64,000 bases of DNA from Dehalococcoidales bacterium (GTDB lineage Bacteria > Chloroflexota > Dehalococcoidia > Dehalococcoidales > UBA5627). Where the stretch lies: contig JAQTUQ010000003.1 of NCBI GenBank assembly GCA_028707255.1, positions 27,344 through 91,343 on the forward strand, read 5' to 3'. Numbering within the stretch: the stretch's first letter is position 1; each line of letters opens with the position of its first letter. Both the position numbers and the translations under genes were made by a program. Below are positions 1-64,000 of the stretch, one piece after another. The notes beneath the pieces are model-generated. The model did not search any database. It worked only from the letters and a program-made list of their open reading frames with translations, and had not been told where the DNA came from.

Positions 1-1
1 T

Positions 2-2002
2 CAATCTGAAATCGAGGATTTGAGGGCGGAAATTAACCGGCACAATTACCTGTATTACGTGCTGGATAGCCCTGAAATAAGCGATGCCGACTACGATTCC
101 CTGATGCAAAAACTGCGGCGTCTCGAAGAAGAATTTCCGCAGTATTTAACACCCGAATCCCCGACGCAAAGAGTGGGGGCTCCTCCCCTGGAGGCTTTCG
201 GGGTAGTCGAACATCAAGTACCACTTTTATCGCTGGCAAACGTCTTTTCAAACGAGGAACTGGAGGCATGGTACAAACGCACCTTAAAATTGCTCGACGG
301 TCAGAAACCCACATTTGTGTGCGAGCACAAGATGGACGGACTATCGGTAGCTTTAACCTACATCGACGGCAGATTTACAGTCGGAGCGACACGCGGCGAC
401 GGGTACAGGGGTGAAAATATCACGCAGAACCTGAAAACGATTAAAAGCATTCCATTAACTTTGCCAAAAGGAGCGCCGTCTCTGATTGAAGTCAGGGGCG
501 AGGTTTTCCTGCCGCATGCCGGTTTCAATAAGTTGAATAAAGAAAGGGCTGCCGAAGGCCAGCCCCTTTTTGCCAATCCGCGCAACGCCGCTGCCGGTTC
601 TTTACGCCAGCTTGATTCGACGATAACGGCCACGCGTCCGCTGGATATCTATATTTATACATTGGCGCGTCTTGAGGGAGCCAAATTCCCGGAAACACAT
701 TCGGAATCCCTTAATTATATGAAATCGCTCGGTTTTAAAATTAATCCGAATAATCTTTCGGCAGACACTATCGAGCAGGTAGAAGCGTATCGCAACGAAT
801 GGAAAGATAAAAGGGATAGCCTGCCGTACGATGCCGACGGTATCGTTGCCAAGATAGACAGAATAGAATTGCAGGAGCGGCTGGGGGATGTCGGGCGGGA
901 GCCGAGATGGGCGATTGCCTACAAGTTCCCGGCGATGCAGGCCAATACGCTCTTGAAGGAAATCCGTATCAGCGTCGGCAGGACGGGGACATTGAATCCC
1001 TATGCCGTGCTCGAACCGGTATCGGTAGGTGGAGTAACCATCAAGCAGGCGACATTACATAACGAAGATGATATCCGCAGGAAAGATATCCGCGAGGGTG
1101 ATACCGTTATCATTCAAAGAGCCGGGGATGTAATACCGCAGATAGTCGGGCCGGTGCTTGCAAAGCGCCCTGCTCTGTCAGTTGCCTTTAATTTGCCTGC
1201 CAAAGTTAACGGTGTCTGTCCCGAATGCGGCAGCCGCATATACAAACCGGAAGGGGAAGTAATGTATTATTGCCCGGACGCGGCCTGTCCGGCGCAGGCT
1301 ATATTGAAAATAGAGCACTTCGCATCGAGGGGCGCAATGGATATCCGCGGCGTCGGCGAGAAAATGAGCGTCATCCTCTACAAGGAAGGGTTGATAGGCG
1401 ATTTTGCCGATTTATATACATTAAGGAATAAAAGGGATGAATTATTAAATATCGAGAGAATGGGCGAAAAGAGCATAGATAATATGCTGGAGGCGATTGA
1501 AAACAGCAAGAAGCGTCCGCTTGCCAATCTCATTTTTGCGCTGGGAATCCGCCATGCCGGAGAAGAAATGGCCGGCATCCTGGCAGATGAATTCGGCAGC
1601 ATCGATAGTTTGGAAGCAGCCTCTAAAGATGAGATAGACGCCATTCCGACGATAGGGGTTAAAATCTCGGACAGCATCATCGCTTATCTTGGAAATCCAA
1701 AGAACAGGGAGATAATTCAAAAGCTGAAAGATGCCGGGGTAACGATGAGCATGGAAAATAAGCAAACAGGGAATAAGCCGCTGGCTGGTATGGAGTTTGT
1801 AATTACCGGTAAACTGGAAAGCATGTCCCGTCCCCTGGCAGAGGAAAAGATAAAACAGCTTGGCGGAGCGGCAAAAGGCGATGTAACCCGCAAGACCGAT
1901 TACCTGGTTGCGGGCGCAGACCCCGGTTCCAAGCTGGACAGGGCAAGGGAAATGGGGATTAAAATAATTTCTGAAAGCGAATTTTTAGGGCTTTTAAAAT
2001 AA
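2..2002 (+). CDS. ligA: NAD-dependent DNA ligase LigA (5' end truncated by window edge)
   Basis: Reading frame is open to the window edge (QSEIEDLRAEINRHNYLYYVLDSPEISDADYD); KxDG active site (CEHKMDGLSVAL), Cys4 zinc finger (CPECGSRIY..CPDAACPAQ), HhH and C-terminal BRCT. Confidence 0.97.
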   Translation, partial: QSEIEDLRAEINRHNYLYYVLDSPEISDADYDSLMQKLRRLEEEFPQYLTPESPTQRVGAPPLEAFGVVEHQVPLLSLANVFSNEELEAWYKRTLKLLDGQKPTFVCEHKMDGLSVALTYIDGRFTVGATRGDGYRGENITQNLKTIKSIPLTLPKGAPSLIEVRGEVFLPHAGFNKLNKERAAEGQPLFANPRNAAAGSLRQLDSTITATRPLDIYIYTLARLEGAKFPETHSESLNYMKSLGFKINPNNLSADTIEQVEAYRNEWKDKRDSLPYDADGIVAKIDRIELQERLGDVGREPRWAIAYKFPAMQANTLLKEIRISVGRTGTLNPYAVLEPVSVGGVTIKQATLHNEDDIRRKDIREGDTVIIQRAGDVIPQIVGPVLAKRPALSVAFNLPAKVNGVCPECGSRIYKPEGEVMYYCPDAACPAQAILKIEHFASRGAMDIRGVGEKMSVILYKEGLIGDFADLYTLRNKRDELLNIERMGEKSIDNMLEAIENSKKRPLANLIFALGIRHAGEEMAGILADEFGSIDSLEAASKDEIDAIPTIGVKISDSIIAYLGNPKNREIIQKLKDAGVTMSMENKQTGNKPLAGMEFVITGKLESMSRPLAEEKIKQLGGAAKGDVTRKTDYLVAGADPGSKLDRAREMGIKIISESEFLGLLK

Positions 2003-2034
2003 TATTAGATTAGATATGGAGAAAAACGAACTAA

Positions 2035-3342
2035 ATGGCTGAAATCAGACCTTTTCGCGGAGTGCATTACAACAAAGAGGTAGTCGGTGATATATCCGGG
2101 GTTATTTGCCCCCCTTACGATATAATTTCCCCCCAGATGGATGAGGATTTGCACAACCGCAATGCTTATAACTTCATCCGCATCGAGTATAACCGCCTGC
2201 AAACGGACGATTCCGATACGAATAACAGGTATACCCGTTCGGCGGCTATCTTTGAAGAATGGCTGGGAAAGAATGTGCTGGTTACGGATAATGTACCGGC
2301 TATTTACGTACACGACCAGTTCTTTTATCTGGATGGAGATGAATACAAAAGGCGTTCGCTGATTGTCAGGGTAAGGCTGGAGGACTGGGACAAAAATATC
2401 GTACGTCCGCACGAAAATACCTTCAAAGGCCCCAAGAAGGATAGAATCAATCTTCTATGGGCGTTGAATGCCAATACCAGTTCGGTTATGTCCATGTATG
2501 AAGATAAAGACCTGAAAATATCGTCCTTTTTAAAAAGAATGGATAGCGGGAAGTCATTGATAGCTACAAGAGAACTGGATGGAGAAAGACATAAAGTTTG
2601 GACGATAACAGAACCGCAGTCGGTAAAAGAATTTTGCGATTATTTTAATGATAAGCCCCTGTATGTTGCCGATGGACATCATCGCTACGAAAGCGCATTG
2701 ATTTATAAGAAAGAACGAAACGCCTGCGATAAAGACGCTAATGCCGATGCCGCCTACAATTTTGTTATGATGACTCTTTTGGATATGGATGACCCGAACC
2801 TTATCATTTTCCCGACTCACCGCTTATTGTCCGGGCTGGAAACAGAAGTAACCGCTAATCTCGAAGAAAAACTGAAAGCATATTTTGATATTGAAGAGTT
2901 ATCCTTTGATGCCCCGGATGTTTGGCAGCAGGTTGACAGTATAACTGCGGACGAAGCGAGTATCAAATTGAACGTGGTAGGATTAAAACCGGGGATATTA
3001 TCTATCCTGACATTAAAGGATATTGATGCCGCGGCCGCTATTATGCCGGTAGAACGTTCTGATGTCTATAAGAAGATGGATGTCAGTATTGTCGACCATG
3101 TCATACTGGAGAAGATACTGGGTATGCAGAGCGACGACGAAAAGCGCATTGCGTATACTCACGATAGAGCAGAGGCGGTCAGCAGAGCCTTAAACGGAGA
3201 ATGCCAACTGGCGATTATTACCAATATGGTCAAAGGTCAGACCATTAAGGATATTGCCGATTCCAGAGACCGGATGCCGCGCAAATCCACCTATTTTTAT
3301 CCCAAGCTACCGAGCGGTTTGATCGTGAATCACCTGGTGTAA
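2035..3342 (+). CDS. DUF1015 family protein
   Basis: IRPFRGVHYNKEVVGDISGVICPPYDIISP N-terminus and YVADGHHRYESAL motif typical of DUF1015. Confidence 0.9.
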   Translation: MAEIRPFRGVHYNKEVVGDISGVICPPYDIISPQMDEDLHNRNAYNFIRIEYNRLQTDDSDTNNRYTRSAAIFEEWLGKNVLVTDNVPAIYVHDQFFYLDGDEYKRRSLIVRVRLEDWDKNIVRPHENTFKGPKKDRINLLWALNANTSSVMSMYEDKDLKISSFLKRMDSGKSLIATRELDGERHKVWTITEPQSVKEFCDYFNDKPLYVADGHHRYESALIYKKERNACDKDANADAAYNFVMMTLLDMDDPNLIIFPTHRLLSGLETEVTANLEEKLKAYFDIEELSFDAPDVWQQVDSITADEASIKLNVVGLKPGILSILTLKDIDAAAAIMPVERSDVYKKMDVSIVDHVILEKILGMQSDDEKRIAYTHDRAEAVSRALNGECQLAIITNMVKGQTIKDIADSRDRMPRKSTYFYPKLPSGLIVNHLV

Positions 3343-3354
3343 ACCCTTAAGAGT

Positions 3355-3414
3355 GTCTTTGCGAGGACGCCGCAGGCGGACGAAGCAATCTTTCCCGAAT
3401 AGGCCGAGTGGCAG
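3355..3414 (-). repeat. Dispersed ~60 bp intergenic repeat (inverted copy)
   Basis: Reverse complement CTGCCACTCGGCCTATTCGGGAAAGATTGCTTCGTCCGCCTGCGGCGTCCTCGCAAAGAC matches copies at 19001-19060, 21246-21304 and 21735-21794. Confidence 0.8.
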
Positions 3415-3749
3415 TTCCTTTATCTGTCATTCTGGAGGCCATAAGGGATGGTCGAAGAATCCGGGGTGGAGTAATTCGTTAGTATCTCCACCGCCCCGGA
3501 TGCTTCATTCGTCCCTCACGAATTCAGCATGACAGGTTGTTTTTATTACTGGGGTTCGGCTTGTGCGGATGAGGTTTTAATATCCGAGTCAAATCCCCTT
3601 TGATTCCCCTTTTCCAAAGTGGAAGAATACGATATCTTTTTAACATAAAATAATATAGATTAATCGAGAAGTACTTTTCCTGGTGATATCAAAAAAATAC
3701 TTAACATAATGGTCATTTCTTCCTTTAGCAAAGGGAGATTGAGAGGGAT

Positions 3750-4337
3750 TTAACAGGTTAAAGACTTTCCCGAAACAATCTTCGAGAAATACTCATGCAT
3801 ACGGCTATCATCTGTCAGTTCCGGGTGGAAGGACATTCCCAGCATATTTCCCTGCCTTACAGTGACGATGGTGCCGTTCTCCAGTTTAGCGAGAATTTCA
3901 ACATTTTCTTCCGCTTCCTCGATTAAAGGGGCGCGGATGAATACCGAATGGAAAGGTTTGTCTCCCAGAGCTTTTATATCGAGGTCGGTTTCGAAACTGT
4001 CCGGCTGCCTGCCGAAGGCGTTACGCCTTACTTTAATATCCATCAAGCCGAGTGTTTCGACATTCGAGTTGGTGACTGTTTTTGCCAGCAGAATCATTCC
4101 GGCGCAGGTACCCATCATAGGGAAGCCGTCGAATCCCAGTCTGCGAAGCGGCTCGATAAGGTCGTAGTTATTTGCCAGATTGAGCATGGTGGTGCTTTCG
4201 CCGCCGGGAATAATAAGCCCGTCCAAACCTTCCAGTTCGGCGGGCTTACGTACCTGTTCGCTCTCGATACCAAGTCTATCCAGAACTCGAGCATGTTCTA
4301 TGAAAGCCCCTTGAAGGGCTAAAATACCGATTTTCAT
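3750..4337 (-). CDS. pdxT: Pyridoxal 5'-phosphate synthase glutaminase subunit PdxT
   Basis: MKIGILALQGAFIEHARVLDRLG, PGGESTTM, GTCAGMILLA, SFHPELTDD glutaminase motifs. Confidence 0.96.
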   Translation of the reverse strand: MKIGILALQGAFIEHARVLDRLGIESEQVRKPAELEGLDGLIIPGGESTTMLNLANNYDLIEPLRRLGFDGFPMMGTCAGMILLAKTVTNSNVETLGLMDIKVRRNAFGRQPDSFETDLDIKALGDKPFHSVFIRAPLIEEAEENVEILAKLENGTIVTVRQGNMLGMSFHPELTDDSRMHEYFSKIVSGKSLTC

Positions 4338-4342
4338 ATATA

Positions 4343-5917
4343 TTATATCTTGACTACTTTAGCGCTGTAGACATCGGGCAAGGCTAATATATTATCTATT
4401 TGCTCTTTCGAGAACGGGGCATCCAGTGCCAGTATCATAAGAGCCTGTCCCCTGGGTTTTAAGCGACTTAAATGCATATAGCTGATATTGACATCCCCGT
4501 CGCCGGCAATCTTGCCGACAGCTCCAATAAGGCCCGGTCGGTCGCGGTGGTCGCTGAACAGGAAGTAGCCGCCGGTTGGAATAATATCTATCCAATAGTC
4601 ATTTACTCTGACGACGTGGGTTTCCCCACGCAGCACAGTGCCTGCAATGGTAATTGATTCATTGCTGGTGGTAATCTCGAGAGTTATCAGGTTGGCGTAA
4701 TTTTCACAAGTGGTTTCTTTTTGCTCGATTACTTTAATGCCGCGACGGGAAGCAATAATATTGGCGTTAACAACATTGACTCTTTCTTCCGTCAACCGGT
4801 TGAGAACACCGCCCAGTATCGCTGCCTTTAAAGCATTGGTATCATAGCTGGATATTTCACCCTGATATTTAATATGAAGACCGGTCATTTGTCCTTCGCC
4901 CAGGTAGCTTGCCACGTTACCGATGGTAGTACATACTTCAAGGAACGGAGCAAGGAAAGGCATTGCTTCTGCCTTTATAAAAGGAGCATTGACGGCATAT
5001 CTGGCAGGCTGGCCGTTGAATACATCGATAATCTGCTGAACCACCTCGGTAGTAGCCAGTGTCTGAGCTTCAGTTGTAGAAGCGCCCAGGTGTGGAGTTA
5101 CTATAATTTTATCGCATTCAAAAAGCGGGCTTTCTGTACAGGGTTCATTTTCGAAAACATCTATTGCTGCGCCGGCAACTCTCTTTTCCTTGACAGCTTT
5201 CACCAGCGCATCGTTATTTATAAGACCACCGCGGGCGGTATTGATTATGCGTACATTGGGTTTAACGGTAGCCAGTTCCTTTTCCCCGATTATGTTTTTG
5301 GTAGATTCGGTAAGAGGGATATGTAAAGTAATAAAATCGGATTCTTTAATAAGTTGTGCCAGAGGAACCAGTTCTACCTGAAGATTGGCTGCCCTTTCGG
5401 ATGATATAATAGGGTCGTACCCGATAAGTTTCATTTCCAGGCCGCGTGCGCGCCTGGCTACTTCAGAACCGACATTACCAAGCCCCACGATGCCCAGTGT
5501 TTTCCCTTTTACTTCTATTCCCATAAATTCGGCTCTCTGCCATTTGCCGGATTTCAATGAGGTGTTAGCCTGCGGTATATTACGTGCCATGGCAAGCATT
5601 AAGGCAACGGCATGTTCTGCGGCGGATACAGTATTGCCGGTAGGGGCGTTAACGACGATAATGCCACGCTGGCTGGCGGCGTTAGTATCGATATTGTCGA
5701 CCCCGACACCGGCGCGTCCGATAATTTGCAGGTTTTTTCCGGCAGCAATAATATCTGCCGTAACCTGAGTCTGGCTGCGCACGATTAGTGCGTCATAATC
5801 TCCGATTATGGGGATTATGTCTTCAGGGCTTTGCTTTGTTTTCACATCTACCTGGGCATACTTGCTCAGTAAATCTATCCCTTCCTGGGCTATGGGGTCG
5901 GCAACTAATACTTTCAT
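4343..5917 (-). CDS. serA: D-3-phosphoglycerate dehydrogenase SerA (with C-terminal ACT domain)
   Basis: MKVLVADPIAQEGIDLLSKYA; GRAGVGVDNID; GLGNVGSEVARRA; TPHLGASTTEAQ; ACT-like C-terminus HRDRPGLIGAVGKI. Confidence 0.97.
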   Translation of the reverse strand: MKVLVADPIAQEGIDLLSKYAQVDVKTKQSPEDIIPIIGDYDALIVRSQTQVTADIIAAGKNLQIIGRAGVGVDNIDTNAASQRGIIVVNAPTGNTVSAAEHAVALMLAMARNIPQANTSLKSGKWQRAEFMGIEVKGKTLGIVGLGNVGSEVARRARGLEMKLIGYDPIISSERAANLQVELVPLAQLIKESDFITLHIPLTESTKNIIGEKELATVKPNVRIINTARGGLINNDALVKAVKEKRVAGAAIDVFENEPCTESPLFECDKIIVTPHLGASTTEAQTLATTEVVQQIIDVFNGQPARYAVNAPFIKAEAMPFLAPFLEVCTTIGNVASYLGEGQMTGLHIKYQGEISSYDTNALKAAILGGVLNRLTEERVNVVNANIIASRRGIKVIEQKETTCENYANLITLEITTSNESITIAGTVLRGETHVVRVNDYWIDIIPTGGYFLFSDHRDRPGLIGAVGKIAGDGDVNISYMHLSRLKPRGQALMILALDAPFSKEQIDNILALPDVYSAKVVKI

Positions 5918-5918
5918 T

Positions 5919-7013
5919 TTATTTTTTCACCTCAAAACCGGCCTGTGGTAAGACTACTTTCAATTTGTTTAATACTTCTTTAATATCATCTTCTGTAACA
6001 TAACCGAGATGCCCGATGCGGAATATTTTCCCCGCTAAATGCAATTGTCCGCCGCCGAGTACTATATCATGTTGTTCACGCAGCGTCTTCGTTAATAATT
6101 TAACATCCAGCCCCTCGGGCGCCAGAATTGAAGTTACGGTATTGGAAGCGTATTTCTCATCCGCAAACAGCGGCAATCCGAGTTCCTTGATGCCTTTCCT
6201 GGTCATATCGGCAATACGGATATGGCGGGCAAATATATTTTCAATACCCTCTTCCAGCATCATCTGCAGGGCTTTTTCCATGGCAAAAACAACTGAAATA
6301 GCCGGAGTCCAGGGCGTTTGTCCTTTTTCAAGGTTGCTTTTTGCTTTGGCTATATCGAAATAAAAACGGGGCATTTTAGCTTCGGCATTGGCTTTCCACG
6401 CCTTTTCGCTTACCGAAAGCATAGCCAGACCGGGTGGTACCATCCAGCCCTTTTGGGAACCGGAAACAACCACGTCGCAACCCCACTCGTCTACCGGAAA
6501 GTTAATTGAGCTCATACTGCTAACGGCATCTACCAAAATCAATTTATCGAATTCTTTTATAACATCACAGATTGGAGCAAGGTCGTTAGTAACGCCTGTA
6601 GATGTTTCGTTGTGGGTAACCAGCACTGCTTTGACAGCCGGGTTATCACTTAGCGCTTTGCGAACGGTTTCAGGATCGGCCGCTTTTCCCCATTCGAAAT
6701 TTAAGGGAATAACCTCGGCTCCGTATGTATTGGCAATCTTGGCAAAACGGTCGCCGAAAACGCCGATGGAAATAGCGAGTACTTTATCTCCGGGGGAAAG
6801 CATATTAACTACTGCTGCTTCCAGGCCGCCGGTTCCCGATGAGGTAAGGGTAATTATCTCGTTATTTGTTTGAAACACTTTTTTAAGATTAGAGGTTACA
6901 CCATTTAGGATCTGGGCAAATTCAGGTCCCCTGTGATTTATCATTTGCCGGCTCATCTCTTTGAGGATAACATCCGGGCAGGGTGTAGGTCCGGGGATAC
7001 GTAGATTAGTCAT
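5919..7013 (-). CDS. Class V aminotransferase (alanine-glyoxylate / serine-pyruvate aminotransferase family)
   Basis: RIPGPTPCPDVILKEMSRQMINHRGPEF; SGSQKGWMVPPG PLP-lysine region; next to serA. Confidence 0.92.
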   Translation of the reverse strand: MTNLRIPGPTPCPDVILKEMSRQMINHRGPEFAQILNGVTSNLKKVFQTNNEIITLTSSGTGGLEAAVVNMLSPGDKVLAISIGVFGDRFAKIANTYGAEVIPLNFEWGKAADPETVRKALSDNPAVKAVLVTHNETSTGVTNDLAPICDVIKEFDKLILVDAVSSMSSINFPVDEWGCDVVVSGSQKGWMVPPGLAMLSVSEKAWKANAEAKMPRFYFDIAKAKSNLEKGQTPWTPAISVVFAMEKALQMMLEEGIENIFARHIRIADMTRKGIKELGLPLFADEKYASNTVTSILAPEGLDVKLLTKTLREQHDIVLGGGQLHLAGKIFRIGHLGYVTEDDIKEVLNKLKVVLPQAGFEVKK

Positions 7014-7057
7014 ATTTTTAACTCCTTTGAAAACACTTCTTTAATTTAGTATAAAAG

Positions 7058-8269
7058 TTATTTAATTATATCCGAATTATATATTTTAGCAAAGCGTCTT
7101 TTACCCACTTTGATAATAGAACCGCTTATAATTTTTATAACGTTAACGGTAACCGTTTGTCCATTTAAACTGACAGCACCCTGTTCTATTAACCTGCCGG
7201 CATCGCTGCGGCTTTTAGCCACCTTTATAACTGTGAGCAGGTCTTTTAAATCAACTTCGCTGTTAAGGTTATAGCAGTGTTCCTCGATTTCATCAGGTAT
7301 TTCCTTGTTCTGAACAACCCTGGCAAAATGCGCTTCCGCTTCGATTGCAGCCTCTCTATCGTGCAGTTTGGTTACAATCTCTCTTCCCAGCCTTTTCTTG
7401 AGCTCCATCGGATTTATTTCGCTTTTGTCCAGCAATCTTCTAAATTCGTTAAGTTCATCATCGGAAACATCGGTAATCAACTCGAAGTAGTTCATAATTA
7501 TGCTGTCCGGTATGGACATGACCTTGCCGAACATATTTTCCGGAGATTCGGTAACTCCTATGTAATTACCGAGGCTCTTGCTCATTTTGTGCGCTCCGTC
7601 CGTTCCCACCAGCAACGGAACCATTAAAACCTGTTGAGATCTTTGTCCGAGCATTGTTTGCAGTTCACGGCCTACCAAGAGGTTGAATTTCTGGTCGGTG
7701 CCGCCGAATTCCACATCGGCATTGATGGCAACCGAATCATACGCCTGTAAAAGGGGATACAGGAATTCTGTTATCGTAATCGGCTGGTTGGCATTATATC
7801 TCTTGCTGAAATCATCGCGGGCAAGAATCTGAGCGATGGTGAATTTGCTGGTAAGTTTGATAACATCGGCAAGGTCGAATTTGCCGAACCATTCACTTTG
7901 CCAGCGAACCTCTGTTCTATCCTTATCTACAATTTTGAAGAATTGTTCCATATAGGTTTTGGCATTTATTTTAACCTGTTCCGCTGTCAGCATCGGGCGG
8001 GTTACGGAGGCTCCGCTCGGGTCTCCGATTTGGGCAGTCCAGTCTCCGACAATAAGCACTACCTGATGCCCCATCTCCTGGAATTCGCGTAATTTTTTGA
8101 GCCCGACCATATGTCCCAGGTGTATATCCGGAAAACTGGGGTCGAACCCTTCTTTTAATCTTAGCGGTTTTCCAGCTTTTAACGCCGATACCAATTCGTC
8201 TTCGACTATTACCTCGGATACGCCTCTTTTTAACAGTCTTTTAATGTCCGCTTCAGATAATTTTTGCAT
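7058..8269 (-). CDS. tyrS: Tyrosyl-tRNA synthetase
   Basis: FPDIHLGHMVGLKKL (HIGH-type), KMSKSLGNYIG (KMSKS), C-terminal S4-like domain. Confidence 0.96.
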   Translation of the reverse strand: MQKLSEADIKRLLKRGVSEVIVEDELVSALKAGKPLRLKEGFDPSFPDIHLGHMVGLKKLREFQEMGHQVVLIVGDWTAQIGDPSGASVTRPMLTAEQVKINAKTYMEQFFKIVDKDRTEVRWQSEWFGKFDLADVIKLTSKFTIAQILARDDFSKRYNANQPITITEFLYPLLQAYDSVAINADVEFGGTDQKFNLLVGRELQTMLGQRSQQVLMVPLLVGTDGAHKMSKSLGNYIGVTESPENMFGKVMSIPDSIIMNYFELITDVSDDELNEFRRLLDKSEINPMELKKRLGREIVTKLHDREAAIEAEAHFARVVQNKEIPDEIEEHCYNLNSEVDLKDLLTVIKVAKSRSDAGRLIEQGAVSLNGQTVTVNVIKIISGSIIKVGKRRFAKIYNSDIIK

Positions 8270-8273
8270 ATTA

Positions 8274-9206
8274 TTATTTCCTGTTCAGATTATTTAGATA
8301 GTCTTTTGCCGCTGCGGCGTCTCTTCTTATTTGTTCTGCCAGTTCGTCCGCACTATCGAATTTTATTTCACTGCGTAACCTGTAGATTATATCAATTTTA
8401 AGGTTTTTATGATACAGGTCTCCGTTATAATCGATCAGATGAGTTTCAATAGTCCTTTTGGTATCTCCAAAGGTAACACGTTTCCCTATAAACGTAACGG
8501 AATTATAACATTGCCCGTCAAGAAGGGTTCGGGTGGCATATATGCCTTCCAGTGGCAAAGCCTGTTCGCTATCGACATAAAGGTTAGCGGTAGGGAATCC
8601 GATTTTCTTTCCGGTGCCGGTTCCCTGGACAACCTCGCCTTCTATGCTGAAGTAACGTCCCAGAAGATGAGAGGCTTTTACCATGTCGCCGGCAGACAGG
8701 GCATTTCTGATAGCGGTGCTGCTGATTATGCCGACACTGTTTTTAAATGGCGGAATTACCGAAAACTCGAAGTTCATCGATTGTGCGAGATTTCGGAGAA
8801 ATGAAATGTCTCCTTGACGCTCATTGCCGAGCGCAAAGTCGGGGCCTACGATTAACCCCTGCATTTTCAGGTGTTTTTGCAATAAAGAAATAAAATCGGA
8901 TGCGCTAATGCCGGCTATTTCTTTCGTAAATGTCAGCGGAACGACAAAGTCAACTCCCTCCTCTTTTATCAGCTTTATTTTTAGTTGCAGATTCGTAAGA
9001 AACTGGAGTTCATTGCCGGGATTTACTACCCGGCGCGGATGTCGTTTAAATGTAATTACTCCGCTTTCAAGCCCTTTTTGTTTTGCCCTTTTGATGAGTT
9101 CCGAGAGAAGGCTCTTGTGTCCAAGATGCACACCATCGAATACACCGATTGTTAAATAGGTGCCTTTGTCGGAGGTAAAGTCTGCTAAATCATTTTCCAG
9201 TGACAT
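8274..9206 (-). CDS. ribF: Bifunctional riboflavin kinase/FAD synthetase
   Basis: TIGVFDGVHLGHKSLL; SSTAIRNALSAGD; GKKIGFPTANLYVD. Confidence 0.95.
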   Translation of the reverse strand: MSLENDLADFTSDKGTYLTIGVFDGVHLGHKSLLSELIKRAKQKGLESGVITFKRHPRRVVNPGNELQFLTNLQLKIKLIKEEGVDFVVPLTFTKEIAGISASDFISLLQKHLKMQGLIVGPDFALGNERQGDISFLRNLAQSMNFEFSVIPPFKNSVGIISSTAIRNALSAGDMVKASHLLGRYFSIEGEVVQGTGTGKKIGFPTANLYVDSEQALPLEGIYATRTLLDGQCYNSVTFIGKRVTFGDTKRTIETHLIDYNGDLYHKNLKIDIIYRLRSEIKFDSADELAEQIRRDAAAAKDYLNNLNRK

Positions 9207-9356
9207 AACTCAATCCTGTGTTGTTTTAAATATATAAATCTAATAATACAGACTATCACATAAAATATTGATTTCCGATGTCGGGTTTTACAGTACAGGT
9301 AAAAAGATTAGATAAATTATAGATATATTGGGTGACAGTGTAAAGCGGCTCTTTAT

Positions 9357-9384
9357 TTGACATACGTCAAATAAAGAGTATAAT
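9357..9384 (+). promoter_or_regulatory. Putative sigma-70 promoter P1 of rpoBC, overlapping a perfect inverted repeat
   Basis: TTGACA (9357-9362), 16-nt spacer, TATAAT (9379-9384); CTTTATTTGAC-ATAC-GTCAAATAAAG palindrome at 9351-9376. Confidence 0.75.
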
Positions 9385-9414
9385 AGTATTTGGAAATAAA
9401 GATAAGAAGAAGGA

Positions 9415-9443
9415 TTGACAAAAATTATTTTTTGTGCTATGCT
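9415..9443 (+). promoter_or_regulatory. Putative sigma-70 promoter P2 of rpoBC
   Basis: TTGACA (9415-9420), 17-nt spacer, TATGCT (9438-9443). Confidence 0.7.
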
Positions 9444-9560
9444 TCCCTTTTGCTATTATTATGCCTCAGAGAGTTCAACAGATATTCCCTACGCAGAATG
9501 TTTGTGCTAATTCGTATTAGCACCGGTTTATGTATTAATTCCGCATATAGATTTTAAGGA

Positions 9561-12500
9561 GTGATAATGGTATCGAAATCGCCAGTTCCTTCCAATAAGG
9601 AAACGTATCCCGTTAAACGCAAAACTTATGCCAAGCTTCCACAGGTTCTCGATGTACCTAATCTGGTCGAAGTCCAATTGGATTCCTTTCAATGGTTACA
9701 GGAGGAGGGAATAAAGCAGCTGCTGGACGAAATATCACCCATCCAGGATTTTACCGGCAGCAGGCTCGAGTTAAGTTTTGTAGGCTATGAATTCCGTGAA
9801 CCGCGCAACACCGAACAGGAGTGCTTGCAAAAAGACCAAACTTATTCGGTTCCTTTATATGTAAAAGCGCGATTACTTACGAAAGGTACGGGTGAGATAA
9901 AAGAACCGTTCGACCTGTTCTTCGGTGATATACACCTGATGACGGATAAAGGCACTTTTATTACCAGCGGTACCGAAAGAGTGATTGTCAGCCAGTTGTT
10001 ACGTTCACCCGGTATCTATTTTACCACCGACGAAGATTCGACTACCGGACGCAAACTGGGGAAGGCCAATCTCGTTCCCAGCCGCGGTGCCTGGCTGGAA
10101 TTCGATACCAGCAGCCGTGATGTAATATCGGTCAAGGTCGACGGGAAGAGAAAGATACCTGTCACAACTATACTGCGGTCAATCGGATACGGCAGCGATG
10201 CAGAATTGATTAAAATATTCGAGCGAGATGATAATTCATCGACCAGGCATTTTATCCAGTCTACCCTCGATAAAGACCCGCTTGTTAAAAACGAGGAAGA
10301 TGCGCTGATAGATATCTACAGGAAACTGCGTCCGGGTGACCCTCCCAACGTGGATAATGCCAGGAAATTGATTACCAATCTATTTTTTAACCCCCAGCAT
10401 TACGACCTGGGTATAGTCGGCAGATATAAACTGAATCAGAGATTAAATATTCCTAAAAAAGCCGATGATGACGATAGGGCTTTAACCAGGGAAGATTTAA
10501 TAGAGATTATCCGCCATATCATAATGGTGAGTAACGGTTATGAATCCCCCGATGATATCGACCACCTGGGAAACAGAAGGGTACGCACTGTCGGCGAATT
10601 GATTCAGAACCAGTTCCGTGTCGGACTTGTCAGGCTGGAGAGAGTTGCCAAAGAGCGCATGAGTATCATCAGCAGTGATATCGTAACACCGGGAGCTCTG
10701 GTAAACATTCGTCCGGTGCTATCGGCAATCAGGGAGTTTTTCAGCGGCTCGCAGTTATCGCAATTCATGGACCAGACCAATCCGCTGGCGGAACTGACGC
10801 ATAAACGCCGTTTATCTGCCATGGGCCCCGGCGGTCTGTCACGCGACAGGGCCGGTTTCGATGTCCGCGACGTGCACTATTCACACTACGGCAGGATTTG
10901 TCCTATCGAAACTCCTGAAGGCCCTAATATCGGTCTTATCGGTACGCTGGCAGCCTACGGGCGCATAAATCGCTACGGTTTTATTGAAACGCCGTATCGC
11001 AAGGTTGTCAAGGAACTGAAAAATAACAGTAAAGAACTGGTCGGCAAGATTGCCGGTGAAGATATTCTTAATGAAAAAAATGAAGTTATTGTAAAAGCGG
11101 GGGGCGAAATAACCAAGCAACTGGCGAGCGAATTGGCTAAGCTGTCAGGCAGGAATATCCCGGTTAAGCCGTATGTATCCAACGAAATAGATTACTTGCA
11201 GGCCGATAAAGAAGATAAGTACAATATTGCCCAGGCAAATACCGTTATTGACGAGAAGGGCTATTTTGTCAACAAGAGAATCGAAGTCCGTTACGAAGAC
11301 AGATATCTGATGCTTCCGCCCGAGAAAATAGATTATATGGATGTTTCCACCAAGCAGATATTCAGTGTGGCGGCGTCATTAATCCCGTTCCTTGAGCATA
11401 ACGATGCCAATCGTGCTCTGATGGGAGCAAACATGCAGAGGCAGGCAGTGCCCTTGCTCTGTGCCGAGTCGCCGATTGTGGCTACCGGTATGGAAAGAGA
11501 AGTAGCCAGATACAGCGGTCAGGTGCTTTTTGCCAAAAACCCCGGTGCGGTTATTTCGGTTACCAGCCTGCAAATAGTTATTAAAAGCGACAGCGGACAG
11601 GAAGATGTCTATCCGCTGCAAAAATTCATTCGTACCAATCAGGGTACCTGTATCAATCAGCATCCGATTGTACACCGCGGGCAGAGGGTTGAAAAGGGTG
11701 ATGTGCTGGCTGATAGTTCCGCCACCGAAGACGGTGAACTGGCGCTCGGTCAGAATGTCATCTGCGCTTTCATGAGCTGGGGCGGTTACAACTATGAGGA
11801 TGCTATTATCCTTTCCGACAGAATGGTGGAACAGGATAAATTCTGTTCCATTCATATAACGAAACACGAGATTGAAGCCAGAGATACCAAGTTAGGCCCT
11901 GAGGAAATCACCAGGGATATTCCCAACGTCGGTGAAGAAAGCCTCAGCGAACTGGACGAAAACGGTATTATCCGTGTCGGGGCTGAAGTAGGTCCCGATG
12001 ATATCCTGGTCGGCAAGATTACTCCCAAGGGTGAAACGGAACTGTCGGCAGAGGAAAAACTGCTGCGCGCCATATTCGGTGAGAAAGCGCGTGAAGTCAA
12101 GGATACTTCTTTAAGAATGCCTCATGGCGAATGGGGTAAAGTCATCAATGTTAAACTGTTCTCTCGCGATGAGGGTGCCGAATTGCCTGTCAGGGTTAAT
12201 CAATGGGTACAGGTATGGGTGGCGCAGAAAAGATCGGTTTCGGTCGGTGATAAATTAGCCGGCCGCCATGGCAACAAGGGTGTTATCTCCGTGATAGCTC
12301 CGGCAGCCGATATGCCGTTCCTGCCCGACGGCACTCCGGTAGATATAATTTTGAATCCTATCGGCGTGCCTTCCAGAATGAATCTGGGACAGATACTGGA
12401 AACGCACCTGGGGTGGGCTGCCAGAAACTTGGGTTTTAAAGTATTGACTCCGGTATTCGACGGCGCCGGCGATACCGAGATAGAAGATGCGCTGGCACGA

Positions 12501-13385
12501 ACATGGCTGGTGCAAAAAACCGGTTCCATCACGTTAAGTCTGCAAGGTGGGAAACCCTCGCTGGACCTTGAAAAAGCCAAAGCCTGGATAAGTGAGAAAG
12601 GCTTCGATGGAGAAAAAGTCTTCAACAGGGAGTTAATCGGCGAAGCCCGCGATGTTTGTTTGCGTTTGTGGCTTGAAGAACTGGGCGTGGAAAGCAGAAA
12701 GCTCAGCCCCGATGAATTGACGGAAAAAATGAAGGAAGTAACGGTTACCATGAATTCTCCTTCGCCGGTAAGCGGCAAGTCTGTTTTAAGGGACGGACGT
12801 ACCGGTGAGCCGTTCGACCAGCCTGTAACCGTCGGTAATATTTATATGTTAAAGCTTATTCATCTTGTCGAAGATAAGGTTCATGCCCGTGCAACCGGTC
12901 CTTATTCATTAATCAGCCAGCAGCCTCTCGGAGGCAAGGCTCAATTCGGCGGTCAGCGTTTCGGTGAAATGGAAGTCTGGTCGCTTGAAGCCTACGGCGC
13001 GGCGCACAACCTGCAGGAAGTTTTGACTATTAAATCGGATGACGTTGCCGGCAGAGCCAAGACATATGAAGCTATCGTTAAAGGCGAGGATATCCTGCCG
13101 CCGGGTGTTCCCGAGTCGTTTAAAGTATTGGTAAAAGAATTGCAGAGCCTCGGTCTGGCGGTTGAAGTTATCAATGAAGAGGAAAAAATTATCCAGGCTG
13201 AGAAGATACAGGACAGCTCGGAATTCGAGGGGCTTAGCAGCGCTAAAATGGTATCCGGTAACGAAGAACCGGATGATATAGAAGGGAAAATAGAAGACTT
13301 GATCGGGGGCGAATCCTTCTTTGACAGTTTTAATATCGAAGCTGACAATACGGAAACCGATTCCCCTGAGAGTGAGGTAAGTTAA
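9561..13385 (+). CDS. rpoB: DNA-directed RNA polymerase subunit beta; start may be the ATG at 9567
   Basis: Full-length RpoB motifs: [83 protein letters not shown]. Confidence 0.99.
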
Positions 13386-13389
13386 CATA

Positions 13390-16300
13390 ATGCTTGAAGT
13401 TAATGATTTTGATGCCGTTCGTATTTCGCTGGCTTCTCCGGAGCAGATAACAAGCTGGTCTTACGGTGAAGTTACAAAGCCGGAAACCATTAATTACCGT
13501 ACGCTTAAACCGGAAAGAGACGGCTTGTTCTGCGAAAGAATATTCGGCCCGACCAAGGATTTCGAATGCGCATGCGGTAAATATAAGAGAATACGCTATA
13601 AGGGTATTATTTGCGACAAGTGCGGTGTCGAGATTGCCCGCTCCAAGGTTCGCCGTGAGAGAATGGGGCATATCGAACTGGCTTGTCCTTTAAGCCATAT
13701 CTGGTTTGCGCGCGGTATTCCCAGCCGCATCGGTTTACTGCTTGACCTTTCCGCTCGCAGCCTCGAACGTGTCATATATTTCTCGCATTATATCGTGACC
13801 GAGGTTGATAAAGATGCATGTAATGCCGCTATCAGGCAGTTGGAAAGCGAACTCAGCAATGAAATCGCAGAAAGTAAACTGACGCTTGATAATAATATAG
13901 ACGCGCTGGAAAGAGACCAGGCGACCGTTGAAGAGATAAATAAAATGCGGCGCAGTTTTGAAAGCGAAAAAGAACAGCTTGAAGATGCACTTCCTTCCAA
14001 GATAGAGCAACTGAAGAGCATACGCAAAGGCGCCTTACTGACCGAAACCCAGTATCAGGATTTAAAACAACAGTACGAAGATGTTTTTAAGGCTGAAATG
14101 GGCGCCGAGGCGATTCTTAAACTGTTAAGGGAAATCGACCTGGATGCCCTGCGCAGCCAGCTTATTCAGGAGACACATTCTTCATCCGGTCAGCGCCGTC
14201 GCAAAGCCAGCAAGCAATTGCAGCTTGTCGAGGCTTTCAGACGCAGCGGCAATAAACCGGAATGGATGATACTGACTGTTTTACCGGTGCTTCCGCCCGA
14301 TTTGCGTCCCATGGTGCAGCTGGATGGCGGCCGTTTTGCAACCAGCGACCTGAATGATTTATACAGGAGGGTAATAAATCGCAATAACCGTTTGCGCCAT
14401 CTTGTCGAAATCGGGGCTCCCGGTATCATCATACGCAATGAAAAGAGAATGCTGCAGGAAGCCGTCGATACCCTTATCGATAACGGCAGGAGAGGCAGAG
14501 CGATTGCCGTCAGCGGCGACCATAAGGCAAAGTCGCTTTCGGATATGCTGCGAGGCAAGCAGGGGCGTTTCCGCCAGAACCTGTTGGGTAAACGTGTCGA
14601 CTATAGCGGGCGTTCCGTAATCGTCGTCGGTCCCGAACTGAAGATTCACCAGTGCGGACTGCCGCGCAGAATGGCGCTTGAATTATTCAAACCCTTCGTT
14701 ATGCACAGACTTGTCATGGAAGGATTGGCTTCCAATATCAAGAGCGCACGCCGGCAGGTCGATAGGGGGCGTCCCGAGGTATACGACGTTTTGGAAGATG
14801 TTGTAAAAGAGAGGCCGGTTATGCTTAACCGCGCACCCACTTTGCACAGGCTCAGTATTCAGGCATTCGAGCCGGTGCTTATCGACGGAAGCGCCCTGCA
14901 AATCCATCCCCTGATGTGCGCCGCTTTCAACGCCGACTTCGATGGCGACCAGATGGCTGTTCATGTGCCTTTATCAGATGCGGCTGTAAAAGAATGCCGC
15001 GAAATGATGCTCAGCACAAACAATATGCTGCTTCCCAGCTGCGGCGAGCCGGTTGTCACTCCGACACTGGATATGGTATTCGGCTGTTATTACCTGACTA
15101 CCATCAAGCCCGGCGCAAAGGGCGAAGGTTCCAGGCTGGGCAGTTTCGAGGAAGCCAAACTCAGTTATGAGCTGGGAGCTGTCGAACTGAGGGCTGAAAT
15201 AGAGGTTAGAGTCGAAGCAGGAAAAAGGGTAAAGACCAGCGTCGGGCGTATTATCTTTAATGAGATTTTGCCCCCCGTACTGGGTTTTATTAACAAAGAT
15301 ATCGACAAATCCAGTTTAAAGAGGATTGTGGCGGATTGCTACAAGAAACTCGGAAGCGACCCGGCGATGGGTAAGATGCTGGACGACCTCAAAAACCTCG
15401 GTTTTAAATATGCTACGAAATCCGGTATCACAATCGCCATGAGCGATATCGAGGTTCCGGCGGATAAACCCAGGCTGATTGAAAAAGCCGATGAAAAGAC
15501 GGCCATTGTAGAAAGCCAGTACCAGCGCGGTCTGATTACGGATGACGAAAGATACAACAGCATTATCGAGGTGTGGATGGATACCACCGACAGTATAACC
15601 CAGTCCATCCAGAGATCATTGAATAAAAACGGCAGCATCTATATGATGGCAAACTCCGGAGCCAAGGGTAACATTTCGCAAATCAGGCAGATGGCAGGTA
15701 TCCGCGGTCTGATGACCAACCCGTCGGGCAGAATCATCGACTTCCCGATTAAATCCAGCCTGCGCGAGGGTTTAAGCGCCATCGAGTACTTCATTTCTAC
15801 CCACGGCGCGCGTAAAGGTCTGGCGGATACGGCTCTGCGTACTTCGGGGAGCGGTTATTTAACCAGGCGTCTGGTGGATGTTACCCAGGATGTTATCGTT
15901 CGGGAACACGATTGCGGCACAAACGACGGCATCTGGATAACCGAGAGTGAGGAAAAAGATGTCTTGCCGCCCTTTGCCGAGAGAATGACCGGCAGAATGG
16001 CTGCTACACAGATAGTCGACCCGCAAAGCGGGGAAATAATTATCGACCGCAACCGCGAAATCGATGAAATAATAGCCAAAACGATTGTCGAAGCCGGTAT
16101 AAAGAGCGTCTATATCAGGTCACCCTTGAGCTGCCAGCTGAAACAGGGCATCTGCCAGTTATGTTACGGCAGAGACCTGGCGCGCGGCCGTATGGTCGAG
16201 CTCAGCACGGCAGTCGGTATCATTGCGGCGCAGAGTATCGGCGAGCCGGGCACACAGCTTACACTTAGAACATTCCATACCGGCGGTGTGGTAGGTCTGG

Positions 16301-17409
16301 ATATTACTACCGGTCTGCCCAGGGTCGAGGAGTTGTTCGAAGCGCGTCCTCCCAAGACTCAGGCTATCATTTCAGAAATCGACGGAATGGCTGAGGTTAT
16401 CAATAACGAAGAGGGTAAACGCATCAAGGTAATAAGCTATGATATTTTCAATGACGAATATAAATTGCCGGAAGGCTGGCAGTTGCTGGTCAATCACGGT
16501 CAATGGGTGGATGCCGGAAACTTAATCGCCGCTCCGCCGCAGGACAGCAGCCAGACACTGGCTGAGCTTGTGGTTAACAACCTGACTGCCCGTGTCTCCG
16601 GTGAGGTGATTATTCAGGACGGCAAGCTGTTTATCAAATTCGAGGAAAAAGAAGAAAGGGAATATGTCGTTCCTGCCGCCATTCATATCCGCATTCAGGA
16701 CGGCGATATGGTAAAAGCAGGGCAGCAGCTTACCGATGGCTCCATCAATCCGCATGATATCCTGATGGTGCTGGGCAAGGAAGCGGTACAGAGATACCTG
16801 GTGGACGAGGTGCAAAAAGTATATTGTTCGCAGGGTGTACATATCAATGACAGGCATGTCGAGGTTATCGTGCGCCAGATGCTCTCCAAGGTTCGCATCG
16901 ATTCCCCCGGTGATTACGATATCGTTCCGCGCGAACTGGTAGACAGGTTCCGCTATGAAGAAATCAATGCCAAGGTGCTTGCCGAAGGCGGAGAGCCGGC
17001 AACGGCGCACGCTGTCCTGATGGGTATCACCAGGGCATCTTTAAGTACCGACAGCTGGCTGGCGGCGGCATCCTTCCAGGAGACTACCAGGGTGCTTACC
17101 GAAGCAGCAGTTTTCGGTAAAATGGACAGGCTATCCGGTTTGAAAGAGAATGTTATCATCGGCAAGCTTATTCCCGCCCGCTGCAAGGCATCCAAAGAGG
17201 CTTCCGAAGAGATGGAACATAAACTGGCGCATAAGGAGACTCCGCATTTACTGGCGGGTTTTGCTGAAGAGAAAGCGCCTGTATCCGAGCATCAGGACGA
17301 GGACGTTGCAGGAATGAGTGCCGCTTTGTTAAATGACGATAACGAGGCTGATTTATCGAACTTCCTGCTCGACGATGGCGATGACGAAGAAGAGAAGCCC
17401 GAGTTTTAG
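13390..17409 (+). CDS. rpoC: DNA-directed RNA polymerase subunit beta'
   Basis: [16 protein letters not shown] catalytic motif; [49 protein letters not shown]. Confidence 0.99.
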
Positions 17410-17431
17410 ATTTTATAAAAAAGCATAAATT

Positions 17432-17463
17432 AAAACCCCCCGCGTCTGACGCGGGGGGTTTTT
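17432..17463 (+). terminator. Rho-independent terminator after rpoC
   Basis: AAAACCCCCCGCGT-CTG-ACGCGGGGGGTTTTT perfect GC-rich hairpin with T-tract. Confidence 0.95.
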
Positions 17464-17513
17464 GTATTGTTTTTAATTTGAATTAGACGGCTAAACAATA
17501 TAAAGAATTATTT

Positions 17514-17903
17514 TTAAGTTTCTTCTTCGACTTCACCACGAGATACAGCACCGTCAGCGGCCACATCATACGGACCCCATTTTAAGGCTGTATAAGCATC
17601 TGCTCCACCCATAATATGAGGGCCAATTGCAGTGGCATCAATAGCACCTGGTTCTCCGTCACTGGTAGGAATGTCACCATCGTTTGCAAACATATAAGCC
17701 GTTACCGCAACTTGTACGTTGTAAAGCTCAGTTGCCATAGCCGCTTCGTCCCCTGAATTCATTAACCCAACTATATTGGGAATAGCAACCGCTGCAAGAA
17801 TACCCAGTATGGCGATAACAACCAGCAGCTCTATCAGGGTAAAGCCTTTTTCGCCTTTGCGAACTTTGTCTAACTTCCTGGTAAACTTTTCGATTATTTT
17901 CAC
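17514..17903 (-). CDS. Type IV pilin-like protein (prepilin N-terminal methylation motif)
   Basis: KGEKGFTLIELLVVIAILGILAAVAIPNIVGLM class III signal; likely GTG start at 17903 behind AAAGGAGGACAC; track ORF extends to 17993. Confidence 0.92.
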   Translation of the reverse strand: MKIIEKFTRKLDKVRKGEKGFTLIELLVVIAILGILAAVAIPNIVGLMNSGDEAAMATELYNVQVAVTAYMFANDGDIPTSDGEPGAIDATAIGPHIMGGADAYTALKWGPYDVAADGAVSRGEVEEET

Positions 17904-18166
17904 GTGTCCTCCTTTTTTATTTACAGTTTTTATGATACCTGTGCAAGCAAATACAGAAATGTAACCGGTAACCGGCCGTAACCGATTATACAAAACTTAC
18001 CTGCTTGTATTTTAAGTATAGTTTTACCTACAGGCGTTGTCAATATCCGTAGGTACTATAATCTATAGCCATATCTTCTCATTTTTAATAAAAAACATAA
18101 AATAATTGTGATATAATCAATTACGGAATCCATTTATCAGTCTTACAGGGTAATAAGGAAGATGAC

Positions 18167-18772
18167 TTGGGAAACAGAACTAAGGAAAATGAGCCGTTAA
18201 ACCCGAACGAAAGCCGCTCCATGAAAAAGCTGCACCAAAGGGTGAAAAGCCGCGCCGCTTCTTTACGCTGGAACTTAAACGGACTGATGGTCGTTTACGC
18301 CTTTCTGATAATCGTAATCATACTGTCTTTCAGCGCTGTTAACAGCATGTTCGTGGCGGTGATTGCGGTAGCAGGACTGGTGGCAATCTGGTTTGTCAGT
18401 TCATTACGCATAAAAAAGATAGAAGAAGAATTGTACAGGCAGGAAATAATCGATTACGGCGAGTTGCTTAATCAGGCAGAGCAACTTCCCAAGGATTTAT
18501 TTCCGGCTTCACATAACCAATCGGTTTCCCCGCTTTCGAGGAGAGAGCTGGAGGTTTTAGTGCTTATCGGCTCGGGCAGGCGCAATAAAGCCATAGCGCG
18601 CGAGCTGCATATCAGCGAGATGACGGTTAAAAACCACATCAGCCATATATTCGAGAAAATGGGCGTCGACGACCGCATCGGCGCTGTCATACTGGCGATT
18701 CAAAACGGCTGGCTAAAATACGACGACCTGAAGAAAATCGAGATAAAAGCCGGCGACGAAGAGCCGGAGTAG
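18167..18772 (+). CDS. Membrane-anchored LuxR-family regulator
   Basis: Two hydrophobic helices followed by SRRELEVLVLIGSGRRNKAIARELHISEMTVKNHISHIFEKMGV HTH; TTG start. Confidence 0.88.
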   Translation: MGNRTKENEPLNPNESRSMKKLHQRVKSRAASLRWNLNGLMVVYAFLIIVIILSFSAVNSMFVAVIAVAGLVAIWFVSSLRIKKIEEELYRQEIIDYGELLNQAEQLPKDLFPASHNQSVSPLSRRELEVLVLIGSGRRNKAIARELHISEMTVKNHISHIFEKMGVDDRIGAVILAIQNGWLKYDDLKKIEIKAGDEEPE

Positions 18773-18976
18773 GCGGCTCCTCGTAAGGATATTGCCCCTC
18801 TCTGCGAGCGGAGAGGGGTTGGGGTGAGGTGGACACAAGACCTCATCCCCCTGTCCCCCTTCTCCGTAAACAGAGAAGGGGGTAATGAATAAACGTCTTT
18901 GCGAGGAGTCCCTCTGCACTGTCATTCTGAGGCGAAGACGAATGAATCTTATATAAATCAGAGAGGGACGACGAAG

Positions 18977-19140
18977 CAATCTCTACCGGTTATTTTAATA
19001 CTGCCATATGGTCTATTCGGTAAAGATTGCTTCATCCCGGCAAGCGGGATTCGCAAAGACAGTTATGTTGGCGTAGCGGGGTAATTTAGTTGCATTGTAG
19101 GGATTGCTTCGTCCTCCTGCGTCGTCCTCGCAACGACGCT
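18977..19140 (+). repeat. 164 bp composite repeat, copy 1
   Basis: Near-identical to 21711-21874 (about six mismatches counted by eye over equal length). Confidence 0.9.
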
Positions 19141-19362
19141 AAAAAGGAATTGTCATCCTGAACGAAGTGAAGGATCTGAATGCAATTCGATAAGCCCTGG
19201 ATTCTTCGGCTTCGCCTCGGAATGACAATATGGGAGTTGTCATGCTGGAGTCCCGACCTGTCGGGATTTCTCCCCACCCACCAGATTCTTCGGCCATCCC
19301 TTATGGCCTCCAGAATGACAGTACCTGTCGGCTTGACTGCAAAACCGATATAAGGCACAATA

Positions 19363-20187
19363 GTGCAAATGGAAATTGTTTTGATAATCGTCTTTCTGCT
19401 GCTCGGTCTGGTTGTCGGCAGTTTTCTTAATGTATGTATCGACCGCCTTCCGGCAAAGCAATCGATTATTTCCCCTCCTTCCCACTGCCCGGCATGCGAT
19501 AAACGGCTATCCGTTAAAGATTTAATCCCGGTATTCAGTTATATTCTGCTGAAAGGGCGATGCCGCTATTGTAAAAGTGCCATTCCGAAGCGTGTCCTGC
19601 TGGTAGAAGCGGTTGCTGGAATCGGTTTCGTTTTATTACTGTGTTTTTACGGAGTCGGGCCGGAACTGGCGGTAACATTATTTTATTTTTGCCTGTTTCT
19701 GGTAATATTCGTAATCGACCTCGAACATCATCTGATACTGAATAAGGTTGTCTATCCCTGCGCCGTAACCGCATTGATTATCAGCATCTTTTTGCCTCAA
19801 CTGGAAATATCGCCCTCTCTGGCAATCGCCGGACACTTCTTCGATTTGGGATGGGCGTCGGGGATTGTCAGCGCTCTGCTGGGTGGTATTGTCGGATTCG
19901 TTATATTTTTTATTATTTCACTCTTGACACGCGGGGGGATGGGCGAAGGCGACGTAAAAATGGTGGGGCTTATCGGATTGATAGTAGGCTATCCCCTGAT
20001 ATTTGTATAAATGATGTTGGCAATTGTTTTGGGCGGCGTCGTAGCCCTGCTGCTGATTATATTCAAATTAAAAAGCCGTAAACAATCCATTGCTTTCGGG
20101 CCGTTCCTGGCGATAGGGGCTATGGTCACGATACTGTGGGGGAATGATATACTCAACTGGTATCTCGCTCTTGTTCTCTGGTTTTAA
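19363..20187 (+). pseudogene. Prepilin peptidase (A24) gene interrupted by in-frame TAA at 20008-20010
   Basis: N-terminal and catalytic parts (VVGSFLNVCIDRLP; CPACDKRL..CRYCKSAI; GMGEGDVKMVG) end at TAA; the same frame continues MMLAIVLGGVVALLLIIFKLKSRKQSIAFGPFLAIGAMVTILWGNDILNWYLALVLWF to 20187. Confidence 0.85.
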
Positions 20188-20420
20188 ATAACTGTCAAAT
20201 TCATTTCAATCAAACTGTTTTGCTTTCGCTATCAGCTCATTTCACGATAAATCGGGACTCATCGGAATATTGTTAAGCTGGTCCCGACTCGTCGGGATTA
20301 ATCGGGAAAAGAAGCAGCGTCGAATATTTTATTAAATCAGGCATAAATTTATAAAAAAACTATTACAATCCCTTGACAGATATAGTATAATAGTACTAGG
20401 TAATTTGTAGGGGTGCTTTA

Positions 20421-20696
20421 ATGAATTTAGACCGCAGACGGTCTAGCATCGAAATAATCGCCGATATGCTGAGGCTCGGTGAAGCCGGAAAAACCGAGAT
20501 GATGTATAGCGTCAATATGAGTTTTTTCCAGTTGCAGAAATACCTTAATTTCCTGCTGGAAAGAGGATTGGTGGATAAGGTTAAAGTGGGGAATCCCTCC
20601 GTTACATACAGGGTTACCCCGAAGGGGCTTAACCTTTTAAGAAGCATAGATGCGGTGTTGACGACTCTTGAACTTAGACAGGATGATGATATATAA
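20421..20696 (+). CDS. Small winged-helix DNA-binding protein (archaeal-type wHTH)
   Basis: RRSSIEIIADMLRLGEAGKTEMMYSVNMSFFQLQKYLNFLLERGLVDK...YRVTPKGLNLLR winged-helix pattern. Confidence 0.8.
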   Translation: MNLDRRRSSIEIIADMLRLGEAGKTEMMYSVNMSFFQLQKYLNFLLERGLVDKVKVGNPSVTYRVTPKGLNLLRSIDAVLTTLELRQDDDI

Positions 20697-20744
20697 ATTA
20701 AGCGTGATATAATATAAACAGATATTTTACCGAAGGAGCTCCTT

Positions 20745-21179
20745 ATGTCCGATAAGAAAATGATGATAGTGCCGGCGGAACTGGTTAACAAAATAAATGA
20801 AAACCGCGGTGATTTGTCGCAGGCGGAATTTATCGAATTTTTAATCAACGACCAGTTGGGTCAGGATAAACCGGCTGAATTAAAGAATACAACGAATGCT
20901 GAAATCGATTCCTTAAGAAAAGAAATCAGGCAGTTTATGCAGGATGTCGAAGCCAAGCATAAGACATTCGTTACCAAGGAAGAAGCTGCCGCTTTCCAGG
21001 AAGATACCAAGAAATTGATGAAGAGCTTCCTCGATTTCTTTATCGGTTACGGGCTTGAATTCAACAAGAAATCCGAAGGAAAAGATGATTTGTCCGAACT
21101 TTCCAGGACGCTGGATGCGCTCGAAAAAGGTTCTGCCGATGAAGGCAAAGAAGTAAAAATAAAGTGGAAGAATTGCTAG
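20745..21179 (+). CDS. Hypothetical protein with predicted coiled-coil segments
   Basis: ORF behind GAAGGAGC RBS, followed by a terminator at 21215-21241. Confidence 0.65.
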   Translation: MSDKKMMIVPAELVNKINENRGDLSQAEFIEFLINDQLGQDKPAELKNTTNAEIDSLRKEIRQFMQDVEAKHKTFVTKEEAAAFQEDTKKLMKSFLDFFIGYGLEFNKKSEGKDDLSELSRTLDALEKGSADEGKEVKIKWKNC

Positions 21180-21214
21180 CAATAGCATAATCTTCGGTCT
21201 TAAAGTTAAAAACG

Positions 21215-21241
21215 AACCCTCTTTTTTTAGAGAGGGTTTTT
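21215..21241 (+). terminator. Rho-independent terminator
   Basis: AACCCTCT-TTTTTTAG-AGAGGGTTTTTT. Confidence 0.85.
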
Positions 21242-21245
21242 TGTT

Positions 21246-21304
21246 TGCCATACGGTCTATTCGGTAAAGATTGCTTCATCCTCCTGCGTCGTCTTCGCAA
21301 AGAC
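21246..21304 (+). repeat. Dispersed ~60 bp intergenic repeat copy
   Basis: TGCCATACGGTCTATTCGGTAAAGATTGCTTCATCCTCCTGCGTCGTCTTCGCAAAGAC. Confidence 0.85.
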
Positions 21305-21710
21305 AATTGTAAATAAAGGAAAGAAAAAGCACTCCGCGATTCTCTCCCTTTAGAAAAGGGAGATTAAGAGGGATTTTACAGGTTATCGGAATCGATGGAG
21401 CAATACGTTGTAAATCTCCCTCAGTCCCTCTTTTCCAAAGAGGGCAGGTACCGCAGATAAATTTGTGCTGCTTCTCCCCACCCCCCGGATTCTTCAGTCA
21501 CCCCTTGTGACTTCCAGAATGACAGTTTAATCGTTAATCCCGTAGGGACGGGCATTGCCCGTCAGCCAGATACGGAAGCATAAATGCGGACGACCATTGG
21601 TCGTCCCTACGTTTTTTATTTGTCATGCTGAATTCGTTCATGTTAGAAGTCAACATCCGGGGAGGGGTGAATGAAATGTCATTGCGAGATTTCCCGAAGG
21701 GAAAGCGCGG

Positions 21711-21874
21711 CAATCTCTACCGGTTATTTTGATACTGCCATACGGTCTATTCGGTAAAGATTGCTTCATCCCGGCAAGCGGGATTCGCAATGACAGTTAC
21801 GTTGGCGTAGCGGGGTAATTTGGTTGCATTGTAGGGATTGCTTCGTCCTCCTGCGTCGTCCTTGCAACGACGCT
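21711..21874 (+). repeat. 164 bp composite repeat, copy 2
   Basis: Near-identical to 18977-19140. Confidence 0.9.
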
Positions 21875-21916
21875 TTGAGAGAACTGTCATGCTGAATTCG
21901 TGAGGGAGCAACCACT

Positions 21917-22014
21917 AAAAAGCCGTTCGTGGTGAGTCCTAAAAAACCGTTCATAGTGAGCCATCAAAAAGCCGTTCGTGGTGAATCCTAAAAAACCGTT
22001 CATAGTGAGCTTGT
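21917..22014 (+). repeat. Two tandem 49 bp units, each of two ~24-25 bp subunits
   Basis: AAAAAGCCGTTCGTGGTGARTCCTAAAAAACCGTTCATAGTGAGC... repeated at 21917 and 21966. Confidence 0.85.
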
Positions 22015-22053
22015 CGAACTAAGCGGCTATCACTATAACAGATTATATTTATG

Positions 22054-22104
22054 AAAAATCCGTTCGATTGACCCTTCGATAAACTCAGGGCGAACGGATT
22101 TTTT
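22054..22104. repeat. Inverted repeat of the CGTTCG...CGAACG type (REP-like/terminator-like)
   Basis: AAAAATCCGTTCG ... CGAACGGATTTTTT. Confidence 0.75.
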
Positions 22105-22201
22105 AAACCTATCATCTAAATCGCAGCCGCACCTCCTATAATAAATCCTTAAACCCCGTAAAAAATTTATTACTTATTATCAATCCTGTTCAGCTATAAA
22201 A

Positions 22202-22216
22202 TAGAACATTGTTCTA
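22202..22216. promoter_or_regulatory. Perfect palindrome upstream of the GH3-family gene; candidate operator
   Basis: TAGAACA-T-TGTTCTA, 100 bp upstream of the ATG at 22316. Confidence 0.5.
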
Positions 22217-22315
22217 GTATTGAAAACCTTCCTATAGCTATGACAGTGTGGCATAGTTAATACAATTTACATAAGTCACATCGTTCAGAGAAGACTGTCA
22301 GGGAGGGTTATAACA

Positions 22316-23956
22316 ATGGGTATTGAAGCAGAACTTTTTAAAAGAGGCAAGCAGGAAGATTTATGGCAGAGATGTTGCGGGTATCTCGACCTGAGTATCG
22401 AGGATTTCGCGCATATCCAGAAGAGATTACTGCTGGAACAACTGGAATTGCTTAACAGGTGTGAACTCGGAAGAACCATTATGGGGGATGCCAGACCGGA
22501 AACCGTCGATGAATTTCGTACGTCGGTGCCTTTAACAACCTATGCAGATTATGCGCCATACCTGTTGAAACGCCGCATGGATGTATTACCGCAAAAACCG
22601 ATTCTGTGGCAATACACTTCCGGGAAATCCGAGGAATACCCGTACAGATGGGTACCTGTTACCGCAAGACAACTCGACCAGATAGAGGGTATCATCTTTG
22701 CCATGATGATATTATCAACTTGTAACAATAAGGGTGAAATAAACCTGAAAGGCATGGACAAGGTTTTTTACGGCATGGCGCCTCCGCCTTATACCACCGG
22801 CACCATGACACGCGCTTTCCCCAACGAGCTTTTCGATGTAGTGCCTCCTGTAGGTGAAGCCGAGAACATATCCTTCGAAGAAAGAATCAAATATGGCTTC
22901 GACCTGGCTCTGGACAAAGGTCTCGACCTGTGTATCGCAATGTCGAGTGTAACCGTGGCAATAGGAGAGCGTTTTGGCAGGAAAGGTAAGAGTAAAATAA
23001 GTGTCAAAGCGCTCGTTAAGAAACCGAAAAAATCATTCAGATTATTGAAAGGGATTGTTAAAAGTAAACTGGCCGGACGCCCTATGTTGCCGAGGGATAT
23101 CTGGAAATTGAAAGGATTGGTGTCTTTCGGAATAGACGGTTCGGTTTACCGCGAAAAAATCAAAGAAATGTGGGGCAGATATCCACTGGAATTTCACGGC
23201 TGCACCGAAGCCATTTTTATCGCCATGCAAACATGGGACTATGAAGGCTTGTCTTTTATTCCCAATCTGAACTTTTTTGAATTTATCCCTGAGGCTGAAG
23301 TAAATAAATCACTCGAAGACTCGACATATCAACCCAGAACCGTTCTCATTGATGAAGTCAAGCCGGGCAAATATGAGTTGGTAATAAGCAGCCTGCACGG
23401 CGGACCTTTTATACGCTACAGATTGGGACACCTGATAAATATAACTGCCACCAGAAATGAAAAACTGAATATTGATATTCCTCAAATGAAATTCCTGACC
23501 CGCATCGATGACCAGATCGACATTGCAGGGTTTACCAGATTATCTGAAAAAGTGATCTGGAAATCGATAGAAAATTGCGGTATCGGTTATTATGACTGGG
23601 TTGCCTGCAAAGAGATTAACGGAAAACCGGTACTGCATTTATATATCGAGCCTAAAGAAACCAATATGAATGTAAGAGAAATAGAAAGTTCGATACATAA
23701 TGAGTTAAAAAAATTGGATAAGCCGTATTCCGAGCTGGAGTCATTTACCGGTTTAATGCCGTTAAAGATTACCCTGCTACCAGAAAATTCATTCAAAGCC
23801 TATAAGTTAAGACAGCAGGCGATTGGCGCCAGCCTCGATAACCTGAGCCCCAGACACATTAATCCGTCGATGGATACTATCAGGTTCCTGCTTAAACCGG
23901 ACTTGTCGTTATTAAGAAAGACGGTTGTAACGGCAAAAGAAAAAATAGAGGCGTAA
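22316..23956 (+). CDS. GH3 superfamily protein (GH3 auxin-responsive promoter-type acyl-adenylate/amido synthetase)
   Basis: GH3-like pattern: VPLTTYADYAPYLLKRR...LWQYTSGKSEEYPYRWVPVT...LVISSLHGGPFIRYRLGHLINI; C-terminal DNLSPRHINPS. Confidence 0.85.
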   Translation: MGIEAELFKRGKQEDLWQRCCGYLDLSIEDFAHIQKRLLLEQLELLNRCELGRTIMGDARPETVDEFRTSVPLTTYADYAPYLLKRRMDVLPQKPILWQYTSGKSEEYPYRWVPVTARQLDQIEGIIFAMMILSTCNNKGEINLKGMDKVFYGMAPPPYTTGTMTRAFPNELFDVVPPVGEAENISFEERIKYGFDLALDKGLDLCIAMSSVTVAIGERFGRKGKSKISVKALVKKPKKSFRLLKGIVKSKLAGRPMLPRDIWKLKGLVSFGIDGSVYREKIKEMWGRYPLEFHGCTEAIFIAMQTWDYEGLSFIPNLNFFEFIPEAEVNKSLEDSTYQPRTVLIDEVKPGKYELVISSLHGGPFIRYRLGHLINITATRNEKLNIDIPQMKFLTRIDDQIDIAGFTRLSEKVIWKSIENCGIGYYDWVACKEINGKPVLHLYIEPKETNMNVREIESSIHNELKKLDKPYSELESFTGLMPLKITLLPENSFKAYKLRQQAIGASLDNLSPRHINPSMDTIRFLLKPDLSLLRKTVVTAKEKIEA

Positions 23957-23994
23957 CTATAAATAAAATAAAATTATCGTTCGGAGTATAAATA

Positions 23995-24801
23995 ATGAAT
24001 GGTCATTACAGGGAAATGTTTAGCCGCAATATAGGGCTTTTTACCGATTCGGAACAGGAAAAGATATGCAATTCCACAATAGCTATTGCCGGGTTGGGCG
24101 GGGTAGGGGGTTTGGCAGCCGAGAGGCTGGTAAGAATAGGTGTCGGTACCTTGAAGATAAATGACCCCGGTGACATGGAACTCAGCAATTTCAACAGGCA
24201 ATTCGGTTCCGATATGAAGACTTTGGGGCGAAACAAGGCCGAAGCAATATATGAACAGATTAAAGATATCAATCCGCAGGCCAGGATTTTTTATACCAAA
24301 ACAGGTATTAAATCGCAGTGCGACGTAGAGTTTTTGATTGAAGGCTGCGACGTGATAGTGGATGTAATGGACTTCGGTTTGTTCAGGGAATCCATATTAT
24401 TACAGAGGGAAGCCAGGAAAAGGGGCATACATTACCTTTTTTCCACCGCAATAGGATTTGGAGCTATAACGGTGGTTTTCGCTCCGGACGGGATTACATT
24501 GGAAGAATATAATAATCTTCCCGTCGATGTCGATGTGGATAATCCCGGGCAGTTAATAGTTCCGCTGGAGAGAATCGTTCCGGTCATACCCAAATATGTT
24601 CAGGATAAAAGCATAATAGATGATATTATCACCGGAGAAACATCCATTATACCTACTACATGCATCGGAGCAGGATTATCGGCTATTCAGGCTGCCAGTG
24701 AAGCGATAAATATAGTTATCGGTAGAGATATGCCCAAAGCTCCCAATTATACTTATTTCGACCTGGTCGACCGTGAATTGGTGGTTGGCTCCGTTATTTA
24801 A
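23995..24801 (+). CDS. ThiF/MoeB/HesA family E1-like adenylyltransferase
   Basis: IAIAGLGGVGGLAAERLVRIGVGTLKINDPGDMELSNFNRQFGSDMKTLGRNKAEA nucleotide-binding core. Confidence 0.92.
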   Translation: MNGHYREMFSRNIGLFTDSEQEKICNSTIAIAGLGGVGGLAAERLVRIGVGTLKINDPGDMELSNFNRQFGSDMKTLGRNKAEAIYEQIKDINPQARIFYTKTGIKSQCDVEFLIEGCDVIVDVMDFGLFRESILLQREARKRGIHYLFSTAIGFGAITVVFAPDGITLEEYNNLPVDVDVDNPGQLIVPLERIVPVIPKYVQDKSIIDDIITGETSIIPTTCIGAGLSAIQAASEAINIVIGRDMPKAPNYTYFDLVDRELVVGSVI

Positions 24802-24955
24802 TAATTTAGTTTTCTCTACTTAATGAGCAGCGGGTAGTATATATTCGCTGCTTAATTTTTTCTATTGACAAAGAGTAAACGTAAAGCCATAATTAATCTA
24901 TTGATATTACGTATATTTTCAGTGTTCGATTAACGAATAAAAGGATATTTATTCA

Positions 24956-27526
24956 GTGAATTTATGGGCTCTCATACCGCTAATTAGCTGTGTTATTTTT
25001 ATAATCCTTTTTTTGTCGGTATTACCTCAAGTCAAAAAGCGCATCGAAAGAATCTTTGCCCTGTTTCTTTTTGCTTCCATGATATGGAGTTTTACGGCGG
25101 TAATGCTGCTACATAATATTTCCGCATCATCGAATTATCTTATATTCTGGAACGGGCTGGTTATTGCGGCAATACCATTGGTGGTGGTTAGCTATTATCA
25201 TTTCATTCGCGCTTATAATAACAAGAAAGCGGGTATGGGTGTCTGGATAGGTTATGCAATCGTATCTGTTATCATTATTTTGTCCTTGATGGGATATGTT
25301 GTAAAAGATGCTTATTTCATCGGTAATTTACTGTATCACGACATATTTTATTGGGATTTTATCCTTGCGGCAATCTTAATCCCCTTTCTTTCGATGATAA
25401 TTATGCTATTATATAGACGATACAAAAACTCGATCGACCCCACCGACCGCAACAGAACCTCGTATCTCATTGTAGGATGGAGTTTACTTGTAATTATCAG
25501 CTATATTACGCCTTTTACTCCTTCACTAAAAACACTGCCTATCGACCATATCGGGAATCTTATAAATGCCCTGATAATCAGTTATACCATTTTCAAGTTC
25601 AATCTACTGAATATACAAATGATATTCAGGAAACTATTGACATATATCATAGTGATAGGCGTGCTTTTTGCTTTAACTACTGTTTTGTTTTTTATAAGCC
25701 CCGACTTTTTTACAAATTTACCGCTATTTATTATCGTTATAATACTTTCTTTAATTTATATATTTGTTATCCTGGCGTCGGCTCCTTTGATTAAACTCGT
25801 CTCTAAAGGGGTTGATTATCTATTTTATCGAAAGACCTATGATTACCGACAGGAACTTCTCAATTTTAATAAAAAAATGAGTCATATTCTCAATCTCGAC
25901 GAATTGGCAAAAGAAATATTGCCTACCATCTCCAAGGCTATAAATGTCACCGGCGCCAGCTTAATGCTGCAGGATAACAAGACCGGGAACTTCGAAACAC
26001 AATTTATATATCCTGAAGATGAAAATACTGCTCCGGAAAGTACCTTTAAAAAGGTATCTCTGGAGGCAGATAGCGCTATTATCGTCTGGATGGATAAAAA
26101 GGGGAAACCGCTTAATCCGGAGCAGATGGACGCTATCCCGGAATTAAGAGGATTATGGCAATCCGAAAAAGATAAAATACTGAGTTCCAATATGGGTCTC
26201 TTTTTCCCCTTTAAAAGCCGCGATAAATTAATCGGGATACTCACTCTGGGAAAAAAGAAAAATAAATCAATTCTGTCATATCCGGATATAGAGCTTATTT
26301 CAAATATTGCCAACCAGGCCGGTATAATCATTGAAAATGCCCAGCTTTATACACATGCCAAAATTAAAGCCAATACAGATGAATTGACAGGTCTCTATAA
26401 TCATCGTCATTTCCATGAAAGGTTAGACCAGGAAATTACCAGAAATACCCGTTTTGGCGGTACATTCTCCCTCATAATGATGGATGTCGACCTGTTTAAA
26501 TCCTACAATGATATATACGGTCATTTAGCCGGTGACCATGTGCTTCGAAAAGTCGGAGAATATATCGGAAATTCGATACGCGGTATAGATTTAGCTTTCC
26601 GATACGGAGGAGAGGAGTTTACCGTTATTTTGCCCGGAACACATATCGAGGATGCTTATAAAGTTGCCGAACGCATCAGAAAGACCATCGAGTCAAAATC
26701 AAGTTTAAAAGCAATGCCGATTACCATCAGCCTTGGAATTTCCAGCTGGCCGAGCGATGGAATCATGAAAGAAGAAATTATCGGGCGTGCCGATGAGGCA
26801 TTATATTTAGCAAAACAATTGGGAAGAAACCGCACCTGTTTGTCATCCGATAATAAAAAACAACACGATACACAGTTAATCTCATCGGAAATCAGGTCGA
26901 ATCCAAAAGCGTTAAGTATTATCTATGCGCTTGCGGCAACTGTCGACGCCAAGGATAGTTACACTTACGGGCACTCCAGAAAAGTCAGTGAATATGCAAT
27001 AGCAATTGCCGAGAGTATGAAATTGCCCAATGAGAAGATTGAATGTATCCGCTCGGCAGGATTACTTCACGATATTGGGAAAATAGGTATACCCGACTAT
27101 ATCTTAAACAAAAATACTTTCTTAAGCAGTGATGAAAATCAGCTTATAAAGAAACATCCAAAAATCGGGTCGGAGATTTTAAAACACGTCATCGATCTGG
27201 TAAATTGTATACCGGCTATATTACATCACCATGAACGCTATGATGGAACGGGGTATCCCTCAGGATTGGTTGGTGAAAAAATCCCGATTGAGGCACGTAT
27301 TTTATCGGTTGCCGACGCTTATGATGCCATGGTTTCACTGAGACCTTATCGCAGACAACTTTCTCTTCAGGAGGCAGTCGATGAGCTTAAGAGTTGTTCA
27401 GGGACGCAATTCGACCCCGTTATTGTGGACGCCTTTATAAAAGTAGTTCAGAAAAACAATGCCGATTCGGTTGTGTATAATAATGATTATATATATCAAT
27501 TAAAAGAGAATGAAGATATCGATTGA
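24956..27526 (+). CDS. 7TM sensor - GAF - GGDEF - HD-GYP signalling protein
   Basis: N-terminal multi-TM; GAF-like region; RYGGEEFTVILPG (GGDEF-type); HSRKVSEYA..LLHDIGKIGIPDYIL..HHERYDGTGYPSGL (HD-GYP); GTG start. Confidence 0.9.
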   Translation: MNLWALIPLISCVIFIILFLSVLPQVKKRIERIFALFLFASMIWSFTAVMLLHNISASSNYLIFWNGLVIAAIPLVVVSYYHFIRAYNNKKAGMGVWIGYAIVSVIIILSLMGYVVKDAYFIGNLLYHDIFYWDFILAAILIPFLSMIIMLLYRRYKNSIDPTDRNRTSYLIVGWSLLVIISYITPFTPSLKTLPIDHIGNLINALIISYTIFKFNLLNIQMIFRKLLTYIIVIGVLFALTTVLFFISPDFFTNLPLFIIVIILSLIYIFVILASAPLIKLVSKGVDYLFYRKTYDYRQELLNFNKKMSHILNLDELAKEILPTISKAINVTGASLMLQDNKTGNFETQFIYPEDENTAPESTFKKVSLEADSAIIVWMDKKGKPLNPEQMDAIPELRGLWQSEKDKILSSNMGLFFPFKSRDKLIGILTLGKKKNKSILSYPDIELISNIANQAGIIIENAQLYTHAKIKANTDELTGLYNHRHFHERLDQEITRNTRFGGTFSLIMMDVDLFKSYNDIYGHLAGDHVLRKVGEYIGNSIRGIDLAFRYGGEEFTVILPGTHIEDAYKVAERIRKTIESKSSLKAMPITISLGISSWPSDGIMKEEIIGRADEALYLAKQLGRNRTCLSSDNKKQHDTQLISSEIRSNPKALSIIYALAATVDAKDSYTYGHSRKVSEYAIAIAESMKLPNEKIECIRSAGLLHDIGKIGIPDYILNKNTFLSSDENQLIKKHPKIGSEILKHVIDLVNCIPAILHHHERYDGTGYPSGLVGEKIPIEARILSVADAYDAMVSLRPYRRQLSLQEAVDELKSCSGTQFDPVIVDAFIKVVQKNNADSVVYNNDYIYQLKENEDID

Positions 27527-27634
27527 CAGTATCCGGAATCGATTTGGCAGGTATTATTACAACAATTTGAAAACGAACCTCTCATTATTATAAAATTTTA
27601 AGTAATTTTTTAATATATTGCATCATTTCAGGAA

Positions 27635-29641
27635 GTGAAAATGTCTATTGACGAACTATGTATTAATACTATTCGCATACTTTCCATGGATGCCGTTCAA
27701 AAGGCCAATTCGGGGCACCCCGGGGCGCCGATGGGAATGGCTGCCACGGCCTATATATTATGGGACAGGTTTTTAAAACATAATCCGCAAAACCCGCAAT
27801 GGATTAACCGCGACAGGTTTATTTTATCTCCCGGACATGCATCTACCCTGCTATATTCCTTATTACACCTTACCGGTTACGATTTACCCCTTGATGAATT
27901 GAAAAAATTCAGGCAATGGGAGAGTAAAACTCCGGGACATCCGGAATACGGGATAACCCCGGGAGTAGAGGCAACCACCGGACCGCTGGGGCAGGGTTTC
28001 TCTAACGGAATAGGGATGGCTATCGCTGAAAAATGGTTGGCGGAGCAATATAACCGTCCCGGATATAATATTATCGATCACTATACTTATGCCATTGTTT
28101 CCGACGGGGACCTGATGGAAGGAATTACCTCGGAAGCCGCTTCATTTGCCGGCACTATGCAACTGGGTAAAATCATTTACCTTTACGATGATAACGATAT
28201 ATCAATAGAGGGCAGCACCGATATTACATTTAAAGAAGATGTTGCTCTCAGATTCAAGGCTTATGGCTGGCAGGTCATCGGACCTGTTGACGGGAATACC
28301 ATAAATGCAATCGCTGAGGCAATAAAAGAAGCGCAAAACGAAACCCGTTACCCTAGCCTTATAATTTGTAAAACTGTTATCGGTTGCGGCAGTCCGAATA
28401 AGGAAGGCAAATGCTCCGCTCATGGAGAGCCTCTTGGAACAGACGAAGTATCTCTTTCCAGGACAAAGCTGAATTGGCAGTATGCGGAATCTTTTAAAAT
28501 TCCCGATGATGCCCTGGCTCATTTTCGCAAAGCCATAGATAGAGGAAAAACCGGACAGGATAAATGGCAAGAAGTTTTGGATTCCTATCAGATTAACTAT
28601 CCCGATGAATATAAAAAACTTATGGAAGATTTGACCGGCGTATTACCTCAGGACTGGGATGAAGGGCTTGATACACTGTTTCCGGATAGTAACATAACAC
28701 TTGCTACGCGTGAAGCCTCCGGGCAGGTAATTAACCTGATAGCTCCCCGGATTCATTCTCTGGTGGGCGGTTCGGCTGACCTTGCTCCGTCTACGAAGAC
28801 AACGATAAAAGCGGCAAAATCGTTTGGCGTCGATTGTTATAGCGGACGGAATTTCCATTTCGGGGTGCGCGAACACGCCATGGGCGCCATTGCCAACGGT
28901 ATGACGCTGCACGGAGGATTGATTCCTTTCGTTTCCACGTTCCTGGTTTTTTACGATTACATGCGGGCTTCGGTAAGACTGTCTGCGTTCATGAAACAGG
29001 GAGTCATATATGTATACACACATGATTCTATCGGTGTCGGCGAAGACGGACCGACACATCAACCTGTTGAACAACTGGCCGGACTCAGAACAGTCCCCGG
29101 TTTGGTAACGATAAGGCCGGCCGACGCAACGGAAACAGCGGAAGCCTGGCGAATAGCTATTAACAACAGGAATAATCCCACCGCTTTAATATTTACACGG
29201 CAAAAACTTCCGGTTATCGATAGAACGACTGCCGCACCTGCCGAAAACGTAAAGTACGGCGGTTATATATTATGGCAGTCATCGGATATACCTGACATAA
29301 TATTAATTGCCACCGGTTCCGAGGTTCATATAGCAATGGAAGCGGGGAGGCTTTTGAAGGGGATGGGAATCGCCGCTCGGGTTGTATCTCTGCCTTCCTG
29401 GGCGCTATTTGAGGCACAGCCTGAAGAATACAGGGAAACGGTACTTCCGAAGAATATTAAAGCCAGGATTTCCATTGAAGCGGGAGTGACTTTTGGTTGG
29501 GAACGCTATGTCGGCAGTGAAGGTGTTGCTATCGGAATCGACAGGTTCGGAGCATCGGCTCCGTCTAATGTTTTATATCAACAGTTCGGGTTAACGTCAG
29601 AAAGAATTGTATCCGATGCTCTCAAATTGCTAAACAGATAA
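27635..29641 (+). CDS. tkt: Transketolase
   Basis: [83 protein letters not shown]. Confidence 0.97.
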
Positions 29642-29649
29642 TATCTGTC

Positions 29650-30336
29650 TTAAGTATTGCAGAGACTTTCCAACCGGCGATAACTTTGCGCCGGATTATC
29701 CTGACAGAATACCGCACTTCCAACACAAATGGAGTTTACACCTGTTTTGGCGACGGTCGCTATGTTGTTTTCTTTTATACCGCCGTCTATTCCTGTATAT
29801 ATATGGGGATATTTATTGCGGAAATCTGTAATCTTATCCAGAACCTCGGGAATGAATTTGCTTCCGTAATAACCGGGAACGACTGACATAAACAAAACGG
29901 AGTCCAGTTTATTTATTAGAGGGTCGAGTACGGATATATCGGTATCCGGATTAACGGCTATTCCGGCTTTTAATCCCGCCCCGTGAACCATATCGATTAT
30001 ATTACCATGTGATTCCGTAGCCTCATAATGAAATATTATTTGCTGCGCTCCAGCACTCGCAAAATCATCAACAAGATTCTCCGGATTATTAACCATCAGG
30101 TGGGCTTCCCATTTCAAGCCGGTTTTAACAATACAAATGTCCGTTGCTGTAATGCTTTTTGATGGAACGAATAATCCATCCATAATATCTATTTGAACAA
30201 AACCCGTGAATGTTGCGGCTATTCCAAGCATATCCTTTAATGATTGCGGATTATCTGTCAATACAGCCGGAACTACGGTAATTTTTTTATCCAATTTATT
30301 ATCCTTTAGGCATTTGTTCGTTCTGGGACAGTTCAC
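29650..30336 (-). CDS. rpe: Ribulose-phosphate 3-epimerase family protein (true start may lie inside this ORF)
   Basis: FVQIDIMDGLFVPSKS; WEAHLMVNNPENLV; SVVPGYYGSKFIPEVLDKI; GIDGGIKENNI. Confidence 0.88.
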   Translation of the reverse strand: MNCPRTNKCLKDNKLDKKITVVPAVLTDNPQSLKDMLGIAATFTGFVQIDIMDGLFVPSKSITATDICIVKTGLKWEAHLMVNNPENLVDDFASAGAQQIIFHYEATESHGNIIDMVHGAGLKAGIAVNPDTDISVLDPLINKLDSVLFMSVVPGYYGSKFIPEVLDKITDFRNKYPHIYTGIDGGIKENNIATVAKTGVNSICVGSAVFCQDNPAQSYRRLESLCNT

Positions 30337-31048
30337 AAAGTTTTATATTGCCCCAAACCCCCATAGCTTCATCCTTTATTATAATAACACCTTTTAATAG
30401 TCCGCTGCGCTTAGCGTAAACGATTGCCTTATCAATATCGTCTTTGGTAGTCACCATGTTGCATATTGCCGTAGCGGCGGCGTCGGCTATCGAGGCTGAA
30501 TCAGCCGTTATAACCGCTGCGTCCGCTTTTCCGAAACTGAACGAGTGACCGACAGTACCGGAGGAAGTGCAAATGCCGAGCGGAGTATCGTTGGCTTCTA
30601 TCTCTATTCCATACTTCCCGCTCAGGGATGAGTTTCCGGCATATATAGCAATAGTCCTGTTCTTTTTACTGCTTATAAAAATATCGCCACCGTTCTCGAT
30701 AATCACTTCATGCGAGAATGAAAGCAGGTCTTTCCCGACAAACTCCGCAATTGCACCGGCAACCGCCGCCATAGGCCCTACATCGAATTTCTCTGAAGCT
30801 GCAATCATTTCTTTAATTATATGCGGACAACTTCCGGTTATCACCAGTGGTTTAAACGATTCGGCAAACTCCGGATGCAATTCAATATAGCTTTCTATTT
30901 GCTTTCTGTATTTGCAAACAGAACTAATGGCTTTGCCCTTTAAATTACAGGATGTGCGTATGTATAAATCGGTTTCTTCGACAATTACACTGTAAGAAAC
31001 CAGTTCCTTATCCTGTACCCAATTACGATATATCCTCGGCTGGTACAT
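30299..31048 (-). CDS. UPF0280 family protein (COG2122, ApbE-like), homocysteine biosynthesis-associated
   Basis: Full-length UPF0280-like; GPMAAVAGAIAEFVGKDLL; VIIENGGDIFI; GICTSSGTVGHSFSFGKADAAVI. Confidence 0.9.
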   Translation of the reverse strand: MYQPRIYRNWVQDKELVSYSVIVEETDLYIRTSCNLKGKAISSVCKYRKQIESYIELHPEFAESFKPLVITGSCPHIIKEMIAASEKFDVGPMAAVAGAIAEFVGKDLLSFSHEVIIENGGDIFISSKKNRTIAIYAGNSSLSGKYGIEIEANDTPLGICTSSGTVGHSFSFGKADAAVITADSASIADAAATAICNMVTTKDDIDKAIVYAKRSGLLKGVIIIKDEAMGVWGNIKLCELSQNEQMPKG

Positions 31049-31052
31049 AACA

Positions 31053-31463
31053 TTAGAAGTGCAACTCCATTGCTCGCGGCGGGCAGGCTTTCAGACATAG
31101 ACCGCAGGCAATACACTTGCCGGCATCGAAAGATATCAGGCGTGAGTCAGGGTCGAGTTTGAAAGCTTTTGTCGGGCAGACGGTTACACATGCGCCGCAA
31201 TGTGTGCATCTCTCATCGTTTCGCAATACATTCTGACCAAGCGATTGTATGCGTACTCCTGTCTCGGTAAGGTATTTAATGCCCTTATCATAATTTGCCT
31301 GTTCGCCCCGCAGTTCGATAACCATTAATCCTTCGGCATCCGGAATAATCGATGCTTTCATAATGTTGAATTCAAGGTCATAATCTTTTATGAGATGATA
31401 GACTATAGCCCTGTCTACAAGACGAACAGGAAAGTGGAGCACTATTTTTTTTGAAACGATCAT
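31053..31463 (-). CDS. NIL domain + 2x[4Fe-4S] ferredoxin protein
   Basis: N-terminal NIL-like domain; CTHCGACVTVCPTKAF and CIACGLCLKACPPRAM. Confidence 0.93.
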   Translation of the reverse strand: MIVSKKIVLHFPVRLVDRAIVYHLIKDYDLEFNIMKASIIPDAEGLMVIELRGEQANYDKGIKYLTETGVRIQSLGQNVLRNDERCTHCGACVTVCPTKAFKLDPDSRLISFDAGKCIACGLCLKACPPRAMELHF

Positions 31464-31486
31464 TAAAACGACCTCGCTTGATAAAA

Positions 31487-32695
31487 CTATTCTGTAACCG
31501 GGCGCTCTTTCAGCGGTTTTGTTTTTAAACCGGATTCAATACCCGGTAACGATTCGACCGGCTCGGTTAAGAGAAAACGCCCGCTTTCTATCCATTCTTT
31601 CAATGTATCGGCAATGATTAAAGCGCGTGAGTAACTGGATAACGATGCCGTCGGTATCTGCTTGCCTCCGATTTCGATTTTTCCGCTCTTTAAATCGGCA
31701 TAACTTACTTCGGCAATAATATTCGCAACCATATTCGGATAATCGGAAGAATAATCGATAACAGGTGCAATGATATCGGCATCGGTTACGGTTGTATATT
31801 CAAGTATCTCTTCGGAAAGGATGGGAATGGGAACTCCGACACCTACCGTAAGGGTGCATCCATATCCCATCATGCTGGTACCCCTTAACCACTCAGGGCG
31901 CATCTGTTTTAAATCTCCTATAAGCGCCAGCGTACCCGAACCCCTGGTAGGAACACCCTTTTCGTTCCTGGGAGCTGACGGATTATGCTGGGTTCCCTGC
32001 CAGGCGACAAAACCGATACCTCCTCCCAAAAACACCTTGGTTCCGATACCTATAGTTTTATAGTAAGGGTCATTTAACAGAGGTGATAATTGCCCCGAAG
32101 TAGAATAATTGATATTTCCCATATTGGGTTTTAAAATTCCCATATATGTATAAATTACTTTTCCGGATACATTTATAGCTGCATTATAGTTCTGATAAAC
32201 GTTGCGCGGGTTGAACAGCACTGCTTCATTAATGTCTTTTATGTTAATCAGGGTTTCGAGTTTTTTGCGGGGATAGCAATCGGTTCCGTATGCCGTAACA
32301 GATAATCGAATATCTTTTCCGGCTACCAGTTCTTCTATTACATGTCCCCCGCCGTAATTGAACTCCCCGGGATAAATCCTGTTTCTGGGGTCATCATCGG
32401 GAAGGGCATTGGCTCCGATCAATAAATCGGTTGCCGCCAAGCCTGCATAAGCATTGACATCGTTAAGATAGGCTCTTCCGCCTCCCAGTTTAATACGCGG
32501 GTTGGAATGTCCGATATTAAAATAAGCTGCGGATGAACACATGGGACCGAAAGTTCCGGTAGTCACCACATCTACTTCCTGAGCCGCCTTTTTAATTCCT
32601 TTTTCTTTGGCAATCGCGATTATTTCTTCGGCATTGACGACTACAGCTTCCCCCCTGCGTATTCTATCGTTAATTTCTTCGATTGTCTTTGACAT
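31487..32695 (-). CDS. DUF39 / COG1900 homocysteine biosynthesis protein
   Basis: SKTIEEINDRIRRGEAVVVNAEEII; GTFGPMCSSAAYFNIGHSNPRIKLGGG; GGGIGFVAWQGTQHNP. Confidence 0.92.
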   Translation of the reverse strand: MSKTIEEINDRIRRGEAVVVNAEEIIAIAKEKGIKKAAQEVDVVTTGTFGPMCSSAAYFNIGHSNPRIKLGGGRAYLNDVNAYAGLAATDLLIGANALPDDDPRNRIYPGEFNYGGGHVIEELVAGKDIRLSVTAYGTDCYPRKKLETLINIKDINEAVLFNPRNVYQNYNAAINVSGKVIYTYMGILKPNMGNINYSTSGQLSPLLNDPYYKTIGIGTKVFLGGGIGFVAWQGTQHNPSAPRNEKGVPTRGSGTLALIGDLKQMRPEWLRGTSMMGYGCTLTVGVGVPIPILSEEILEYTTVTDADIIAPVIDYSSDYPNMVANIIAEVSYADLKSGKIEIGGKQIPTASLSSYSRALIIADTLKEWIESGRFLLTEPVESLPGIESGLKTKPLKERPVTE

Positions 32696-33023
32696 TTTAC
32701 AGGCTCCTCGTGTATCTCATGTCATATTTGTAAATATAAATACAGGCTAAATATTTAAATGATAAACTCTACGAGATGGCTTGTCAATCAAAGTTCGATT
32801 GGGGCGAATATTATTACAGACCTTTTTATATTCATGCAAAGCATTATTGATGCTGTGAATATCTAAATCAGCTACGGTTACTTCATCAAAATACCATGAT
32901 AAATAATCAATGGATTGATTATCAGAAAACTTTTATGTTCAGTTTTCAATTTTGTGCGGTTTATGCATAGTTTTCCAATCGAGCATCATATATAATATCT
33001 ATATTGTCTGAGGGGTAGCTAAA

Positions 33024-33701
33024 ATGTTATTTCCAAACATACTTTTTATAATATGCGCCTATTTTTTAGGGGCATTCCCGCACCTCCGAATACTTGCCGG
33101 ATTAAAGGGAATTAAACAGGAAGGAGACCTTCATCTTGCTTTTATGGCGCAAGGCAAACGTTTGCTTGCAGTCATAGGAGTCATCATCGATATTGCTAAA
33201 GGGATTATTGTTATAGTTATCGGCAGGCTTCTCGATTTAGACATTGCGGTAATTGCCATCGGCGGATTGTCGGCGGTAGCCGGTCAGATGTGGCCGATAT
33301 TTACTAGGTTCGAGGGTGAAAAAGGAAATAGTATCGCAGTAGGCTTTATCGCAGCCCTGACTCCCAAAGCTTTTCTGTTAATAGCCATACCTATGCTGGC
33401 AGGTGTAATCGGTAAAGTAATAAGCCCCGATAATGCAGGAAAACCTCTCAAGGAAAGATTAAAATTTGGCGGTTCACATAGTCTGAGCTTGCCTGTGGGA
33501 ATGGCGGTTGCATTTTTAATCGCACCGCTAATGAGCGCCCTTTTGGGAGAGTCTCCGGTTGTGTCCTGGTCGTATGCAGTGCTGTTTCTGCTTATCATGA
33601 TAAGAAGGATAACCGCTGGGTTAAAGAGTGACCTCGTCGGCAATCCGGTTACCGCAAGTGTTATAAAGAACCGCATTCTTTACGACAGGTCTCGAGTTTA
33701 G
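33024..33701 (+). CDS. PlsY-like glycerol-3-phosphate acyltransferase family membrane protein
   Basis: PlsY-like topology; YFLGAFPHLRIL; FTRFEGEKGNSIAVGFIAAL. Confidence 0.75.
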   Translation: MLFPNILFIICAYFLGAFPHLRILAGLKGIKQEGDLHLAFMAQGKRLLAVIGVIIDIAKGIIVIVIGRLLDLDIAVIAIGGLSAVAGQMWPIFTRFEGEKGNSIAVGFIAALTPKAFLLIAIPMLAGVIGKVISPDNAGKPLKERLKFGGSHSLSLPVGMAVAFLIAPLMSALLGESPVVSWSYAVLFLLIMIRRITAGLKSDLVGNPVTASVIKNRILYDRSRV

Positions 33702-33747
33702 TCTTACGTTATTAATATTCACATTATCTTAACACTGATAATATGAT

Positions 33748-34695
33748 TTAACTGGCTTTTGAAAAGCTAATCTGGATCATATCTGGATTGCCCCACACGC
33801 CTATACTGATGGAAAAACTCAGGTCGTCGATAACTCCCCTGATTAGCGTGCGCTGGCCGTTGTATTCCTGGGTGACAGTCTCTTCATAATCCTGCATATC
33901 GCTGTAAAGCGCGCGATAATATTCTATGGCTTCCTCATAAGTACCGGTATGGCTGAATAATTTGGAGGAAATTATCGTTCCCGACGGAGGATTACTGGTA
34001 CATGAGTGATATTCCGCCCACATATCACCCAATCGATACAGGTTTTGAAGCGATTCTGGGAAATCCGTATGGAAAGGATTAGAGGTAATATTAAGGGTAT
34101 TGGGTAACAGCACGTACAGGTAAACTATGTTATTACCGCTCCAGTAGTCCCAGCGCGCATCGACATAGTAATCACCGATAGTTCCCACAGCATCGTAAAA
34201 TGAGGAATCCTCTCTTGTTTGGAGAAGGGAATTATAATACGCGGCAATTTCTGTCTGCGTTTTATCGGTAATATAGACGACTTTATATGCGTTAACATAA
34301 TATCCCATGTCGTTATAGGCAGGAAACTGTATATCCAGGGCACAAAGGTCTATAGCCAGTTTACCGTATAACGGCCAGATATCTTCAGGGTATCCATCCA
34401 GCAGGTAACCGCGGAAATTACTGTAAGGGTCAGTTGTGGTTATCGCCGTACTGGTTGAGGGAGCGGTTGTCGTTGTGCCGGAGGCGCTAACGGTAGAAGT
34501 AAATGTTATAGTTGTAGAGGAAGTAACAGTTATGGTAGTCGGGATTGATACCGTAGCAGTAATTGTGCTTGTTGTTCGTTCTGTATTTGTAAGAGTAACA
34601 GTTTCCGCCGGAGGCTTGCTACAACCTGATAGCGCTATTACGGTAAGTAAGCCTGCCAAAACGCCTGATATAACCATAGATCTGTATTTATTCAA
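33748..34695 (-). CDS. Lipoprotein with Thr/Ser-rich linker, function unknown
   Basis: VIALSGCSKPP lipobox followed by TVTLTNTERTTSTITATVSIPTTITVTSSTT linker. Confidence 0.8.
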   Translation of the reverse strand: MNKYRSMVISGVLAGLLTVIALSGCSKPPAETVTLTNTERTTSTITATVSIPTTITVTSSTTITFTSTVSASGTTTTAPSTSTAITTTDPYSNFRGYLLDGYPEDIWPLYGKLAIDLCALDIQFPAYNDMGYYVNAYKVVYITDKTQTEIAAYYNSLLQTREDSSFYDAVGTIGDYYVDARWDYWSGNNIVYLYVLLPNTLNITSNPFHTDFPESLQNLYRLGDMWAEYHSCTSNPPSGTIISSKLFSHTGTYEEAIEYYRALYSDMQDYEETVTQEYNGQRTLIRGVIDDLSFSISIGVWGNPDMIQISFSKAS

Positions 34696-34868
34696 AATGA
34701 AGTACTCCTCTTTGTAATTATACTTGTATATGAACGTATGTTTAATTAAAGGGGAACAGTGAATGTGCTATGCTTTATATAATAGCCAATTTTAACAGAG
34801 GGATTGCATTTCAGTCAAAATATACGATTAATTGAGTTATATTTGATATGACTTTAATACTGTTAAGC

Positions 34869-37800
34869 TTATCCCAGTACTTCTCTTATCTTACTTTCCA
34901 GAGTTTGACGGTCGAAAGGCTTGCTAATGGAATGGAGATTATATTTCTGAAGGAAGTTTTTTACTTCGCTGTTTGAGGAATCACCGGTTGTAAACAGAAC
35001 CTTTTTCGACATATACGGCTTGTCATTTACCGCTTTTTCGAATAGTTCCTGCCCGCTCATACCGGGCATCCTGATGTCTATTATAATAAGGTCGTAATTA
35101 TTACCGACGATTTTTTGCATGGCTTCATACGGGTCGCCGATTGTCTCCACAGCATAATCAGAAGTATTCAGTGTCGATTTTATGAATTGCCGTATCGTCG
35201 GTTCGTCATCAACGACAAGTACGTTTATTTTTTTAATATTATCTTTAGTTTTCAGTGATGGAGCGGATTCAAATGATTCATCTTGTACATAACCTTGTGT
35301 TACAGGTAATTCTATTATAAAAGTAGCCCCGTTATTTACTTCGCTTTCAACGGAAATCGTTCCGCCGTGTTCGGCGATTATTGAGCGTGACAGGCTTAAA
35401 CCCAATCCTGTACCCTCACCGACAGGCTTGGTAGTAAAAAACGGCTGAAATAGCTTTTTTATATTTTCCTCTGAAATACCCAGTCCGCTATCTGAAAATG
35501 CTATTCTTATTTTATCACCGATTTTTTGGGTAACGATTTTAAGTTCGCCGGCTTTACCTGTTTTCCTCATAGAATATTCCGCATTAATAATTAAATTCAA
35601 AAATACCTGCTGGATTTGCCCCGGGTCGATAGTAATTAGTGGTATGCCTGTATCGTATTGTACATTTACATCGATATTATTGGTCTTGAGAACGTAATTT
35701 CGCATATTTAACGTATTTTCAATAAGCTCATTAACATTGACCATTGCTTTTGCCGGTTTATGCTGACGTGCAAAAGTAAGTAGCCTTTTAACTATATCGG
35801 CTACCCTGCGGCTGCCGTTGGCGATGATCTCTACCTGTTCCTTCATATCCTGCGGAAGTTCTCTCTCGAGCAGCATATCGGAAAAGCCGATTACACCGGT
35901 CAGCGGATTATTAATTTCATGGGCAATTCCTGCCGCCATTTCCCCTACGGAAGCAAGACGGCTCGATATCTCAGCCTTTTCCTGAAGCAGCCGTTTTTCC
36001 TCTTCCGCTTTTTTAACCTGCGTAATATCTCTCATTATATGAACCGAGGCAATTATTTCATCCTGCGGGTTTCTGATAGGGAATGCGGTAATCTCAAAAT
36101 ATCGGTCGAATACGTCATAATGCAGTTCAATGGTCGATGATTCGTTAGTACTTAACATTACCAAATGAGGGCAATTCGGTAACGGATGTTCGGTCTGATG
36201 TACTATTTGATAGCAGGTTTTTCCGGCAATATCATCGGGCTGGACGTTAAAAAGGTCGGCATATGCCTTGTTTACTCGGAGTATTTTAAAATTATTGCTT
36301 TGGAGAGAAACAGGCATGGGAATAGAATCGAATGTTATCTGCCATTCCTCAGCCGCCTGCCTTAATTTTTCTTCGGTGCGTTTACGTTCCGCAATATCTG
36401 CCGCAATCAGTATCCAGCTCCTGAGCGATATAGCAACGACAGGAGCTAATCCCTGTATCAGAAATAAATCATCCGAAGAATATCTCTGTTTTGTAGCTTT
36501 GGGAGAAAGGCAAATGCCGCCTATTTCCTTATCGCTGGCAATAAGGGGAATTAAAAATTCGACATTCGGATTTACTAAAACCGCTGAATTAGGGAAAATA
36601 ATGCTGCTGTTACGTTCCGACAGCAGGTTTATCATTTGCTGCTGATGTTCATCTTCGGTATATATGCCTATGGATGCTACAATTTCATATTTTTCATTTT
36701 CGGTTGCAGTAAACAGGCAGGCACCTTCCAGATTTATTTTTTTAGCCAGTGTATTTACGATAAGGGTAGAACCGGTAACAATATCCGTAATCGAATTGAG
36801 TGCAGAACCCAGCTCTTGAATAGTTTTACGGTAGTCGTATTTATCTTTATAAAAGAACTTGTCTACCAGGAATTCGATGCCGTTCTTCACCGGGCCGAAG
36901 AGCAAGCTTGCCAGGATGCCCATTACCAGCGCGATTAGAACAGCCTGTAATACCGATAATGTTTGCACATTAAAGAGCATCAGGATAATTACCAGTGCAA
37001 AAATTGCGGCAATTACTAATGAAATTGCCGCGTATATCACGCCGCGCCTGATGAAAACGTTTATATCCAGCAGTTTTTGCGTCATTACGGCATACCCCAT
37101 GCCTATAGGAATAAGCGCAATAAAAATGACGCTGAAGCTTGATGATATGAGAATATCCCCGGTTACTAATGTTGGCAATAAGCTAAGCACTAAAAATGGA
37201 GCTACTGCCGCTATACAGAAATATAATAATAGCCTCATTTGTTGCCGTGTCCTGGGGGAAACGGCGCTAATATAATTGTAGATAGCTACACCGATAACTG
37301 CCAGAAATCCTATTATTAGTTCTATTGCCCTGATTGAACGGAACCACATAGTTGGTTCGCTATTATTATGACCAATAAATGGATAAAGAATCAATGTTAT
37401 TATTGCTGGTAAATAAATCAGATATACATAAGGATTATTTCGTAACCTGCTTCTTTCTGCCGGCAGAATTAAGAAAAAGTGAAGTAGTAGCCATGGCCCT
37501 ATAATGGTTGCCATTATAGCAAGATGCATGGCATTAGGAATTCGTACAACTCCAGCGACATTACCGAGTATGGCTAGTCCAAACGTTAATGAACATAATA
37601 ATAGTAATATTGCAATTGCGCTTCTCGGTTTGTTATAAAATACGTAATAAGCTGTCAACCAGAATATTATGCATACTATTAAATACGGAATTAATTCGGT
37701 TATATATTGCGGTGGGGGAGAACTATTTTCAATAGTGGCGGAAATGCTTTCTCCTGCCTTATTTATTACTGTTATATCTGTGATTAACAGTCCTAGACAT

Positions 37801-38120
37801 TGTTTTGGTTCTTCATACGCCTGCAGAAAATCACTTGCCGATTGCCCGTTAATTATTGTGGGGGAATCTCCTATTTTTATCCCTGCTTGTTGTCCGAGAC
37901 CGGATGAATCTATACTTTGAACAACCCATCCGCTGTCGATTAAATGCAATGACACTCCGATATATGTTTTATTTAAACTGGGGATAAACAACAGCAGTGA
38001 AACGGCTATAATAACAAAACCGAATAGTGAAATGGCGATTTCTTTTTTATGTTTTAATATATTTTTAAACAATATAGATTCACCAGTTGGCTCGTTATTT
38101 TTACCTTTTCCGTAGTTCAT
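34869..38120 (-). CDS. ComP-like hybrid sensor histidine kinase: TM-PDZ-multi-TM-GAF-PAS-HisKA-HATPase-REC
   Basis: IGVSLHLIDSGWVVQSIDSSGLGQQAGIKIGDSPTIINGQ (PDZ-like); multi-TM; AHEINNPLTGVIGFSDML (H box); GEGTGLGLSLSRSI (G box); C-terminal REC VLVVDDEPTIRQ..IIDIRMPGMSG. Likely ATG at 38120, overlapping the upstream TGA as ATGA; track ORF extends to 38159. Confidence 0.9.
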   Translation of the reverse strand: MNYGKGKNNEPTGESILFKNILKHKKEIAISLFGFVIIAVSLLLFIPSLNKTYIGVSLHLIDSGWVVQSIDSSGLGQQAGIKIGDSPTIINGQSASDFLQAYEEPKQCLGLLITDITVINKAGESISATIENSSPPPQYITELIPYLIVCIIFWLTAYYVFYNKPRSAIAILLLLCSLTFGLAILGNVAGVVRIPNAMHLAIMATIIGPWLLLHFFLILPAERSRLRNNPYVYLIYLPAIITLILYPFIGHNNSEPTMWFRSIRAIELIIGFLAVIGVAIYNYISAVSPRTRQQMRLLLYFCIAAVAPFLVLSLLPTLVTGDILISSSFSVIFIALIPIGMGYAVMTQKLLDINVFIRRGVIYAAISLVIAAIFALVIILMLFNVQTLSVLQAVLIALVMGILASLLFGPVKNGIEFLVDKFFYKDKYDYRKTIQELGSALNSITDIVTGSTLIVNTLAKKINLEGACLFTATENEKYEIVASIGIYTEDEHQQQMINLLSERNSSIIFPNSAVLVNPNVEFLIPLIASDKEIGGICLSPKATKQRYSSDDLFLIQGLAPVVAISLRSWILIAADIAERKRTEEKLRQAAEEWQITFDSIPMPVSLQSNNFKILRVNKAYADLFNVQPDDIAGKTCYQIVHQTEHPLPNCPHLVMLSTNESSTIELHYDVFDRYFEITAFPIRNPQDEIIASVHIMRDITQVKKAEEEKRLLQEKAEISSRLASVGEMAAGIAHEINNPLTGVIGFSDMLLERELPQDMKEQVEIIANGSRRVADIVKRLLTFARQHKPAKAMVNVNELIENTLNMRNYVLKTNNIDVNVQYDTGIPLITIDPGQIQQVFLNLIINAEYSMRKTGKAGELKIVTQKIGDKIRIAFSDSGLGISEENIKKLFQPFFTTKPVGEGTGLGLSLSRSIIAEHGGTISVESEVNNGATFIIELPVTQGYVQDESFESAPSLKTKDNIKKINVLVVDDEPTIRQFIKSTLNTSDYAVETIGDPYEAMQKIVGNNYDLIIIDIRMPGMSGQELFEKAVNDKPYMSKKVLFTTGDSSNSEVKNFLQKYNLHSISKPFDRQTLESKIREVLG

Positions 38121-39064
38121 CTTAAGAAAATCCTCAATTTTTCTGTATCGATGCCGCAATTTTCAGCTTTATCGACAGCTCCGGATGCCAGCAACCTGTA
38201 CGATTCCATTTTTATAGCTGTGTAATGTACTGCTCCGCTATTTGATAGTATATACGAAATCTGCTCTATTGTAATCTCGTCATCCGATTTATTCCGGTAA
38301 TATCTTTCTAATTGATTACGAACAGGCTCTTCTGATTGGGATAGCGCAAATATAACAGGTAAAGTAATTTTTTTATTTACTAAGTCCTTTTTACTGATTA
38401 TGCCTGCGATATCGTTTGTTATTTGTGCCATCATTCCCAGGCTATAACCGAACTCCTTAAATATATCAAGCAGGTCTTTATTTTCGGTAGCTAACAACGC
38501 ACCTGTATAGCTGGCACATTCGATTTGGGATGCCGATTTTAAACTCAGAATATCCAGGTAATCGTCTTCTGAAATGTCAATTTTTTTCCCACAGGATAAA
38601 TCCTTATGTTGCCCGGTACAGGCAATTAAATAATACGAATTAATGGCATCGAGGATGCGGACTATCGTCCTGTCGTCTACATTTCTATCTTTAAGCCGGG
38701 AGATGGCTTTCTCGCCGAGTACCAGCAGGGTAGTTGCAATATTATTTGTTATTGCAGTTCCGTATCTGGAAGATAACGACAGAGGGGAGTCATTGTCTTC
38801 GATATCATCGAAAACATCGCCGGCAGCCATAAAAAATTGCAGCGATGCGCAAAGTGGTATCGCTTCTTCATAATTGCCGCATATAGATTCACAGGTAATC
38901 AATGGCAACAAAACCCAAGGGGCTTCACGTTCGCTTGCAACAGCCAACCCTCTCCTGCTTACTGTTAATGGCTCTCTGACAAAACCACTAAGTTCTTCAG
39001 GCAATAAGGAAACGGAGGACTCTATCTCCTCGCGTAGAAGCTTTTTTTGTAGGCCATCATTCAT
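38117..39064 (-). CDS. Isoprenyl diphosphate synthase family protein, ComQ-like
   Basis: First Asp-rich motif GDVFDDIEDNDSP; second MAQITNDIAGIISKKDLVNKKITLPVIFALSQS; short all-alpha class I isoprenoid synthase. Confidence 0.85.
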   Translation of the reverse strand: MNDGLQKKLLREEIESSVSLLPEELSGFVREPLTVSRRGLAVASEREAPWVLLPLITCESICGNYEEAIPLCASLQFFMAAGDVFDDIEDNDSPLSLSSRYGTAITNNIATTLLVLGEKAISRLKDRNVDDRTIVRILDAINSYYLIACTGQHKDLSCGKKIDISEDDYLDILSLKSASQIECASYTGALLATENKDLLDIFKEFGYSLGMMAQITNDIAGIISKKDLVNKKITLPVIFALSQSEEPVRNQLERYYRNKSDDEITIEQISYILSNSGAVHYTAIKMESYRLLASGAVDKAENCGIDTEKLRIFLR

Positions 39065-39094
39065 TTAGATGGGCAATATATGTATTTGACCAAA

Positions 39095-39313
39095 TTAAAG
39101 CCAGAATAGTGCTGCTTCAATACCAACCGATAATGCCGGGGAATTGGAGGTTGCAAGTCCGAGTCTGGCATTGGTATTCAAAACAGCTGTTCTTTCATGG
39201 TCGCTAAGGTTATAGCGGCTCATTACGCTGTCGGGATTTGCCAGAAACTGTTCTTTGGTGGCTTCGTCGCAAAAGATATTTTTTACCATTTCCTGTAATG
39301 ACTGTGATTTCAC
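39095..39313 (-). CDS. 72-aa ComX-like/RiPP-like precursor peptide ending in ...EAALFWL
   Basis: GTG start at 39313 preceded by AAGGAGG-TTGTCC; sequence MKSQSLQEMVKNIFCDEATKEQFLANPDSVMSRYNLSDHERTAVLNTNARLGLATSNSPALSVGIEAALFWL; promoter at 39361-39389 supports this shorter start. Confidence 0.75.
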   Translation of the reverse strand: MKSQSLQEMVKNIFCDEATKEQFLANPDSVMSRYNLSDHERTAVLNTNARLGLATSNSPALSVGIEAALFWL

Positions 39314-39360
39314 GGACAACCTCCTTAATAATCTTGAGAGCTTACGCTCATACAATAATG

Positions 39361-39389
39361 AGTATAATATGAAATCAAGATAAGGTCAA
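39361..39389 (-). promoter_or_regulatory. Putative sigma-70 promoter of the comX-comQ-comP-like operon
   Basis: Reverse strand: TTGACC (39389-39384), 17-nt spacer, TATACT (39366-39361). Confidence 0.75.
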
Positions 39390-39509
39390 TAAAAATCGTG
39401 GTATTTTTAAGGTGAATCATATAGTAAAAAAGTACTATATGACAAACTATATGGCTATAACTAAGCTGTCAATCCATAGTTAGACAAATTCATTATTGAA
39501 AGAACGGAA

Positions 39510-39905
39510 TTATTTATTAGCAAGTAATTTATTAATTGTTTCCATCAGCGCTTGAGTTTCAAAAGGTTTGGTTATATATTCATTTGCCCCCATGATATCC
39601 AAGCTAAGTTTTCGGTTCAGATCGTGGTCGAGTGCTGTAATCATGATAACCGGTATATTGGAGGTAAGCGGATTACTTTTTATTATATGGCAGGCAACAT
39701 CGCCGTTCATCCTTGGCATCATGATATCCATTAGAATGATATCGGGATGTTGACTGTGGGTTAAATCGACTGCCAGTTTGCCGTCGCCGGCTTCGATAAT
39801 GTTATAGCTATTAGAGAGTATGCGGCTTAATAAAGACCTTACATGTTCTTCGTCGTCTACGATCAATACTGTTTTTTTCCCGGTTTTATTTCCCATAATT
39901 ATCAC
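39510..39905 (-). CDS. Stand-alone response regulator receiver domain
   Basis: VLIVDDEEHVRSLLSRIL..DIILMDIMMPRMNG..ITALDHD..YITKPF; no output domain. Confidence 0.95.
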   Translation of the reverse strand: MIIMGNKTGKKTVLIVDDEEHVRSLLSRILSNSYNIIEAGDGKLAVDLTHSQHPDIILMDIMMPRMNGDVACHIIKSNPLTSNIPVIMITALDHDLNRKLSLDIMGANEYITKPFETQALMETINKLLANK

Positions 39906-40063
39906 CGCATCTGTTCTTATATTATATATGTATTTGGTGGTAAAATACTATAATTTAATGATATTATAACCGATATTTTATCAAAAGTAGTATCGAGGAA
40001 ATACCGTTAAAATCCTCGTCGAATATGACATGGGCAAATACATTATTAACGCACCGGGCTGTA

Positions 40064-40825
40064 TTACAAGCTAAACACATTCATGGTATTCTCGAGGATT
40101 GATTTTGCAACAACCTCTTTGTCCATGTTTTTAATTCCCGATACTGCATTGAGAGTTCTTATTACGTCTGCCGGTCTTGATTCATACTCGAATTCGGTCC
40201 CGCGGCGATAGGTCACCGGAGAGTCCGTTTCCAGTAGCAGTCTATCGATTGAAGTGGTCTTTATTGCTTTGCGATGTTCTTCGTGGTATTCGGCTGCCGG
40301 ACTGGCGGATATATAGTATCCGCTATCGATAATATTATCCAGTATATCGAGAGGCCCCGTATACCAGTGGAAAACAGCCTTTTCAATGTGTGCTTCTTGT
40401 GATATTTTCAAGCAATCCTGCCAGGAATACCTGGAATGAATTAAAGCAGGTTTATTATTCGCTTTAGCTATTTTCAAGAGCTCTCTGAAAACACTTTTCT
40501 GCGTTTCTTTCGCGGCTCTTTCTTTAACTCCTTTACTGTAATCAAGTCCGATTTCACCCATTCCTATAGCCCGGTTTATGTTCTCCCTGATAAAATTCAT
40601 ATTATCCTGAAAGTCGTCATCTGCTATATTCCAGGGAAATAAACCGAGAGCGGGATATACATAATTTTTATATTCTTCGGCAAGCGCCATAATCTTCCGG
40701 TTAGATGTGAAGGAAGTCCCCACTGCGATAATAGATATAATATTGTATTGTTTGGCCTTTGAAATGACGGCATCGATATCTTCTATTTCATCGATATGGG
40801 CATGACTATCTATAAGCTCATACAT
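40064..40825 (-). CDS. TatD family metal-dependent hydrolase
   Basis: LIDSHAHIDEIEDID; AIGMGEIGLDYSKG; ALIHSRYSWQDCL; LLLETDSPV. Confidence 0.92.
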   Translation of the reverse strand: MYELIDSHAHIDEIEDIDAVISKAKQYNIISIIAVGTSFTSNRKIMALAEEYKNYVYPALGLFPWNIADDDFQDNMNFIRENINRAIGMGEIGLDYSKGVKERAAKETQKSVFRELLKIAKANNKPALIHSRYSWQDCLKISQEAHIEKAVFHWYTGPLDILDNIIDSGYYISASPAAEYHEEHRKAIKTTSIDRLLLETDSPVTYRRGTEFEYESRPADVIRTLNAVSGIKNMDKEVVAKSILENTMNVFSL

Positions 40826-40827
40826 TG

Positions 40828-41649
40828 CTATTTTTCAACCCTCCAGGATATCAATGCCCATTTTGTGGAAGAATTCTTATAGAATCCGCCATTATTTTCC
40901 GTAAGCAGTGATTTAACAAAGCTCTCATAATTGTCCAAATCTGCGTTATCAGGTATGGTATTTTTGGAATAATATTTAACGGCTTCGCTTAAATCCCTAA
41001 AATACATATTTGTTTCGGATTCAAAAATTTCTATATCAGCCTTTATCCCGATTTGATAGAGGCAATTGTAAATAACAGGATATTCCGGGTAGGGGGTATA
41101 TTCTTTATCAAGCAGACGACAGGATTCCGCTTCAATGCTGTCGAAACTCTGCGCCCTCCATGTTACATAACAATACGTTTTAGCTATGGTGGTCATATTT
41201 TCAAGCGTAGCCCGCAGATGGTTCCCCATCGGCAAAAAACGCGAAGCCAGTACTATATCATGCAATTTTATTTCCGATTTAACGTCCATCTCATACCAGT
41301 TTTTATTGACAATATCGATATTGGATATTCCCAGTGATTCTATTTTACTTTTTAATAAATTAAGCATACCGTTCGAGATATCCAGTACCGTAACATGGCG
41401 CACTTTCTGTGCAATGGGCAAGGACATCAGCCCGCTTCCTCCGCCGACATCCAAAACGGAGTAACCGGGAGAAAGTTGCATTCGTTTAATGAGTTCATCG
41501 GTATAAGTGCTTTGGCTGACATTTTTTTCATAGGATTCCGATCTTTTATCCCAGAATGCGGCTGCTTCCTCTCCTGTATGCAGGATGTGTCCCGCCTGCA
41601 TTTTCCAGATATTCTCCCAGTCCATATCTTTGATATATTTATAATTCAT
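40828..41649 (-). CDS. Class I SAM-dependent methyltransferase
   Basis: YSVLDVGGGSGLMSLPIAQKVRHVTVLDIS motif I. Confidence 0.88.
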   Translation of the reverse strand: MNYKYIKDMDWENIWKMQAGHILHTGEEAAAFWDKRSESYEKNVSQSTYTDELIKRMQLSPGYSVLDVGGGSGLMSLPIAQKVRHVTVLDISNGMLNLLKSKIESLGISNIDIVNKNWYEMDVKSEIKLHDIVLASRFLPMGNHLRATLENMTTIAKTYCYVTWRAQSFDSIEAESCRLLDKEYTPYPEYPVIYNCLYQIGIKADIEIFESETNMYFRDLSEAVKYYSKNTIPDNADLDNYESFVKSLLTENNGGFYKNSSTKWALISWRVEK

Positions 41650-41668
41650 CGATTAAGATATCCCCTTA

Positions 41669-42292
41669 TTATTTTGTTATTTCTATCCAGATGCCTTCGC
41701 AATCAAAGATGACGCTCCCTTTCAATCCTGTAGCCGCGATAGCATTAACAAAATAGGCTGTATTTTGTCCTTTATCTCTGATATTCGGCGCTTCGCGCCA
41801 GTTGTTTCGGACGTTTTTATAGCGTGGGTCGGTTGCTATCACTTGTTGTATTCTCCTGCTTATTTCACGGCTGCCCAGACCGCCGCCGCAAAAGATTTTT
41901 CCGCCGGGCTTTAATACCCGGTATATTTCCTTTATGGCACCCGGCAGATCGTCCCAGAAAAAAACAGAACCCCTGCTGACAATTAAATCAAAACTATTAT
42001 CAGGAAACGGGATGTCATGGACGTCGGTTTTTATAACCATCATCCTGTGAGCCAATCCCTCGAACAGGATATTTTTAATCGTTACATCTATGGCAGCGGA
42101 ATCGTTATCCAGCGATACGACATAAAGATTGGTTATTTTTGCCAGCGCTATTCCAAGGGAACCTGCTCCGGCGCCGATATCGAGACAATAACCTTCCTTA
42201 TATCCATACTTATCCGTAATGTAAAGAGCCAGGTATGGATAAACCTCAGAAAAAAGGCGGCTCATTCTCTCGATATCGGTTTGTGTGTTCAT
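41669..42292 (-). CDS. Class I SAM-dependent methyltransferase
   Basis: GYCLDIGAGAGSLGIALAKITNLYVVSLDND; FDLIVSRGSVFFWDDLPGAIKEIYRVLKPGGKIFCGGG. Confidence 0.9.
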   Translation of the reverse strand: MNTQTDIERMSRLFSEVYPYLALYITDKYGYKEGYCLDIGAGAGSLGIALAKITNLYVVSLDNDSAAIDVTIKNILFEGLAHRMMVIKTDVHDIPFPDNSFDLIVSRGSVFFWDDLPGAIKEIYRVLKPGGKIFCGGGLGSREISRRIQQVIATDPRYKNVRNNWREAPNIRDKGQNTAYFVNAIAATGLKGSVIFDCEGIWIEITK

Positions 42293-43035
42293 TTCTGCAT
42301 TACTTTAAAGATAATCTCACCGTGGCAAACCTTGCTGTTAATCATACCGCCACTCTGATTGATTTTCCTTATTATGGCGTCGGGTATGATTACTTCAGCG
42401 CCGGCAATCATATCGGCGCCGTAGTCAAACAAAAGCTCGGACATTACTGTGCTTGGTCCCATTACAACCGTATACGCCTTGCTTTTTTGGGCAAGCGCAA
42501 GCAGCCGCTCCATGGATTTATTTATCAGAGTGGAACCTGTAATGACAAGCAAATCGCAATCGGGAATGACGTATTCGGCTGCCGAATCAGGCAATATTCC
42601 GTTTTTAGCGTCAAGCTGATAAGGGTCCAATTCAAGTACAATCATCTTTTTTGCGACTGCCTTTAAAGCATCCATAAAAGGAAATGCTCCCACCATTACT
42701 ACGTTCTTATCTTTACCTTTTTCAAGAACGAATCTGTCTGCGTTTAAATCGAGAAATTCTTTTTTAGGAGCTACCATTGAATTAATAGCTGCCACACCGA
42801 TACTCGCCTCCGTGAGATTCCACGATTTTGCATATCCGGCAAGTTCCAATGAGGACTTATCGGTCAGATTTCCCATATCTGTTACATAATTACCATGCTT
42901 TACCGGAATGCCATAGGTTTTAGCCAGCCCGCAGTACATTGCATTAACAGCCGTCCACGACACTCCAAGCGTAACGTTTTTTACCGGCGCATCGTTTTCT
43001 TTTACGGAAGAAATTAAATCATCAATCAATTTCAT
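42289..43035 (-). CDS. DUF364/DUF4213 putative heavy-metal chelation protein
   Basis: LGVSWTAVNAMYCGLA; VVMVGAFPFMDALK; LVITGSTLINKSMERLL; VMGPSTVMSELLFDYGADMIAGAEV. Internal ATG at 43035 preferred; track ORF extends to 43134. Confidence 0.82.
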   Translation of the reverse strand: MKLIDDLISSVKENDAPVKNVTLGVSWTAVNAMYCGLAKTYGIPVKHGNYVTDMGNLTDKSSLELAGYAKSWNLTEASIGVAAINSMVAPKKEFLDLNADRFVLEKGKDKNVVMVGAFPFMDALKAVAKKMIVLELDPYQLDAKNGILPDSAAEYVIPDCDLLVITGSTLINKSMERLLALAQKSKAYTVVMGPSTVMSELLFDYGADMIAGAEVIIPDAIIRKINQSGGMINSKVCHGEIIFKVMQK

Positions 43036-43054
43036 AGATAATTTCTTCCCGCTT

Positions 43055-43630
43055 CTATGCTTTAACCTTATAGTAAGCCCCGTAAAGGCAGGATTTGCAA
43101 TAGGGTCTTTCATCTTTAAATACGGCTCTGCCATCCATAACTCTTTCCCCGCATTTTGTGCATACTGCTTTCTCTTTGGGAGCGCCTGGGAGGTCGTTTT
43201 CGGGTATATCCACCTCTACTTTTTGCAGGAGCAGCAATTCTTCATCGGGCGTTTCCGATACTATTTTCAGTACCTCATCGACGGAAAGATTCTTGTCAAA
43301 ATCCTTGGTCGTAGTTACCCGGTATGCTTCGCCGGTCGATAATTTTACAAATGTAGCGGCGAATTTTCCGTAATCTACATATTTGAGAGACCTTTTGCCG
43401 AGTCCGCAGCCGCTTACTCCCTGCACGGCATCGGTCATGCAACGGTCGGTTTCTACATATACAATCAAATCCTTGTGTTTTTTTACATACGGGTCGAATC
43501 CCAGAACACGCATTGCCGCCAGCGAGGATTTGGTGCCCATAGCGATTCCGACGCAGACATGCCCGTGGAATTCTTCAATCTTTTTAACAAAATAATAAAA
43601 ATCCTCGATTTCTTTAGCGCTTACTGTCAT
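43055..43630 (-). CDS. FmdE family protein with C-terminal zinc-ribbon
   Basis: EEFHGHVCVGIAMGTKSSLAAM; DRCMTDAVQGVSGCGLGKRSL; CTKCGERVMDGRAVFKDERPYCKSC. Confidence 0.9.
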   Translation of the reverse strand: MTVSAKEIEDFYYFVKKIEEFHGHVCVGIAMGTKSSLAAMRVLGFDPYVKKHKDLIVYVETDRCMTDAVQGVSGCGLGKRSLKYVDYGKFAATFVKLSTGEAYRVTTTKDFDKNLSVDEVLKIVSETPDEELLLLQKVEVDIPENDLPGAPKEKAVCTKCGERVMDGRAVFKDERPYCKSCLYGAYYKVKA

Positions 43631-43667
43631 TAATAGATATCCCCTTTCATAATTAATAAATATATAG

Positions 43668-44453
43668 TTAATCGATTGGAACGCATATCTTGCGGTTTAT
43701 ATCCGAATCCAATTGTAATACTTTTACCTTAATGCCGTAAATATTATACAGGTTTTCCTCAGTTACCACTTCGTCGGGTATTCCGATTGCCAGAAATTTT
43801 CCGTCATTCATAATAGCCACCTTGTTTGCTACCAGGAAAACATGGTCAGGGAAATGCGAAGTCATAATCGACGGCAAACCGTTTTTCGTTATTTCTTTCA
43901 ATATATTTAAGAAGCGGTTTTGATTTCCGAAGTCCAGGTGCGAAGTCGGTTCGTCCAGCAGTAAAATCGATGATTTTTGCGCCAGGACGCGGGCAAACAT
44001 GACCATTTGTCTCTCACCGCCGCTGATATTGGTATACGGTCTTTCATGCAGGTGGTAGATATTAAGCTGGCGCAATGTTTCGCGGCATATTTCTATGTCC
44101 TTTTCCGATGGTGTGGACATTAACCCGATGTAAGCGGTTCTTCCCATGAGAACGGCATCCAGAACCGTATATGGAAATGTCGGTGCATGCAGTTGCGGAA
44201 TGTAGCCTATGTTTTTGGCGATTTCATGCCGTTTCATCTGCCCGATATTATGATTATCCACAATTATTTCGCCGCCGGTAATAGTCAGTAAATTGGCTAT
44301 GCATTTAAGCAGCGTTGTTTTTCCGCAACCGTTAGGGCCTAATATGCATAAATTGTCTCCATCGGATAGACTAAAACTGATTTCGTTGAATACATCGTCT
44401 TGACTGCCGAAGTATCTGAAAGAGGCATTATTAATTTCCAATTTTATACCCAT
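43668..44453 (-). CDS. ABC transporter ATP-binding protein (FecE/BtuD type)
   Basis: LGPNGCGKTTLLKCIANL Walker A; ISGGERQMVMFARVLAQKSSILLLDEPTSHLDFGNQ. Confidence 0.95.
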   Translation of the reverse strand: MGIKLEINNASFRYFGSQDDVFNEISFSLSDGDNLCILGPNGCGKTTLLKCIANLLTITGGEIIVDNHNIGQMKRHEIAKNIGYIPQLHAPTFPYTVLDAVLMGRTAYIGLMSTPSEKDIEICRETLRQLNIYHLHERPYTNISGGERQMVMFARVLAQKSSILLLDEPTSHLDFGNQNRFLNILKEITKNGLPSIMTSHFPDHVFLVANKVAIMNDGKFLAIGIPDEVVTEENLYNIYGIKVKVLQLDSDINRKICVPID

Positions 44454-45508
44454 CCCTGTTTCCCCTTTCTTATTAAATAGAGGAAGAACGGAACCCCGAC
44501 TATGGCAGTCAATATTCCGATTGGAATCTCGACGGACAGGGCAGTGCGGCAGATGTTATCTATAATTAACATATATATTCCGCCAAGAAGCGCCGAAACC
44601 GGTAACAGTTTTTTATTGCACGGCCCGACCAGCATTCTGCCGATATGCGGCATAACCAACCCTACCCAACCTATCATTCCGCTGATGGAAACAGCCGCGG
44701 CGGTTATCAGGCTGGCGCAAACAATTATTATCGCTCTTAACTGAGTGGTATTTACTCCCAGCGCTTTAGCCTCTTCTTCTCCCATAGACAGGACATTGAT
44801 ACGCCAGCGAATGAGCATAAGAACCGTAATGCCCACTAGGATGATAACGGCTACCGTAATCAGGTCTTTCATATATATCGAGTTAAGGCTTCCCATCAAC
44901 CAAAAAACGATTTCGGGCAATTCATCTTCAGGGTCTGCCATATACTGCATAAGGGAAGTCAGCGCAGAAAATAAAGCTCCGATTGCCATACCCGCCAAAA
45001 CCAGTGTAAGCGTCGGATTTCCCCTGACACGACTGCTTATCAACCATGATATGACCACGGCTAAAATGGCTACTCCGAAAGCGCTGATTTGAATAACCGC
45101 CGGATTACCTGAAATTACGATTGCCAGGGCAGCTCCGAATCCTGCTCCCGAAGTTACGCCGAGTATCTGAGGAGAAACCAGCGGGTTGCGAAATAGACCC
45201 TGAAAGGAAGCTCCGGCAGTCGCCAGCGCCGCACCGATCAGTATCGCCGCCAGGATACGCGGGAGCCTGATGTCAAAAATTACCGTTTCCATAATATCCG
45301 GCCAGGTGGGCGTTATCGGGAATATTTTGGAGAGAAAAATCTGGGTTACCTGGGCTGGGGAGATACCGTATCTCCCCAGCCAAAAGGATATTACGAACAG
45401 TATTATCAGCGATATGAACAGGCTAAGTGTTATCGTCGGTGTCTTCTTCCAGAAGGAAACCGGCTTTTTTAAATCCTCTTTGCATTTGGTATCTTTTCGG
45501 GTTGTCAT
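44444..45508 (-). CDS. FecCD/BtuC family ABC permease
   Basis: DIRLPRILAAILIGAALATAGASFQGLFRNPLVSPQILGVTSGAGFGAAL; GMIGWVGLVMPHIGRMLVGP. Confidence 0.96.
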   Translation of the reverse strand: MTTRKDTKCKEDLKKPVSFWKKTPTITLSLFISLIILFVISFWLGRYGISPAQVTQIFLSKIFPITPTWPDIMETVIFDIRLPRILAAILIGAALATAGASFQGLFRNPLVSPQILGVTSGAGFGAALAIVISGNPAVIQISAFGVAILAVVISWLISSRVRGNPTLTLVLAGMAIGALFSALTSLMQYMADPEDELPEIVFWLMGSLNSIYMKDLITVAVIILVGITVLMLIRWRINVLSMGEEEAKALGVNTTQLRAIIIVCASLITAAAVSISGMIGWVGLVMPHIGRMLVGPCNKKLLPVSALLGGIYMLIIDNICRTALSVEIPIGILTAIVGVPFFLYLIRKGKQGWV

Positions 45509-45544
45509 TTATTTTTCTTTAATGTTTGATTTGTCGTCGTGGCG

Positions 45545-46773
45545 TTAAGCTGTATTGATTGTGTTTGTCATCAAGGCTTCGTAATCGGCATCGGTCAGGT
45601 TATAGTGATAAAAATCAAGGTAAAATTCCTGTACTTTGGCTTTTAGGTCGAGGTCTGAGCAAAACTGGGGATAAAGCGTTTGAATCATCCAGTAGATGCC
45701 GACAATTTCATTCATTCCCGGAGGTCCGTCGAACCACGAAAACGGATTGTTCGGTCTCAGGTAAACCCGTCCGTCTTTGACAGCCTGTAAGTTAGCCCAT
45801 ACCGGGTCTGAAAGTATCTGCTCATACAGAGTTGCGTCTGCAGCCCTGCCGATTATAATAATATCCGGGTTCCATATAAGTATTTGTTCCATTGAAACCG
45901 ATGTCATACCGTATCCGGTCTGGTCTTCGACGACAGCGACATTCAACCCGCCGCAAAAATCGATTAGTTCGGTATGCTGCGAACCGGATGGGTCGGTACT
46001 CAATCCACCGTCTCCTTCGGCATAGTATACGGTGACCTTATCTCCCTCGGAGATGTTGGCTAAGACAGAGATTACATAATCTACGGCCTCATTATAGTAA
46101 TCAATCAGTTTTTGTGCCTGTTCTTCGGCATTCAATATATCTCCCATTCTTGTGATTGAAGCTGGCATGGTGTCGTAAGTATCGAAAACATTTATGCAAA
46201 CAACCGGTATACTACCGAATTTGTCCTGTCTTTCTTCTACAGTAGCTGCATCACTGGCAAATATTATATCCGGTTCAAGCGCTATAAACGTTTCGTAATT
46301 ACCCGTATTTTTGCCGTACCATCCTCCGACAACTGGTAAACTTGCGTATTGGGTATCGTAATATTCGGCTCCTCCGTGCTGTTGGGAAGGAAGCACCAAC
46401 CTCCCAGTTTTTCAGGAGCCAACATATATACAAGAATGCATTCGACAGGCCCGCAACAGAGAACCTTATTGATTGTCACCGGTATTTCGACTGTTCTGCC
46501 GGCGTCATCGATAATAGTCCTGGTAGTTGCTTCCGCTGTGATTGTTTCTGTGGTAGTCAGTATTTCAGTTAGGGTACTGGTAGCTGTGCTGGTTTCGGTT
46601 ATGGTCTCGGTTACGGTTGAGGAATTGGAGATAGTGTTTATTTGCGTGGTCGTTTTTGTAGTAGTATTCGTTACTGTAGTTGTCTGTGCTTCCTTGCATC
46701 CGGCGAGAGAAAAGAGCAGTGAAGCGGAGATAACCAGAGTAAACAGGATGGAAACTATTTTGTTTACCTTCAT
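45545..46773 (-). pseudogene. ABC transporter substrate-binding lipoprotein (FecB/BtuF type), split by an apparent frameshift near 46380-46399
   Basis: N-terminal ORF 46282-46773 (LAGCKEAQ lipobox, Thr-rich linker, RTIIDDAGRTVEIPVTINKVLCCGPVECILVYMLAPEKLGGW) and C-terminal ORF 45545-46399 (LPVVGGWYGKNTGNYETFIALEPDIIFASDA) are consecutive parts of one protein in different frames. Confidence 0.82.
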
Positions 46774-46979
46774 AATTTAGTTGTCTCCTTTCATTGAATT
46801 TATTAATTTATACAATGCAATATATTAGAATGGATATAACAATATGATTTAAATAAGGCAACATCGTAATATCGCCTGAGATGTAAACCGTGTGATTAAT
46901 AAATCAATTATGACATAAATATACCTCCTCATAGATGTGATTAGAAAAAGAATTAAATTAATATAACGCCTAAGACGGT

Positions 46980-47008
46980 ATATTAGCAACAATATACTGA
47001 TATGTCAA
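46980..47008 (-). promoter_or_regulatory. Putative sigma-70 promoter of the ABC/DUF364/methyltransferase operon
   Basis: Reverse strand: TTGACA (47008-47003), 17-nt spacer, TAATAT (46985-46980). Confidence 0.75.
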
Positions 47009-47101
47009 GAAGTTTTGGTGGGATAAATTCGTATCAAAATTTGAAGCTGGTCATTAATTATGAATGTAATCCATAGTCCTACAAGGAATGTATCAATAAA
47101 C

Positions 47102-47130
47102 TTGACGTCGTTGAAATATTATTGTAATAT
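47102..47130 (+). promoter_or_regulatory. Putative sigma-70 promoter of the hdr-mvh operon
   Basis: TTGACG (47102-47107), 17-nt spacer, TAATAT (47125-47130). Confidence 0.7.
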
Positions 47131-47269
47131 TCAGTGATATTTATACTCAATCAATATAATGCGAATATTTACCGAATAGTAAGAGTATTCATATTGATTT
47201 ACAGAACTGCAGATTTATTAAGTATTGTTTAAGGACGAAACCGGTTAATAAATTATGAGGGGGAGTTTC

Positions 47270-47830
47270 ATGGGAAAAACTCAGGCTATGAATTTTGTAA
47301 ACGAGGTTAGTCAGGTTCCCGGTGGTGAAGGAGTAAATCTATGTATGCAGTGCGGTACGTGTACTGCTTCATGCCCAAGCGCTAAGATATGGGAGTTTAC
47401 CCCTTCGGAGATAATTGCCATGGTAAGGGCAGACATGCGCGATGAAGTTCTGTCAAGCAGTTCAATGTGGTGTTGCCTTTCCTGTTATTCATGTACTGTT
47501 CGTTGCCCCAGGGATGTTAAGCCTACAAACCTGTTTCACTCTCTGGAATCTCTGGCGATTAAGCATGGGTATAAACCCCAAAATACCAATACTCCGGCCA
47601 TGTACAACAGCTTCGTAAAATCGATTAAAAAGAACGGTAGAGTGAGCGAATTCAACATGATGATGGGGTATTACCTGTCCACGAATCCCTTTGCGGCGTT
47701 GGGTATGATGTCGGTGGCATGGAACCTGTTGTCGCATGGGCGTATGCCGTTGTCGGCAAGGAAAATAAAGGGTAAAAATGACCTGGATAAAATAATTAAA
47801 AAACTTGAAGATATCAGAGGTGATCAATGA
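47270..47830 (+). CDS. hdrC: Heterodisulfide reductase subunit C-like (HdrC)
   Basis: CMQCGTCTASCPSAKIW and CCLSCYSCTVRCPRDVKPTNLF [4Fe-4S] motifs; ATG 47270 preceded by GGGGAG, track start 47255 less likely. Confidence 0.92.
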   Translation: MGKTQAMNFVNEVSQVPGGEGVNLCMQCGTCTASCPSAKIWEFTPSEIIAMVRADMRDEVLSSSSMWCCLSCYSCTVRCPRDVKPTNLFHSLESLAIKHGYKPQNTNTPAMYNSFVKSIKKNGRVSEFNMMMGYYLSTNPFAALGMMSVAWNLLSHGRMPLSARKIKGKNDLDKIIKKLEDIRGDQ

Positions 47831-48696
47831 AGAGCTATACGTATTACCCGGGCTGTTCATCGGAAGCTACCGCAGTAGGATTGGATATATCCGCACGGTC
47901 CGTAGCGGAAGCTCTGGGGATGGAATTAAAGGAACTTGAAGACTGGAATTGTTGCGGTTCGACTCCTTACGGTTCGTTGGATGAACTGGAAGCCATAGTA
48001 GTTGCAGCGCGGAATCTGGCTCTTGCGGAAAAAACCGGACTGGATCTTGTTACTCCGTGCAGTGCATGCTTTGTAACCTTGAATAAAGCCAGAGTTCATA
48101 TGATGGAGAAGCCGCAGTTAAAAGCTAAGGTTAACGAAGCTTTGGCGGCTGCAAATCTTGAATATAAAGGTACTGTGAAAGTCAGGTTGCTAATCGAAGC
48201 TTTAATGGCGGACATAACCACGCAACAAATAGCAGCTAAAGTTAAAAATCCGTTAAAAGGATTGAAAATTGCGCCTTATACAGGGTGTCAGGAAGTCCGT
48301 CCGAGGTTTGGATTCGACCATCCCGAAAATCCGGTTGCTCTAGATTCGATTGTCGAAGTGCTTGGTGCTGAAGTGGTGCCGTATCCGTCTAAATGTAAAT
48401 GCTGCGGTGGTTCGGCGGTAATAGCAGAGGAGGGTCTTACTCTGGAATTAATGTATAGATTGCTTGATGACGCTACTAAAAACGGAGCGCAATGTATCGT
48501 AACTCCGTGTCCGCTGTGCCAGATGAACCTGGATGCATATCAGGGGAAAGTAAACAGCAAGTTCAATGCAAAATTTAATTTACCGGTATTATTTGTTACC
48601 CAGCTTATCGGTGTTGCCCTCGGATTGAAGGGAGACAAATTGGGCTTGAATAAAAATATTATTAACCCAAATAAAGTCCTGGCGAAATATCTTTAA
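47827..48696 (+). CDS. hdrB: Heterodisulfide reductase subunit B-like (HdrB)
   Basis: Two CCG-type motifs: YYPGCSSEA..WNCCGS..CSACF and YTGCQEVRP..KCKCCGGSAV..CPLC; overlaps hdrC stop. Confidence 0.95.
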   Translation: MKSYTYYPGCSSEATAVGLDISARSVAEALGMELKELEDWNCCGSTPYGSLDELEAIVVAARNLALAEKTGLDLVTPCSACFVTLNKARVHMMEKPQLKAKVNEALAAANLEYKGTVKVRLLIEALMADITTQQIAAKVKNPLKGLKIAPYTGCQEVRPRFGFDHPENPVALDSIVEVLGAEVVPYPSKCKCCGGSAVIAEEGLTLELMYRLLDDATKNGAQCIVTPCPLCQMNLDAYQGKVNSKFNAKFNLPVLFVTQLIGVALGLKGDKLGLNKNIINPNKVLAKYL

Positions 48697-48710
48697 AGGA
48701 GAGCGTAACG

Positions 48711-51700
48711 ATGGAAGAAGTAAGAATCGGTGTATATGTATGTAATTGCGGCGCCAATATCGCCGGAACTGTTGATACCAAGCAAGTAACCGAATATGCA
48801 CAGGGCTTGGATTCGGTAGTTGTAGCGCGCAATTATAAATATATGTGTTCTGATCCTGGTCAGAACCTGATAAAAGACGATATAAAGGAAAAGAAACTCA
48901 ACAGGGTGGTGGTGGCTGCATGTTCTCCGAGGATGCATGAACCGACTTTCCGTCGAGCTGTGCAGGACGCAGGTATCAATCAATACTATTTCCAGATGGC
49001 AAATATACGCGAACAGTGTTCCTGGGTACACGAGAATAAGGAAATGGCTACCGAAAAAGCCAAAGCATTGGTGGAAGCCGCTGTGCGTCGTGTGAAATAT
49101 CATGAACCTCTGCAAACAAAGGAAGTTGCAGTTAATCCGAATGTAATGGTCGTTGGTGGTGGTATTGCCGGGATTCAGGCGGCTGTGGAGATTGCCGACG
49201 CCGGTAAAAAAGTATATCTGGTAGAAAAAGAACCCAGTATCGGCGGGCACATGGCGATGTTCGATAAGACATTTCCGACACTGGATTGCGCCGCCTGTAT
49301 TCTGACTCCGAAGATGACTACTGTTGGGCAACATCCGAATATCAATCTTTTAAGCTATAGCGAAGTTGAAGAAGTTTCCGGTTTTGTCGGAAATTTTAAG
49401 GCAAAAATTAAAAGAAAAGCGCGCTATGTAGATGAAAACAAGTGTACCAGTTGCGGCGAATGCATTAAAGTCTGTCCGGTACATGTAGATAATGAATTCG
49501 ATGTCGGTTTGAGCCAACGCAGCGCTACTTATATTCAATCTCCTTATGCCGTGCCCAATAAAGCTGTTATCGATAAAAAAGGGTATTCTCCATGTCGTGT
49601 AGCATGCCCTGCAGGGGTTAATGCCCACGGCTATATCGCATTGATATCGCAGGGTAAGTTTAAAGAATCGCTGGAATTGATCCGCGAATCGATTCCGCTG
49701 GCAGGGGTTGTCGGCAGGGTGTGTTATCATCCTTGCGAATTCGAGTGTGAGAGGGGAAGTGTTGATGAATCATTAATGATACGTAATCTAAAAAGATTTG
49801 TCGCTGATTATGAAATGAAAGTCGGCAGGGAAAAGGCAACCCCCATTGAGAAAATTTACAGTGACAGGATAGCAGTAATCGGTTCGGGTCCTTCTGGTAT
49901 TGCCTGCGCTTATGATCTGGCAAAGAAAGGCTATCCGGTAACCATATTCGAAGCATTGAATGAGCCCGGTGGATTAATGCGTTATGGTATTCCCGAATAT
50001 CGTCTGCCGAAAGCTGTTTTAGATAATGAGATAGCATATATTAAAGAGATAGGTATAGACATAAAAACAAATTCACCTGTAACAGATTTGGGCTCTTTGT
50101 TCAGGGAAGGATATAAGGCTATTTTCGTGGGGACCGGTGCAGGGAAAAGCCAGAAACCGAATATTCCCGGAGCGGAAAATCCGGGTGTCTTAACAGCCCT
50201 TGATTTTCTGAAGAGGGTTAAATCAGGAGAGAAGGTTTCGATAGGGAAAAATGTAGCTATTATAGGCGGTGGTAATGCAGCAATCGATGCCGCAAGGGTT
50301 GCGTGGAGACTCGGGGCTGAACAGGTGACCATTATATATCGTCGTTCCAAAGTAGAGATGCCGGCTGTAGCAAAAGAGGTTGAAGAGGGCGAAGCGGAAG
50401 GGATAAAGATTCAATTTCAGTCATCACCTACTAAAATAATAGTCAATGAAAACAAAGTAGTTGGTATCGAGTGTATTCACATGCATTTGGGAGAAGAGGA
50501 TGAAAGCGGCAGAAAAAGCCCGATACCCGAAAAGGGTTCGGAATTTGTTATAAATACAGATACAGTTATAGCTGCGATCGGACAGGCAATAGATAAGGCA
50601 GAGTTACCCAAGGAATTGGGGTTTTCGCCTTGGGGAAATTTATCGGTGGATCCTGTCACCCTAGAAACAAATATATCAGGAGTTTTTGCGGGGGGTGATG
50701 TTGTGGCTGGTCCTGAAGATGTAATTGCTGCTATCGCAGCTGGCAAAGAAGCCGCGGAAAGTATAGATAGATATATATGCGGTGATGATATGCGCGAAGG
50801 TAGGGATAAACAGATTAACCGGGTTAAAAATGTTAATAAGGATAAAATTATATTTAAACCTAGAGTTGAAATGCAGTCACTTGACTTAAGTAAAAGACAG
50901 GGCTCTTTTGACGAAGTAGATATTGGTTATGATGAAAATAGGGCAATTGAAGAAGCCAAGCGCTGCCTGAATTGTGCTGTTTGCTCTGAATGTATGTTAT
51001 GCGTAAAAGCCTGCGAACCCGATGCAATAAACCATAATATGCAGGAGCAGACACTTGAAGTTGAGGTTGGTTCAATTATTGTTGCCACCGGATTCCAGCA
51101 GTTCGATCCTGAGGTCATGTACACATATGGATATAACAGGTTTGATGATGTTTTAACAGGTCTTGAATTCGAAAGGCTTTCGAATGCATCAGGTCCTACG
51201 GATGGTGTTGTTATCAAGAAAAACGGAGAGAAACCGAAGAGTGTAGCTATATTACACTGTGTAGGAAGCCGTGATGAGAATTATCACAAGTATTGCTCGC
51301 GTGTATGCTGTATGTATTCATTGAAATATGCCCATCTCTTGAAGGAAAAATTGCCCGATGCCGATGTTTACCAGTTGTATATTGATATGCGCTGTCCGGG
51401 CTCCGGTTATGAAGAATTCTATCTGAGATTACAGGAAGAAGGAGTCAATTTCATAAGAGGCCGTGCGGCTGAGATAACCGATACTGCCGAAACACCCGAA
51501 GAAAAAGACAAGCTTGTCGTCTTGTGTGAGGATACTCTGGTACGCAAAAAGAGGCGATTGCCGGTAGACATGGTAATTTTAAGCTGTGCTATGGAACCGG
51601 GCGAAGGTTCGGCACAAATCGGCAAAGTACTGTCGATAAGTAAAAAAGCTGACGGGTTCTTCCTTGAAAAACATCCGAAACTGGATCCTGTTTCTACAAT

Positions 51701-52058
51701 GACCGATGGTATCTTTATAGTCGGTTGTTGCCAGGGGCCTAAGGATATCCCCGATACTGTTGCCCAAGCCTCTGCAGCTGCGGCAAGAGCACTGGCAATG
51801 ATTAGCAAAAACAAGGTGGAAATTGAGGCAGCTACATCGGAAATCATCGAGGAATTATGTTCCGGATGCAGGATTTGTAATGCCTTGTGTCCCTATAGCG
51901 CAATCACCTTTAACGAGCAGAAAGGTGTATCCGAAATTAACCAGGTTCTCTGTAAGGCATGCGGTGTTTGCGTATCCGCCTGTCCAAGCGATGCTATCAA
52001 GGGCAATCATTTTACTACGAAACAGCTTATGGCTGAAATTGAGGGGGTGTTAGCATGA
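48711..52058 (+). CDS. hdrA: HdrA-like protein with inserted GltD/NfnB-like NAD(P)-FAD oxidoreductase module
   Basis: HdrA N-term VYVCNCGANIAG..GGGIAGIQAAVEIADAGKKVYLVEKEPSIGGHMAMFDKTFPTLDCAACILTPKM; GltD-like VACPAGVNAHGYIALISQGKF..CYHPCEFECERGSVDE..IGSGPSGIACAYDLAKKGYPVTIFEA..GGGNAAIDAARVAWRLGA; C-terminal ferredoxin motifs. Confidence 0.93.
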   Translation: MEEVRIGVYVCNCGANIAGTVDTKQVTEYAQGLDSVVVARNYKYMCSDPGQNLIKDDIKEKKLNRVVVAACSPRMHEPTFRRAVQDAGINQYYFQMANIREQCSWVHENKEMATEKAKALVEAAVRRVKYHEPLQTKEVAVNPNVMVVGGGIAGIQAAVEIADAGKKVYLVEKEPSIGGHMAMFDKTFPTLDCAACILTPKMTTVGQHPNINLLSYSEVEEVSGFVGNFKAKIKRKARYVDENKCTSCGECIKVCPVHVDNEFDVGLSQRSATYIQSPYAVPNKAVIDKKGYSPCRVACPAGVNAHGYIALISQGKFKESLELIRESIPLAGVVGRVCYHPCEFECERGSVDESLMIRNLKRFVADYEMKVGREKATPIEKIYSDRIAVIGSGPSGIACAYDLAKKGYPVTIFEALNEPGGLMRYGIPEYRLPKAVLDNEIAYIKEIGIDIKTNSPVTDLGSLFREGYKAIFVGTGAGKSQKPNIPGAENPGVLTALDFLKRVKSGEKVSIGKNVAIIGGGNAAIDAARVAWRLGAEQVTIIYRRSKVEMPAVAKEVEEGEAEGIKIQFQSSPTKIIVNENKVVGIECIHMHLGEEDESGRKSPIPEKGSEFVINTDTVIAAIGQAIDKAELPKELGFSPWGNLSVDPVTLETNISGVFAGGDVVAGPEDVIAAIAAGKEAAESIDRYICGDDMREGRDKQINRVKNVNKDKIIFKPRVEMQSLDLSKRQGSFDEVDIGYDENRAIEEAKRCLNCAVCSECMLCVKACEPDAINHNMQEQTLEVEVGSIIVATGFQQFDPEVMYTYGYNRFDDVLTGLEFERLSNASGPTDGVVIKKNGEKPKSVAILHCVGSRDENYHKYCSRVCCMYSLKYAHLLKEKLPDADVYQLYIDMRCPGSGYEEFYLRLQEEGVNFIRGRAAEITDTAETPEEKDKLVVLCEDTLVRKKRRLPVDMVILSCAMEPGEGSAQIGKVLSISKKADGFFLEKHPKLDPVSTMTDGIFIVGCCQGPKDIPDTVAQASAAAARALAMISKNKVEIEAATSEIIEELCSGCRICNALCPYSAITFNEQKGVSEINQVLCKACGVCVSACPSDAIKGNHFTTKQLMAEIEGVLA

Positions 52059-52474
52059 GTTTTGAGCCTAAAATACTAGGTATCCTCTGCAACTGGTGCT
52101 CTTATTCGGGTGCAGATCTGGCAGGAACTTCGCGTAAGAAGTATCCGGCAAACATCAGGATAATGCGGGTGATGTGCAGCGGAAGGGTGGATCCTGTATT
52201 TATTCTAAAAGCCCTGGAATCGGGTGCCGATGGTGTTTTAATCCTGGGATGCCATCCTGGTGATTGCCATTATACATCGGGTAATTACAAAACCATGCGG
52301 CGCATGGAAATGTTAAAAAAATTAACGGAACAGATGGGAATCGACAGCGACAGGATTCGTCTCGACTGGGTAGCTGCATCGGAAGGCGACAGATTTGCGG
52401 AAATAATCAAGGATATGACGGAAAAAATTAAAAAATTGGGACCTTTCCCCAGAAATGGAGGAGATAATGGCTAA
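52055..52474 (+). CDS. mvhD: MvhD-type hydrogenase iron-sulfur (delta) subunit
   Basis: GILCNWCSYSGADLAGTSRKKYPANIRIMRVMCSGRVDPVFILKALESGADGVLILGCHPGDCHYTSGN. Confidence 0.96.
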   Translation: MSFEPKILGILCNWCSYSGADLAGTSRKKYPANIRIMRVMCSGRVDPVFILKALESGADGVLILGCHPGDCHYTSGNYKTMRRMEMLKKLTEQMGIDSDRIRLDWVAASEGDRFAEIIKDMTEKIKKLGPFPRNGGDNG

Positions 52475-53423
52475 ACCAAAAGTTGCACTCTACTGGGCTG
52501 CCAGTTGCGGTGGTTGCGATATCGCACTTCTGGAAATAGGTGAAAATCTTTTAAAGCTTATCGATGCGGTAGATATAGTATTCTGGCCGGTTGCCATGGA
52601 TGTCAAATACAAGGATGTAGAAGCTATGGAGGACCAGAGCATCGATGTTTGTATTTTCAACGGTTCCATTCGCAGTTCAGAACAGGAGCATATCGCAAAA
52701 CTACTGAGAGCGAAATGCAAGGTTATGATTGCCTACGGAGCCTGCGCCTATCAGGGAGGAATCCCGGGACTGGCCAATATGTATAACCGGGAAATGATAA
52801 TGGAGAGGGCATATCTTGAGACGCCTTCTACGGAAAATCCGGATAAAGTTCTTCCCCAGACCAGCTATCAGGCTCCGGAGGGAGAGCTTACATTACCAAA
52901 ACTATTTGATACCGTCAAAACGCTGGCGCAGACAGTGAAAGTTGAGTATATAATTCCCGGATGCCCGCCGGAAGCGCAAACGACGTGGATGGCGCTGGAA
53001 GCATTGATAACCGGTCAAATGCCCCCTGTTGGAACTGTAATAACAGATAATGCGAAAGCTGTTTGCGATGAGTGTCCGCGAAAACGTGATGTGAAGAAAG
53101 TTAAAAAATTTCACAGAACCTATGAAATCATCAGTGACCCCGAGATATGCCTTTTGGAACAGGGTCTTCCGTGTGCCGGCATTGCTACAAAGGGCGGTTG
53201 CGGTGCCAGATGCCCTATAGCTGGTATGCCATGTACCGGCTGTTATGGCCCGGTAGAAGGCGTAATTGATCAGGGTGCGCACTTTATGAATGCGATTGCT
53301 TCAGTAATCGATTCAAACGATCCTGATGAAATAGAAAAAATTATCGAAGATATCAGAGACCCTGCGGGTACATTCTACCGTTACAGTCTACCTGATTCCA
53401 TATTAAGGAGGGCCAGAGTTTAA
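52467..53423 (+). CDS. mvhG: [NiFe]-hydrogenase small subunit, MvhG type (group 3c-like)
   Basis: YWAASCGGCDIALLEIGENLLKL; AYGACAYQGGIPGLAN; IPGCPPEAQTTW; ATG 52467 behind GGAGGAGATA, track start 52455 less likely. Confidence 0.93.
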   Translation: MAKPKVALYWAASCGGCDIALLEIGENLLKLIDAVDIVFWPVAMDVKYKDVEAMEDQSIDVCIFNGSIRSSEQEHIAKLLRAKCKVMIAYGACAYQGGIPGLANMYNREMIMERAYLETPSTENPDKVLPQTSYQAPEGELTLPKLFDTVKTLAQTVKVEYIIPGCPPEAQTTWMALEALITGQMPPVGTVITDNAKAVCDECPRKRDVKKVKKFHRTYEIISDPEICLLEQGLPCAGIATKGGCGARCPIAGMPCTGCYGPVEGVIDQGAHFMNAIASVIDSNDPDEIEKIIEDIRDPAGTFYRYSLPDSILRRARV

Positions 53424-54880
53424 TGAGAAAGATAAGTATAGACCCGATTACCAGGCTTGAAGGCCACGGTAAAATAGAGATATTCCTTAACGACGAAGGA
53501 AGGGTAGAGAACAGTTATTTTCAGGTACCGGAACTGCGTGGCTTTGAAAAGTTTTCGGAAGGAAGATTAGCTGAGGATATGCCTCAGATTACCCAGAGGA
53601 TTTGCGGCGTATGCCCGGAGGCGCATCATTTGGCATCAGCAAAAACACTCGATGCTTTATTTCATGTAACTCCGACAAGTACTGCCAGAAAATTACGCGA
53701 ACTTTTATACAATGCCTTTTATGTTACCGACCATACCACACATTTTTATATTCTGGGCGGTCCGGATTTCGTTATGGGGCCGGAAGCCCCGGTTGCAGAG
53801 CGTAATATTATCGGTGTTATCGGAAAAGTCGGCCTTGAATTGGGTGGGGCGGTTATCAATACCCGTAAAAAATGCCATCATATAATCGGCTTGCTTGGCG
53901 GCAAAGCAGTTCATCCGGTTTTCGGATTGCCGGGTGGGGTAAGCAGGGGAATCAATCAAGAAGAGCGGCAGGAAATAGAAAGCATCGCCAGGGATTGTAT
54001 TGAATTTTCCAAGTTGTCATTAAAGGTTTTTAACGATATTGTTCTTGCCAATAAAGAATATGTGGATATGATCGTCAGTGATGCTTATACCCATAAGACA
54101 TATTCTATGGGTCTGGTCGATGAAAATAACAAGGTTAATTACTACGACGGAAAGATAAGAGTTGTCGACCCTGATGGAAATGAGTTTGCCAAATTCGAAC
54201 CTAAAGATTATCTCGAACATATTGCAGAGCACGTGGAACCGTGGAGTTATATCAAGTTCCCATATCTGAAAAAGGTAGGATGGAAAGGCTTCGCGGATGG
54301 CAAAGACAGCGGCGTTTTCCGTGTTGCTCCTATGGCTCGGCTTAATGCATCGGATGGCATGGCGACTCCCCTGGCACAGGAAGAGTACGAGAGATTGTAT
54401 TCGACACTCGGTGGTAAACCGGTGCATCATACTCTGGCGATTCATTGGGCAAGGCTGGTTGAAATGGTACAGGCTGCGGAGACACTGCTTGCCTTGAGTA
54501 CCGACCCGGAAATTACCAGTGACGATTTAAGAAACATTCCTACCGCGACTCCTGATGAAGGCGTAGGCATTGTTGAAGCGCCGAGGGGTACTTTAATTCA
54601 TCATTATCAAACTGACGAGAAGGGTATAATAAAGAAAGCCAATTTGATTGTAGCCACCGTAAATAACGGGGCTGCCGTAAATATGTCTATTAATAAAGCG
54701 GCTCGGGCTCTTATACAACCGGATAAAGAGATAACGGAAGGATTGTTGAATCGTATAGAAATGGCATGGCGTCCCTATGATTTATGTCTGGCTTGCGCCA
54801 GCCACAATTTACCCGGGCATCCGGCAATGCCAATGTACGTTTATGATAAAAATAAACAAATAATAAAAAGCTGGGAATAG
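53423..54880 (+). CDS. mvhA: [NiFe]-hydrogenase large subunit, MvhA type (group 3c-like)
   Basis: ITQRICGVCPEAHHLASAKTLD (L1) and RPYDLCLACASHNLPGHP (L2) Ni ligand motifs. Confidence 0.95.
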   Translation: MRKISIDPITRLEGHGKIEIFLNDEGRVENSYFQVPELRGFEKFSEGRLAEDMPQITQRICGVCPEAHHLASAKTLDALFHVTPTSTARKLRELLYNAFYVTDHTTHFYILGGPDFVMGPEAPVAERNIIGVIGKVGLELGGAVINTRKKCHHIIGLLGGKAVHPVFGLPGGVSRGINQEERQEIESIARDCIEFSKLSLKVFNDIVLANKEYVDMIVSDAYTHKTYSMGLVDENNKVNYYDGKIRVVDPDGNEFAKFEPKDYLEHIAEHVEPWSYIKFPYLKKVGWKGFADGKDSGVFRVAPMARLNASDGMATPLAQEEYERLYSTLGGKPVHHTLAIHWARLVEMVQAAETLLALSTDPEITSDDLRNIPTATPDEGVGIVEAPRGTLIHHYQTDEKGIIKKANLIVATVNNGAAVNMSINKAARALIQPDKEITEGLLNRIEMAWRPYDLCLACASHNLPGHPAMPMYVYDKNKQIIKSWE

Positions 54881-54893
54881 AATACATAATACT

Positions 54894-55385
54894 TTGAAGA
54901 CATTAGTATTAGGATTGGGTAACCCTTATATCTGCGACGACAGTGCTGGATTGAAAGTAATTAAGTTGCTGGAAAAGAGGTTATCCAATCCTGATGTTAC
55001 CTTAAATGAAACCAGTTTGGCCGGTATCAATTTACTTGATTATCTGGTAGGTTATGATAAAGCCATCATAGTAGACGCCATTCAATCCCCGAATGGCAAG
55101 CCGGGTAGTATTTATAGGTTAACTCCTGAGGAATTCGATACCACTTGCCATACTACCTCAAGCCATGACATAGGTGTTATCGCTGCAATAGAGTTGGGAA
55201 AGAGATTGGAATTATCGATGCCAAAGATAATAGAGATAGTCGGTATTGAAGCGGGTGATGTCAGCACGCTGACAGAGGAATGTACTCCTGATGTTGATGC
55301 CGCAATCCCCATAGCAGTAGATATGATAGTTAAAGAAGTTCAAGTAACTCATGTCCGAAGATGTTTTTTGAGTTTTTTAGATTGA
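54894..55385 (+). CDS. Hydrogenase maturation protease (HycI/HyaD family)
   Basis: LVLGLGNPYICDDSAGLKVIKLL; AIIVDAIQSPNGKPGSIYRL; TTSSHDIGV; TTG start, directly downstream of mvhA. Confidence 0.93.
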   Translation: MKTLVLGLGNPYICDDSAGLKVIKLLEKRLSNPDVTLNETSLAGINLLDYLVGYDKAIIVDAIQSPNGKPGSIYRLTPEEFDTTCHTTSSHDIGVIAAIELGKRLELSMPKIIEIVGIEAGDVSTLTEECTPDVDAAIPIAVDMIVKEVQVTHVRRCFLSFLD

Positions 55386-55452
55386 TATTATATCTTGGAA
55401 AACTGATAAAATAATATACAATACAATAAACGGATAGTATAATAATTATACA

Positions 55453-56544
55453 ATGTCCATGTTAGAACAAAAACAATATCCTCAGATGCGCCAGGAAGTG
55501 AGACAATTCCTCAGGATTGAACAGGCAGACCTGCTGGAAATGCCTCTGAGCGAACTCAATTCTATAATAAACGAAATCGAACATAATCAGGTATTCCAAA
55601 AGTTATATAAAAAAGAAAAAATAATTCGCTATAAAAGACAGAATAAAACTGAAATATCCAGGAATTATTTAGAATTAAAAGAAGAGGTAATAGCTGACAA
55701 CAATTCTCCTGACGTAGAAGCGCTTTTGACAAATAAAAACAGGATTATTGAATACATCAGGGAAATAGGACAGGAGAAGTTTAAAAAATACTTTCTTTTC
55801 CCGGAAGAAGGTTTCTCTGATGCTGAACTTGCGGAGAAATGTGATCTTGAAATATCACAGGTGAAAGAGATCAATGCCCTGGTTGATGATATTGCAATAC
55901 TGGATGAGTTTTATAATCCGTCGGTTATGAATACTAACAATATAAATTATTATAAAATTGCCTCTATTGAACGAGATAAAACAGGTTTTACTATATGCTA
56001 TCTTTCGAGTGCGTTAAATAAGGGCTGCTATGAAATAGACTATGAAAAATTTGAGATTATAACCAGTGCCAATAATCTCAGTGATATTGAAGTTAAAGAG
56101 GCAAAAAATATATTTCATAAACTCGAAATTATCAATAAATGTAAAGAAACATTACATCGGATATTAATTTATATTATTGAAATACAGGGGACTTATCTGG
56201 ATTCGGGAGATGACAGACTTATTCGACCGTTGAGTCAAAAAGAGCTGGCTATCAATATAGGTGTTACTCCCAGCGCGGTATGCCGGGCGATCAAGTGCCG
56301 GACTATAGTTACACCGCAGGGTAAAGAGGTCATCTTGAAGGACTTATTCCCGGGACCAAAAAAATTTAAAATTACAATTCTAAAAAAAATTATTGAAACC
56401 GAAGCCGGACTATTGTCTGATGCGCAAATAAAGAAGATTCTTCAGGAACAGTATGGAATTAATATTTCCAGGCGTTCGGTTACGAATTTAAGAAATATTA
56501 TTAAAGTTCCGCCTAAGAATAAGTGCAGGTCAGTTAGGAGATAG
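55453..56544 (+). CDS. rpoN: Divergent RNA polymerase sigma-54 factor
   Basis: LSQKELAINIGVTPSAVCRAIKCRTIVTPQGKEVILKDLFP DNA-binding region; RpoN-box-like SRRSVTNLRN (56467-56496); N-term QEVRQFLRIEQADLLEMPLSELNSIINEIEHNQVF. Confidence 0.8.
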   Translation: MSMLEQKQYPQMRQEVRQFLRIEQADLLEMPLSELNSIINEIEHNQVFQKLYKKEKIIRYKRQNKTEISRNYLELKEEVIADNNSPDVEALLTNKNRIIEYIREIGQEKFKKYFLFPEEGFSDAELAEKCDLEISQVKEINALVDDIAILDEFYNPSVMNTNNINYYKIASIERDKTGFTICYLSSALNKGCYEIDYEKFEIITSANNLSDIEVKEAKNIFHKLEIINKCKETLHRILIYIIEIQGTYLDSGDDRLIRPLSQKELAINIGVTPSAVCRAIKCRTIVTPQGKEVILKDLFPGPKKFKITILKKIIETEAGLLSDAQIKKILQEQYGINISRRSVTNLRNIIKVPPKNKCRSVRR

Positions 56545-56548
56545 GTAG

Positions 56549-58495
56549 ATGAGTATTATCTTTACAGAAAAAGACAAATGCAAAGGCTGCTATGCCTGTA
56601 TTCGTTTCTGTCCTGTTAAAGCTATAAAAGTTGAAGATGGATTAGCGCAGGTTATGAAAGATAGATGCATAGTCTGTGGCAATTGCCTTAAAGTTTGTGT
56701 TACGAACGCAAAACGTACGGAAAGCGATGTGAGTTTAGTCTGGCAGTTGTTGGGGATGAATAAAAATGTCATAGCTGTGATGTCGTCATCTTTTCCGGCG
56801 GCTTTGCCTGCGATTGTTCCGGGGAATCTGATTTCTGCTTTAAAGAAATTAGGTTTTAGTGAGGTAATGGAAGATTCATTTGGTGCTGAACTTATCGGTA
56901 AAGAATATGCACGTCAGTTTAATGAGCCATCTAATAAAACTATACTTACTTCTAACTGTCCCGCTGTAGTGAGCTATATCGAGAAATACTATCCCAAATT
57001 AATTAATAACCTTGCTCATATTGTATCTCCGATGGTTGCAACGGGAAGATTGATAAAGAAATATTTCGACCCTGATGCTAAAATAGTATTTATCGGACCA
57101 TGCGTAGCAAAAAAAGCTGAAGCGAGGGATGAGGGTTGTATTGGAGCTATCGATGCAGTGCTGACTTTTGCCGATTTGAAAGAGATGTTTGCGGCTAAAG
57201 GTATTAATCCAGAAACTCAAGGCGAATCCGGATTTTTTGGGCCACATCCTGATTTAGGAAGATTGGTATCTATATCAGGGGGGCTATTAAAAATATCCGG
57301 ACTCTCGGATGACATACAAAAGAATGATATTATCAGTGCTCATGGCAGAGAATATGTAGCAAAGATCTTGAAAGAATATTCCATGGGAGAAATAGATGCC
57401 AAGATGATAAATCTATATTTCTGCCATGGTTGTATAGATGGGCCGGTGATTGATAATGATTTGAGTGTATTCAGGCGAAAAGAACTAATAGTTAAATACA
57501 CTGAAAATATGAGTGATCCTCAACAAACCGAAAAGGATATCCAGGAGTTCGGAAATATTAATCTGAGCCGCTTATTTAATCCACAAAATGTGAGTTTATC
57601 CAGTCCCGATGACGAAGCCATAGATGATATTTTAGAAACTATGAATAGACTCAGGCCTGAAAATCAGTTTAATTGCGGAGCTTGCGGTTATAACTCCTGT
57701 CGAGAACTTGCTATAGCTGTGTGTCAGGGATTGGCTGAGATAGAAATGTGCTGGCCTTATTTACATAATCATCTTCAGGAAACGCAGGAAGAGTTGATAC
57801 AAGCTGAAAAACTGACATCATTAGGGCAGCTAGCAGCTTCTGTTGCACACGAAATAAATAATCCATTATCAGGTGTTCTGGTATATACTCAATTGATAGC
57901 TAAGAGATTAAAAAATGACCAATTTTCCAAAGATACTACCCTGGATTACCTAAATAAAATGGAGACAGAGCTTCATCGCAGCACAAAACTGGTCAGAAGC
58001 CTTCTGGATTTCTCAAGACAATCAGTTCCGAAATTTGCAGAAGTAAATATTAATGATATAGTTGAGCGGAGTTATGATCTTGGTATACATTCTACTGAAC
58101 TGCAGTTTATAAAAATAAATAAAGAAATGTCTTCGGATTTACCTGTAATTATAGCTGATGCTGACCAGATTCAGCAGGTTTGCACCAACCTTATTATCAA
58201 TGCGATACATGCAATGCCGGATGGAGGAGAATTAACTCTCAGGACATTAACCGATGGAATATATGTAAAAATTGAGGTTATTGATACAGGGGTGGGTATA
58301 AAATCGGAAAATATGCGGAAATTATTTACCCCATTTTTTACTACGAAAAAGGATAATAAAGGTGTGGGTTTAGGATTAGCTATATCCTATGGTATCGTGC
58401 AGCGGCATCATGGGAAAATCGATGTAAAATCAGTAGAAGGACATGGCGCTAAATTTACAATATGTTTACCGGTGAAATATGCAGAAGACAACTAA
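56549..58495 (+). CDS. Sensor histidine kinase with ferredoxin + [FeFe]-hydrogenase-like (H-cluster) domain + 4Fe-4S domain
   Basis: 2x[4Fe-4S]; TSNCPAVVSYIEKYYP, GPCVAKKAEA, FCHGCIDGP (H-cluster-like Cys motifs); NCGACGYNSCRELA; VAHEINNPLSGVLVYTQL HisKA; GVGLGLAISYGIVQRHHG HATPase. Confidence 0.92.
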   Translation: MSIIFTEKDKCKGCYACIRFCPVKAIKVEDGLAQVMKDRCIVCGNCLKVCVTNAKRTESDVSLVWQLLGMNKNVIAVMSSSFPAALPAIVPGNLISALKKLGFSEVMEDSFGAELIGKEYARQFNEPSNKTILTSNCPAVVSYIEKYYPKLINNLAHIVSPMVATGRLIKKYFDPDAKIVFIGPCVAKKAEARDEGCIGAIDAVLTFADLKEMFAAKGINPETQGESGFFGPHPDLGRLVSISGGLLKISGLSDDIQKNDIISAHGREYVAKILKEYSMGEIDAKMINLYFCHGCIDGPVIDNDLSVFRRKELIVKYTENMSDPQQTEKDIQEFGNINLSRLFNPQNVSLSSPDDEAIDDILETMNRLRPENQFNCGACGYNSCRELAIAVCQGLAEIEMCWPYLHNHLQETQEELIQAEKLTSLGQLAASVAHEINNPLSGVLVYTQLIAKRLKNDQFSKDTTLDYLNKMETELHRSTKLVRSLLDFSRQSVPKFAEVNINDIVERSYDLGIHSTELQFIKINKEMSSDLPVIIADADQIQQVCTNLIINAIHAMPDGGELTLRTLTDGIYVKIEVIDTGVGIKSENMRKLFTPFFTTKKDNKGVGLGLAISYGIVQRHHGKIDVKSVEGHGAKFTICLPVKYAEDN

Positions 58496-59837
58496 AATCG
58501 TAATAGTCGATGATGAAGAAATAATACGTAATTCCTTTTCCGATTGGCTTAGGGATCTTGGTTATCGTGTATTTGAAGCAGGGACAGGAATCGAATCATT
58601 AAAGATAATAAAGGATGAAAAACCGAATATTGCTATCGTAGATCTTATTATGCCGGGAATGGATGGCGTCGAAGTATTAAAAAGAGCCAAGGAAATATAT
58701 CCTGGTATCGAAGTAATAATTATGACGGCTTACGGAAGTATTCCAACAGCAGTAAACGCCGTAAGGGCAGGAGCATGCGACTTTATTGAGAAACCTTTCT
58801 GCCCCGAAAAGGTGGAAATTTTAATAGAGAAGATAATAGAGCATAAGAAGGTAGTGGAGGAAAATATTTTACTTCGTCAGAAATTGGATGAACGATGTAA
58901 TTTTGAGAATATTATCTATAAAAGCGCCAAAATGCAGAGAGTTGTCGAATTAGTCAGAGCTGTATCTAAAAGTAATGCTAATGTACTGATAACCGGAGAA
59001 AGCGGTACGGGAAAAGAGTTGATAGCAAGGGCAGTACATAACTACAGCCATCGCCAGAATAAACCATTTGTGGCTATAAGTTGTGCTGCTCTGCCCGAGA
59101 CTATTCTTGAGAGTGAATTGTTCGGACATGAGAAAGGTTCTTTTACAGGTGCGCATATTCAGAGAAAAGGAAAATTTGAGATTGCCGATAACGGTACCCT
59201 GTTTATGGATGAAATCGGTGATATGAGCATTAATATCCAAGTTTATCTTTTGAGGGTTTTGGAGGAACAAGAATTCACGCGTGTCGGCGGAAATGACCTG
59301 GTTAAAGTAGATGTGAGGATAATTTCGGCAACAAATAAGGATCTGAAGGAATCTATAGCTAAAGGAAAATTTCGTGAAGATCTTTATTATCGCCTAAATG
59401 TAGTAAATATTGAATTGCCCGCACTGCGGCAAAGAACGGAAGACATTCCTTTACTTGCTGGATATTTCTTAAAAAAGTTTGCTGCCGAAAACAAGAAGGA
59501 AGTAAGTGGCTTTGCTCCTAAAGTTATGGATTTTCTGTTGAAATATGAATGGCCTGGAAATGTCAGAGAATTAGAAAATGCGATAGAAAGAGCGGTTGTA
59601 CTGGCCAGGAATAATGTTATTAATACAGATGATTTACCTCAGCAAACACTGCGATCAACCGATTTGATTACATCAAAGGAAAGCATAAAAGATGTTGAAA
59701 AGAAACACATTATAAATGTATTGAAAGAATCAGGCTGTAATTATAGTAAAGCTGCCGCTATTCTTGGGATTTCCAGGGTTACTTTATATAATAAAATTAA
59801 AGTTTATGAAATAGACGTAAATAAAGCCGCTAATTAA
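58479..59837 (+). CDS. NtrC-family sigma-54-dependent response regulator
   Basis: REC; GESGTGKELIARAVH Walker A; GHEKGSFTGAHIQRKGKFE (GAFTGA-type loop); C-terminal Fis-like HTH YSKAAAILGISRVTLYNKI. Confidence 0.97.
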   Translation: MQKTTKIVIVDDEEIIRNSFSDWLRDLGYRVFEAGTGIESLKIIKDEKPNIAIVDLIMPGMDGVEVLKRAKEIYPGIEVIIMTAYGSIPTAVNAVRAGACDFIEKPFCPEKVEILIEKIIEHKKVVEENILLRQKLDERCNFENIIYKSAKMQRVVELVRAVSKSNANVLITGESGTGKELIARAVHNYSHRQNKPFVAISCAALPETILESELFGHEKGSFTGAHIQRKGKFEIADNGTLFMDEIGDMSINIQVYLLRVLEEQEFTRVGGNDLVKVDVRIISATNKDLKESIAKGKFREDLYYRLNVVNIELPALRQRTEDIPLLAGYFLKKFAAENKKEVSGFAPKVMDFLLKYEWPGNVRELENAIERAVVLARNNVINTDDLPQQTLRSTDLITSKESIKDVEKKHIINVLKESGCNYSKAAAILGISRVTLYNKIKVYEIDVNKAAN

Positions 59838-59941
59838 TTATCTTCCGCGTTGAACTAACTCTAATACTTACTTGCTATTATTAGTAATTATGCTGCTATT
59901 CGGTTATGGTGGCCTTTGCCCTTGGTTTGGATTACCAATGA

Positions 59942-60217
59942 TTAGAGTTTTATGGTTATTTCAGCATACTCCTTCGGGGTAAAACCTTTCCATGAGCTAT
60001 TAGGTCTGACCATAATGTATTATCCTCGCCATTCTCTAATAACGCTCCGGGCATGATATATGTAGATAAATCGGTTCGTGTTCAGGCATTCATCTCGAAA
60101 TCTTTTATTCAAGCTTTCAGCACAAGCATTCTCTATCGGTTTCCCGGGACGGATGAAATTGAGTTTTATGCCTTTACGGTCCTTCCCAGTCGCTATTCTA
60201 CACATTTTTATGCTCAT
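59942..60217 (-). mobile_element. IS3-type transposase OrfB C-terminal remnant (degenerate)
   Basis: GKPIENACAESLNKRFRDECLN..ARSVIREWRG*YIMVRPNSSWKGFTPKEYAEITIKL*: integrase-core tail with an in-frame stop and no 5' part. Confidence 0.82.
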
Positions 60218-60377
60218 CTGTTAATGGGGAGCAGTATATTACTTTATTCTTTTCTATTTTCTCTTTATAAAACAGCTTCGATAAAGGACAAAATAAGCAA
60301 TATGAATCTTCGTAACATTAACAGCGATGAAAAAACTCAAGGATAATTATTTTAGCTCATATTTATTATTTTTATTA

Positions 60378-60394
60378 TTGGCAAGAAAATTGCG
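60378..60394 (+). promoter_or_regulatory. Predicted sigma-54 (-24/-12) promoter
   Basis: TTGGCAAGAAAATTGCG: GG (60380-60381) and GC (60392-60393) separated by exactly 10 nt; 43 bp upstream of the ATG at 60436. Confidence 0.8.
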
Positions 60395-60435
60395 TTAATA
60401 TAAAGTTAGAACGAAAAATAAAAGGAGAACAAATA

Positions 60436-61452
60436 ATGAAACCGATATTAATAGTAGATGATGAAATTTCTATCCGGGAAGCCTTGAAAGATTGGTTAAC
60501 AGATAATGGTTATGATGTTAAAACAGCAGAAAGTGGAGAAGACGCTTTAGAGGCTATAGAAGAGCAGGATTTTGGTATGGCTATTCTCGATTTAAAGCTG
60601 CCCGGTAAAAATGGGTTAGAGGTATTTAAGGAAGCACGTACCAAACATCCACGACTTAATGGTATTTTTATCACAGCTTATCCCTCGATAGATACAGCTG
60701 TCGAAGCTATGAAAGACGGAGCAGTCGATTATTTAACCAAACCACTCGATCTAAATGAATTAGAAAAGCTGATACGTGAAAAACTAGGGCCGATGCAGAT
60801 AGAAGTACGTAAGCAAGAAGCGAAAGTAGAAACAGTAATTGAAACTAAGGAGGATACCACTCCGGCAATCGAAGAGAATATAGCAATTGCTCCTGAGGAT
60901 ATACCCGAGCATATTAGACTGGGGCAGGTGTATTACGATAATGCGAAATATAACGACGCTATTAAAGAGTTCAGTTCAGTTATCGCAGTATCTCCTGAGA
61001 ATATAGATGCCAGAATCGGCCTGAGGAAAGCTCAAGAATCTAATTATAATGAATCGATTGGTGGTGTGGCTCAACTGAAGACAGGGGGTAAAATAACAGA
61101 ATGCATATGGATGAAGATGGGGATGGTGGATTTCCGTATATGTACCAGTGAGCATAATTGTACTAGTTGCCAGTTCGATCAGGAAATGCAGCAAAAGATG
61201 GCAGGCGGGGAATCTGTCGAACTTGATAATACCATGGAGAAATTAAAGGAGCTTCCTGGTACACGAAGATCTTGTCGCTATGCCATAAAAGGAGATGTAT
61301 CGAGCAGAATTTGCAGCCGCCTATTCCAATGTAAGGTATGTGAATTTAATCAGGGAATGGAAGATGCCTTACGACAAAAACTGCAAAAACTTGCTGCTCG
61401 TCGTGAAGCACTTGCCAGAAGGGAAGAAAAAAATAATACTCAAACCAACTAA
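60436..61452 (+). CDS. Response regulator with REC, TPR-like segment and C-terminal Cys-rich domain
   Basis: ILIVDDEISIREALKDWL..LDLKLPGKNG..YLTKPLD; LGQVYYDNAKYNDAIKEFSSVIAVSPENIDARIGL; CTSEHNCTSCQFDQEM and CSRLFQCKVCEFNQGMEDALRQKL. Confidence 0.88.
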   Translation: MKPILIVDDEISIREALKDWLTDNGYDVKTAESGEDALEAIEEQDFGMAILDLKLPGKNGLEVFKEARTKHPRLNGIFITAYPSIDTAVEAMKDGAVDYLTKPLDLNELEKLIREKLGPMQIEVRKQEAKVETVIETKEDTTPAIEENIAIAPEDIPEHIRLGQVYYDNAKYNDAIKEFSSVIAVSPENIDARIGLRKAQESNYNESIGGVAQLKTGGKITECIWMKMGMVDFRICTSEHNCTSCQFDQEMQQKMAGGESVELDNTMEKLKELPGTRRSCRYAIKGDVSSRICSRLFQCKVCEFNQGMEDALRQKLQKLAARREALARREEKNNTQTN

Positions 61453-61469
61453 ATAGATATATAGGTAAA

Positions 61470-61504
61470 CAAGAAGTGCACCATTATTGTCGGTGCACTT
61501 CTTG
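61470..61504. terminator. Possible bidirectional terminator hairpin between convergent genes
   Basis: CAAGAAGTGCACC-ATTATTGTC-GGTGCACTTCTTG perfect inverted repeat. Confidence 0.7.
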
Positions 61505-61568
61505 TTATTAGGGAAAAATCTGGGAATGCTATACTGTAAGGAATATCAGGTAATAATTATCGGTATCT

Positions 61569-63170
61569 TTACATTTTCTTATAACGGGGACCATCGCCGC
61601 CTTCAGGTATCTCCCAATTAATATTCTGCATAGGGCATTTTACTCTGCAGGTCTGGCAGTTAATACAATTGGAATAACTGATTATAAGCTCACTATTTTC
61701 TTGTTTGTATACCGCTGCCGGGCAGAAATACTCGCATGGATGTACGCCATACTCCATAGCGCACTGAGAGCAGATTTCAGGGGCGTTTAAATTAATATGT
61801 GACGGTTCATCTTCCCTATGAGATACTCTTGAATAACTCACGGCAGTTAATCTGTCTACACCATTAACATACTTACGTTTCAGGAGAGTATTTTTCATTC
61901 CTTTATAGTCTGGCTCTAGCTTACATCTACCAGGTATAAGATTAGCTAATAAAGATAGAGGCAAGCCGGACAGCATACCCCGGCGGAAAACCTGGCGGTA
62001 GTTTTTGGAATTACGCAAATCTTTCATTATAAAGCTTCTGTCCAATAATTTTTCATATAATTCGAGAGTCTTCTTGCTATAATCCTGTTTTTCTATTGCC
62101 TGAATTATTGTCTCGGCAGCGAGGATCCCGGATTTAATAGCATAATGCAAACCCTTGAGCTTCCTTACATTCGTAAATCCTGCATCATCACCTATAATAA
62201 GAACACCATCAAATATAAGTTTAGATATAGAATAGTAACCACCCTCAGGCAGGGTCTTTGCTCCGTAAGCTATAACCTCTCCACCTTTTAAAAGTTCGCT
62301 TATTAATCTGTGCGATTTAAAATACTGTAGTTCCTGCTGGGGATTTAAGTCAGGGTACTTCCAATCCAGCGCCAGAACAAGGGCTACTGCAACATGTGTA
62401 CTATCCATACTGTAAAGGGCTCCGCCACCGAAGATATCCTTATCAGGGAATCCCATAGTATGTATCAGTCTATTGCTACCAAAAGTATTGTTCTCTGGTA
62501 GCTTGATAATTTCTTTAACACCCAGTGAATGGATCTGGGGATTTTCCCCCTGAAGGTTAAAATTTTTTACAAGTTTTTCGGCAAGCTGTCCTAATGAACC
62601 TTCAGCCAGTACTGTAATATCAGCTTCCAGCACTTCCCCCGGAATATAATTGGATTGTTTACTCCCTTCCTTATTTAAGCCTTTTTCGCCGAGGATTACC
62701 CCTTTTACTTTACCATCATCTATAAGAAGCTCTTTAGCGGCGAATCCATTATATATTTCAACGCCTAATCCTTTAGCAATGCCCGTAAGCCAGGTAACCA
62801 TTTCGTTGAGGGACAGCATATATTCTCCGCTGTGGTTCATATATGACGGGATAATGAACTTCGGTAGTTTAACTGCTCTTTTTTCTCCGTTTAAAAAGAC
62901 AATATCTTCACGCTCGACACGGTTTTTAATCATTTTAGTAACGAAATAATTACTGTCCTCTTTCCATTCAGGCAGTAATTCATCCAGGACATCAGCTTCG
63001 AATACTGCTCCTGAAAGGCTATGCTGCCCCGGCTTTTCTGCTTTATCGATTACTACTACAGACCGGCTGATGCCTCTTTCATTAAGTAATTGCTTTAGCC
63101 TAATTGCTCCGGCCAAACCGGCAGGCCCACCGCCAATAAATAATACATCGATTTTATTCAATTCATCCAT
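61569..63170 (-). CDS. Electron transfer flavoprotein-quinone oxidoreductase (ETF-QO/FixC-FixX type)
   Basis: VLFIGGGPAGLAGAIRLKQLL; GQHSLSGAVFEADVLDELLPEW; C-terminal CINCQTCRVKCPMQNINWEIPEGGDGPRYKKM. Confidence 0.95.
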   Translation of the reverse strand: MDELNKIDVLFIGGGPAGLAGAIRLKQLLNERGISRSVVVIDKAEKPGQHSLSGAVFEADVLDELLPEWKEDSNYFVTKMIKNRVEREDIVFLNGEKRAVKLPKFIIPSYMNHSGEYMLSLNEMVTWLTGIAKGLGVEIYNGFAAKELLIDDGKVKGVILGEKGLNKEGSKQSNYIPGEVLEADITVLAEGSLGQLAEKLVKNFNLQGENPQIHSLGVKEIIKLPENNTFGSNRLIHTMGFPDKDIFGGGALYSMDSTHVAVALVLALDWKYPDLNPQQELQYFKSHRLISELLKGGEVIAYGAKTLPEGGYYSISKLIFDGVLIIGDDAGFTNVRKLKGLHYAIKSGILAAETIIQAIEKQDYSKKTLELYEKLLDRSFIMKDLRNSKNYRQVFRRGMLSGLPLSLLANLIPGRCKLEPDYKGMKNTLLKRKYVNGVDRLTAVSYSRVSHREDEPSHINLNAPEICSQCAMEYGVHPCEYFCPAAVYKQENSELIISYSNCINCQTCRVKCPMQNINWEIPEGGDGPRYKKM

Positions 63171-64000
63171 AGCTATTACTCTTTGAATCCAGAGCTTTGA
63201 TAAGTTGCGGGACTATATCCTCTATATTTCCTACTATACCGAAATCGCATACCTTAAATATGGGAGCTTTTAAATCCCTATTGATTGCTATAATAATATC
63301 CGAATTCTGCATGCCGGTTATATGCTGTACGGCACCTGACACTCCTACGGCAATATATACTCTGGGTTTTACGGTTTGTCCGGTTTGACCTACCTGGTGT
63401 GATCTTTCAATAAATCCCATTTCTACCGCTGCTCTGGATGCACCTGCCATTCCTTTAACTCCAAGAAAGTGACTCAATTTTTCGACAAGGGGTATTATAT
63501 AGTTGTAATAATTATCTTTATTCTTACAACCTGCTCCTCCGCATACAATAACACCTGCTTCCTTTATATCTGAAGTCGGTGGATATATATCCGCTGATAC
63601 AATCTTTTCATGGAGGTCGCTATCTGTTATCGAAGGTGTGTAATTAATTATCTCGCTACAGCGTTTATCGTCCGGTTCAAGAGCAACCATAACTCCAGGA
63701 CGGGCGGTGGACATCTGTACCCGAGAATTCTGAGTTATTATAGAAGCCATTATATTACCACCGAGAGCAGGGCGAGTCTGCTTTAAGACAGCTACCAAAT
63801 CCTGTTTACCTCGTTGAAAATCAACCAGATCCAAACCGGTACAATCAGCGGTCAGTCCAGACCTTGTTCGATATGCTACCCTGGGAGCTAGTTCTCTACC
63901 CAGAGGGGTAGCGCTGAACAACATAATCTGTGGATTGTCTTTTTCGATAAGACCTGAAACTGTTATAGTGTAAGGGATGGGCAAGAAATCTTTTAAAAGA
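63163..64000 (-). CDS. etfA: Electron transfer flavoprotein alpha subunit (5' end beyond window)
   Basis: Frame open to window edge (..LKDFLPIPYTITVSG); GVKGMAGASRAAVEMGFIERSHQVGQTGQTVKPRVYIAVGVSGAVQHITGMQNSDIIIAINRD. Confidence 0.93.
   Translation of the reverse strand, partial: LLKDFLPIPYTITVSGLIEKDNPQIMLFSATPLGRELAPRVAYRTRSGLTADCTGLDLVDFQRGKQDLVAVLKQTRPALGGNIMASIITQNSRVQMSTARPGVMVALEPDDKRCSEIINYTPSITDSDLHEKIVSADIYPPTSDIKEAGVIVCGGAGCKNKDNYYNYIIPLVEKLSHFLGVKGMAGASRAAVEMGFIERSHQVGQTGQTVKPRVYIAVGVSGAVQHITGMQNSDIIIAINRDLKAPIFKVCDFGIVGNIEDIVPQLIKALDSKSNSYG

Follow-up and report, generated by a model that had tools for sequence, protein, structure and literature searches.

The small open reading frame at 39095–39313 on the minus strand of the window (the whole 64,000-nt stretch of DNA analysed) raises the question of whether a 72-residue peptide with a penultimate tryptophan is a genuine precursor and, if so, in which kind of system it serves. 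The original prediction saw a precursor with either a ComX-like or an NHLP/Os1348-like leader and held that these two readings lead to different chemistry. Our analysis favours a single reading with a probability of roughly 0.78, namely that the precursor (X), the adjacent enzyme (Q) and the receptor (P) form a prenylated-tryptophan peptide pheromone circuit of the ComQXP/PalXQP type, as judged from sequence.

X is the first gene of X-Q-P and, by its pattern of conservation, a real gene. As predicted, its 72-codon frame starts with GTG at 39313 behind AAGGAGG-N6 and places the penultimate tryptophan at W71 (codon 39103–39101, minus strand). Relatives carry ATG or GTG at exactly the same codon, preceded by AGGAGG or a sequence close to it; hence GTG at 39313 is the right start, and a longer 86-residue reading of the frame is wrong. 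Codon evolution in the window's genus was coding-like, with a pooled pN/pS of 0.10/0.44 and an omega (dN/dS) of about 0.17. The tail is not hypervariable within the genus, as omega was 0.18 in the tail vs 0.16 in the leader. The predicted operon promoter, TTGACC-N17-TATACT at 39361–39389 (minus strand), is also present; its pattern count did not exceed chance (2 found vs 1.7 expected), but TTGA and TATACT do not vary across six genomes.

The peptide consists of a helical leader of the NHLP/LigA clan (residues 1 to about 51) and a C-terminal segment ending in AALFWL. A tryptophan lies at most six residues from the C-terminus in 19 of 19 recovered X homologues, compared to about 10% of background ORFs (unrelated ATG-ORFs of similar length), and since the X sequences are related, these are not 19 independent events. 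The set comprises 15 aligned members plus the peptides of loci L107, L110, L065 and L116, the last identified by position and tryptophan alone and not by profile. Lengths range from 68 to 76 residues, and the tryptophan is penultimate in most peptides, with one residue after it in most and five at maximum. Only P27, L36 and W71 are invariant in the 15 aligned members, and the tails have almost fully diverged around the tryptophan (AALFWL, PLMLWL, GPMAGWL, DPWWAPEP, TLDWWWS, SALSPEWT, VLYWQ, AAQWS).

Profile comparisons place the leader in the NHLP/LigA (Os1348) clan and not with the ComX pro-region. NF038399 matches 14 of the 15 aligned members (best 1e-7) and PF07746 (LigA) likewise matches 14 of 15, which bears out the predicted NHLP/Os1348-like leader; X is related to this clan below the curated NF038399 cut-off, the window's X scoring 15.1 bits where 40 bits are required. 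An X profile search of the PDB recovered the LigA-domain borosin precursor SonA. The AF2 model of X has helices at residues 4–15, 17–25, 27–31 and 38–51 and a tail of low confidence, and Foldseek returned weak matches only (E ≥ 0.39; the LigA-like part of DesB, and SonA). No Pfam match linked X to the ComX family, a PF05952 search gave nothing at the locus, and hhalign against four ComX sequences yielded a probability of 0.5%. Membership of X in the ComX family by sequence was therefore dropped. What is ComX-like about the locus is the enzyme, the receptor and the C-terminal tryptophan. Moreover, the two readings are not alternatives, and the claim that they entail different chemistry was mistaken, because PalX/PalQ/PalP unites an NHLP-type leader with a prenylated tryptophan (PMC10853753).

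The prenyl-synthase-like and ComP-like genes in the operon of X had been passed over in the original prediction. Q (38117–39064, minus strand, 315 aa), a predicted ComQ-type tryptophan prenyltransferase, begins 30 bases downstream of X and matches PF00348 (2.4e-21). Its AF2 model (pLDDT 90.9) has an all-alpha isoprenoid synthase fold, with structure matches that include the tryptophan prenyltransferase Ord1. Q has an intact FARM (DDIED, within VFDDIEDND, residues 84–92) and a degenerate second Asp motif of the form QxxND with a short loop (pseudo-SARM QITNDIAG, residues 214–221), whereas housekeeping synthases have QxxDD and a long loop. In a motif comparison, QxxND and the short loop were also found in ComQ of Lysinibacillus, Anoxybacillus and Priestia. 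In nearly all Q members, Asn replaces the first Asp of the SARM and Gly the last; the Q of L116 is exceptional in having DD at the second Asp motif. Pairwise identity between Q and ComQ is low (about 25–29%), and in a tree the two group together, separated from the housekeeping synthases by a branch with 100/100 support. This small tree, built from Q, ComQ and housekeeping synthases after removal of two fragments and a pair of very long branches, did not discriminate between Chloroflexota Q as a single clade apart from ComQ and other arrangements (AU p 0.40); an earlier tree that included these fragments and branches gave no resolution. Loci L009–L015 from the first Q search turned out to be ordinary GGPP synthases, several of them beside dxs, and were set aside and used as an outgroup.

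Q might instead be an ordinary accessory prenyl diphosphate synthase, supplying lipids, quinones or carotenoids, that simply lies between a small LigA-like protein and a sensor kinase. Q does score above the PF00348 cut-off and adopts the isoprenoid synthase fold, but we regard this explanation as unlikely in view of the substituted SARM, the position of Q with ComQ in the tree, and the terminal-tryptophan X that adjoins Q wherever the flank is available in the close family. A second, much better matching housekeeping synthase is encoded elsewhere in the same genome (contig C26), so that Q appears to be a specialised extra copy; together with the degenerate SARM, this synthase speaks against a housekeeping role for Q.

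The motifs of Q also bear on its substrate. ComQ is described as having a FARM but no SARM, the motif involved in binding the acceptor (PMC10853753), and the Gln preceding the SARM has been implicated in tryptophan recognition (PMC13290415). In Q this Gln is the invariant Q214, and canonical synthases carry the same residue. Every trans-IDS-like peptide prenyltransferase characterised to date modifies tryptophan (PMC13290415). PalQ retains both SARM Asp residues (D200 and D204, at Q197+3 and Q197+7), which correspond to N217 and G221 in the QxxND...G motif of Q. PalQ requires an exactly C-terminal tryptophan and tolerates no residue after it (PMC10853753); as most X peptides have one or more residues there, the specificity of Q must be more ComQ-like. 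The proposal of a precursor peptide with W71 as a plausible prenylation site is well supported, and better so than from the peptide itself, because the genes that follow encode an enzyme of the ComQ type and a sensor of the ComP type.

P (34869–38120, minus strand, about 1083 aa) is a ComP-like receptor according to Pfam, hydrophobic segments and hhalign, and its ATG and the Q stop codon share bases (ATGA). The domain order is TM1, PDZ(-like), nine further TM segments, PAS, HisKA, HATPase_c and receiver, i.e. a hybrid kinase with 10 hydrophobic segments in its input part; ComP has ten TM segments (PMC4008528). By profile alignment, the input domain of P is homologous to that of ComP: its N-terminal 420 residues matched the input part of ComP proteins encoded by plasmid-borne comQXP loci (hhalign probability 99.7%, E 2e-26, 394 columns). 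The output part varies. It is a hybrid kinase in the window's genus and in Dehalogenimonas-like genomes, a plain kinase in L022, L023, L040, L041 and L110, and a HisKA_3-type kinase with a NarL-type regulator after P in L111 and L116. In the P homologues of L044 (6460–8868), L045 (10505–12751) and L109 (787–3150), the ComP-like input domain is present but HD-GYP replaces the histidine kinase, which points to a c-di-GMP output. The window locus contains receiver domains only and no DNA-binding ComA homologue. An orphan P-type receptor was found in L108 (3525–5930) with no X or Q alongside; it adjoins an HTH_17-receiver protein resembling the one that precedes X in L022.

The receptor is also relevant to the idea that X stays in the cytoplasm to regulate Q or P or to serve them as an adaptor, with a LigA-like fold and a docking tryptophan, and is never modified or secreted. 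X has a folded helical domain, no classical signal peptide and a tail that is conserved within the genus, all compatible with such a role. However, ComX and PalX likewise have no signal peptides, P has the architecture of an external peptide sensor, and a near-C-terminal tryptophan as the sole constant of an otherwise divergent tail fits a substrate, which leaves the adaptor role very improbable.

The existence of X as a gene, its operon with Q and P, the conserved acceptor tryptophan and the homologies of enzyme and receptor are evident at the sequence level. For the favoured pheromone circuit, we infer prenylation, cleavage, export, binding and regulatory output along the following lines. 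The NHLP/LigA-like helical leader would dock the translated precursor on Q, whose FARM would hold a prenyl diphosphate, and a prenyl group (C10–C20) would be transferred to the indole of W71. The prenylated W71 would probably close to a tricyclic pyrroloindoline like that of ComX and PalX. Housekeeping factors would then cleave off a short C-terminal lipopeptide with the end ...FWL and export it; the X-Q-P operon contains no peptidase or exporter dedicated to these steps, and comQXPA is likewise without them (PMC4008528). Homology and operon structure suggest that P senses the secreted product of its own species, presumably via the 10-TM/PDZ input, and sensing would change P autophosphorylation and phosphoflow via the fused receiver and possibly also the adjacent lone receiver. 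This lone receiver domain (CheY/PleD-like; 39510–39905, minus strand; PF00072, 2.2e-25) lies directly upstream, is kept in L020, L021 and L024, and may work with P in a phosphorelay.

Upstream of the -35 box, a perfect inverted repeat with 10-bp arms, TCATATAGTA-CTTTTT-TACTATATGA (39417–39442, minus strand), is a candidate operator. Similar repeats, with arms one base shorter or a mismatch in them, occur in L020 (10106–10121) and L021 (9541–9556); the upstream palindrome of L030 differs from the window's repeat. The inverted repeat was also noted in L122 and L123 at 1501–1516. The exact repeat core TAGTA-N4-AGTACTA occurs three times in the genome. Of the other two copies, one is located 23 bases ahead of a winged-helix (HTH_45) gene and one about 250 bases ahead of the gene for a secreted protein; a copy with one mismatch (C51:2318) is found some 100 bases ahead of a secreted protein that seems to be similar. 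A regulon defined by this core was rejected, as at one mismatch the reversed control was about as frequent (6 vs 3 and 5). Downstream of P, a predicted secreted lipoprotein (33748–34695, minus strand) is kept in L020 and L021 and may not belong to the X-Q-P locus. Further upstream of X lie TatD, two SAM methyltransferases (40828–42292), DUF364, FmdE and an Fe-type ABC transporter, which are kept as neighbours in the genus only. That X, with its NHLP/LigA leader, is a RiPP precursor modified by other enzymes, such as these two methyltransferases, into a secreted natural product and not a pheromone is highly implausible, since the methyltransferases lie beyond the TatD gene and are conserved neighbours in the window's genus only, the Pfam scan of the upstream neighbourhood found no LanM, YcaO, radical SAM or peptidase-exporter, and the travelling partners of X are Q and P. 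The DUF364/DUF4213, FmdE-like and FecCD-type transport genes at 42289–45508 form a metal-related island conserved in the genus.

Among known systems, PalX/PalQ/PalP of Paenibacillus alvei is nearest to the proposed X-Q-P circuit by leader and cluster content. It has an NHLP-type leader, a conserved C-terminal tryptophan, an isoprenoid-synthase-like tryptophan prenyltransferase and an adjacent histidine kinase in three genes, with no ComA in its description (PMC10853753), but belongs to a different phylum and differs in the tryptophan position and SARM described above. By enzyme motif, tryptophan position and receptor, ComQXPA (PMC4008528) is nearest. The two have in common a ComQ-type enzyme with a FARM and a degenerate SARM, a tryptophan in the last 5–10 residues of a short precursor (52–73 aa in ComQXPA), and a ComP-type sensor kinase with about 10 TM segments and PDZ; the penultimate tryptophan of most X peptides also occurs in ComX from Anoxybacillus, Lysinibacillus and Priestia plasmids. 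In contrast, ComQXPA is a Firmicutes system with the order Q-X-P-A, a PF05952 precursor, hypervariable ComX pherotypes and an output of HisKA_3 plus an adjacent NarL/LuxR-type ComA, whereas the Chloroflexota loci have the order X-Q-P, an NHLP-clan leader, a tail that is not hypervariable within the genus and, except in L116, either HD-GYP or a HisKA kinase of the hybrid type; L111 and L116 have a NarL-type regulator after P, unlike the window locus. Because of the differences in ComX family, gene order, ComA and PalQ-type SARM, we placed X-Q-P in neither ComQXPA nor PalXQP. Os1348/NHLP RiPP precursors and the borosin SonA share the leader domain with X by profile, and weakly by fold, but are partnered with an N-methyltransferase, LanM or YcaO, where X has a prenyltransferase and a terminal-tryptophan tail.

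Gene order is X-Q-P in all loci, and this order and the tryptophan are common to deeply diverged genomes. Besides the window's genus, in which Q is present (G001–G005), X-Q-P was found in other families of the order Dehalococcoidales (L022, L023, L041), elsewhere in the Dehalococcoidia (L040, L044, L045, L110, L116) and in a single genome from a different Chloroflexota class (L065). At E ≤ 1e-40, Q had a match in 9 of the 396 genomes of the class, and the P input domain at E ≤ 1e-20 in 19 of 396. Most of the 121 phylum-wide Q-profile matches were weaker and housekeeping-like, and only loci with X and/or P nearby were counted. A scan of named genomes with Q returned three MAG contigs only. Cultured Dehalogenimonas etheniformans GP carries the locus, and among four closed chromosomes of one Dehalogenimonas-like genus it is intact in three (L042, L043, L046). 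In the fourth (L107, a 1,750,158-bp closed genome), an IS3-type transposase (rve_3, HTH_21; 4951–5712 within 5725–4639) truncates Q after about 200 residues, while X is intact and P is altered at its start, which fits the loss of an accessory function. The distribution is patchy, as the locus is absent from the closed genomes taken as Dehalococcoides (family f9, genus g9) and from several Dehalogenimonas-like closed genomes. On balance, we lean towards a distinct Chloroflexota-wide lineage that combines an NHLP/LigA leader, a ComQ-type enzyme and a ComP-type receptor with an exchangeable output module (hybrid histidine kinase, plain kinase, NarL-type pair or HD-GYP).

Such signalling appears undescribed in Chloroflexota, including cultured organohalide respirers. 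A 2014 census found no tryptophan-prenylated pheromone systems outside Firmicutes (PMC4008528), a KEGG-based survey listed ComP-ComA-type pairs in Chloroflexi and did not note the full pathway (PMC8895600), and our search of the open-access literature found no report of such a system in Chloroflexota or Dehalococcoidia. If the circuit is real, peptide signalling is in use among slow-growing organohalide respirers and among Dehalococcoidales of anaerobic digesters, and could be tested in the isolate D. etheniformans GP. It would join ComQXPA and PalXQP, with leader type, enzyme and receptor as separable modules, and add a divergent set of tryptophan prenyltransferases with penultimate-tryptophan substrates. 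A receptor with HD-GYP output would make the prenylated peptide a direct controller of c-di-GMP.

A near-identical X-Q pair (L030, 1–1664) lies on a contig of a MAG labelled Clostridiales, probably a binning error. The closest Chloroflexota counterpart to four-gene comQXPA is L116 (1527–5708), an X-Q-P-A locus with a NarL-type regulator, whose X ends in AAQWS. The same X-Q-P-A order was seen in Firmicutes on a Priestia megaterium plasmid (L055, 2966–6805), where a small ORF ending in NEWV is followed by a ComQ-like gene, a kinase and a regulator beside a lantibiotic cluster.

Follow-up and report, generated by a model that had tools for sequence, protein, structure and literature searches.

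The window, i.e., the whole 64,000-nucleotide stretch of DNA analyzed here, comes from a Dehalococcoidales genome of 1.64 Mb (69 contigs, 98% complete). It codes for an Hdr/hydrogenase operon, followed on the same strand by a divergent sigma-54 factor (hereinafter mini-sigma-54), a histidine kinase, an NtrC-family regulator and a protein that we term RTC (REC-TPR-Cys), with a predicted -24/-12 promoter in front of the last (Table 1). The Hdr/hydrogenase operon is probably co-transcribed with the sigma-54 gene. Upstream of hdrC, we found nothing resembling a sigma-54 site, and the sequence TTGACG-N17-TAATAT at 47102-47130 is compatible with a sigma-70-like promoter for the operon. In its HdrA (48711-52058, 1115 aa), a GltD-like NAD(P)H oxidoreductase domain is inserted at residues about 290-790. 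RTC stands alone in the window, with the following genes on the opposite strand.

Table 1. Features of the cassette and its surroundings (positions within the window).
Feature	Position	Strand	Remark
hdrC-hdrB-hdrA-mvhD-[NiFe] hydrogenase small/large-maturation protease operon	47255..55385	+	67-nt gap to sigma-54 gene
Mini-sigma-54, divergent, 363 aa, RpoN box SRRSVTNLRN	55453..56544	+	only Sigma54_DBD gene found in genome
Histidine kinase: 2x[4Fe-4S] + [FeFe]-hydrogenase-like + Cx2Cx4Cx16C, fused to HisKA/HATPase	56549..58495	+	
NtrC-family response regulator: REC, AAA+ with GSFTGA, Fis-type HTH	58479..59837	+	
Location equivalent to the relatives' tandem dyads (22 bp apart), degenerate	59816..59860	+	
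Intergenic stretch with decayed IS3-type transposase C-terminus (rve_3, minus strand)	59838..60377		separates activator gene and promoter
-24/-12 sigma-54 promoter TTGGCAAGAAAATTGCG (predicted)	60378..60394	+	sequence, conservation, genome uniqueness
RTC: phosphorylatable receiver, TPR-like repeat, two C-x12-C-x5-C-x2-C motifs	60436..61452	+	

The element TTGGCAAGAAAATTGCG reads exactly as the first-pass annotation had it, with GG at 60380-60381 and GC at 60392-60393. The 10 nt between these dinucleotides and their TGGCA/TTGC context are those of sigma-54-dependent promoters, and the genome codes for both a sigma-54 and an AAA+ activator. The site lies 541 bp from the activator stop (59837), in agreement with the roughly 540 bp given earlier, whereas its distance to the ATG at 60436, given as 43, is 41 nt when counted between the last base of the site and the ATG. 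With GC taken as -12, the predicted +1 is G60405, which falls within the interval of 60404-60406 that had been proposed for the start; the corresponding G is kept in 20 of the 25 aligned loci.

The bare pattern TGGCN7TTGC is matched four times in the window, where 2.0 matches are expected. It is thus too ordinary for the site to be judged on the consensus alone, an approach that we dropped, and the case rests on comparison across genomes. The site at 60378-60394 is the sole exact match to TTGGCANNANAATTGC in the genome. Near-matches to this motif with 0-2 mismatches are not enriched genome-wide (63 versus 75 in the reversed control), while the looser TGGCAN6TTGC occurs 22 times against 10 in the reversed control. 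Further genomic targets were considered and rejected on the ground that the motif-specific near-matches are unenriched and that the strict matches elsewhere lie inside ORFs. In simulated sequence, sites scoring 20 bits or more arise at about 0.1 per Mb per strand; the leave-one-out scores of the 25 training sites range from 18.2 to 29.3. The strict pattern was matched in 16 of 101 genomes of the order, compared to two for the reversed control. Outside ORFs, it was matched only in genomes with the cassette (11 of 13), the other examined matches being inside ORFs. What had been picked out by eye as the only clear sigma-54 promoter is apparently the sole one in the genome.

Comparison across the class showed this element to be strongly conserved. 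The order sigma-54-like gene, histidine kinase, NtrC-type regulator and then RTC recurs in numerous genomes, both within the order and elsewhere in the class, and the 30 cassettes with the first three genes span at least 11 Dehalococcoidia families. In every cassette with a sequenced interval from the activator gene to the gene after it, that interval contains the site (30/30). The 25 training sites were drawn from 13 genomes and 12 further loci from named MAGs, the named relatives being mostly Dehalococcoidales and Dehalococcoidia MAGs; a contig search with an alignment recovered 21 loci, and one with a single protein none. In the 13 genomes, the site is kept though the rest of the stretch differs. 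All 25 loci share the second T, the GG, the A at position 10 and TTGC without variation, the C after GG and the A-tract neighbors being nearly invariant. The site is also present, without exception, in five cassettes that came to light once the matrix had been built, and its distance to the ATG differs among relatives while the site itself remains constant. Second copies are present in the same intergenic stretch in three cases (G054, L161 and L253), with L161 having yet another site within the downstream operon. The earlier proposal of a sigma-54 promoter that is a direct target of the cassette is strongly supported by its retention at 30 loci, co-occurrence with mini-sigma-54 and uniqueness in the genome. 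Many relatives also show a strong terminator-like hairpin upstream of the promoter, its T-run leading into TTTTGGCA, such that the activator transcript would stop just ahead of the promoter.

The mini-sigma-54 of the window matches Sigma54_DBD with 64.6 bits (Pfam cut-off 22.8), the only one of the sigma-54-family Pfam domains that it matches. Its alignment to solved sigma-54 chains begins at about residue 160, and the significant PDB fold matches of its model, which is of low confidence (mean pLDDT 67), are all sigma-54. Domain and fold thus both place it in the sigma-54 family. The core-binding domain (PF04963) is not matched by Pfam in the window protein, and the AID (PF00309) matches 5 of 11 mini-sigma-54 members, with a best E of 0.72. 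The RpoN box retains the RR but otherwise departs from ARRTVAKYRE, for which reason we term the protein a divergent form rather than a standard RpoN. Among canonical Chloroflexota sigma-54 proteins, 25 of 30 copies read ARRTVAKYR, with the other five missed by the box pattern used. With its divergent box and no detectable Pfam AID or CBD, the protein might have an altered or lost activity. Sigma-54 was found in 130 of 400 Chloroflexota genomes; within Dehalococcoidia, the genomes listed are only that of the window and two others (G261 and G476), both with the same cassette. As the window genome is 98% complete and in 69 contigs, a second sigma-54 could be missing from it. Two loci (L074:1056-2417 and L088:105-1379) code for proteins with a Sigma-54 DNA-binding domain, a region-I-like N-terminus and, by eye, a GIY-YIG-nuclease-like C-terminal part. 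The nuclease resemblance has no Pfam confirmation; in G063, such a gene neighbors the cassette and is divergent from it.

The kinase bears its Fe-S/[FeFe]-hydrogenase-like module at the N-terminus, fused directly to HisKA/HATPase. In nearly all aligned members, the last H-cluster motif (L3) is CxxC (FCHGC), not CxxxC, and no match to the maturase HydF over the cut-off was found in 16 genomes; the kinase thus differs from the sensory [FeFe] hydrogenases (HydS) on both counts. With no HydF match and a CxxC motif, redox sensing through Fe-S clusters is a likelier function of the domain than H2 splitting. The same two features weaken the possibility that the kinase senses H2 through an H-cluster. 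In G063, G037 and L169 (also L074 and L075), the kinase part follows not this module but another N-terminus, one that in L169:8428-9669 resembles a membrane-type domain, suggesting that the input is exchangeable while the promoter stays. The regulator has the receiver, AAA+ and Fis-type HTH architecture of NtrC-type activators, with the GAFTGA-type loop reading GSFTGA. It is the only full-length sigma-54-activator domain in the genome, the three other matches being weak and partial.

Relatives show TGT-N11-ACA in the 3'-terminal part of the activator gene in 16 of 24 loci (1.0 expected) and, about 22 bp further, TGA-N11-ACA, which starts with the stop codon, in 14 of 24 (1.7 expected), though these counts overstate independence because conserved codons overlap the first dyad and the TGA comes free. 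Most other dyad spacings are rare in relatives, and the downstream ACA half of the dyad falls outside the activator gene. Such tandem dyads at the stop codon are probably the sites of the activator; in most relatives they form pairs upstream of the promoter, an arrangement typical of sites bound by NtrC-type activators. They are present in 19 of the 24 relatives and degenerate in the window, with neither TGT-N11-ACA nor TGA-N11-ACA recognizable in 59700-60440; they are likewise absent from three species of the same genus (G001, G002 and G005). In 60220-60370, the interval suggested earlier for an enhancer search, nothing matches the relatives' dyads, which sit at the activator stop codon. Of all sites in the window, TGTAAAGATAATACTCA at 56550-56566 on the minus strand (16.8 bits) comes closest to the relatives' dyad; it lies where the sigma-54 gene meets the kinase gene. 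The 540-nt intergenic stretch of the window contains the rve_3 relic (E 1.8e-14), of which no copies were found elsewhere in the genome; the gap between activator and RTC is only about 100-310 nt in the relatives among the 13 genomes. The -24/-12 element itself reads as intact here although the dyads are degenerate. With the latter degenerate in this genome, activation may be weak, use another site or be decaying.

The receiver of RTC has D9, E10, D52, T80 and K102 in place, and all eight cysteines of its two motifs are invariant in 15 orthologues; the Cys region is modeled with pLDDT <50. In relatives, the same promoter heads redox-enzyme operons: RTC plus HdrBC-HdrA at three loci (L164, L167 and L169), NuoE/NuoF-like genes plus a receiver-ferredoxin fusion at L157, and, within the same genus (L083), a TPR-Cys protein, a receiver-diaphorase fusion and an [NiFe] hydrogenase. 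The RTC circuit therefore likely has a role in redox or hydrogen metabolism. Receivers fused to metabolic subunits are coded at L161:10061-12307, L157:17110-18111, L083:13742-16084, L229:3413-5635 and L230:5523-7742, in the form of REC-GltD/HdrA-like, REC-ferredoxin (NuoG-like) and REC-diaphorase fusions. They mostly share about 60-68% identity with the RTC receiver (L083 only 29%). With RTC-related receivers fused to metabolic subunits, one kinase could both induce genes and tune enzymes. The window genome additionally codes, on another contig (L227:5106-7538, contig C48), for an 810-aa protein combining a receiver with an acetyl-CoA-synthetase-like AMP-binding enzyme.

With its sequence, uniqueness, conservation and gene neighborhood observed as above, along with a single sigma-54 and a single activator, we consider it highly probable that 60378-60394 is the sigma-54 promoter of a private circuit of one sigma-54, one activator and one promoter. 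In the circuit that we infer, the Fe-S histidine kinase would phosphorylate the neighboring NtrC-type regulator, which in its phosphorylated form would activate the promoter. The latter would be recognized by the mini-sigma-54, whose gene lies about 4 kb upstream. Transcription would begin near G60405 and yield a short mRNA for RTC, making the circuit a closed unit beside the Hdr/Mvh-hydrogenase operon. RTC would then most likely act as an induced redox-responsive receiver, feeding back on the same signaling path or on the nearby Hdr/hydrogenase enzymes; this is the least certain step.

A wider regulon is conceivable, in which mini-sigma-54 would also read promoters of a different consensus elsewhere in the genome. 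The second sites in G054, L161 and L253, including the one inside the downstream operon of L161, lend this some weight, but the unenriched near-matches, the placement of strict matches elsewhere inside ORFs and the single activator make such a wider regulon rather unlikely. It is also improbable, albeit conceivable from the degenerate dyads and the decayed rve_3 relic between activator and promoter, that the promoter is real in relatives and inactive here, with the relic having broken the activator sites and the circuit decaying in this species. Against this, the -24/-12 element and the sigma-54 frame are intact, as are the activator and, in RTC, the receiver residues and the eight cysteines, and sigma-54 activators are able to act from afar or from solution.

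Alternatively, the 17-mer could be read as a sigma-70 promoter with TTGGCA as the -35 and TATAAA or TAAAGT as the -10. In the window, TTGGCA-N17-TAAAGT does score 9/12, with TATAAA at 15 nt; however, -10 matches of at least 4/6 are found in only 5 of 25 loci with a spacer of 17 and 7 of 25 with a spacer of 15, while GG and GC are invariant, and the region has nine sigma-70-like sites against 7.5 expected, leaving this reading very improbable. We attach still less credence to the element being conserved for another role, in an mRNA leader or as an operator bound by some unknown regulator: a ATAGGGTGGAGG-like stretch around the predicted start is partly conserved as well, but the consensus and spacing of the element are those of sigma-54 promoters, it tracks the sigma-54 gene, and no Rfam family matches it as an RNA element.

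Returning to the private sigma-54 circuit, the element is a sigma-54 promoter in kind, and it is the circuit around it that is unusual. As a rule, sigma-54 works with several activators and a large number of promoters. In this case, the sequences point to a single sigma-54, a single activator and a single promoter that have been carried together through at least 11 families, with sigma-54 otherwise not found in the class samples. We tentatively propose, at somewhat less than even confidence, a fuller picture in which a self-contained sigma-54 circuit serves a single promoter in the nearly sigma-54-devoid Dehalococcoidia, the promoter heads redox operons with receiver-fused subunits, and one kinase could switch genes and tune enzymes. 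As a gene-control circuit, it would be unusually small. Associated with hydrogen and electron-transfer enzymes, it would connect an Fe-S sensor with how Hdr/Mvh-type electron bifurcation is regulated in Dehalococcoidia, and it offers a minimal natural system in which divergent sigma-54 promoter recognition is testable with a single known target. Among open papers, we found no description of the cassette or circuit.

The element compares closely with the canonical RpoN promoter consensus TGGCAC-N5-7-TTGCT (PMC12316311) and its Clostridiales counterpart TTGGCAT-N5-TTGCT (PMC6615313), sharing the GG/GC spacing, the TTGGCA and TTGC core and, in relatives, probable upstream activator dyads. Unlike canonical RpoN promoters, it conserves AAGAAAA between the boxes and is apparently present once per genome, and the cognate sigma-54 is shortened, with a box of the form SRRSVxNLR instead of ARRTVAKYRE. 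In having a sigma-54 devoted to a single activator and few targets, the system recalls RpoN3 of Cereibacter sphaeroides, whose RpoN paralogues have cognate activators, e.g., RpoN3-AprX-xrpA (PMC11999139). There, however, it is one of four paralogues, whereas the genome studied here has a sole sigma-54, cassette-linked with kinase, activator and target.

On the input side, Clostridiales sigma-54 activators carry Fer4/Fe_hyd_lg_C/FeS sensory domains (PMC6615313). They share with our system the control of sigma-54 transcription by an [FeFe]-hydrogenase-like Fe-S module, which here is on a separate histidine kinase signaling through a two-component activator. The kinase resembles the putative sensory group C/D [FeFe] hydrogenases, HydS, with their C-terminal Cx2Cx4Cx16C motif (PMC8163306), in this motif, in its two N-terminal [4Fe-4S] motifs and in an H-domain lacking the proton-path Cys; it departs from them in its HisKA/HATPase fusion, besides the L3 CxxC and the lack of HydF noted above. 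On the output side, Caulobacter FixT, a receiver that binds Fe-S and exerts feedback on FixL (PMC7078487), is the nearest described parallel for the presumed action of RTC. Both have a receiver with a 4-Cys motif and a gene induced by its own two-component system (predicted for RTC). RTC differs in its TPR-like part and in having two 4-Cys motifs outside the receiver, and feedback on its part would be an analogy with FixT.
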